30,135 nt of DNA. Source: a virus. Every line of letters starts with the position of its first letter. Positions within the stretch are counted from its first letter, which is position 1. Below the pieces are notes generated by a model. The model saw only the letters and a list, made by a program, of their open reading frames with translations, ran no database searches and was not told the origin of the DNA. Below are positions 1-30,135 of the stretch, piece by piece. Both the position numbers and the translations under genes were made by a program. Location: positions 1 through 30,135 of the IMG/VR virus record IMGVR_UViG_3300025889_000631; one strand, 5' to 3'.

Positions 1-476
1 AATTAGGAAGTGCTATTAATATTATTGATTACTATGAGGAACGAGGTCAAGGATTACCGCACTACATAGAGGTAGTGAATAGCAAGGATTATATTTATAA
101 GGATCATTATGCTCCACACGATATTGAAGTCATGGAGTTCAGCAATGGCAAAACCAGAAGGGAAGTAGCTTATCAATTAGGTGTAAGGTTTAAGGTAGTT
201 CCTAAACTTCCATTAGAAGATGGCATCCATGCTACCTTGATGACCCTGCCTAGATGCTGGATAGATACAGATCATTGCAAAAAACTAATAGATGCGTTAA
301 GACATTACCACAGAAAATATATAGACAAGAACAGGATGTTCAGATCTAAACCTGTACATGATTGGAGTTCACACGCTTGTGATGCCATGAGATATTTATC
401 TGTAGGAATTACAGAATTAAATACTAGACAAAATGCTCCACAAAATGTAGCAGATAATGAATATAGTATTTTATAA
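1..476 (+). CDS. Terminase large subunit, C-terminal part (partial)
   Basis: The reading frame is open from base 3 without a start, so this is the 3' end of a gene cut by the window edge (about 157 codons remain). The part present matches the nuclease half of large terminases, which cut concatemeric DNA during packaging: a DYYE stretch near the start, HYAPHD followed by a GKTRREVA segment, and near the end SSHACDAMRYL, the usual SHxxDAxRYL block carrying the last acidic metal ligand of the RNase H-like nuclease. The ATPase domain is outside the window. Its place directly before the portal cluster fits T7-like order. Family assignment is firm; the type of packaging cannot be read here. Confidence 0.88.
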   Translation, partial: LGSAINIIDYYEERGQGLPHYIEVVNSKDYIYKDHYAPHDIEVMEFSNGKTRREVAYQLGVRFKVVPKLPLEDGIHATLMTLPRCWIDTDHCKKLIDALRHYHRKYIDKNRMFRSKPVHDWSSHACDAMRYLSVGITELNTRQNAPQNVADNEYSIL

Positions 477-488
477 AAGGAATTTATT

Positions 489-710
489 ATGGGAAGTTTA
501 TTTAGTCCAAAGATGCCAGCACTACCCCCAGTTCAACCTTTGCCTGAACCGCCGAAGGCAGAACTAAGTGCAGAAGAGAAACAAAGGATAGCGGATGAAC
601 AAGCTGCTATGGAGCGTAGAAGAAAAGGTCGTAAGTCTACTATTCTAACTGGACCTTTAGGTATTGAAACAGAAGCAACCACAGAAAAGAAAACTTTATT
701 AGGAGGATAA
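489..710 (+). CDS. Small virion-associated protein with TILT...LLGG tail
   Basis: A 73-residue protein preceded by an AAGGAA ribosome site. It has a Pro-rich N-terminus (residues 9-23), a charged helix rich in Glu, Ala, Lys and Arg (24-48) and a C-terminus with KGRKSTILTG and a final LLGG. The last ten or so residues recur in the product of 863-1117, so the two are related. Position between terminase and portal recalls the small T7 head proteins gp6.7 and gp7.3, which also end in a basic, Gly/Ser-rich tail. That analogy is inference. The codons for the final LLGG contain AGGAGG and double as the ribosome site of the next gene. Confidence 0.7.
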   Translation: MGSLFSPKMPALPPVQPLPEPPKAELSAEEKQRIADEQAAMERRRKGRKSTILTGPLGIETEATTEKKTLLGG

Positions 711-711
711 T

Positions 712-861
712 ATGGCAATTAAGAAAATAATTAAAATGGCAAAAGAAATCATTAAACCAAAAAAAGAAAAACCTTTAGAATTAAAAAAGGAACAAGCAAA
801 AGAAACTAAATCAGAAACAGTATCAGAAAATACTAGCTCCTTAACTAGGGAGACAAACTAA
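712..861 (+). CDS. Small Lys/Glu-rich protein, 49 aa
   Basis: A 49-residue gene starting one base after the previous stop, with AGGAGG eight bases upstream of its ATG. The N-terminal half is a basic amphipathic helix (AIKKIIKMAKEIIK) followed by a KPKKEK stretch; the second half is polar, rich in Glu, Thr and Ser. No family is recognised. It resembles in style the N-terminal part of T7 gp7.3 (a run of Lys and Val residues), and lies between two genes that share a C-terminal tail, so a small head or ejection protein is possible. Tight packing and the strong ribosome site argue that it is translated. Confidence 0.6.
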   Translation: MAIKKIIKMAKEIIKPKKEKPLELKKEQAKETKSETVSENTSSLTRETN

Positions 862-862
862 C

Positions 863-1117
863 ATGGGTGCAGTAGCAGCAATAACAAAACCATTTATTAA
901 ACAAAAAATGCAAGAAGCTCCTAAACCAGCTACAACACCACAACCAGTTACTCCTACGACTGCAGAAGTTTCGCAAAGTGAAGCTACAGCCGCAGATGGT
1001 ACTGGAGCTATGTCAAGAAAAGTAAAACGAAAAGGAAGATCAGCTACGATATTAACTTCATCTACAGGAGTAGACCAAAGCGTTACATTAGGTACACAAA
1101 GTTTATTAGGCGGATAA
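863..1117 (+). CDS. Small virion-associated protein, paralogue of 489-710
   Basis: An 84-residue protein with a hydrophobic N-terminus (GAVAAITKPFI), a long Pro/Thr/Ala-rich linker (about 22-48) and a C-terminal block KRKGRSATILTSSTGV ending in LLGG. This C-terminal block matches the end of the protein at 489-710 (GR-two small residues-TILT, about twenty residues, LLGG), so the pair look like diverged paralogues with different N-termini. GGGAG lies ten bases before the ATG. The stop overlaps the portal start by one base. Probable structural or packaging-associated role, from position only. Confidence 0.68.
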   Translation: MGAVAAITKPFIKQKMQEAPKPATTPQPVTPTTAEVSQSEATAADGTGAMSRKVKRKGRSATILTSSTGVDQSVTLGTQSLLGG

Positions 1118-2739
1118 TGGCAAAAACAGAACTAAGCAAAAGTTTATTAAAACGATTTGATCGTCTGAAAGCTCAGCGTCAAAACTGGGAATCGCATTGG
1201 CAAGAAGTAGCAGACTACATGATGCCAAGAAAGGCAGATGTAACTAAATCCAGATCCAAAGGAGATAAGAGAACAGAATTAATTTTTGATTCTTCTCCTA
1301 TGCAATCTTTGGAATTATTAGCAGCATCACTTCATGGTATGCTGACGAACCCATCCACTCCTTGGTTCTCTTTACGATTCAAAGAAGATGGAATGGAAAA
1401 TGAAGATGAAGCAAAAGAATGGCTAGAGTCTGCAACAGAAAGTATGTATGCCGCATTTAATCGTTCTAACTTCCAACAAGAAATTTTTGAATTATACCAC
1501 GACCTGATCACCTTTGGCACAGCCGCAATGTTTATTGAAGAGGATGAAGAAGATATTATTAAATTCTCTACGAGACACATTAATGAAATTTATATTTCTG
1601 AAAATGATAAAGGAAGAATAGATACAGTATTTAGAAAATTTAAAATCTCTGCAAGAGCAGCATTACAAAAGTTTGGACAAGATGCGTCAGACAATATTGT
1701 AACTACTGCTAGAAAAGATCCATATGAAGAAATAGAGATACTGCATGTTGTATATCCAAGAGCTGATTTTGATCCTAAGAAACAAGACAAAGCCAATATG
1801 CCTTTTGCTTCTTGTTATATTGAAGCTGGCACAGGCAATGAATTATCTATGTCAGGATTCAAAGAGTTTCCTTTTGTAGTACCTCGTTACTTAAAAGCAT
1901 CTCACGAAATTTATGGAAGATCTCCAGCGATGACTGCTTTACCTGATGTGAAGATGTTAAATGAAATGTCTAAGACAACGATTAAAGCAGCTCAAAAACA
2001 AGTTGATCCACCTTTGCTTGTTCCTGATGATGGATTTATTTTACCTGTACGAACTGTTCCTGGTGGACTGAACTTTTATAGATCTGGAACAAGAGATAGA
2101 ATTGAACCACTCAACATTGGTGCAAATAATCCATTAGGATTAAACATGGAAGAGCAAAGAAGAAACTCTATTCGTAATGCGTTCTATGTAAACCAACTGA
2201 TGATGCAACAAGGTCCTCAAATGACAGCAACAGAAGTCATCCAAAGGAACGAAGAGAAAATGAGATTACTAGGTCCTGTGCTTGGTAGACTACAATCGGA
2301 ATTGTTAAAACCTCTGATTGATAGAGTGTTTGCGATTATGATTAGAAAAAATATATTCTTACCTGCACCAGAATTTTTAGCAGGAAAAGATATTGAGATT
2401 GAATATGTATCACCACTTGCCAAAGCTCAAAAATCTTCAGAGCTACAATCTATTATGCGTGGTATAGAAATTATGGGATCACTTGCGAATGTTGCTCCTG
2501 TATTTGATTATATTAATTTTGATAAACTAGTGAAACATTTATTAGATATTGTAGGTGTGCCACAAAAAGTTTTAAAACCACAAGCACAAGTCAATGCTGA
2601 AAGACAACAGAAACAACAACAACAAGAACAAGCTATGCAAATGCAACAGATGCAACAAATAGCACAAGCAGGAGGACAAGTAGCACCATTGGCAAAAGCA
2701 TTGCCAGAGGAAGCAAAACAATTAGTATCAGGGGAATAA
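1117..2739 (+). CDS. Portal (head-to-tail connector) protein
   Basis: A 540-residue protein of the podoviral head-to-tail connecting family (T7 gp8 type). The protein forms the dodecameric ring at the capsid vertex through which DNA enters and leaves. Visible hallmarks are the N-terminal RFDRLKAQRQNWESHWQEVADYMMPR segment region (residues 13-38), a DSSPMQSLELLAASLHGMLTNPSTPWF block after it, and the later KQVDPPLLVPDDGF and QGPQMTATEVIQRNEEK blocks typical of the family. The C-terminus (about 490-520) is a Gln/Met-rich low-complexity tail. Length fits the family (about 500-560). The start overlaps the previous stop (TAATG). Confidence 0.95.
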   Translation: MAKTELSKSLLKRFDRLKAQRQNWESHWQEVADYMMPRKADVTKSRSKGDKRTELIFDSSPMQSLELLAASLHGMLTNPSTPWFSLRFKEDGMENEDEAKEWLESATESMYAAFNRSNFQQEIFELYHDLITFGTAAMFIEEDEEDIIKFSTRHINEIYISENDKGRIDTVFRKFKISARAALQKFGQDASDNIVTTARKDPYEEIEILHVVYPRADFDPKKQDKANMPFASCYIEAGTGNELSMSGFKEFPFVVPRYLKASHEIYGRSPAMTALPDVKMLNEMSKTTIKAAQKQVDPPLLVPDDGFILPVRTVPGGLNFYRSGTRDRIEPLNIGANNPLGLNMEEQRRNSIRNAFYVNQLMMQQGPQMTATEVIQRNEEKMRLLGPVLGRLQSELLKPLIDRVFAIMIRKNIFLPAPEFLAGKDIEIEYVSPLAKAQKSSELQSIMRGIEIMGSLANVAPVFDYINFDKLVKHLLDIVGVPQKVLKPQAQVNAERQQKQQQQEQAMQMQQMQQIAQAGGQVAPLAKALPEEAKQLVSGE

Positions 2740-2742
2740 TAC

Positions 2743-2976
2743 ATGGATCAATTAAAACAATTAAAGATTAGCTATAAAAATATTTTTGAATCAGATGATG
2801 GAAAGTTAGTCATGTCTGATTTAGAGAAACGATGTCATTATCATGCTACCACCAATGTAAAAGGAGATAGCCATGAAAGTGCATATATGGAAGGACAACG
2901 CAGCGTTCTTCTATTTATAAAACAAATGCTGCTAAAGGAAAACACTAATGTCAAACGAACAGATAACGGAGAATAA
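2743..2976 (+). CDS. Bbp19-like small protein
   Basis: A 77-residue protein that resembles the Bbp19-like family found between portal and scaffold genes of many podoviruses. The recognisable pattern is a helical start with IFESDDGKLVMSDLEKRC, then HYHATT..GDSHESAYMEGQRSVLLFIKQML. The function of the family is not established; a structural or assembly role is usually assumed from location. It starts four bases after the portal stop and overlaps the scaffold gene by 29 bases in another frame. Confidence 0.78.
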   Translation: MDQLKQLKISYKNIFESDDGKLVMSDLEKRCHYHATTNVKGDSHESAYMEGQRSVLLFIKQMLLKENTNVKRTDNGE

Positions 2977-3841
2977 TTCTTCGCCTGTAGAACAAGAGAC
3001 AACACAACCAACTACAACTTCTACAGAAACAACAGCACCTAAAGAAGATACATTAATATCTTCTACAACCAATACAACAGCTCAAACTTCTAAATCTTGG
3101 AAAGAAATTATTAGTGAAGAGTACAGAAAGAATCCTAACATAGAAAAGTTTACAGAGATTGATGCGTTAGCGAAAAGTTACATCAATGCTGTATCTATGA
3201 TTGGTTCAGATAAAATTCCTGTACCTACGAATAATTCTACAGAAGAACAATGGAATGAAATTTATACTAAGTTAGGTAGACCAGAATCTCCTGATAAATA
3301 TAAATTAGATGTAAAATCAGATGCTGTTCCTATAGAAGAATCTGCAGTTAAATCTTTTGCAGAGAATGCACACAAGCTAGGTTTAAATAATAAACAAGCT
3401 CAAGGCATTTTAGAATTTTATAAAAATAATATGGAACAGTCTGCACAGCAAATGCAAATCAATATGGAAACAGCACAAGCCGATGCAGAAGCTCAACTAC
3501 GAAAAGAGTGGGGTAGATCGTTTGATGAGAATATTAAAAAGGCAGGTGCTTTAGCAAAAGCAAATATGAATCCTGCTATTTTAGATATGCAAATGAAAGA
3601 TGGTACTCGTTTAGGAGATCATCCAGAAGTCATTAAAGGATTTGCCAATATTGCTAATCTAATCTCTGAGGATAAATTTATTGGTACAGACCAAGAAAAT
3701 ATGACTCAAGCTAGAGATTTGGATGCTGAAATAAGATCTATTGTAAACGATAGAAGTGGTCCTTATTGGAATAGAAACCATCCAGACCATGAAAGAACAG
3801 TTCAGCAAGTATTAACTTTAAGAACAATGATGAATGGATAA
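2948..3841 (+). CDS. Capsid assembly scaffolding protein
   Basis: A 297-residue acidic protein located just before the major capsid gene, as T7 gp9 is. Residues 1-52 are a disordered Thr/Ser/Gln-rich region, followed by an EEYRKNPNIEKFTEIDALAKSYINA helix region and DKIPVPTNNSTEEQWNEIYTKLGRPESPDKYKL, a pattern widely shared by podoviral scaffold proteins. A long helical Gln/Ala-rich segment spans about 150-205, and the C-terminal end is basic and Arg-rich, as expected for the coat-binding end of a scaffold. It is expected to act only in procapsid assembly. Identification rests on pattern and location. Confidence 0.85.
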   Translation: MSNEQITENNSSPVEQETTQPTTTSTETTAPKEDTLISSTTNTTAQTSKSWKEIISEEYRKNPNIEKFTEIDALAKSYINAVSMIGSDKIPVPTNNSTEEQWNEIYTKLGRPESPDKYKLDVKSDAVPIEESAVKSFAENAHKLGLNNKQAQGILEFYKNNMEQSAQQMQINMETAQADAEAQLRKEWGRSFDENIKKAGALAKANMNPAILDMQMKDGTRLGDHPEVIKGFANIANLISEDKFIGTDQENMTQARDLDAEIRSIVNDRSGPYWNRNHPDHERTVQQVLTLRTMMNG

Positions 3842-4019
3842 TAAGCAATTACGATTAGAAATTGTTAGAATGATATTGGAAACGGGTTCAGAAATACATA
3901 AATCTAACCCCTTGCCAATCGCTGATAATTATTATAATTGGATTTCTAAGGAGAGTGAAAACTCTCCTAAGAAACGCAAGACAATCTCTAAACCAGACCT
4001 TGCTGACAAGAAGGAATAG
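3834..4019 (+). CDS. Small helical protein of unknown function
   Basis: A 61-residue protein whose ATG lies within the last codons of the scaffold gene (eight-base overlap). It reads as an N-terminal helix (residues 2-20, NKQLRLEIVRMILETG), a middle ADNYYNWISKE stretch and a Lys/Ser-rich end. I do not recognise a function. The frame directly after its stop contains a Cys-rich stretch (see the finding at 4007-4111), so the gene may have been longer in an ancestor. Confidence 0.6.
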   Translation: MDNKQLRLEIVRMILETGSEIHKSNPLPIADNYYNWISKESENSPKKRKTISKPDLADKKE

Positions 4020-4046
4020 ACTCTGGTCTAACAGACCTTAAATGCA

Positions 4047-4090
4047 AGAGATGCCTGCTTTGCGGAGAACCTCTCTGTTTTATTTTTATT
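4047..4090 (+). terminator. Possible weak terminator before the capsid gene
   Basis: An outer stem AGAGA/TCTCT (4047-4051 with 4072-4076) and an inner stem CTGC/GCGG with one G-U pair (4055-4058 with 4062-4065) around a TTT loop are followed by a T-rich tract (4078-4090). The internal loop is asymmetric, so efficiency would be low. It could reduce read-through from the portal/scaffold genes or mark an mRNA processing point. Confidence 0.35.
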
Positions 4091-4104
4091 AATGACCATG
4101 TGGG

Positions 4105-4127
4105 TTGTTAATATTTAACTTTAACAA
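4105..4127 (+). promoter_or_regulatory. Inverted repeat in the capsid gene leader
   Basis: TTGTTAA (4105-4111) and TTAACAA (4121-4127) form a perfect 7-base inverted repeat with a nine-base spacer, directly before the GGAGAG ribosome site of the major capsid gene. As RNA it would be a hairpin upstream of the ribosome site and could stabilise the abundant capsid message; as DNA it could be a protein-binding site. The role is not established. Confidence 0.4.
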
Positions 4128-4141
4128 ATGGAGAGACAAAT

Positions 4142-5005
4142 ATGTCTACACAAATAACTACAGCATTTGTAGAACAGTATAGTTCTAACATACAAATGTT
4201 GTCACAACAAAAAGGTTCTTTATTGAGAGATAAAGTACGCCTTGAATCAGTTGTTGGAAAAAATGCTTTCTTTGATCAAGTAGGAAGTGTTACTGCAACT
4301 GTAAGATCAAGCAGACATTCAGACACTCCTCAAGCAGATACTCCTCACTCAAGAAGAAGAGTAACTCTTGTGGATTATGAATTTGCTGATCTAATTGATG
4401 ACCTAGATAAAGTAAGAATGTTGGCTGATCCAACTTCTTCTTATGCACAAGCTGCTGCTTATGCAATGGGAAGAGCTATGGATGACAATATCATCGCTGC
4501 TGCAACTGGTACTGCGTACACAGGTGTTGCTGGTGGTACTTCAACTTCTTTACCTGCAGGTCAAATCATATCTGAAGCTGGTACAGGAAGAATGACAATC
4601 GCTAAACTAAGAACTGCAAAAGAAATCTTAGACTTAGCTGATGTTGATCCTTCTCTACCTAGATTCATCGTAGTAGGTCCTAAACAAATCACAGATTTAT
4701 TAGGAACTACTGAAGTTACTTCTAGCGATTACAATGTTGTCAAAGCTCTTGCTTCTGGCGATATTAATTCGTTCTTAGGATTTAACTTTGTTGTATCTAA
4801 CAGATTAGCTGTTGCTTCTTCAATCAGAGACTGCTTTGCTTTCGTAAACGATGGTATTGCTTTAGCTGTTGGAAAAGATGTGACTGCTAGAATAGACGAG
4901 AGAGCTGACAAAGGTTATGCTACTCAAGTTTACTACTCTGCTGCATTTGGTGCAACCCGAATGGAAGAAGAGAAAGTAGTTAAGATCCAAGCATACGAAG
5001 GTTAA
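4142..5005 (+). CDS. Major capsid protein
   Basis: A 287-residue protein that matches the podoviral capsid family with the RVTLVDYEFADLIDDLDKVRML motif (about residues 77-99), AAAYAMGRAMDDNIIAAATG (about 104-123) and a C-terminal YYSAAFGATRMEEEKVV segment. These are standard for a HK97-fold shell protein of small podoviruses. The gene stands alone between a leader with a possible terminator and dyad and a strong terminator, an arrangement expected for the most abundant virion protein. GGAGAG precedes the ATG. Codon use is richer in GCT, GGT and ACT than in the neighbouring genes, as is common in highly expressed genes. Confidence 0.95.
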   Translation: MSTQITTAFVEQYSSNIQMLSQQKGSLLRDKVRLESVVGKNAFFDQVGSVTATVRSSRHSDTPQADTPHSRRRVTLVDYEFADLIDDLDKVRMLADPTSSYAQAAAYAMGRAMDDNIIAAATGTAYTGVAGGTSTSLPAGQIISEAGTGRMTIAKLRTAKEILDLADVDPSLPRFIVVGPKQITDLLGTTEVTSSDYNVVKALASGDINSFLGFNFVVSNRLAVASSIRDCFAFVNDGIALAVGKDVTARIDERADKGYATQVYYSAAFGATRMEEEKVVKIQAYEG

Positions 5006-5016
5006 TTTCGTATTTA

Positions 5017-5050
5017 GATGGTGGGGAGAAATCCCCACTATCTTTTTTTT
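5017..5050 (+). terminator. Strong intrinsic terminator after the capsid gene
   Basis: An 11-base stem (5017-5027 with 5032-5042, one G-U pair; core GTGGGGA/TCCCCAC) closes a four-base GAAA loop and is followed by eight T residues (5043-5050). This is a textbook rho-independent terminator twelve bases downstream of the capsid stop. It should limit transcription into the tail genes so that capsid protein is made in excess. Confidence 0.95.
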
Positions 5051-5080
5051 AATAAAAGTATATGAAACATAAAGGAACGA

Positions 5081-5662
5081 ATGGCTAGTACAGTAGATAT
5101 TTGCAATGGAGCTTTAAACCAGTTAGGTGCATCCACCATCATTTCATTGACGGAAGATTCTAAAAATGCAAGATTATGTAATGCACGATACACACAAGTA
5201 CGAGATAGCTTATTCAGATCTCACCCTTGGAATTGTTTACAAAAACGAGTACAGCTCGCATCTGATACAGCTACTCCAGCTTGGGGATTCAGTTACCAAT
5301 TTACCTTACCTGCAGATTGTTTACGAGTTCTCAGAATAGAAGATTACGATTCAGATTATAAAATTGAAGGAAGAAAGATTGTGTCTAATGTACCTACGAT
5401 GAAGATCTTATACATTGCACGAATTGAAGATCCTAATGAGTACGATGAAATTTTAAGAGAAACATTATCAGCAGCACTAGGTGCAGACATTGCTTATGCA
5501 ATTACTTCTTCTAATCCTGTTGCACAAAATATGTATAATCTTTTTCAAGAGAAATTAAGAGAAGCAAGATTCGTAGATGCTACGGAAGGACAAAACACCA
5601 TCCAAGATAATGGCATGACGGATGTCATAGACGCAGGTTCTTGGACTAACGCAAGGTTTTAA
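5081..5662 (+). CDS. Tail tubular protein A (adaptor/gatekeeper)
   Basis: A 193-residue protein of the T7 gp11 type, the ring that joins the portal to the tail nozzle. The family pattern is clear: VDICNGALNQLGASTIISL at the N-terminus, then CNARYTQVRDSLFRSHPWNC, an aromatic FSYQFTLPADCLRVL segment and a C-terminal LRETLSAALGADIAYAIT helix. Length matches the family (about 190-200). AAGGAACGA lies upstream of the start. It is followed after two bases by the tubular B gene. Confidence 0.92.
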   Translation: MASTVDICNGALNQLGASTIISLTEDSKNARLCNARYTQVRDSLFRSHPWNCLQKRVQLASDTATPAWGFSYQFTLPADCLRVLRIEDYDSDYKIEGRKIVSNVPTMKILYIARIEDPNEYDEILRETLSAALGADIAYAITSSNPVAQNMYNLFQEKLREARFVDATEGQNTIQDNGMTDVIDAGSWTNARF

Positions 5663-5664
5663 AT

Positions 5665-7692
5665 ATGGCACGAGTTGCGGTGCAATTAACGAACTTCACA
5701 GGTGGAGAATTATCGCCACGACTAGATGGTCGTAATGATCTAACCAAATACTCTTCTGGTTGCAAGACCTTAGAGAATATGGTTGTTTATCCACATGGTT
5801 CTGCTGCTAGACGACCTGGAACTCAATTTGTAGCTGAAGTAAAAGACAGCACTAAGAAAACAAGATTAATACCTTTTGAATTTTCTACAACACAAACTTA
5901 TATGTTGGAGTTTGGAGATCAGTACATAAGGTTCTACAAAGATAATGGAGTTATCTTATCTGGTGGTTCAGCATATGAAATTGCTACTCCTTATTTAGAA
6001 TCTGAACTGTTTGATATTAAATATGCTCAATCTGCAGATGTCATGTATATCTGTCATCCTAATCATGCAGTTAGAAAGTTATCCAGAACAGGACATACTT
6101 CCTGGACATTGACACAAGTTGATTTTACTAAAGGACCATTTCAAGATCATAATATTACTACAACTACTATGTCTGCATCACATACTTCTGTTGGTTCAAC
6201 AGGAACATTAACTATATCTTCTACAACTGGTATTAATGCTAACCAAGGTTGGCTAACTACTGATGTGGGAAGATTAGTACATTTAAAAGATGGTCATTAT
6301 AAAATAACAGGAAGAACATCAGCAACAGTAGTTACCTCTATTTGTGAAGTATCGCCATCTTCTTCTTCTGCTACAACGGACTTTGCTTTAGGTGCTTTCT
6401 CTGATACTTCTGGTCATCCAGGTTGTGTAACCTTCTTTGAACAACGATTAGTATTTGCAGGAACGAAAGAACAACCACAAACTTTATTCTTTTCTAAATC
6501 AGGGGATTATGAAAACATGGATGATAATTACCATGGAACAGTATCTGATGATGATGCTATTATTTATACGATTGCGTCTAACCAAGTCAATGCCATTAGG
6601 TTTATGACTGCTACTAGAACTTTAATTGTAGGTACAGCAGGTGGTGAATTTACAGTATCAGGTGGTGGAACAGATGTTGCCATTACTCCTACGAATATTT
6701 TAATTAAAAGACAATCTAACCATGGAGCTGCTAACTTAGATGCGATTGCAGTTGGTAATGTCACTTTGTTTTTACAAAGAGCAAAAAGAAAGATTAGAGA
6801 ACTAGCTTATAACTTTGATGTGGATGGTTATCTTGCTCCTGATATGACAATCCTTGCAGAACATATTTCTGAATCAGGTATTACACAAATGGCGTATCAA
6901 CAAGAACCTAATCAAATCATTTGGTGTGTACGAACTGATGGACAACTGATTGCATTAACCTATCAAAGAGAACAACAAGTTGTTGCTTGGCACAGACATA
7001 TCTTTGGTGGATCTTTTTCTAGTGGTAATGCTGTGTGTGAATCGGTTGCTGTTATTCCTACAGATGACAATGAATACCAAGTATGGATTATTATTAAACG
7101 AACTATTGATGGTGCTACCAAACGCTATGTAGAATATTTGCATAACTTTAATTTTGATGAAACAGATAATACAGATTTTAATTTCTTAGATTCTCAACTA
7201 AGTTACTCTGGTTCTGCAACTACTACTATTTCAGGATTAGGTCATTTAGAAGGTCAGACAGTTGCTATTCTTGCAGACGGAGCTACACATCCTAGAAAGA
7301 CAGTTACTTCTGGTTCTATTACTTTAGAACGATCAGCTACCAAAGTAAAAGTAGGATTACCTTATACTTCCCTTTTGCAGACTATGCGATTAGATGCTGG
7401 TTCACAGGATGGTACATCGCAAGGTAAAACCAAAAGAATATTTGATATTACATTAAGAATTTATGAGTCTATTGGTATTGAAGTAGGACCAGACTTAAAC
7501 AATATGGAACGAATACCTTTTAGATCTTCTGCTACTTTAATGAACCAAGCTATCCCAGTATTTACAGGAGATAAAGAAATAGAATTTAGAGGAAACTATG
7601 AAACAGATGGTTATGTATATGTAAGACAAGATCAACCTTTACCTTTAACCATTTTATCATTATACCCAAGATTGGTAACCAATGACGGATAA
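5665..7692 (+). CDS. Tail tubular protein B (nozzle)
   Basis: A 675-residue protein matching the T7 gp12-like nozzle family. It begins with the diagnostic LTNFTGGELSPRLDGRNDLTKYSSGC region, followed by ENMVVYPHGSAARRPGTQFV and FEFSTTQTYMLEFGDQYIRFY. The middle carries beta-rich repeats, including PGCVTFFEQRLVFAGT, also shared by the family. It forms the hexameric tail end through which DNA passes. The stop overlaps the next start by 11 bases. A DnaA-box-like 9-mer at 5787-5795 lies within the conserved VYPHG codons and is probably coincidental. Confidence 0.92.
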   Translation: MARVAVQLTNFTGGELSPRLDGRNDLTKYSSGCKTLENMVVYPHGSAARRPGTQFVAEVKDSTKKTRLIPFEFSTTQTYMLEFGDQYIRFYKDNGVILSGGSAYEIATPYLESELFDIKYAQSADVMYICHPNHAVRKLSRTGHTSWTLTQVDFTKGPFQDHNITTTTMSASHTSVGSTGTLTISSTTGINANQGWLTTDVGRLVHLKDGHYKITGRTSATVVTSICEVSPSSSSATTDFALGAFSDTSGHPGCVTFFEQRLVFAGTKEQPQTLFFSKSGDYENMDDNYHGTVSDDDAIIYTIASNQVNAIRFMTATRTLIVGTAGGEFTVSGGGTDVAITPTNILIKRQSNHGAANLDAIAVGNVTLFLQRAKRKIRELAYNFDVDGYLAPDMTILAEHISESGITQMAYQQEPNQIIWCVRTDGQLIALTYQREQQVVAWHRHIFGGSFSSGNAVCESVAVIPTDDNEYQVWIIIKRTIDGATKRYVEYLHNFNFDETDNTDFNFLDSQLSYSGSATTTISGLGHLEGQTVAILADGATHPRKTVTSGSITLERSATKVKVGLPYTSLLQTMRLDAGSQDGTSQGKTKRIFDITLRIYESIGIEVGPDLNNMERIPFRSSATLMNQAIPVFTGDKEIEFRGNYETDGYVYVRQDQPLPLTILSLYPRLVTNDG

Positions 7693-8137
7693 TATACTAC
7701 ATATAGTGCCTTATATTGCAAATCATGGTAAGATAATTTTATCTAGTCAAATGAACCATGCTTTAATGGATAAGGATGCAGAGTTTGATGGAGAAACAAT
7801 GAATCTAGAAGAGAAAGGATTAGCTTTTACTTGTATGATTAATAATGAACCTATAGCGGCTGCTGGAATGAAATTACTTTGGCAAGGAGTTGCAGAGGGT
7901 TGGGTATTAGCTACAGCTAAAGTTTGGAATCATCCTAGAACAATAGCTCGTGCTATTAAAAAGAATTTTGCAAGATTAGCAATGGAACATAAGATACACA
8001 GAGTACAAACTGCTGTACGATCCGAGTTTGGAACTGGTATTAAATTTGCTAAGTGGTTAGGTTTAGAGAATGAGGGTTTAATGAAACGATATGGTTTTGA
8101 TGGTGCTGACCATTATAGATTTGCGAGGTTATTCTAA
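7682..8137 (+). CDS. Internal virion protein A-like (T7 gp13-type, acetyltransferase-like fold)
   Basis: A 151-residue protein in the position of T7 gp13. It shows a GNAT-like layout: CMINNEPIAAAGMKLLWQGVAEGWVL in the middle, a basic helix KNFARLAMEHKIHRVQTAV, and a C-terminal FAKWLGLENEGLMKRYGFDGADHYRFAR that is very common in this family. Proteins of this type are annotated as internal virion protein A or as N-acetyltransferase; enzymatic activity in the phage is unproven. Its neighbours on both sides are tail and core proteins. Confidence 0.82.
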   Translation: MTDNILHIVPYIANHGKIILSSQMNHALMDKDAEFDGETMNLEEKGLAFTCMINNEPIAAAGMKLLWQGVAEGWVLATAKVWNHPRTIARAIKKNFARLAMEHKIHRVQTAVRSEFGTGIKFAKWLGLENEGLMKRYGFDGADHYRFARLF

Positions 8138-8568
8138 TGAGTTTTGTATTTGATATAGCAGGAGCTAGGCAATCAAGAACAATAGGAAAATACAATCAAG
8201 CTATTCAAGAAAGAAATGCAAAAGTTGCAGAACAAGAAGGTCAGCTTATACTAGATCAATTTGATAATTATACTTTACCAAAATTAGTAGAAAAAATTGA
8301 TCAATTAGAAGGTGAAACTAAAGTTGCTTTTGCAAAATCTGGTGTTGAGGAGTCAGGTACTGCTCGTAAAATTAAAAGATATAACGCAGAACAAGGTGAA
8401 AAAGAAATAGAGATTGCAAGATATAATGCAGAGATAGGCAAATCAAGAAAATTTGAAGAAGCTAATTTTGCTCGTATGCAAGGAAGTCTTGCTAGAATGC
8501 AAGCTAAACAAGCTGAAATCGCAGGTTATGCTAGAGCAGGCGAAAGTTTAATGAGAATGTATGGTTAA
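8137..8568 (+). CDS. Internal virion protein B-like (T7 gp14-type)
   Basis: A 143-residue Ala/Gln/Glu-rich helical protein in the gp14 position. T7 gp14 is ejected from the capsid and forms the outer-membrane part of the DNA channel. Long amphipathic helices dominate (residues 20-45 and 80-140), with a VAFAKSGVEESGTARKI segment in the middle of a type seen in other podoviral gp14-like proteins. The start overlaps the previous stop by one base. Assignment rests on pattern plus gene order. Confidence 0.75.
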   Translation: MSFVFDIAGARQSRTIGKYNQAIQERNAKVAEQEGQLILDQFDNYTLPKLVEKIDQLEGETKVAFAKSGVEESGTARKIKRYNAEQGEKEIEIARYNAEIGKSRKFEEANFARMQGSLARMQAKQAEIAGYARAGESLMRMYG

Positions 8569-8572
8569 TAAT

Positions 8573-8791
8573 ATGAGAAACTATAAAAAAGAATACGCAA
8601 ATTATCATTCTAAACCAGAGCAAAAAAAAGATAGAGCTGGTAGAAATGGTGCTAGAAGAATGATGAAAAAGAAATATGGTAATAGTTTACTTGGTAGGGA
8701 TGTAGATCATAAAGATAGAAATCCAAGAAATAATAGTATGAGTAATTTAAGAATACAATCTAAATCAATGAATAGATCAAGGAATAGCTAA
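8573..8791 (+). CDS. Small HNH endonuclease-like protein
   Basis: A 72-residue basic protein with a compact HNH motif: GRDVDHKDRNPRNNSMSNLRIQS (residues 41-63), in which DVDH supplies the metal-binding Asp/His and the later Asn residues follow. N-terminal RAGRNGARR is typical of short phage HNH proteins. I chose the second ATG (MRNYKKEY), as related proteins begin that way; an ATG at 8561 would add four residues and overlap the previous gene. It lies between the gp14-like and gp15-like genes, where T7 has none, and so looks like a free-standing homing endonuclease. Confidence 0.8.
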   Translation: MRNYKKEYANYHSKPEQKKDRAGRNGARRMMKKKYGNSLLGRDVDHKDRNPRNNSMSNLRIQSKSMNRSRNS

Positions 8792-10557
8792 TGCCTAAAA
8801 TACCAACTTATAAAACATCTGGTTTAGTTCCTACGGCAGAAGCACCAAGTATTAAAACAAACATACAAGTGTCTCCATTTCAAACAATGGCAGGTGCATT
8901 AAGACCATTAGGAAAAGCAGCAGAAGATTATTATATTAGAGAAAGATCTATTGCTGAAAAAGCAGAAGCAGATAAAGCATATTTAGAAGTATCATCTGAA
9001 TTAGATACAATACAAGAAAATTCAGGAAAACAATTTAATCCAGAAGAAGCAATATCTATTTTTAATAAACAATCTAAATTTATTATAGATGAGAAAATAA
9101 ATCAAATTCAAAATAAAAGAGTCAAACAAATTTTACAAAATAGATTTAATACAGATATTGTTAGAAGGGGATTAAAAGTAAAAGAATCTGCAAGAAATGA
9201 ATTAGATAAACTAGAAGAGTACAATTACAAAACAAAGTATCAACAAAATTTATCCAAATATAGACTTGCAACTTCTGATTCTGAAAAAAAAATTATTGAA
9301 ACAGAAGTGATGACTGATGCTGATTTGAGGTCATTATATAATGGCGATAGTAAAGTAACTAAAGAAATTTCATTTGATAATATAAAAAAAGATTTATTTA
9401 AAATAGATTTTCAAAGATTGTTAGATGAAAAAAAAATATCACAAGCAGCTAAAAAAATAAAAGATATAGAAGGAAGTAAATTTTTATCTGATGCAGATAG
9501 AGAAAAATTAAAAAAAGATTTTGCTGAACAAAGTAAAGTGATTGTGCATGCTTCAGCATTAATAAATGGAATTGGTATTGTTTTAAATGATAAAGAAAAA
9601 AAAGATGCTATGAAATTTATTCAATCAGAAGGAAAATATACAGAAGCTCAAATAGCTGAAATTGGAATAAAAAATAATGCAAAAATAGAAACTCATAAAA
9701 ATCTTTTATCTGCAGGTTTTTCTAATGCTGCTATTACTGGAAATCCTAGAGCAGTTGAAAGTTCTTTGAATTTGTATCGTAATTATAGATCTCAAGGATC
9801 TTTACCTTATTTAAAAAATGGAATGAAATTAACAGAAGAAGAATTGGATTTTTATGACACAATGTTATTTATGACAGATACTATGGGAGAATCTATTCCT
9901 AATGCAGTTCTTGCTTATAATTCTTATTATAAAAATAAAAACACAACCGATGTTAAATCAAGATTTGTAGATGCTAAAAAAGTAAAAGCTACTGCAGATA
10001 ATATTGTAAATAATTGGTTTCAATCTGATGCTAAAAATATTGATACTGTTCAAAGATTAGTAGAAAAATATGCAAATACATTAATAAGAGTTTATCCATC
10101 TGATCAAGATAAGATTTTAGAAAAAATAGAAGAGAAGATAAAATTAAATTTTAGAAAAGATATATTTGATAATATTGTTCCTATAAAAAGAAACAGACCA
10201 GAAACACATGATGTTTCTGTAGCATCCTATATTAAAAAACTTTATGATGAAGGAAGAATTAATAAAGATGTACATGATTTAGAAGATTTAATAGCCATTG
10301 ATACAGAGCAAGTTGGAAGATCTGATGTTTCTGGAGTTCAAATTGTAAACAGAAATTATCCAATGAATATTGTTATATTAAATCCTGCTAAGTCAGATTT
10401 AGATCAAAATGAATTTGCTAGTGGAATTATTACTGACAAACAACTTAAACAAAATGTATATCCTTTAGCTAGAGACGAAAGATATCAACAATATATTTTT
10501 AATATGAGAGCAAGAAATATGGATTTAGAATCTATTGGTGTTCCTTTAATTCCTTAA
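8791..10557 (+). CDS. Internal virion protein C-like (T7 gp15-type)
   Basis: A 588-residue protein that is almost wholly helical and rich in Lys, Glu, Asn and Ile. The N-terminus (YKTSGLVPTAEAPSIKTNIQVSPF...) followed by a long helical region with repeated charged segments fits core proteins ejected with the DNA. Size is a little below T7 gp15 (747 aa). Assignment depends mostly on order, between gp14-like and gp16-like genes. Base composition is much lower in G+C than in the tail genes upstream. It starts one base into the HNH stop. Confidence 0.7.
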   Translation: MPKIPTYKTSGLVPTAEAPSIKTNIQVSPFQTMAGALRPLGKAAEDYYIRERSIAEKAEADKAYLEVSSELDTIQENSGKQFNPEEAISIFNKQSKFIIDEKINQIQNKRVKQILQNRFNTDIVRRGLKVKESARNELDKLEEYNYKTKYQQNLSKYRLATSDSEKKIIETEVMTDADLRSLYNGDSKVTKEISFDNIKKDLFKIDFQRLLDEKKISQAAKKIKDIEGSKFLSDADREKLKKDFAEQSKVIVHASALINGIGIVLNDKEKKDAMKFIQSEGKYTEAQIAEIGIKNNAKIETHKNLLSAGFSNAAITGNPRAVESSLNLYRNYRSQGSLPYLKNGMKLTEEELDFYDTMLFMTDTMGESIPNAVLAYNSYYKNKNTTDVKSRFVDAKKVKATADNIVNNWFQSDAKNIDTVQRLVEKYANTLIRVYPSDQDKILEKIEEKIKLNFRKDIFDNIVPIKRNRPETHDVSVASYIKKLYDEGRINKDVHDLEDLIAIDTEQVGRSDVSGVQIVNRNYPMNIVILNPAKSDLDQNEFASGIITDKQLKQNVYPLARDERYQQYIFNMRARNMDLESIGVPLIP

Positions 10558-10558
10558 T

Positions 10559-13500
10559 ATGAGTAAAGAAATTTTAAATACTGAAATTAATGAAAAACAA
10601 ACAATTAAATTTGCTGTAGATGAATTAGGTTTAGGTAAGCCACTTCAGCAAATACCAACAGATGTTGAATATTTTATTAATAAACAAAGAGGTGTTGGAG
10701 AAAGTACATACAGTTTTGGAAAAGCTCTTAAAGAAGCATTTAAAATAGATAATTTTTTTGTTTCTGGTTCTAATTCTTTTTTTGAAAAAGATACTCAAGA
10801 AAGAGATCTTGAATATGAAATAACAAAAGATCAATTTGATATTATAGAAACTTATCCAGAATATATGAGAAATCATTTTTTAGAAGCAAAAAACAATGAT
10901 CATTTTTATATTTTAAAAAAACAAGCAGATGAAAGATTAGATGTAGAAAGAGAGCTTGCTAATTATGGATGGAAAGGAATGGCAGCAAGAGTTATTGCAG
11001 CAGCAGCAGATCCAAGTGCTATAGCTCTTAGTATTGCTACAGGTGGTTATTATGCTCCACTTATTTATGGTGGTAAGATTGCGAGAATAAAAAGAGCAAT
11101 AGGTGTTGGTGCTTTAGTTGGCACAGAAAATGCCATTATAGAATCTGGATTAGTTGCGTTAGATCCTCTTAAAGATGATAATGATATTCGTTATGCTTTA
11201 TACGGAGGTTTCCTTTTAGGAGGAGCTTTTGGTGGACTTAGTAAAGCTAAATTCAAAGATATAGATCAAGCATACAATAGAATGGATTTAATTGCCAGAA
11301 AATCTATGGATGAAATAGACTATGAAAATTTAAACACTTTTGCTTCTGAAAATGGAGCTACTATAAATGAAGCATTTGCAAGAAAAAGAAGATTAATTCA
11401 ACCGAAAATAGAAAATAGATATGATTTTACAGTAACATCAGATTCAAAAGCAGTATCTATTTTAGATGATGATTTGGATTCTATTTCAAAAACTGAAAAA
11501 GAATGGAGAGAGGGTAAGAAAAAATTATTTGGATTCGTACCAATTCCAAGATTTAGTATGTCCAGTTCTTTAAATAAATCTCCAGATCCAGAAATTCAAA
11601 AATTATCACAAGTTTTATTTCCAGATCCTATTGTAGGTTCTCCAAATAATACAATGCTTGAATTTAAAGAAATGTCTTTAAAACAAATATCTTCTAATTT
11701 TAATAAAACGAGAGATATTGCTTATTATTCTTTTTTAAAACTTAATCCAGAATTAACAAAAGGATTTAATACTGGAAAAATTGAAACTTTCCAACAAATT
11801 ATATCTGATATTATAGAATTTCCAGAATTAGCAAAAACATACAAACATGTAACACCAGAAATGATTAAACATGCAAATTATGCTTCTGCCGCACTAGATG
11901 ATGCTTTGTCTATTATTGGTCAATCTGGAAGAGAAGGTTGGGGTGATATTGCTAAAAAAAGATTAAATAAAAATTATTTTCCTCATGTTCATAGTCAAGG
12001 AAAATTATTAGAAGCATTAGATGAATATGGATTAGATCAATTATATAAAGTTTATTCAAAAGCACTAGATTCGTTAAGAACAGAACTTGATCCAAAAGTA
12101 TTTGATAGAATGGTTAAAGGTGTTGTTAGAAATATATCAAGTCCAAAATACAGAGGAAGCGAAGCATTTTTATCAAGAATATTCCAAGGAACTGATGAAG
12201 CTGGAATGAGAGCTTTTTTGGATGACCTTGATTTAACAAAAGAACAAATAGATGCAATATCTAATAGAATTAATAAACAAAATAATATTAAATTAGATCC
12301 TAACGCAAGAAGAAGATTGCCTTTTGATATTAATTTAAAAACAGATGTTAAGTCAATTAAAACAGGAAAAGTAAGATCTTTATCTTTAAAAGATTTGATG
12401 GATAGAAATGCTGAAAGAGTAATATCAAGATACTTAAATCAAATTGTTGGTCAAGCTGCTATGGCAAGATTTGGAGGATTTAAAAAAATTAATGACTACG
12501 ACAATTTTATATCAAGATTTGAAAATAGAAACTCAACTAACTTAGCTTATACAGATTTATCAGATCATGTAGATATATTAAAAGTAGTTGGATCATCTAT
12601 ATTAGGAAGGCAAAATCCTTTAGAAAAAGTTGATCCAAAATCAACAAAAATGAGAAGAATAATGAGACTGGTTGGAGACTATAACTTTTTAAGATTGTTT
12701 GGACAGGTTGGTTTCGCTCAAGGAGCTGAATTATATGGAGCATTAGGAGAGGTTGGTTGGAAAACCGCTTTAAAAACAATGCCAAAATTAGAAGATCTTA
12801 CTAATAGATTAGTTTCTGGAGACATGAAATTAAAAGATCCATTATTAAGAGAGTTGGATTCTTATGGTGTTTCTTTAGGTCAAGATAAATTTATGAACTC
12901 TCCAACTGCTAGACTTGAACATGATGGAGATATGTTAATGGATGATAAATCTACTTTATTTAATAATGTTGAAATTAAATCAGGACAATTTAAAAGATGG
13001 TTATCTGATTTTTCTTTTTTAAATCCAATGACAATGTTATCTCAAGTTTGGAGTGCAAAAGCATTATCTGTAAAAATTGTAGAAAATATTAAATCTTTAA
13101 AAGAAATTCATGGAACAACTAATATTTATGATAAATTAAAATTAGGAGATCAAGTTAGATATAGACAATTAACCTGGACTAAAAATCAATTTAATAATAT
13201 TGCAAAAAATATTGATAAACACGCCACTATTGAAAATGGTTTTGTTAAATCATTAGGCATTGATAATTGGGATGTAGAAGCAAGATCAAGTTTTTTAGTT
13301 GGATTAAATAGATGGGTAGATCGTGTAGTTCAAAGAACAGATTTAGCTTCTATGAACAAATGGTTTACAAAGGATTTTGTTAAACTAATAATTCAATTTA
13401 GAACATTTAGTTTGGCTGCTTATGAAAAACAATTACTAAATGGATTATATACTTTAGATCAAACAAGAGGAAAAGATTTTGAAACATATTCAAGATTTAT

Positions 13501-13936
13501 ATCTTCTATGATTGGAGCTTCAACTTTTGCCGCAGCTCAAATCTATATTAATTCTTTTGGAATGAGAGATAGAAAAGAATATTTAAAAGAAAGACTTTCA
13601 GCAGAAAATTTGGCTAAAATTGGATTTTTAAGATCTTCATGGTCTACATTAATTCCTGGTGCTGCTGGTACTGTATATTCTTTATTTAGTGAAGATGATT
13701 TGTTTGGTTATGGAAGAAATACTGAATTGTCATCTAGCTTTTTAAGTGGTATTCCGTCTATTGATTTAGTAGATAATATATTTAGTGCAAGCAGGATTTT
13801 GAGTAAATCAATAACAGATCCAACTTATCAACCATCTCAAAGCGAGATGAGAAAAGCATTATCTATATTTATATTACATAATGGTATAGGTATAAAAAAT
13901 GTAAATAATATGCTAGTTGATAACTTTGCAAAATAG
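10559..13936 (+). CDS. Internal virion protein D-like (T7 gp16-type)
   Basis: A 1125-residue protein, the largest in the window, in the gp16 position. It has a Gly/Ala-rich hydrophobic region at about residues 140-225 (two or three possible membrane segments, ALSIATGGYYAPLIYGG and YALYGGFLLGGAFGGL), an extended helical middle and a C-terminal LVGLNRWVDRVVQRTDL...FKLIIQFRTFSLAAYEKQLL block of the kind found in podoviral gp16-like proteins. This class crosses the inner membrane during DNA ejection. T7 gp16 (1318 aa) begins with a lytic transglycosylase domain; I see no such domain here, and the protein is about 190 residues shorter. Confidence 0.82.
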   Translation: MSKEILNTEINEKQTIKFAVDELGLGKPLQQIPTDVEYFINKQRGVGESTYSFGKALKEAFKIDNFFVSGSNSFFEKDTQERDLEYEITKDQFDIIETYPEYMRNHFLEAKNNDHFYILKKQADERLDVERELANYGWKGMAARVIAAAADPSAIALSIATGGYYAPLIYGGKIARIKRAIGVGALVGTENAIIESGLVALDPLKDDNDIRYALYGGFLLGGAFGGLSKAKFKDIDQAYNRMDLIARKSMDEIDYENLNTFASENGATINEAFARKRRLIQPKIENRYDFTVTSDSKAVSILDDDLDSISKTEKEWREGKKKLFGFVPIPRFSMSSSLNKSPDPEIQKLSQVLFPDPIVGSPNNTMLEFKEMSLKQISSNFNKTRDIAYYSFLKLNPELTKGFNTGKIETFQQIISDIIEFPELAKTYKHVTPEMIKHANYASAALDDALSIIGQSGREGWGDIAKKRLNKNYFPHVHSQGKLLEALDEYGLDQLYKVYSKALDSLRTELDPKVFDRMVKGVVRNISSPKYRGSEAFLSRIFQGTDEAGMRAFLDDLDLTKEQIDAISNRINKQNNIKLDPNARRRLPFDINLKTDVKSIKTGKVRSLSLKDLMDRNAERVISRYLNQIVGQAAMARFGGFKKINDYDNFISRFENRNSTNLAYTDLSDHVDILKVVGSSILGRQNPLEKVDPKSTKMRRIMRLVGDYNFLRLFGQVGFAQGAELYGALGEVGWKTALKTMPKLEDLTNRLVSGDMKLKDPLLRELDSYGVSLGQDKFMNSPTARLEHDGDMLMDDKSTLFNNVEIKSGQFKRWLSDFSFLNPMTMLSQVWSAKALSVKIVENIKSLKEIHGTTNIYDKLKLGDQVRYRQLTWTKNQFNNIAKNIDKHATIENGFVKSLGIDNWDVEARSSFLVGLNRWVDRVVQRTDLASMNKWFTKDFVKLIIQFRTFSLAAYEKQLLNGLYTLDQTRGKDFETYSRFISSMIGASTFAAAQIYINSFGMRDRKEYLKERLSAENLAKIGFLRSSWSTLIPGAAGTVYSLFSEDDLFGYGRNTELSSSFLSGIPSIDLVDNIFSASRILSKSITDPTYQPSQSEMRKALSIFILHNGIGIKNVNNMLVDNFAK

Positions 13937-13952
13937 TATATAGGAAAACAAT

Positions 13953-15359
13953 ATGACAATATCATCAACAACAGTTAAAAATTCATATAACGGAGATGGC
14001 TCTACAGCTACCTTTACCTATACCTTTAAGATCTTTGCAAACTCTGATTTGCAGGTTATTATTCGTTCTGCTTTAGGAACAGAGACAGTTAAAACATTAA
14101 CTACGCATTATACAGTTACTGGAGCTGGTTCAGCATCTGGTGGAGATATTACATTTACTGCTGGAAACATTCCTGCATCTGGAGAGACAGTCGTATTAAG
14201 AAGAGCTATACCACAAACACAAGCGATTGATTATATAGCTAACGATCCTTTCCCTGCTGAATCTCACGAAGAAGGTTTAGACAGAGCAACTATGGCAATC
14301 CAACAGCTTCAAGAAGAAGTAGATCGTGCTATTAAATTATCCAGAACCAATACCATTACATCTTCTGAATTTACTGTAGGTGCTGCTAATCGTGCTAATA
14401 AAGTTTTAGCATTTGATGCTTCTGGAGAACTTTCCGTTGCACAAGAATTAGGACAATTTCAAGGCAACTGGTCTGCTGGAGAAACTTTTGCACAAAGGGA
14501 TTTAGTTAAAGATACTTCTAACAATAATATTTATATTTGCTTAACTGCACACACTTCTTCTGGTTCACTTCCTATTAGTTCTAATGCGGATGTGGCTAAA
14601 TGGAGTTTAATTGTAGATGCTGCTAGTGCTACAGCTTCTGCAGCCGCAGCTGCAAGTTCTGCAACAGACGCAGAGACAGCACAAACAGCCGCTGAAGCAG
14701 CTCAAGCTGCAGCAGAGTTAGCAGAGACCAATGCTGAAACTGCAGAGACTAATGCTGAGACGGCTCAAACTGCAGCAGAAACAGCACAGACTGCTGCCGA
14801 GTTAGCAGAAAGTAATGCTCAAACTTCAGAAACAAATGCTGCAAATTCTGCAACATCAGCTTCTGGTTCAGCAACAACTGCAACTACACAAGCTGGTATC
14901 GCAACGACACAAGCATCTAATGCTAGTACATCAGCATCCAATGCCGCAACATCAGAAAGCAACGCAGCTTCATCTGCAAGTGCAGCTAGTACATCAGCAT
15001 CTAACGCAGCAACATCTGCTACTAATGCTTCCAACTCAGCTAGTGCCGCTTCTACCTCAGCTTCTAATGCAGCTACTTCTGCAACTAATGCTTCTAATGC
15101 TCAGACAGCAGCAGAGACTGCACAAGCCGCAGCTGAATTAGCTTATGACAATTTTGACGACAGATACTTAGGACCTAAAGCTAGCGACCCTTCAACAGAC
15201 AATGATGGTGATGCTTTGATAGATGGTGCTTTGTATTTTAATACAACAGGAAATGTACTTAAATATTGGGATGGTTCTGCATGGCAGAATGTTGAAGCTA
15301 CAGATACATCATCTTTTGCAACTAACGGATTTGCTATTGCAATGGCAGTTGCTCTCTGA
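13953..15359 (+). CDS. Tail fibre with T7-type N-terminal anchor
   Basis: A 468-residue protein. Residues 1 to about 135 match the N-terminal domain of T7 gp17 that attaches the fibre to the tail (NSYNGDGSTATFTYTFKIFANSDLQVII, then FPAESHEEGLDRATMAIQQLQEEVDRAIKL). A carbohydrate-binding-like short module (WSAGETFAQRDLVKDTSNNNIYIC) follows at about 170-190, then a long Ala/Ser/Thr/Asn repeat region (about 222-395) expected to be a trimeric shaft. The C-terminus ends in a small beta module (LYFNTTGNVLKYWDGSAWQ). There is no large receptor-binding head; that role probably lies in the following genes. The stop overlaps the next start (TGATG). Confidence 0.9.
   Translation: MTISSTTVKNSYNGDGSTATFTYTFKIFANSDLQVIIRSALGTETVKTLTTHYTVTGAGSASGGDITFTAGNIPASGETVVLRRAIPQTQAIDYIANDPFPAESHEEGLDRATMAIQQLQEEVDRAIKLSRTNTITSSEFTVGAANRANKVLAFDASGELSVAQELGQFQGNWSAGETFAQRDLVKDTSNNNIYICLTAHTSSGSLPISSNADVAKWSLIVDAASATASAAAAASSATDAETAQTAAEAAQAAAELAETNAETAETNAETAQTAAETAQTAAELAESNAQTSETNAANSATSASGSATTATTQAGIATTQASNASTSASNAATSESNAASSASAASTSASNAATSATNASNSASAASTSASNAATSATNASNAQTAAETAQAAAELAYDNFDDRYLGPKASDPSTDNDGDALIDGALYFNTTGNVLKYWDGSAWQNVEATDTSSFATNGFAIAMAVAL
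14620..15140 (+). repeat. Low-complexity repeat region coding the fibre shaft
   Basis: Degenerate units of about seven codons (variants of AETAQTA, SASNAAT and SATNAS) recur for about 170 residues. The repeats are visible at DNA level as recurring GCA/TCA/ACT/AAT codon blocks, and keep other frames open by chance on both strands. Such tracts commonly change length by recombination. Confidence 0.85.
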
Positions 15360-15763
15360 TGCAAACTCTAGACTGTAAAAAATGTTCTGACAATTTATCA
15401 TTAGATAATTTTTATTTTAATAAAAATGGTAAATACAAAAGACAAAATATCTGTAAAAAATGCATGAACATTTATGACTATAAAACAGACAAAAATTTTA
15501 AATTAAAAAAAGCATACGGAATTACTTTAGAGCAATATAATGAATTACTATCTAGCCAAAATCATAAATGTGCTATTTGTAACATAGATAATAATGGTAA
15601 ATATCGTAATAAACCAAGAGCTTTTGCCGTAGATCATTGTCATTCTACAGGTAAAATTAGAGGATTATTATGTAGTGATTGCAACACTGGTATTGGATTG
15701 TTAAAAGATAATGTTAATTTTTTAGAATCTGCTATTAAATATTTGAATAAAAATAGAAATTAA
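15359..15763 (+). CDS. Recombination endonuclease VII-like protein
   Basis: A 134-residue protein of the phage endonuclease VII family, a Zn-binding HNH-fold nuclease that cuts branched DNA or acts as a homing enzyme. Cys pairs lie at 6/9 and 32/35 (an added zinc knuckle), then at 71/74; VDHCHSTGKIRGLLCSDCN (91-109) supplies the His-rich catalytic motif and the second Cys pair 105/108. All expected residues are present. It is wedged between the tail fibre and the next virion gene with a one-base overlap, unlike T4 endonuclease VII, so a mobile or homing role is likely. It has lower G+C than the fibre gene before it. Confidence 0.88.
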   Translation: MQTLDCKKCSDNLSLDNFYFNKNGKYKRQNICKKCMNIYDYKTDKNFKLKKAYGITLEQYNELLSSQNHKCAICNIDNNGKYRNKPRAFAVDHCHSTGKIRGLLCSDCNTGIGLLKDNVNFLESAIKYLNKNRN

Positions 15764-15777
15764 TATAAGGAGAACAT

Positions 15778-16104
15778 ATGGCACAAAACTTTAGAAGATA
15801 CACAAGCAACGATGTAGGTACATCTGCTGCTACATTATTTACTGCTGACAGTTATGATACAGTAGTAGGTATTTCAGTAGCGAATGTAACTGGTTCAAGT
15901 GTAATTGCTTCAGTTTATATCAACGATGGTTCAAACGACATTTATCTAGTCAAAGATGCACCGATACCTGCTGGTTCTGCATTACAAGTATTAGATGGTG
16001 GAGCTAAGTTTGTGGTTCAATCAGGAGATGCTTTAAAAGTAATTTCTGATACTGCAAGTTCATTAGATGTTTGGGTTTCCACAGTTGATGCAATTAGTAC
16101 ATAG
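15778..16104 (+). CDS. Small beta-rich virion structural protein
   Basis: A 108-residue beta-rich protein (TAATLFTADSYDTVVGISVANVTGSSVIASVYINDG, then APIPAGSALQVLDGGAKFVVQSGDALKVIS). This pattern recurs in many marine phages within the tail module and is taken to be a structural protein; its exact place in the virion is unknown. A near-ideal AAGGAGAAC site lies before the ATG. It is followed after eight bases by the first fibre/tip gene. Confidence 0.65.
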   Translation: MAQNFRRYTSNDVGTSAATLFTADSYDTVVGISVANVTGSSVIASVYINDGSNDIYLVKDAPIPAGSALQVLDGGAKFVVQSGDALKVISDTASSLDVWVSTVDAIST

Positions 16105-16112
16105 GAGAATTA

Positions 16113-17465
16113 ATGCCTTTCATTGGTAATCAACCAGCATTAAGTTACACAAGTTTTGCTAAGCAAGACTTCACTACAAGTGCGACTACTGCATATGTAC
16201 TTGACCAAGCAGTAACCAATGAAAACGAAATTGCATTATTCATTAACTTTGTAAGACAAGAACCTACAACTGCATATACTGCTAGTGGCACAAGTTTAAC
16301 TTTAACTTCTGCTACATCTGCTAGTGATGATATGTATGCAATCTTTTTAGGTAAAGCTGTGCAAACAGTTAATCCACCTGCTGGCTCAGTTAGTTTAGAT
16401 AAAATAGATTCTACTGCTAAATCTTTTTTAACTAGAAATTATAGAAACATCATCATCAATGGTGATATGAGTATTGCTCAAAGAGGAACTTCTACTGTTT
16501 CTATAACTGCTAGTGGTTATTATACAGCTGATAGATTTAGAACAGTAGCATCTTCTTTTGGAGCTTGGACACAATCTCAAGATACAGATGTTCCTAGTGG
16601 TCAAGGTTTTTCAACATCTTTAAAATTAGATTGCACAACTGCTGATGCTTCTCCATCTGCATCTGACGTTTTTTTTATTCAACAAAGAATTGAAGGTCAA
16701 ATATTACAATATTTAAAAAAAGGAACTGCAAATGCAGAAAGTCTAACATTATCTTTTTGGGTTAAATCAAATAAAACAGGAACATATATTTTAGAATTAT
16801 ATGATGCTGATAATTCAAGACAAATTTCAAAATCATATACAATAAATAGTGCATCAACTTGGGAAAAGAAAACTTTAACTTTTGCTGGAGATACAACAGG
16901 TGTTTTTGATAATGATAATTCAGCTAGTTTAGATGTAAATTTTTGGTTAGGTGCTGGTTCTACTTATACGTCAGGAACTCTAAATACATCTTGGGGTGCA
17001 AGAGTAGATGCAAACAGAGTTGTAGGTCAAGTCAATCTTGCAGACAGCACATCTAACTACATCAACATCACAGGCATACAATTAGAAGCTGGAACAACTG
17101 CATCTGATTTTGAGTTCTTGCCTGTTGATGTGAATTTAGGAAGATGTCAGAGGTATTTTCAATCTTTAAATGGTGCAGATGCAACAGCATTAGGTGATGG
17201 AATTACTCAAACAAGTACAACATCTAGAATTTATGTTAGTTTTATAAATCCAATGCGTTCATCTCCAACGGCAACTTTTTCTACTTTAGCTATTACTGAT
17301 TCTGTAAATTATGGACCAGCAGTTACTTCTATTGATGCTATTGCAAGTGGAACAACAAGTGCAAGATTAAGTTTAACACATAATAGTGGTGCTTCAGCAC
17401 TTCGTCCTGCAATGTTAATATTAAATAGTGCAAGTGGATATTTACATTTAAGTTCGGAGTTATAA
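16113..17465 (+). CDS. Tail fibre/tip protein with NIIINGDMSIAQRG module
   Basis: A 450-residue beta-rich protein. Residues 1 to about 95 form an N-terminal module (GNQPALSYTSFAKQDFTTSATTAYVLDQ...) with the same layout as the start of the protein at 18405. The segment NIIINGDMSIAQRGTS at about 112-127 followed by YTADRF is widespread in phage tip proteins. A carbohydrate-binding-like sandwich follows (about 145-330; SLTLSFWVKSN, then GIQLEAGTTASDFEFLPVDVNLGRCQRYFQ). It is likely to recognise the host surface. G+C differs along the gene: about 38% at the start, 22-25% at 16741-16860, 42% near 17041. Confidence 0.75.
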   Translation: MPFIGNQPALSYTSFAKQDFTTSATTAYVLDQAVTNENEIALFINFVRQEPTTAYTASGTSLTLTSATSASDDMYAIFLGKAVQTVNPPAGSVSLDKIDSTAKSFLTRNYRNIIINGDMSIAQRGTSTVSITASGYYTADRFRTVASSFGAWTQSQDTDVPSGQGFSTSLKLDCTTADASPSASDVFFIQQRIEGQILQYLKKGTANAESLTLSFWVKSNKTGTYILELYDADNSRQISKSYTINSASTWEKKTLTFAGDTTGVFDNDNSASLDVNFWLGAGSTYTSGTLNTSWGARVDANRVVGQVNLADSTSNYINITGIQLEAGTTASDFEFLPVDVNLGRCQRYFQSLNGADATALGDGITQTSTTSRIYVSFINPMRSSPTATFSTLAITDSVNYGPAVTSIDAIASGTTSARLSLTHNSGASALRPAMLILNSASGYLHLSSEL

Positions 17466-17467
17466 TT

Positions 17468-17650
17468 ATGATTAATACAGTTACAAAAAAATATGACACT
17501 TTTACAAATAGATTTGTAAGTTATGAAATAGTTTATAATAGTGGTTTAGTAGCAACTGTACCACTAGACCCAGCAAACACAGATTACCAAGCAATACAAG
17601 AGTGGATTGCAGAAGGAAACACAGTAATAGATAACGGAGCAAATAACTAA
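17468..17650 (+). CDS. Small tail-locus protein, 60 aa
   Basis: A 60-residue protein (MINTVTKKYDTFTNRFVSYEIVYNSGLVATVPLDPANTDYQAIQEWIAEGN...). The C-terminal DPANTDYQAIQEWIAEGN motif is common in small proteins that follow fibre genes, where they are sometimes regarded as fibre chaperones. No experimental role is known to me. The start is two bases after the previous stop and the stop overlaps the next start. Confidence 0.6.
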   Translation: MINTVTKKYDTFTNRFVSYEIVYNSGLVATVPLDPANTDYQAIQEWIAEGNTVIDNGANN

Positions 17651-18132
17651 TGGCAATAACAAAAATACAATCAGAAAGTCTTAACCTTGCAGACGACTTT
17701 GCATTTACTGGTACAATTACTGGTGCTGGTGGTGGAAAAATTTTACAACATGTTACTAATACATCTGGATCAGGAACTTCAACAACTGCAACTGGATTTA
17801 CTGCTACTTCTGGATTGCCAACTGTTAGTATAACACCAAGTTCAACATCAAGTAAAATACTTGTTTTTGCAAATTTTGGAGAAATGAAAGTAAGTAGTGG
17901 TGAAGGTTATATAACTATATTCAGAGATAGTGTTGATTTAGGAAGAAATAATTACGGAATGACTGGAACAAGATCAACAACAACAACTCCTGCTGGTGCT
18001 GGAATTATTACGGATATTCCAAACACTACATCTCAAATTACTTACACCGTTAGAGTAAGAGGTGGCACAGGAGTTACAGTTACTGTAGGTGGAGTTGGAC
18101 AAACTTTAACATGTTTAGAATTAGGAGCATAA
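17650..18132 (+). CDS. Putative tail tip protein, 160 aa
   Basis: A 160-residue protein with an N-terminal ITKIQSESLNLADDFAFTGTITGAGG motif typical of fibre-end proteins of marine phages (the usual form is 'AITKIQTESLNLADDFAFTGTVTGAGG'), then a Ser/Thr/Gly-rich beta domain (ILVFANFGEMKV, YITIFRDSVDLG). It is compatible with a trimeric tip. Role inferred from motif and place. Confidence 0.65.
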   Translation: MAITKIQSESLNLADDFAFTGTITGAGGGKILQHVTNTSGSGTSTTATGFTATSGLPTVSITPSSTSSKILVFANFGEMKVSSGEGYITIFRDSVDLGRNNYGMTGTRSTTTTPAGAGIITDIPNTTSQITYTVRVRGGTGVTVTVGGVGQTLTCLELGA

Positions 18133-18133
18133 A

Positions 18134-18403
18134 ATGGCAACAAGTGGAAATAAAATAGTTGAAGCAGTAAAATTAATAAATCCTGATGCACAATTTAGTG
18201 TAACTGATGAAGATATTAATAAAATTCAATGGCACAATGGAACTACACCTATTTCTAAATCAGAAATAGAAGCCATGATACCAATTGTTGAACAAGAAAT
18301 GGCACAAGCACAATTAGATAGAGAAACTAAAAAACAAGAAGCTGAAGTAATTATGGAACAATTAGGATTAACCAAAGAACACTTAAAAGCATTAGGATTA
18401 TAA
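18134..18403 (+). CDS. XkdW-like tail-locus protein
   Basis: An 89-residue protein with an N-terminal domain (VKLINPDAQFSVTDEDINKIQWHNGTTPISKSEIEAMI) that looks like the small XkdW-type family found next to phage tail fibres, and a charged helical C-terminus (VEQEMAQAQLDRETKKQEAEVIMEQLGL) that could act as a coiled coil. Such proteins are often suggested to help fibre assembly. It starts two bases after the previous gene. Confidence 0.6.
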   Translation: MATSGNKIVEAVKLINPDAQFSVTDEDINKIQWHNGTTPISKSEIEAMIPIVEQEMAQAQLDRETKKQEAEVIMEQLGLTKEHLKALGL

Positions 18404-18404
18404 T

Positions 18405-19226
18405 ATGGCATATTTAGGAAGACAACCCATTGTAGGAAATTATCAAGTACTAGACGCACTTACAGCTACGACTACTGATACCTATGCACTAACAAAAAAT
18501 AGTGTTGCAGTATTTCCACAAACTCCAGCGAACTGCATTGTATCGTTAAACGGAGTTATTCAAGCACCTTATGATTCTTATACTATATCAGGTTCTAACA
18601 TTGTATTTGCTTCTGCTCTAACTGGTTCTGATAGCATAGACTTCATTACAGTATTAGGAGATGTATTAAATGTAGGTACTGTATCCGATGGTACGATTGG
18701 AATTGCTAAACTATCTGCAACAGGAACTCCAAGTTCTTCTACTTTTCTAAGAGGTGATAATTCTTGGGTATCTGCTGGTGGTGCTAACACTCCAGCTTTT
18801 GAAACATATATGTCATCAGGACAAACTGGTGTTGCAGATAATGTTTTTGTTAAATTAAATTTTAATACAGAAAGGTTTGATACTAACAGTTATTATGATA
18901 CATCTACATATAGATTTACACCTTTAGTAGCTGGTAAATATTATATTTACGCACAAGCATATTGTTATCCAACATCAGCAGATAGTATTTATTCTGCTGA
19001 TATTTCTATTTATAAAAATGGAAGTAATTATAAATATGCTAGTTTTAGAGCAAATTCCTCTTATCCAATAGGTGAAGTTACTAAATTTATTGGTGCAACA
19101 ATAGAATTTAATGGAAGTACAGATTATGTTGAAGTTTATGGAAGAATAAATGTAACAACAAGTACAGGAAATTTTGAAGGTACATCTGCTACTAATGTAT
19201 TTGGCGGATACAAAATTATAGAATAG
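18405..19226 (+). CDS. Tail fibre/tip protein with shared N-terminal module
   Basis: A 273-residue protein. Residues 1 to about 105 (LGRQPIVGNYQVLDALTATTTDTYALTKNSVAVFPQTPANCIVSLNGVIQAP...FITVLGDVLNVG) share layout with the N-terminus of the 16113 protein. The linker AKLSATGTPSSSTFLRGDNSWV (about 103-125) is a standard phage junction before exchangeable tips. The remaining about 150 residues form a C1q/TNF-like beta tip (GVADNVFVKLNFNTERFDTNSYYDTSTYRFTP.AGKYYIYAQAYC). G+C falls from 40% in the module to about 18-28% in the tip, indicating a joined gene. Confidence 0.75.
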   Translation: MAYLGRQPIVGNYQVLDALTATTTDTYALTKNSVAVFPQTPANCIVSLNGVIQAPYDSYTISGSNIVFASALTGSDSIDFITVLGDVLNVGTVSDGTIGIAKLSATGTPSSSTFLRGDNSWVSAGGANTPAFETYMSSGQTGVADNVFVKLNFNTERFDTNSYYDTSTYRFTPLVAGKYYIYAQAYCYPTSADSIYSADISIYKNGSNYKYASFRANSSYPIGEVTKFIGATIEFNGSTDYVEVYGRINVTTSTGNFEGTSATNVFGGYKIIE

Positions 19227-19234
19227 GAATTATT

Positions 19235-19555
19235 ATGACAAACTTATCAACTAAAATAAAACTATACGCAAACCAAGAAATAGATTTTACTAAAGATGTA
19301 ATTCTACAAGACAACTCCGATGGTAAAGGAGTATTCATAGCTGAATGGAACTTACCTATTGCTAAACCTACTAAAGCACAATTAGATGCACTTGATGCAC
19401 AAGCAACTACTTATGAGAACAATGAAAAGATTAAAGCAACTAGAAAATCTTTATATGGTTCTTGGGATAAGCAATTAGAAGAAATTTACGATAATGGAAT
19501 AGATAGCTGGAAAGCTAGAATAGCACAAATCAAAGCTGATAATCCTAAGGAGTAA
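19235..19555 (+). CDS. Tail-locus chaperone-like protein (XkdW/APC type)
   Basis: A 106-residue protein that combines DVILQDNSDGKGVFIAEWNLPIAKPTKAQLDAL (about 20-52; XkdW-like) with a C-terminal RKSLYGSWDKQLEEIYDNGIDSWKARIAQIKADNPK that resembles phage tail assembly chaperones. It lies between tip genes and is probably needed for folding or assembly of one of them. The start is nine bases after the previous stop. Confidence 0.65.
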   Translation: MTNLSTKIKLYANQEIDFTKDVILQDNSDGKGVFIAEWNLPIAKPTKAQLDALDAQATTYENNEKIKATRKSLYGSWDKQLEEIYDNGIDSWKARIAQIKADNPKE

Positions 19556-19558
19556 GAC

Positions 19559-20164
19559 ATGGCTCTTATTTCTGTTTCTAATAACGCCTTACAAAATATA
19601 ACGGCAGTACCAGCTTCTGTACCTACTGGTGCTTTAGTATTATTATCTACCCAAACTGCAAGTAGTTCAGCTTCTATTAGCTTTACATCAGGAATAGATA
19701 GTACCTATGATTCCTATGTGTTTAAGTTTATCAATGTTCACCCATCTATTGATACTGTAAGATTTGAATTTAATGGAAGTACAGATGGCGGTTCTAACTA
19801 CAATGTAATAAAAACAACTACATATTTTAGTGCTTATCATGCTGAAGCAGATGATACTGCTGTTTTGAATTATCAAACTTCAAGAGATTTAGCTCAATCA
19901 ACATCTTTTCAAAATTTAGGATATTCAGATAGTAATAATGATGATGCTTCTTTATCAGGAACATTACAATTATTTAATCCTAGTTCCACTACCTATGTAA
20001 AACATTTTATTTCTGAAAATAATGTAATGCATGCATATCCTATGCCTTTGAGTAGTTATGTTGCTGGTTATTTTAATACTACAAGTGCTATAAATGCAAT
20101 TCAGTTTAGATATGATGCTGGCAACATTGATGACGGCATCATCAAAATGTATGGAGTGAAATAA
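19559..20164 (+). CDS. Tandem tail tip paralogue 1
   Basis: A 201-residue beta-rich protein and the first of three paralogues in a row. Shared landmarks are SISFTSGIDSTYDSYVFKF(I)N.HPS, TDGGSNYNV, a FNPSSTTYVKHF motif, and the C-terminal GYFNTTSAINAI.F....GNIDDGIIKMYGVK. Related proteins occur in other marine phages as presumed tail or receptor-binding proteins. An AAGGAG site precedes the start. The stop overlaps the next start (TAATG). Confidence 0.72.
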   Translation: MALISVSNNALQNITAVPASVPTGALVLLSTQTASSSASISFTSGIDSTYDSYVFKFINVHPSIDTVRFEFNGSTDGGSNYNVIKTTTYFSAYHAEADDTAVLNYQTSRDLAQSTSFQNLGYSDSNNDDASLSGTLQLFNPSSTTYVKHFISENNVMHAYPMPLSSYVAGYFNTTSAINAIQFRYDAGNIDDGIIKMYGVK

Positions 20165-20766
20165 TGCCTTTACTGTATCACAACAATAACTCTATCTCTA
20201 ATGTAACTTCATTCCCACAAGTACCTAGTGGAAGTCCTGTATTATTATCTACGGCTACTGCATCAGCTTCTAGTTCTATTAGCTTCACAAGCGGTATTGA
20301 TACCACCTATGATGTTTATTATTTTGAGTTTATCAATATTCACCCAAGTGTTGATGATGCAAGTCTTCAATTTAATTTAAGTACAGATAGTGGAAGTAAT
20401 TATAATGTAACTAAAACCACAACTTTTTTTAGAACTTGGCATGGAGAAGATGATGCTTTAACTACATTGACATATGATGATGGTAGAGATTTGGCACAAT
20501 CAACAGGTTATCAAATTATAGGTGCAGGAGTAGGAACAGATAATGACCAAAATTTATCAGGTTCAATGACTTTATTTAATCCTAGTTCTAATACATTTGT
20601 AAAACACTTTTTAAGTAATATAAGTATTCTCACATCAAATGATTATAATAGAAATGACTTTATTGCAGGATATGGAAATACAACAAGTGCAATAAATGCA
20701 ATCCGTTTTCAAATGTCATCAGGCAACATAGATGCTGGAACAATTAAAATGTATGGGATTAAATAA
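20164..20766 (+). CDS. Tandem tail tip paralogue 2
   Basis: A 200-residue protein with the same plan as its neighbours: SISFTSGIDTTYDVYYFEFINIHPS, TDSGSNYNVTKTTTFF, FNPSSNTFVKHF and the closing GYGNTTSAINAIRFQMSSGNIDAGTIKMYGIK. The segments between these landmarks differ most from copy 1 at about 85-115 and 145-165, which are likely to be surface loops. It is coupled by one-base overlaps at both ends. Confidence 0.72.
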   Translation: MPLLYHNNNSISNVTSFPQVPSGSPVLLSTATASASSSISFTSGIDTTYDVYYFEFINIHPSVDDASLQFNLSTDSGSNYNVTKTTTFFRTWHGEDDALTTLTYDDGRDLAQSTGYQIIGAGVGTDNDQNLSGSMTLFNPSSNTFVKHFLSNISILTSNDYNRNDFIAGYGNTTSAINAIRFQMSSGNIDAGTIKMYGIK

Positions 20767-21350
20767 TGCCACTAACTAAATTAAATAATAAAGCTGTAGC
20801 AAATGTAACTTCTATACCAGTTGCTCTAGGAGATATGGTATTAGTATCTAGTGCTACTGCTTCATCTTCTGCTAGTATAGAATTTTCATTGGGGAATTAT
20901 AAGGAGTATAAATTCTTCTTTGTGAATATTCACCCACAAAATGATGGCGTACAATTTAGATTTCAAACTTCAACAGACGGTGGAAGTAATTATGGAGTTA
21001 CTAATACTTCAACATATTTTATTGCTTATCAAAATGAAGCTGGTACAGAAAATGATTTAACTTACATTACAGGAAGTGACCAAGCACAAACAACAAATGA
21101 TATTGCATTAGGTAGTGGGGATAATGCTAATGACAGTGGTATAGCTGGAACATTACAGATTTTTAATCCATCATCAACAACCTATGTTAAACATTGGATT
21201 AATAGGTCAATCAATGATCCAAGTTCGTATGCACAAGATGAATTTCAAGCTGGATATTTTAATACCACATCAGCATTAACTAATATCAGATTCCAAATGT
21301 CTAGCGGAAACATAGATGATGGTAAGATATTGATGTTTGGCATTAACTAA
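20766..21350 (+). CDS. Tandem tail tip paralogue 3
   Basis: A 194-residue third copy. It keeps the FFVNIHPQNDGVQFRFQTSTDGGSNYGV, FNPSSTTYVKHW and GYFNTTSALTNIRFQMSSGNIDDGKILMFGIN landmarks but has a shorter N-terminal region than copies 1 and 2 and other loop sequences. It is the last of the block; two hairpins follow directly after its stop. Confidence 0.72.
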   Translation: MPLTKLNNKAVANVTSIPVALGDMVLVSSATASSSASIEFSLGNYKEYKFFFVNIHPQNDGVQFRFQTSTDGGSNYGVTNTSTYFIAYQNEAGTENDLTYITGSDQAQTTNDIALGSGDNANDSGIAGTLQIFNPSSTTYVKHWINRSINDPSSYAQDEFQAGYFNTTSALTNIRFQMSSGNIDDGKILMFGIN

Positions 21351-21394
21351 AATGGCAAGCATTTTAGCCAATGAATTTTGCTTTGCTCAAAGCA
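21347..21394 (+). terminator. Two adjacent hairpins after the tail tip genes
   Basis: CTAAAATG/CATTTTAG (21347-21354 with 21360-21367, five-base loop) and TGCTTT/AAAGCA (21379-21384 with 21389-21394, four-base loop) stand back to back. No long T run follows either, so they may be weak terminators or 3'-end protectors for the tip mRNA. A 16-codon frame (ATG 21352) runs through both and has no clear ribosome site. Confidence 0.45.
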
Positions 21395-21417
21395 TTAAAT
21401 AATATATAGGAGAATAT

Positions 21418-21702
21418 ATGGAACATAAAATAGTAAATGGTATTCAAGTACCTCTAACCGCAGAAGAAATAGCACAAAGACAAGCAGAAGAATCAGCTTG
21501 GTTAGGTGGTGCTTATCAAAGATCCATGAATGATTTAAGACAAAAAAGAAATGCTTTGTTATCTGCCACAGATTATTTAGCATTATCTGACCAAACCTTA
21601 TCTCCAGAAATGTCTGCATACAGACAAGCATTGAGAGATATAACTGAAGGATTACTAACAGTAGAAGAAGTGAATGCTGTAGTATTTCCTACAAAGCCAT
21701 AA
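21418..21702 (+). CDS. Tail assembly chaperone-like protein
   Basis: A 94-residue protein with the standard C-terminal half of phage tail assembly chaperones: LRQKRNALLSATDYLALSDQTLSPEMSAYRQALRDITEG (about 40-79), where DxxxLxD...YRQxLRD is the family mark. Its N-terminal part is a VPLTAEEIAQRQAEE helix. Such proteins assist assembly of tail fibres or tips. TATAGGAGAATAT precedes the start. Confidence 0.8.
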   Translation: MEHKIVNGIQVPLTAEEIAQRQAEESAWLGGAYQRSMNDLRQKRNALLSATDYLALSDQTLSPEMSAYRQALRDITEGLLTVEEVNAVVFPTKP

Positions 21703-21706
21703 TTAA

Positions 21707-21883
21707 ATGCCTAAGCAATCTTCTACAGAAGTAAAATTGGAATATATCTGCAGAGAGATTAAGGAACTTAAAGAAGAACAAAAACAACTAAGAGCTGATA
21801 TTAATAAAGGCAAAGGTGCTATTTGGTTATTGATTGCTATTTCTGGTATTGTAGCCGCAGCTCTATCTTATTTTAGAAACTAA
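21707..21883 (+). CDS. Coiled-coil protein with one C-terminal membrane segment
   Basis: A 58-residue gene starting four bases after the previous stop. Residues 8-32 form a charged coiled coil (VKLEYICREIKELKEEQKQL), followed by KGKG and a hydrophobic segment at 39-55 (IWLLIAISGIVAAALSY). This architecture is like the XhlA-type small membrane proteins that accompany holins, so a lysis accessory role is possible. Topology: N-terminus in the cytoplasm, by the positive-inside rule. Too short for firm family assignment. Confidence 0.62.
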   Translation: MPKQSSTEVKLEYICREIKELKEEQKQLRADINKGKGAIWLLIAISGIVAAALSYFRN

Positions 21884-21886
21884 CTC

Positions 21887-21915
21887 TTGACATATATTGC
21901 GTTGCAACATATATG
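21887..21915 (+). promoter_or_regulatory. Promoter with overlapping dyad
   Basis: A perfect TTGACA (-35, 21887-21892) is followed after 17 bases by TATATG (21910-21915), a four-of-six -10. The inverted repeat CATATAT/ATATATG (21891-21897 with 21909-21915) covers the spacer and both boxes' inner edges, and its centre contains the palindrome GTTGCAAC (21901-21908). A repressor binding here would block polymerase. It would drive the small gene at 21963. Confidence 0.6.
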
Positions 21916-21962
21916 CACGCATATGATACCTTATAACAACGAAGAAATGGAGTGGTTAAGTT

Positions 21963-22091
21963 ATGTTTAATAATCCTTTTAAGTTTCCAACTTATGCGGA
22001 ATGGAAAGAATCTGTAGAGAAAATTAATGCAGATGTAATGAAGTTCTACAAAGATTGGTTTTCTGATTTAAAAAAATATTTAGACAAATAG
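21963..22091 (+). CDS. Small protein, 42 aa
   Basis: A 42-residue aromatic and Lys-rich protein (MFNNPFKFPTYAEWKESVEK...) that has its own promoter-like site. After a Phe/Pro N-terminus it is one amphipathic helix (about 11-40). Phasin-like short proteins look similar but the match is too weak to name. GGAGTGG lies nine bases before the ATG. Being a lone small gene with a private promoter, it could be an early or regulatory gene. Confidence 0.55.
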   Translation: MFNNPFKFPTYAEWKESVEKINADVMKFYKDWFSDLKKYLDK

Positions 22092-22102
22092 TTTTATTCT
22101 GT

Positions 22103-22134
22103 CATACTAATTAGTATGAAGTTTGCACTAATTA
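22103..22134 (+). promoter_or_regulatory. Palindrome overlapping a start codon, with a second half site
   Basis: CATACTAATTAGTATG (22103-22118) is a perfect 16-base palindrome whose last three bases are the ATG of the following gene. Its core ACTAATTA (22106-22113) recurs at 22127-22134, exactly 21 bases (two helical turns) further. A -35-like TTAGAC (22080) and -10-like CATACT (22103) would place transcription start at the ATG. It could be an operator for a leaderless transcript. Confidence 0.5.
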
Positions 22135-22328
22135 TGTATATTTGTTCTGTAGTTGCAGGACAATGCGGAGATGGAATTACAGATCCTGTAGTTTATCCAA
22201 CGCATAAAGATTGTGCGATAGCTGGCTATACTAAATCCTTAGAAATTATCACAGACATGGATGAAGCAGATGTCAATAAGAATAAGCTGTTCTTTTCTTT
22301 TACTTGTACACAAGCAAATTACAGCTAA
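22116..22328 (+). CDS. Small exported protein, Cys-containing
   Basis: A 70-residue protein with a short hydrophobic N-terminus (MKFALIMYICSVVAG) that may act as a signal, followed by a small domain with Cys at 17, 33 and 64 plus Cys10. Similar small proteins with a YPTHKDCAIAGY... motif are common in marine phages; their role is unknown. No Shine-Dalgarno sequence is visible, and the start codon lies in the palindrome described at 22103, suggesting leaderless expression. The hydrophobic part is short, so export is not certain. Confidence 0.6.
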   Translation: MKFALIMYICSVVAGQCGDGITDPVVYPTHKDCAIAGYTKSLEIITDMDEADVNKNKLFFSFTCTQANYS

Positions 22329-22347
22329 CAATATCTAGTAGTATCTA

Positions 22348-22378
22348 TTTACACATATACAACATATAGCTATACAAC
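22348..22378 (+). promoter_or_regulatory. Promoter-like site before the nuclease/lysis genes
   Basis: TTTACA (22348-22353) is separated by 17 bases from TATACA (22371-22376). TATACAAC occurs twice (22356-22363 and 22371-22378), 15 bases apart, and the palindrome TATAGCTATA (22365-22374) lies between. The downstream gene at 22390 has no ribosome site, so a very short leader is likely. Confidence 0.5.
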
Positions 22379-22389
22379 TATATAGTGTT

Positions 22390-22701
22390 ATGGGTATTAA
22401 TGACAAACATAATAAAGGTATTATATCAGAATTGGTTGCTCTTACCTACCTTGCTAGACTTCCTGATACTATTGTATTTCAAGCTATTCATGGTGTTGGT
22501 CCTGTAGATATTGTTACTTTTAATGTAAAAACAAAAGAGTATATTAACTATGATGTTAAATCTGTGTCTTTCAGAAAGAGCAAAAGCTATGGCTGCAAAG
22601 AAGGTACTAGAATCAATAGATGTGCCAGCAAAAAACAAAAAGACTTAAATGTAAAAATATTATATGTCTACGAGGATGGAAGAGTTAAAGTACAGGATTA
22701 A
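22390..22701 (+). CDS. PD-(D/E)XK nuclease-like protein
   Basis: A 103-residue protein with the core of the PD-(D/E)XK nuclease fold, similar to Holliday-junction resolvases and small phage/intron endonucleases: a helix with Glu14 (GIISELVALTYL), GVGPVDIVTFN with Asp40, and the strand YINYDVKSVS with Asp55-x-Lys57. A basic C-terminal region (KSKSYGCKEGTRINRCASKKQK) follows. Small size agrees with resolvase-like enzymes. It overlaps the lysozyme gene by 26 bases. Its substrate (branched DNA or a specific site) is unknown. Confidence 0.72.
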   Translation: MGINDKHNKGIISELVALTYLARLPDTIVFQAIHGVGPVDIVTFNVKTKEYINYDVKSVSFRKSKSYGCKEGTRINRCASKKQKDLNVKILYVYEDGRVKVQD

Positions 22702-23104
22702 AGAACACGAAGGGTTCAGAGATACTGTTTACTACGATCACTTAGGAAACGCTACAGTAGGTTGGGGTCATCTAGTTACATCCGAAGATAACTTTACTTC
22801 TGGAGTTACCTACCCAGAGGAAGTCCTGGAGCAAGTCTTTGAAAAAGATTTTGCCAAAGCCAAAGAAGGAGCAGATGAATTGTGCAGAAATCTACCTATT
22901 AATTATATTGCAAGAGGTGTGATTATTGAAATGTGTTTTCAATTAGGCAAAACAGGAGTTTCTAAATTTAAGAAAATGTTTGCAGCATTACAGACAGAGG
23001 ATTATACAACAGCTAGTGAAGAGATGTTAGATTCTAAATGGTTTGAACAAACACCAGTTAGAGCTAAGTCTTTATCTTATATTATGAGGAGTTCTAACAA
23101 ATGA
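22676..23104 (+). CDS. GH24 lysozyme (T4-type endolysin)
   Basis: A 142-residue muramidase that breaks the cell wall at the end of infection. The T4 lysozyme catalytic triad is present with exact spacing: Glu12 in KEHEGF, Asp21 in YYDHLGN and Thr27 in NATVGWGHL (distances 9 and 6, as E11/D20/T26 in T4). No signal peptide or membrane anchor precedes it, so release needs a holin. An ATG at 22664 would add four residues; I prefer the ATG at 22676, as it gives the usual distance to the catalytic Glu. Neither start has a proper ribosome site. The stop overlaps the holin-like start (ATGA). Confidence 0.93.
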   Translation: MEELKYRIKEHEGFRDTVYYDHLGNATVGWGHLVTSEDNFTSGVTYPEEVLEQVFEKDFAKAKEGADELCRNLPINYIARGVIIEMCFQLGKTGVSKFKKMFAALQTEDYTTASEEMLDSKWFEQTPVRAKSLSYIMRSSNK

Positions 23105-23481
23105 TTTGGAGTATCTTACCAACTCTATTTAAAACAGGAGTAGATGTCTTTAACAAAAGGCAAGAAACCAAACGATTAGAAGCTCTTGCAGAACGAAACT
23201 ATATGGAGCGTGTAGCCAAAGGCGAAGTAGAATACCAATCCAAAGTCATGGATAATCAAAATCAAGGGTGGAAAGATGAGCTAGTGCTTATCATTGTATG
23301 CTTACCTATTGTTATTCTTGCTTGGTCTATCTTCTCTGGAGACCCTCATGCCAAAGAAAAATTAGATATGTTCTTTGAATATTTCAATAATTTCCCAGAA
23401 TTTTACAAGTGGTTAGTAGTAGGAATATTTGGTTCTATCTATGGATTAAAGCCAGGTATTGATTTATTAAAGAAAAAATAA
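23101..23481 (+). CDS. Holin-like membrane protein
   Basis: A 126-residue protein with hydrophobic segments at about 1-16, 60-79 (ELVLIIVCLPIVILAWSIF) and 102-116 (YKWLVVGIFGSIYGLK), separated by a charged helix. This layout and the motif GWKDELVLIIVCLPIV plus the closing FPEFYKWLVVGIFGSIYGLK occur in three-segment holins next to endolysin genes of marine phages and GTA-like elements. It would release the lysozyme through the inner membrane. Its start overlaps the lysozyme stop by four bases, which indicates coupled translation. Confidence 0.78.
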   Translation: MIWSILPTLFKTGVDVFNKRQETKRLEALAERNYMERVAKGEVEYQSKVMDNQNQGWKDELVLIIVCLPIVILAWSIFSGDPHAKEKLDMFFEYFNNFPEFYKWLVVGIFGSIYGLKPGIDLLKKK

Positions 23482-23627
23482 TGTCACAAGATATTTACAA
23501 AATGTTCAGTTCACAGTATTCCAAGAAGATAAGTTTATTATCACAACAAACTGGAGAACGATATGGCAAAAAAAAATCTTCTAGGACTAGCAAAGCTACC
23601 AAAAAAAAAGATAAGAAGAAAAGGTAG
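23481..23627 (+). CDS. Small Lys/Ser-rich protein, 48 aa
   Basis: A 48-residue gene whose ATG overlaps the TAA of the holin-like gene. Residues 1-22 are polar (MSQDIYKMFSSQYSKKISLL), and 28-48 are very basic (GKKKSSRTSKATKKKDKKKR). It could bind nucleic acid. The last 65 bases are also used by the next gene in another frame. No family recognised. Confidence 0.5.
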   Translation: MSQDIYKMFSSQYSKKISLLSQQTGERYGKKKSSRTSKATKKKDKKKR

Positions 23628-23685
23628 ACATTCCAAAAAGCATAAAGCTAAGAAGTTTTCTCGTGGACAGGGGAAGCCGATATGA
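23563..23685 (+). CDS. Very basic 40-aa protein overlapping in another frame
   Basis: A 40-residue protein (17 Lys/Arg, 3 His) with the core KLPKKKIRRKGRHSKKHKAKKF. Very small KIRRKGRH-type proteins recur in marine phages; they look like nucleic acid binders of unknown role. CTGGAG at seven bases before the ATG is a good ribosome site. It overlaps 23481-23627 by 65 bases, and its stop overlaps the next start (ATGA). That both frames code for Lys-rich proteins follows from the poly-A composition. Confidence 0.6.
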   Translation: MAKKNLLGLAKLPKKKIRRKGRHSKKHKAKKFSRGQGKPI

Positions 23686-23939
23686 GAAGATTTTGTGGTT
23701 GCCAAAAGAGATCTTTCTATAATAGAATACGCAACTTTATTTTAAAGAAATTATTAACATTCTTTGGTAGAATGGAAAATAAACTATGGAGAGAATTGTA
23801 TGTTCTTAAATCTACGAAACCTTGTACCTGTAATCAGAACAGAAGTATGCAAGAATTTACGAAGAGAGTATCAGCACAATCTCCTAACCCAGATATGTTC
23901 AATCATTGCGTTGTTAATGATGATAAGGATTATACCTAA
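23682..23939 (+). CDS. Cys-containing protein, 85 aa
   Basis: An 85-residue protein with paired Cys at 5/7 (CGC) and 48/50 (CTC) and one at 76, plus a hydrophobic basic stretch FILKKLLTFFGR (19-30). The two CxC pairs could bind metal. The family is not recognised. The start overlaps the previous stop and the stop overlaps the next start (TAATG), as in all genes from 23101 to 24718, supporting a real translated chain. Confidence 0.55.
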   Translation: MRRFCGCQKRSFYNRIRNFILKKLLTFFGRMENKLWRELYVLKSTKPCTCNQNRSMQEFTKRVSAQSPNPDMFNHCVVNDDKDYT

Positions 23940-24133
23940 TGAAACAAAGACACGATGACTTACTGGCTAAACACGCTAAAGAAATATCTAAAGAGAAAAA
24001 GAACAAAAGTATATTTAAAAATTTTGGCGTTGTGGATACTTATAATCATGGCACTACAGGATATAGGATAAAAGAAGGCAGCAACAAAGATAAGGTTGTT
24101 GGTCATATTAAACTTAAGGAAAAAGAGATATGA
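23939..24133 (+). CDS. Small basic protein, 64 aa
   Basis: A 64-residue Lys-rich protein: a helical N-terminus (KQRHDDLLAKHAKEISKEKK) followed by NFGVVDTYNHGTTGYRIKEG. No function recognised. It begins inside the previous stop and overlaps the next gene by four bases. Confidence 0.5.
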   Translation: MKQRHDDLLAKHAKEISKEKKNKSIFKNFGVVDTYNHGTTGYRIKEGSNKDKVVGHIKLKEKEI

Positions 24134-24324
24134 AGATAGATTTGAAATGGATTCTTGGAGTGTTTGGAACAGTTTTGTTGTCTCTATCTACCTGGGTGTT
24201 ACTAAGTGTAGTTGAATTAAAAGAAGATACTTCTTTAATTAAAGGAGAGCTATTTCAAATTAACCAACAATTTGGTAGAGTGTATAATCACATGAATGAA
24301 ATGTTAAGAAAGCCAAGTTATTAA
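24130..24324 (+). CDS. Small single-pass membrane protein
   Basis: A 64-residue protein with one membrane segment at about 7-28 (WILGVFGTVLLSLSTWVLLSVV) and a C-terminal polar helix (ELKEDTSLIKGELFQINQQFGRVYNHMNEML) with heptad character. It may be an accessory lysis factor (antiholin or spanin-like), a guess based on its position after the endolysin and holin genes. It overlaps both neighbours. Confidence 0.55.
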   Translation: MKIDLKWILGVFGTVLLSLSTWVLLSVVELKEDTSLIKGELFQINQQFGRVYNHMNEMLRKPSY

Positions 24325-24446
24325 TGAGCTGTATCTATAAATTATACATGGGTTTTTGTTGCTTGTTACAAGACTGTAAATGTATCAACAGCGAAAGAGA
24401 AAAAACAATAGATCACATAAACGCTTTTAAGTATATTGGTTTGTAA
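24324..24446 (+). CDS. Cys-rich microprotein, 40 aa
   Basis: A 40-residue gene with five Cys among the first 20 residues (positions 3, 12, 13, 18 and 20: FCCLLQDCKC). It sits exactly between two genes with one-base TAATG overlaps on each side, which supports translation. A metal-binding or disulphide-linked peptide is possible. The hydrophobic stretch YKLYMGFCCLL may associate with the membrane. Confidence 0.5.
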   Translation: MSCIYKLYMGFCCLLQDCKCINSEREKTIDHINAFKYIGL

Positions 24447-24718
24447 TGGTAAAAAAAGTTTATCAAAATCCTAAAGGTGGTCTCAATCAAAAAGGTAGAG
24501 AATACTTTAATCGTAAAGAAGGATCTAATTTAAAAGCTCCTGTTAAGTCTGGTACAAATCCAAGAAGAGTTAGCTTCGCTGCAAGGTTCGGCAACATGAA
24601 AGGTTCTTTGTTAAATAAGAATGGAGATCCTACTAGATTAAAACTAGCATTGAAAGCATGGGGGTTTGGCAGTAAGGAAGCTGCTAGGAAGTTTGCTGCA
24701 CGCCATAAGAAAAGCTAA
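24446..24718 (+). CDS. DUF6321-like basic protein
   Basis: A 90-residue basic protein with a pattern I associate with the DUF6321 family: VYQNPKGGLNQKGREYFNRKEGSNLKAPV, then PRRVSFAARFGNMKGSL and GDPTRLKLALKAWGFGSKEAARKFAARHKK. The family occurs in many phages (including cyanophages) and its function is not known. The name is given from memory of the pattern. It starts and stops with one-base overlaps. Confidence 0.72.
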   Translation: MVKKVYQNPKGGLNQKGREYFNRKEGSNLKAPVKSGTNPRRVSFAARFGNMKGSLLNKNGDPTRLKLALKAWGFGSKEAARKFAARHKKS

Positions 24719-24930
24719 TGCGTAAAAAGAAAATAAGAGAATTTATTGTAGGTAACTGCGGTATCTGCAACAAGGAACATAGAACCACCAATGGCGGTTG
24801 GATTATCAATGCAGAAAAGAAACTATTTTGCCATGGTTTTTGCTTTAATCTTTATGTTGATAATGCTACTATAGGAAGATTAACTAATCCACCAAGGAGA
24901 AAGACATATGCCACTAACTACCAAAGGTAA
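24718..24930 (+). CDS. Small putative zinc-binding protein
   Basis: A 70-residue protein with Cys14-x2-Cys17 and Cys38-x3-Cys42 separated by a short beta stretch (GGWIINAEKKLFC), as in small treble-clef zinc fingers; His21 or His39 could also be ligands. The C-terminus is basic (RLTNPPRRKTY). It overlaps both neighbours (1 base upstream, 23 bases downstream). Confidence 0.55.
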   Translation: MRKKKIREFIVGNCGICNKEHRTTNGGWIINAEKKLFCHGFCFNLYVDNATIGRLTNPPRRKTYATNYQR

Positions 24931-25072
24931 AAAAATGATGAGTGCCATGAAGAAAGAATATGGCATGAAAAAAGGTGAGTCTGTTTTTTATGCTACGATT
25001 AAAAAGAAAAAACTAAAAGGCATGGAAAAGAAATCAGGCAAATCATTTCAATCCTTATTAATGAAAGGTTAA
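24908..25072 (+). CDS. Small basic protein, 54 aa
   Basis: A 54-residue Lys-rich protein: PLTTKGKKMMSAMKKEYGMKKGESVFYATIKKKKLKG. Short proteins with a KxMxAMKxxYGxKKGExVFYA pattern are widespread in phages and have no assigned function. AAGGAGAAAG lies before the ATG within the preceding gene. It ends the plus-strand gene chain, ten bases from the convergent DnaA-like gene. Confidence 0.65.
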   Translation: MPLTTKGKKMMSAMKKEYGMKKGESVFYATIKKKKLKGMEKKSGKSFQSLLMKG

Positions 25073-25073
25073 A

Positions 25074-25113
25074 AAGATTAATTATAACGATTCCTTAATC
25101 GTATTATAATCTT
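25074..25113 (-). terminator. Bidirectional-looking terminator at the convergent junction
   Basis: An outer stem AAGATTA/TAATCTT (25074-25080 with 25107-25113) and an inner stem ACGATT/AATCGT (25087-25092 with 25097-25102) around a CCTT loop. On the minus strand the outer stem is followed directly by a short T run (25071-25075), so it should stop the recombination operon; it overlaps the last codons of the DnaA-like gene. For plus-strand transcripts the following T-rich tract is less good. Confidence 0.6.
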
Positions 25114-25606
25114 CCCAAATTCTTTTTCCTTCTTGCCAAAACCTTTTCTTTTCATATTTCATTTTAAGATGATGCACGATGGTGGAGTGATCTCTTTCTC
25201 CTATAAACATAGACACAGAGTTTAGGGAAATATTTAATACTTCTTTAATTAAATTAATAGCAATGGATCTGGCTTGCACCAAAGACATTAATCGTTTATT
25301 AGAAATAAAATCTTCTTTGCTAACTTGATATAAATCACAAACCTTATCTACAATATCATTGCCAATGGTAATTCCTGTTTCTGTTATTTTATTGGAATGA
25401 TTTTTATTAATGTATTTAACTCTAACAATTTCTTTGCTGAATTGATTAGACTCCAATCTATCTATTTGCTTTCTATGTTTTATTCCTAAGTTATATCCAT
25501 TCCTGGCAGCAGTTAGATAAATAGTTTTCTCTCTTGCTGTAAGATTTTCGTAAGGGGTAAAGTTTAATACTTGTTGTAGTTCTTCGTTTTGTTTTTGGTT
25601 AAGCAT
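25082..25606 (-). CDS. DnaA domain IV-only DNA-binding protein
   Basis: A 174-residue protein whose C-terminal half (about 80-150) matches domain IV of the replication initiator DnaA, the helix-turn-helix that reads DnaA boxes. Visible marks are IVDKVCDLYQVSKEDFISNKR, SLVQARSIAINLIKEVLNIS with Arg113 at the conserved DNA-contacting position, and the signature GERDHSTIVHH (136-146; usual form GGRDHSTVIHA). There is no AAA+ ATPase domain, so it cannot itself form an ATP-dependent initiation filament. The N-terminal 75 residues are helical and of unknown role. AGAGAGG lies before the start. It is the last gene of the minus-strand recombination operon. Confidence 0.85.
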   Translation of the reverse strand: MLNQKQNEELQQVLNFTPYENLTAREKTIYLTAARNGYNLGIKHRKQIDRLESNQFSKEIVRVKYINKNHSNKITETGITIGNDIVDKVCDLYQVSKEDFISNKRLMSLVQARSIAINLIKEVLNISLNSVSMFIGERDHSTIVHHLKMKYEKKRFWQEGKRIWEDYNTIKESL

Positions 25607-25618
25607 AGTATCCTCTCT

Positions 25619-25633
25619 AGTTGTTTCACAACT
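25619..25633 (-). promoter_or_regulatory. Hairpin just upstream of the DnaA-like gene
   Basis: AGTTGT/ACAACT (25619-25624 with 25628-25633) forms a perfect 6-base stem with a three-base loop (GAA in the minus-strand RNA), ending next to the AGAGAGG ribosome site. It may affect translation or mRNA processing of the DnaA-like gene. Confidence 0.35.
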
Positions 25634-25665
25634 TGTCGTTGTTTGTTTTTTTTGTTTTACAATTA

Positions 25666-25827
25666 CTATCTATTAGACAATAATTGATCTTCTGTTTGCA
25701 TTACTTTGTTCATCAACTGAATAGATTGTTGATGATACTTGTTAGCTTTAGACTTTAACTGTAGAAACTTATCATGTTTCTTTTGCTGCAAGTCTTTCAG
25801 CTTTTGCAAACGAGTTCTTAGATCCAT
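25666..25827 (-). CDS. Small helical protein, 53 aa
   Basis: A 53-residue gene with a perfect AAGGAGG ribosome site six bases before its ATG. The protein is a single long helix rich in Lys, Gln and Leu (LRTRLQKLKDLQQKKHDKFLQLKSKANKYHQQ) with heptad-like Leu spacing and likely a coiled coil. No family recognised. Its beginning overlaps the end of the upstream gene by 56 bases in another frame. Confidence 0.65.
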   Translation of the reverse strand: MDLRTRLQKLKDLQQKKHDKFLQLKSKANKYHQQSIQLMNKVMQTEDQLLSNR

Positions 25828-25984
25828 TAGAATCCTCCTTTGTTATTTTAGTTCTCTCTATCTTGAGATTACTAACCTTAACTTCTACAAAAGTACCTCG
25901 TTCTCCTTTTATAGCGTTCTCTTCGTTCTCGTATTCTTCCACATAAGAAAAGAAACAAGTACCGAATACAGTTTTTTTAATCAC
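25772..25984 (-). CDS. Small charged protein, 70 aa (GTG start)
   Basis: A 70-residue frame with a GTG start preceded by AAGGGTGA. It has a short hydrophobic/aromatic N-terminus (KKTVFGTCFFSYVEEY) and a charged body (ERGTFVEVKVSNLKIERTKITKE). No family recognised. It overlaps the next gene by 56 bases, and the downstream gene's ribosome site lies within it. Reality is supported by filling an otherwise empty gap in a tight operon. Confidence 0.5.
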   Translation of the reverse strand: MIKKTVFGTCFFSYVEEYENEENAIKGERGTFVEVKVSNLKIERTKITKEDSNGSKNSFAKAERLAAKET

Positions 25985-26000
25985 AATTTCACCCTTTTGT

Positions 26001-26279
26001 CTATATCTTTTTATGTAATTCTTTAGCCATATCTAAATAAATACTAGCATCCAAATAACTATCTGCTTTAAATTTCTCTGTGGTTCGTAACATCTTTAAC
26101 ATAACCATACATTGTGCTACTTGGTGTGGTTTAATATCTTTATGAAGATGATCCTTTAATACAACAGACCAGAGCATAGCCAATAAATTAAAATTGACTT
26201 CATAGTTTCCATACTCAGAATTTTTCTGCTCACGCAGTTTGTTTTTGATTTGCTCTTCTAAATTTATAGTTTTGTTCAT
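26001..26279 (-). CDS. DUF6378-like protein
   Basis: A 92-residue protein with the pattern I associate with DUF6378: YGNYEVNFNLLAMLWSVVL, then IKPHQVAQCMVMLKMLRTTEKFKADSYLDASIYLDMAKEL. The family is common in phages, often near nucleotide or recombination genes; its function is not known. GGAG eight bases before the ATG serves as ribosome site. The start overlaps the upstream gene by 50 bases in another frame. Confidence 0.72.
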   Translation of the reverse strand: MNKTINLEEQIKNKLREQKNSEYGNYEVNFNLLAMLWSVVLKDHLHKDIKPHQVAQCMVMLKMLRTTEKFKADSYLDASIYLDMAKELHKKI

Positions 26280-26421
26280 ACTCTATCTCCATGTGTGTTA
26301 GTTTTGCTTGCAAAGCACTAAGCGTTGCAAATGGTGTGTCATCTCCGCTAAGATCCATTCTTGTTTCCATTGCTAGTTCTACTAGCTCCTTTAATGTTTG
26401 TATTTCTTTTAAGTGTAGCAT
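26230..26421 (-). CDS. Small helical acidic protein, 63 aa
   Basis: A 63-residue protein (MLHLKEIQTLKELVELAMETRMDLSGDDTPFATLSALQAK...). I start it at the ATG at 26421, seven bases after AAAAGGAG; an in-frame TTG at 26460 would begin inside the dyad described at 26443-26511 and is unlikely. Mostly helical; no family recognised. Confidence 0.6.
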   Translation of the reverse strand: MLHLKEIQTLKELVELAMETRMDLSGDDTPFATLSALQAKLTHMEIEYEQNYKFRRANQKQTA

Positions 26422-26442
26422 TCTTTCTCCTTTTGTTTTTAC

Positions 26443-26511
26443 TCTCCTGTGGGAAAACAAAATTTATAGCCAAATAGAAAGGGGAAAGTGGCTAAAAAAA
26501 CCCACAGGAGA
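26443..26511 (-). repeat. Nested inverted repeats in the operon leader
   Basis: TCTCCTGTGGG (26443-26453) and CCCACAGGAGA (26501-26511) form a perfect 11-base inverted repeat with 47 bases between; TAGCCA (26467-26472) and TGGCTA (26489-26494) form an inner 6-base repeat. In the minus-strand RNA the outer stem would pair an AGGAGA sequence near the next gene. No gene covers this stretch apart from the ends. Confidence 0.7.
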
Positions 26512-26533
26512 ATGAGATTTAATTTTCAGTTAT

Positions 26534-26842
26534 TTAAAACTGTCCTTTAAATCCTGTGTTTGTTTTACCATAAGTCGGCTTTGCCGCAAATGATTTTTGT
26601 TGGTATCCACCAGCAGGTTTAGCACTAGACTGAGATGGTGTAAGGATTATTGTTAATCCTCCTACCTCATCCTTAGATGCGAATGCTGCTTGGTTATACC
26701 AATCATTCCCAATTTTAACTCCAATTTTCCAGTTTTTTCCTTCTGGTGCATTTGGGTTAGCTGGTCCTACCATTACAGGTAAGTTAGAACCCTCAGTATA
26801 TTGAGGATTGGGTACTAAGTTAATGTACAGTTTGTCTGACAT
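26534..26842 (-). CDS. Possible ssDNA-binding protein, 102 aa
   Basis: A 102-residue protein immediately downstream of the ERF-type gene. A beta-rich N-terminal part (LYINLVPNPQYTEGSNLPVMVGPANPNA, WKIGVKIGNDWYNQAAFASKDE) could be an OB-type or DUF736-like fold; residues 68-102 are a flexible Gly/Gln/Lys/Phe-rich tail (AGGYQQKSFAAKPTYGKTNTGFKGQF). Phage recombination operons often include an SSB, hence the suggestion; the acidic tail tip of bacterial SSBs is absent. AAAGGAG lies before the ATG. Confidence 0.5.
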   Translation of the reverse strand: MSDKLYINLVPNPQYTEGSNLPVMVGPANPNAPEGKNWKIGVKIGNDWYNQAAFASKDEVGGLTIILTPSQSSAKPAGGYQQKSFAAKPTYGKTNTGFKGQF

Positions 26843-26868
26843 TTTTATTTGCTCCTTTATTGTGCCAA

Positions 26869-27522
26869 TTATTTATGGCTTAGTTGTTCCATACGACTTT
26901 CATAAACTTTTTTTAGTTCTGAAAGTGCGTTTGGATTTTTATGTTGAAGATATTTAATTTGATCTGCATACACAGTATCTTTAAGATGTTTCAATCTTGG
27001 AAGATGTATTGCTTGTGCAAATTCATTTTTTATATCTTCTATATCAACATCAATCTCTCCTGCTTGTTGCTGAGTTTGACTAATGTTACCACTAGCTTTT
27101 GCTTGTGATTCTTTTTTAGATTTGAATGGTTTTGCTTCATACCCATCCTCGTAATCCATCCCTGTCTTTAAATTAAGTGCATTGAGGAACGCATATTTTT
27201 TAGCATAGCTCATTCCATTACCAGTGCCAAACTTATCTAAGTTTCCCATGGCACTACATCCATTAATCTCAATATAGTCTGTTGGATTATCAATATCATG
27301 TATTTTCATAAAGCAAGTTACCATGACATAACTATCTGTAAGTTCATTGCTGTAAGTACACACAGGATATAAGCCATTAGATAGCAATGCTTCCATAGCA
27401 ACCTTCTGTACTTCATCATGTTGCAATGGGTTAAAGTGCATCCCTGGAACTCTTTTTCCTTTGACTACCCCTGTTGCTTCGCAAGCAGCTTTATGTAGTT
27501 TTTGGTATATGTTTTGTTTCAT
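26869..27522 (-). CDS. ERF-type single-strand annealing recombinase
   Basis: A 217-residue protein of the Erf type, which anneals complementary single strands in phage recombination and repair. The core is recognisable: AMEALLSNGLYPVCTYSNELTDSYVMVTCFMKIHDIDN (43-80), then EINGCSAMGNLDKFGTGNGMSYAKKYAFLNALNLKTG..YEDGYE (85-129), the GxGxxYAKRYA...DD block of the family in a variant form. The C-terminal region is a Lys/Gln linker and helical tail. Its partner is the exonuclease encoded at 27825, separated by a small membrane protein gene. Confidence 0.82.
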   Translation of the reverse strand: MKQNIYQKLHKAACEATGVVKGKRVPGMHFNPLQHDEVQKVAMEALLSNGLYPVCTYSNELTDSYVMVTCFMKIHDIDNPTDYIEINGCSAMGNLDKFGTGNGMSYAKKYAFLNALNLKTGMDYEDGYEAKPFKSKKESQAKASGNISQTQQQAGEIDVDIEDIKNEFAQAIHLPRLKHLKDTVYADQIKYLQHKNPNALSELKKVYESRMEQLSHK

Positions 27523-27531
27523 TTTTTTCTC

Positions 27532-27825
27532 CTATCGTTTTATATTAAATGGGTTTTCAAAAATACTTGGATATTGATGAAACCATTTCATTTGTTTTTT
27601 TTGCCATTCAGATAAGCTATCCAAGTTAGCCACCATTAAAGTCATTAATAAAATAAAACTAATGACAATAATCTTTAATGTTCTTTTTAGTTTCTTTTGT
27701 TCTATTCTTTCTTGCCTGACCTGTTCGTAAAAACCTTTCAGCATATGATCCCTTTCACAATTAAATACAGTTTTATCTCTATCTCTTAATCGTTCTATGT
27801 GAGCTATTGTATTTTCATCAATCAT
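27532..27825 (-). CDS. Small membrane protein in the recombination operon
   Basis: A 97-residue protein starting at the ATG overlapping the exonuclease stop (TAATG) with GGGGGAT just upstream; an upstream ATG at 27837 would add four residues. Residues 1-49 are charged and helical (RLRDRDKTVFNCERDHML...RQERIEQKKLKRTL), then one membrane segment at 51-68 (KIIVISFILLMTLMVANL) and a short aromatic C-terminus. No family recognised. A membrane protein between exonuclease and annealing protein is unusual. Confidence 0.6.
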   Translation of the reverse strand: MIDENTIAHIERLRDRDKTVFNCERDHMLKGFYEQVRQERIEQKKLKRTLKIIVISFILLMTLMVANLDSLSEWQKKQMKWFHQYPSIFENPFNIKR

Positions 27826-28718
27826 TATATCCCCCATAATTGTTTAGCTATACCAACTTGCTCTTCAGTAAGATCAGAGTAATAGAAGTTTTTTAAATCT
27901 GGAGCTTCCACTAACTTTGCCATTTGACTTGCTTGACCTTTGCTGACCTCAAGTAAATTTTGTATGGTAAATGCTTTGTTTACTAATTGATGATAGTAGT
28001 ATTCTAGTCTGTCATCTTCTGGTTCAAAGATTTTATATTCTTCTTGATTGACATAACCAAGATATCCTTTTTTACCTGTAGCTTTCCAATAGAACGCAAC
28101 TTGCTTTAGATAGGTTTCTTCGCAATCATCAATCGTGTTAGGAAGTTTTTGTATGATTTGACCCATACCATTTTTATTTTTTCTAAAGTTAATTGGTTTT
28201 GATTTTAGTTCTAAAAATTTATTTTCAGATTCAAAATCAATACGACCCAAGATGTCTAAGATTAATCCTTGTGGTGTTACATGAACATATCGTTCTGATG
28301 TTAAAGGTTCATCACCAAATACTTCTTTGACTAACTTTAATGTTTGTTCAATAGATGCTTTGCACGATGGTATCATATCAATTCTACATTGTTCATCTCG
28401 TTCATCTTTTGGTTCGTTATTATTGATGATTGCCAATTCATGTTCAAAAATTTTATCAAACAATTCTGGTTTCACTTCTTCTTTTTCAGCAGCTTTAAAA
28501 ATATATTTAGATAATAATCTTTGTGCTACATTTCCGCACAACGCACCATAGTATGCTTTATAACCTACTTTGTTTTGCCTACGCATTGCTTGTGTACTAC
28601 AAACATAACTGATGATGTATTTTTGGATGGGGATATTAAGACTAGATGGTGAGAAATGGTCATAAGATTCTCCACCACTTAATTGTGATCTTATTGTATT
28701 AGCTAGTTGTTCATTCAT
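27825..28718 (-). CDS. PD-(D/E)XK exonuclease (RecB/Cas4-like)
   Basis: A 297-residue nuclease of the PD-(D/E)XK class as found in RecB, Cas4 and phage exonucleases. It begins with an SPSSLN segment (HFSPSSLNIPIQKY), and carries the catalytic core GRIDFESENKFLELKSKP: Asp161, Glu170-x-Lys172, and the following QVAFYWK motif with Gln206 and Tyr210. The usual His of motif I (GxxxH) appears as Gln in GNVAQRLL. Together with the ERF-type protein it forms the common exonuclease/annealing pair of phages. It is the first gene of the operon. Confidence 0.83.
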   Translation of the reverse strand: MNEQLANTIRSQLSGGESYDHFSPSSLNIPIQKYIISYVCSTQAMRRQNKVGYKAYYGALCGNVAQRLLSKYIFKAAEKEEVKPELFDKIFEHELAIINNNEPKDERDEQCRIDMIPSCKASIEQTLKLVKEVFGDEPLTSERYVHVTPQGLILDILGRIDFESENKFLELKSKPINFRKNKNGMGQIIQKLPNTIDDCEETYLKQVAFYWKATGKKGYLGYVNQEEYKIFEPEDDRLEYYYHQLVNKAFTIQNLLEVSKGQASQMAKLVEAPDLKNFYYSDLTEEQVGIAKQLWGI

Positions 28719-28742
28719 TTTGTTTTCCTATTTTGTTTTTTA

Positions 28743-28751
28743 TTATCCACA
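28743..28751 (+). promoter_or_regulatory. Consensus DnaA box in the divergent control region
   Basis: TTATCCACA matches the high-affinity 9-base DnaA box exactly. It lies directly downstream of the -10 of the minus-strand promoter, around its expected start point, and next to a tandem AAAGAT repeat (28757-28768) in an AT-rich stretch. It could be an operator or part of an origin. Confidence 0.65.
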
Positions 28752-28780
28752 CTAATAAAGATAAAGATTGTGCTTGTCAA
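28752..28780 (-). promoter_or_regulatory. Promoter of the minus-strand recombination operon
   Basis: Read on the minus strand, TTGACA (28780-28775) is followed after exactly 17 bases by TATTAG (28757-28752), four of six to the consensus. A transcript from about 28745 would cover the exonuclease and all genes to the terminator at 25074. A GATAAT (28747-28742) further downstream has no matching -35. Confidence 0.6.
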
Positions 28781-28801
28781 TAGGCAAAAAGTATATATAC
28801 A
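28774..28801 (+). promoter_or_regulatory. Promoter of the Cro-like gene, overlapping the minus promoter
   Basis: TTGTCA (28774-28779) and TATACA (28796-28801), 16 bases apart, would drive the Cro-like gene. The -35 shares its bases with the -35 of the divergent promoter, so both cannot be occupied at once. The dyad TTTAACAATTAAA (28811-28823) lies between this promoter and the gene. Confidence 0.55.
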
Positions 28802-28840
28802 TTAAGGTTATTTAACAATTAAACAAAAAAGGAAAATTAC

Positions 28841-29056
28841 ATGACACTAAAAGAGTACCTAGATGAAAATAATATATCTAGTTTAATTGAAGCCGCCAAG
28901 TTTTTTAATTTGCCTGGCAAAAATCCTAGCACCAATATCATGCGTTATATTCGTGGAACTAGAATACCCCATCAGGAAATAATGAAAGTTATTTTTAACA
29001 AAACAAATGGAAAGGTTACACCTAATGACTTCTACCAAAAAATCTGGAGTAAATAA
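28841..29056 (+). CDS. Cro-like HTH regulator
   Basis: A 71-residue protein of the Cro/CI type: LKEYLDENNISSLIEAAKFF (helices 1-2), a recognition segment NPSTNIMRYIRGTR and a closing GKVTPNDFYQKIW typical of Cro-like repressors. Compact size indicates a DNA-binding domain only. AAAGGAAAA precedes the ATG. It is read divergently from the recombination operon, from an overlapping promoter, so control of that operon and of itself is likely; the operator is not known. Confidence 0.75.
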   Translation: MTLKEYLDENNISSLIEAAKFFNLPGKNPSTNIMRYIRGTRIPHQEIMKVIFNKTNGKVTPNDFYQKIWSK

Positions 29057-29303
29057 ATTTCCTTATTCAAGAATAAAAGTTTATTGGAATGATATTCAAA
29101 CTCATTCTGATTGGATTTCTATTTCTGACATTGAGGAATACAGCACAGCTAGTTGTGTTGATGAGGGTTTCTTGTGGAAGAAAGATAAATCAAGAATATG
29201 GATATTTAGTTCTTATTCTAAAAATGAAGATGGCAGTTATGATGTGGCAAATGTTACTTGCTTTCCCAAAGGATGTGTTACGAAAATAGAAAGGATTAAG
29301 TAA
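29025..29303 (+). CDS. Protein of unknown function, 92 aa
   Basis: A 92-residue beta-containing protein with several aromatic residues (YSRIKVYWNDIQTHSDWISISDIEEY, GFLWKKDKSRIWIFSSYSKNEDGSYDVANVTCFPKGCV). The pattern suggests a small beta barrel with no named family. The ATG at 29025 lies eight bases after GGAAAGG; an ATG at 29007 would add six residues. It overlaps the Cro-like gene by 32 bases in another frame and the next gene by one base. Confidence 0.6.
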   Translation: MTSTKKSGVNKFPYSRIKVYWNDIQTHSDWISISDIEEYSTASCVDEGFLWKKDKSRIWIFSSYSKNEDGSYDVANVTCFPKGCVTKIERIK

Positions 29304-29440
29304 TGAATGAAGAAGAAATGAAAAGGATCATCGAAAGCCAGATCAATAGTTTAATCATGCTAGAGAAGCAGATCGCAGATATTCAAACGCAATTAAAAAT
29401 TCTGCAAGAATTAATCAATGAGTTAAAACCTCATGGTTAA
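29303..29440 (+). CDS. Small coiled-coil protein, 45 aa
   Basis: A 45-residue gene starting inside the previous stop (TAATG). It is a single amphipathic helix with hydrophobic heptad positions (EEEMKRIIESQINSLIMLEKQIADIQTQLKILQELINEL), so a coiled-coil oligomer is likely. No function recognised. Confidence 0.58.
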   Translation: MNEEEMKRIIESQINSLIMLEKQIADIQTQLKILQELINELKPHG

Positions 29441-29657
29441 ATTAAAAAATTCAACGCATGATTTTTATGAGATCACTAGATTGAATAAAGAAGTTTGCTT
29501 GGAGGTAGTTAAAAAGATTGAGGATGAGTTTCCTAAATTTAAAATGGACCACTTGGTTTATATCTATCAAATGGCTTTGCACGACTACTTTACCAATGAA
29601 CAATTAAAAAAACTTGTATTGCACCTATCCAAGAATGAAGTCAGCAAGAAATTATAA
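29433..29657 (+). CDS. Small helical protein, 74 aa
   Basis: A 74-residue protein, mostly helical, with EVVKKIEDEFPKFKMDHLVYIYQMALHDYFTNEQLKKLVLHLSKNE. No family recognised. It starts eight bases before the end of the coiled-coil gene and ends one base before the next gene. Confidence 0.58.
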   Translation: MVKLKNSTHDFYEITRLNKEVCLEVVKKIEDEFPKFKMDHLVYIYQMALHDYFTNEQLKKLVLHLSKNEVSKKL

Positions 29658-29658
29658 T

Positions 29659-30105
29659 ATGGCTAGAGATACATACGCATTTTCTAATGGAGTTTATAAC
29701 GATTGGCATAGAAAGTATGAGGGTATCGCCATGATTGATATAGATAGCGTTGAGGTATGCAAGTATTGTTATGAGCCATTAGCTATTATTGAAACCTCTT
29801 ACTATCGTGGTCATACAAACAAGGCAACTAGACTTACCAAAGAGATAGCGAAGCGATGTAATGTTCCAGCTTATATGCTGTTCTATTATGAGCTTGAAAC
29901 CCCTGCTAAACCACCTGAAGAACGAGCAAAACACCCTCAAATTTTACGATATGACCCTAGATATGACATAGACCTTAGGTTTGTTTGGAGGAACTTATTT
30001 GAGTACCATATTGCTTATAAGGAAACAGATCAGAATGAATGGTTAGAAGAATTAAATATGTTGCATAAAAGACACAGTAAGGAGTGTATAAAGTGGCAGA
30101 AATAA
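29659..30105 (+). CDS. Possible PD-(D/E)XK-type nuclease-like protein
   Basis: A 148-residue protein. I start it at the ATG at 29659 (ARDTYAFSNG), immediately after the previous stop; an ATG at 29614 inside the upstream gene is less likely. The segment MIDIDSVEVCKYCYEPLAIIETSYYRGHTNKATRLTKEIAKRCNVPAYMLFYY has Asp29, Glu45 and Lys55 spaced like the acid-acid-lysine core of PD-(D/E)XK nucleases, plus a Cys34-x2-Cys37 pair. This is pattern reading and could be wrong. The C-terminus is helical and charged. Confidence 0.5.
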   Translation: MARDTYAFSNGVYNDWHRKYEGIAMIDIDSVEVCKYCYEPLAIIETSYYRGHTNKATRLTKEIAKRCNVPAYMLFYYELETPAKPPEERAKHPQILRYDPRYDIDLRFVWRNLFEYHIAYKETDQNEWLEELNMLHKRHSKECIKWQK

Positions 30106-30135
30106 GGCAGAACTACGATAGTTCAAGATCATTTT
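30093..30135 (+). CDS. Start of an unidentified gene (partial)
   Basis: A GTG at 30093, eight bases after AAGGAG, opens a frame (MAEIRQNYDSSRSF) that runs out of the window. It overlaps the preceding gene by 13 bases. Too short to identify. Confidence 0.55.
   Translation, partial: MAEIRQNYDSSRSF

Follow-up and report, generated by a model that had tools for sequence, protein, structure and literature searches.

The locus and its features

The window, by which we mean the whole stretch of DNA analysed, comprises the 30,135 bases of an IMG/VR virus record, and the site examined within it lies at 28743-28751. The 9-mer found there on the plus strand, TTATCCACA, matches the DnaA-box consensus TTWTNCACA exactly, as expected from the original prediction of a perfect box. 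It falls in a gap of 122 bp (28719-28840), the size given in that prediction, between the start codons of a minus-strand nuclease ORF and a plus-strand 71-aa ORF. The features of the region are as follows.

28841..29056, plus strand: divergent-operon gene for a 71-aa protein that may be a Cro-like regulator (weak match to PHROG 35, transcriptional repressor, E = 0.08; relatives have a syntenic small ORF)
28719..28840, no strand: divergent control region, 122 bp, between the starts of the nuclease ORF and the 71-aa ORF
28775..28780, minus strand: −35 hexamer TTGACA (perfect) of the nuclease operon (sequence; TTGACA/TTTACA in nearly all relatives)
28752..28757, minus strand: predicted −10 hexamer TATTAG of the nuclease operon, abutting the box (sequence; alignment of relatives)
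28743..28751, plus strand: perfect DnaA box, proposed operator (exact match; offset recurs in relatives; TGTGGATAA on the operon strand)
27825..28718, minus strand: 297-aa product of the first operon gene, annotated as ‘putative nuclease’ in isolated pelagiphages (28-40% identity to Pelagibacter phages by tblastn; PHROG 1706, weak)
27532..27837, minus strand: 101-aa ORF, probable membrane segment (ORF list; syntenic ORF in L008)
26869..27522, minus strand: Erf-family single-strand annealing protein (Pfam ERF, E = 3e-9; PHROG 155, E = 3e-15)
26534..26842, minus strand: 102-aa protein, SSB-like by position only (syntenic ORFs in L008 and L012)
26001..26279, minus strand: DUF6378 protein (Pfam, E = 5e-16)
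25082..25606, minus strand: 174-aa product of the last operon gene, a stand-alone DnaA domain IV protein and the proposed repressor (Pfam, PDB 1J1V, AlphaFold, residues)

The predicted promoter of the nuclease operon reads, on the minus strand, TTGACA (28780-28775), 17 nt, TATTAG (28757-28752) and TGTGGATAATAAAA, with no gap before the box. Relatives show TATAAA, TATCTA or TATTAA at the same offset as the assigned −10. If transcription starts 7 nt past the predicted −10, the box would span approximately −6 to +3, and the earlier claim that the site lies over the expected start of the minus-strand operon agrees with a predicted TTGACA-N17-TATTAG that directly precedes it. The box thus sits at the core promoter of an operon whose last gene encodes a DnaA-type protein. 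The complement of the −35, TTGTCA (28774-28779), could double as the −35 of the divergent promoter. Near that divergent promoter there is also an AT-rich palindrome, AGTATATATACAT at 28789-28801 of the window and GGTTATAACA in the gap of the related loci L005-L012, which may serve the small Cro-like protein as an operator.

The prediction had put the 9-mer at less than one occurrence per 30 kb and far fewer in the gap. Dinucleotide shuffles gave the same picture, with 0.27 perfect copies of TTATCCACA expected per window, where two were seen, and ∼0.001 expected per 122 bp. The looser consensus TTWTNCACA occurred four times in the window against 5.5 expected; it is therefore not enriched, and the signal is positional rather than genome-wide. 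We also weighed the other perfect copy, at 5787-5795, as a possible regulatory site but rejected it: it lies within the coding sequence of a structural gene and spells conserved-looking codons (..VYPH..); it is probably incidental.

Gene content of the operon and its relatives

The prediction that the last gene of the operon encodes a DnaA domain IV protein was upheld by the match of the 174-aa ORF (25082-25606) to Bac_DnaA_C; a few small ORFs sit between it and the DUF6378 gene. The order nuclease, annealing protein, small genes and DnaA_C is identical in 10 Pelagibacter phage isolates, in which the terminal gene is annotated either as ‘DNA replication initiation (DnaA)’ (HTVC024P/034P/035P/100P/203P/204P) or as a hypothetical protein. 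By gene content, with the head–tail connector, nuclease, annealing protein and DnaA_C order shared, the window belongs to the HTVC010P-type pelagiphages. Matches to its DnaA_C protein and nuclease are almost confined to Pelagibacter phages, and its proteins are only 23-40% identical to those of the isolates. DnaA has been reported in all HTVC010P-related genomes (Chen et al., 2019; PMC6811365), so the gene itself is already known and it is the box that is in question. The DnaA_C gene closes the operon wherever coverage reaches, and the lone genome without a DnaA_C match, C72C1, also lacks such a box.

Several other genes were observed in passing. The ‘putative transcriptional regulator’ of pelagiphage isolates (L031:3040-3738 and L008:2413-3141) matches O-like/DnaD-like initiation families (PHROG 270, 6e-7; PHROG 678, 1e-5); it probably serves as the replication initiator of the phage. 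Phosphoadenosine phosphosulfate reductase genes occur in the divergent operon, at positions that differ between phages (L037:3556-4377 in HTVC034P; L040:2702-3376 in C72C1). In L008, alone among the relatives, a DNA methyltransferase-like ORF (7812-8552) is inserted right after the DnaA_C gene. Two stretches of the window, 15359-15763 and 8561-8791, lie between tail/structural genes and have translations that, judged by eye, resemble HNH-type endonucleases. A search of genome contigs with the nuclease for a host link returned one match, L267 (PBPJ01000001.1), a 17-kb contig in a Woesearchaeota bin; this assignment is probably a binning error or contamination.

The terminal gene encodes an isolated DnaA domain IV

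Residues 84-148 of the 174-aa protein match Bac_DnaA_C (PF08299) with 61.9 bits, above the curated cut-off of 31.5 (E = 6e-17), and phmmer aligns the protein with domain IV of Escherichia coli DnaA (1J1V) at 2.8e-8. An AlphaFold model has a mean pLDDT of 83, rising to ∼90 in the C-terminal half. Superposed on 1J1V it gives a TM score of 0.87 (target-normalised) and an rmsd of 1.6, with a modest top Foldseek E of 1.2e-3, and the protein is thus predicted to fold like domain IV in the DnaA-box complex.

R399, R407, D433 and H434-type residues contact DNA bases in 1J1V. Taking R399, R407, Q408, D433, H434, T435 and T436 of E. coli as reference contact residues, the window protein retains the equivalents of R399, R407, D433, H434, S435, T436 and H439, with Q408 replaced by S. 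Equivalents of R407, D433 and H434 are kept in all 83 relatives compared, and that of R399 in 80 of them. The recognition loop varies between clades: the window clade has the bacterial-type G-x-R-D-H, and most isolates have a one-residue deletion and Q-D-H.

Domain IV is the only DnaA domain recognised in the 174 residues. AAA+ domain III and domain I are absent, and the N-terminal 80 residues are predicted to be helical and match no family. Lacking the AAA+ domain, the protein could not be a normal initiator alone. We conclude that it is an isolated DnaA domain IV.

Close relatives keep the 9-mer at shifting places

Because a search with the DnaA_C protein yielded few loci from close relatives, we used the nuclease as the anchor. 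Every contig with a 72-100% identical nuclease carries a perfect or one-base-off box in the gap. In the window and L003 there is a single perfect box, at the nuclease promoter. L004 has this box and another perfect one at the divergent promoter. L017-L019 have the perfect box at the divergent promoter and a degenerate one, TGTGGACAG, on the nuclease side, and in L005-L012 an inverted box, CTATCCACA, lies on the opposite strand, overlapping or fused to the −10. The second-box site of L004 and L017-L019 corresponds to about 28796-28804 of the window, which reads ATATACATTAAGG there. The block holding this second box is the main difference between the gaps of the window and L004, so the window lineage has probably lost the second box.

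In close relatives the regulatory reading stands up to the proposed check, that the 9-mer be conserved while the flanking bases drift: all of them have a perfect or one-off box in the gap, although the box itself has moved or flipped. A binding site would be expected to behave in this way, with a 9-mer retained while its place and direction change; neither a promoter hexamer nor an RNA feature would.

Distant relatives and a collection-wide scan

We then aligned the promoters of 265 loci, a number that includes many overlapping fragments of single contigs, on the −35, and grouped them into 36 families that are < 70% identical over 50 nt. In six of the 36, a TTWTNCACA match lies 22-24 nt past the −35 in the orientation of the window. 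One thousand permuted motifs put through the same test scored a mean of 0.034 families and a maximum of five, and one permutation that resembles an extended −10 also scored high. The HTVC010P-like contigs carry TGTGGAAAA at offset 23 from the −35, and cultured HTVC010P likewise has it within the 22-24 nt range. In HTVC010P the element TTGACAAGAAGTTATTTTACCTGTATCTATGTGGAAAA (record positions 30479-30516, minus strand) has no second match of this kind in the genome; it lies upstream of the nuclease gene (29347-30234) with a short ORF between. The sequences CTATACACA and TTATACACA, found near the −10 in some clades, resemble an extended −10 and were not taken as strong evidence.

A scan of 2.9 million viral contigs that made no reference to genes used the pattern TTGACA-N16-18-TAT-N3-4-TGTGGAWAA. 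It matched 51 contigs; in 25 of them this nuclease follows on the same strand, 47-333 nt downstream, and no nuclease-bearing contig in the scan had a match elsewhere. The control pattern with the box reversed matched 42 contigs, none with the nuclease. The 25 linked contigs comprise nine distinct promoter sequences and are mutually related, so they represent fewer independent origins, perhaps three to five. The boxes of distant clades may have been kept from one ancestor rather than gained repeatedly.

Clades without the box

The box is absent from all 26 distinct promoters with a QDH/S408 protein (HTVC035P, HTVC024P, HTVC100P, Greip and relatives) and from 30 of the 47 promoters of the QDH/N408 type. 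Absence of the box from close relatives that keep the gene had been named as the outcome that would refute the prediction. Close relatives keep the box, but this outcome is seen in other clades: HTVC035P, HTVC024P, HTVC100P and Greip keep the DnaA_C gene without it. The box is therefore a clade feature, not universal, and is not needed for having a DnaA_C gene; with so many promoters that have the gene and no box, the role of the gene is independent of the box.

Where a box is present, its spelling follows the type of protein. A at position 3 goes mostly with the RDH loop and T with QDH/N408, and no box is found with QDH/S408. Such a correlation would be expected if the phage protein read the box, but common descent alone could yield it, since the pattern is confounded by descent and involves few independent events.

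Discussion

We favour, with a probability of about 0.55, autorepression: the box would serve as the operator at which the phage's stand-alone DnaA domain IV protein acts. The nuclease, Erf, DUF6378 and DnaA_C genes would be transcribed early as one transcript from a sigma-70-type promoter. As the DnaA_C protein accumulated it would bind TGTGGATAA over −6 to +3, and the bound protein would block RNA polymerase and so cap expression of the recombination/replication operon. We prefer autorepression because the box comes right after the −10, where a bound protein would occlude the polymerase, and because it recurs at this place in six of 36 families against a permuted mean of 0.034, with 25 of 51 pattern matches linked to the nuclease against none of 42 for the control. 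Close relatives also retain the 9-mer even where it has moved or inverted. Wherever coverage reaches, the operon closes with the DnaA_C gene, and C72C1, with no DnaA_C match, has no such box. The base-contact residues are conserved, the protein is predicted to fold like box-bound domain IV, and the spelling of the box tracks the type of protein. Counting against autorepression, boxes are missing from all 26 QDH/S408 promoters and from two thirds of those of the QDH/N408 type, and host DnaA should bind the same 9-mer.

That last point raises the possibility, which we regard as real but clearly the less probable one, that host DnaA reads the box and that its level or nucleotide state holds down or times the operon, coupling the recombination genes to host growth or the cell cycle. 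The site in the window is a perfect consensus for ordinary bacterial DnaA, host DnaA is there from the first minute of infection, ahead of phage proteins, and host regulators are known at phage promoters, as with CtrA (PMC9437464) and the footprinted DnaA boxes that lie downstream of lambda pO (PMC3985674). Against this, if the host supplied an unchanging reader, the spelling or absence of the box would not be expected to track the type of phage protein, and the +1 position on a DnaA_C-encoding operon is better explained by feedback. Mascolo et al. (PMC9437464) looked at how DnaA sites are distributed overall in alphaproteobacterial phages and detected no positional signal, a null result that fits a single site per genome. 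Feedback by the phage protein and sensing of host DnaA can operate together. A more speculative proposal, which we hold tentatively, is that the stand-alone DnaA domain IV of many SAR11 phages competes with host DnaA for boxes, halting host initiation, and also represses its own operon through a captured box over the start, the specificities of box and protein co-evolving by clade.

Alternatively, the sequence could be a core-promoter or early-transcript feature, a discriminator that only resembles a DnaA box: it abuts the −10 in several clades, related sequences such as TGTGTATAA come close to an extended −10, and one extended −10-like permutation scored high. We consider this unlikely, given that the 9-mer is on the opposite strand in L005-L012, that L017-L019 keep it intact at the divergent promoter and degenerate at the nuclease promoter, and that many promoters of the family function without it while the reversed box is unassociated with the nuclease. 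Of the three roles in the original prediction, negative feedback fits best and a replication origin is disfavoured. An AT-rich divergent gap with a DnaA box and, in relatives, an O-like initiation gene nearby in the divergent operon might suggest that the gap is the phage origin, to be opened by DnaA or the phage's DnaA_C protein once recruited to the box. A DnaA-dependent origin is recognised by a cluster of boxes with an unwinding element, but here there is one box (two at most in relatives) and no array, it lies on core promoter elements, and many relatives are boxless. Genome-wide counts of TTWTNCACA in 16 relatives were close to those of a backward control and, as in the window, unclustered at the gap; we dropped the origin reading after these counts, the O-like protein of the relatives' divergent operon being the more natural initiator, and now think it very improbable. 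Equally improbable is a chance occurrence. Random 9-mers do arise, and the other perfect copy is found in a structural gene, but with ∼0.001 expected in the gap, recurrence at shifted places in close relatives and the nuclease linkage of the scan, chance is already largely refuted by the permutation and collection-wide tests.

Bacterial dnaA is autorepressed, in E. coli for example, through a DnaA box at its own promoter. The arrangement proposed here is similar: the DNA-binding domain is of DnaA type, the operon that encodes it has a 9-bp box at its promoter, and negative feedback is presumed. It differs in that the phage protein is domain IV without AAA+, the box lies over +1 and the operon contains recombination genes. 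In lambda, too, promoters controlling phage replication genes carry DnaA boxes (pO/pR region and ori-lambda; PMC3985674). There, from the titles cited in that article, host DnaA is the reader and an activator at pR. Lambda encodes no DnaA_C protein, and the phage of the window has one box, overlapping +1. The CtrA-controlled promoters of alphaproteobacterial phages (PMC9437464) likewise carry the motif of a host-type replication/cell-cycle regulator, but the regulator is a different one, and the motif of the window is linked to a single operon, which itself codes for the corresponding domain. With the HTVC010P-type pelagiphages the window shares the operon order and terminal DnaA_C gene, and HTVC010P has the same promoter with TGTGGAAAA; the window differs from the isolates in its TTATCCACA spelling and RDH-loop protein. 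Use of domain IV outside an initiator has a parallel in TnpA_REP-like HuH proteins with a Bac_DnaA_C tail, in which, by contrast, the domain is fused to a nuclease and the targets are unlike DnaA boxes (PMC6006769).

The pelagiphage papers that we found do not describe a box at the HTVC010P-type operon promoter. More broadly, a search of the open-access literature, excluding preprints and subscription papers, returned no published DnaA box at the phage promoter of a DnaA_C-encoding operon, in keeping with the earlier statement that no phage switch of this type has been described.

HTVC010P-type phages are among the most abundant viruses of the sea, and gene control in them is nearly unknown. 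The present locus provides a concrete candidate operator and a candidate regulator in one operon, present also in cultured HTVC010P and hence directly testable. It suggests a possible use for a DnaA domain that has been annotated only as ‘DNA replication initiation’, namely as a transcription repressor instead of, or besides, an initiator. In a phage related to the abundant SAR11 viruses, the box at the promoter for the phage's own DnaA-like protein and its recurrence in relatives point to a self-limiting switch.
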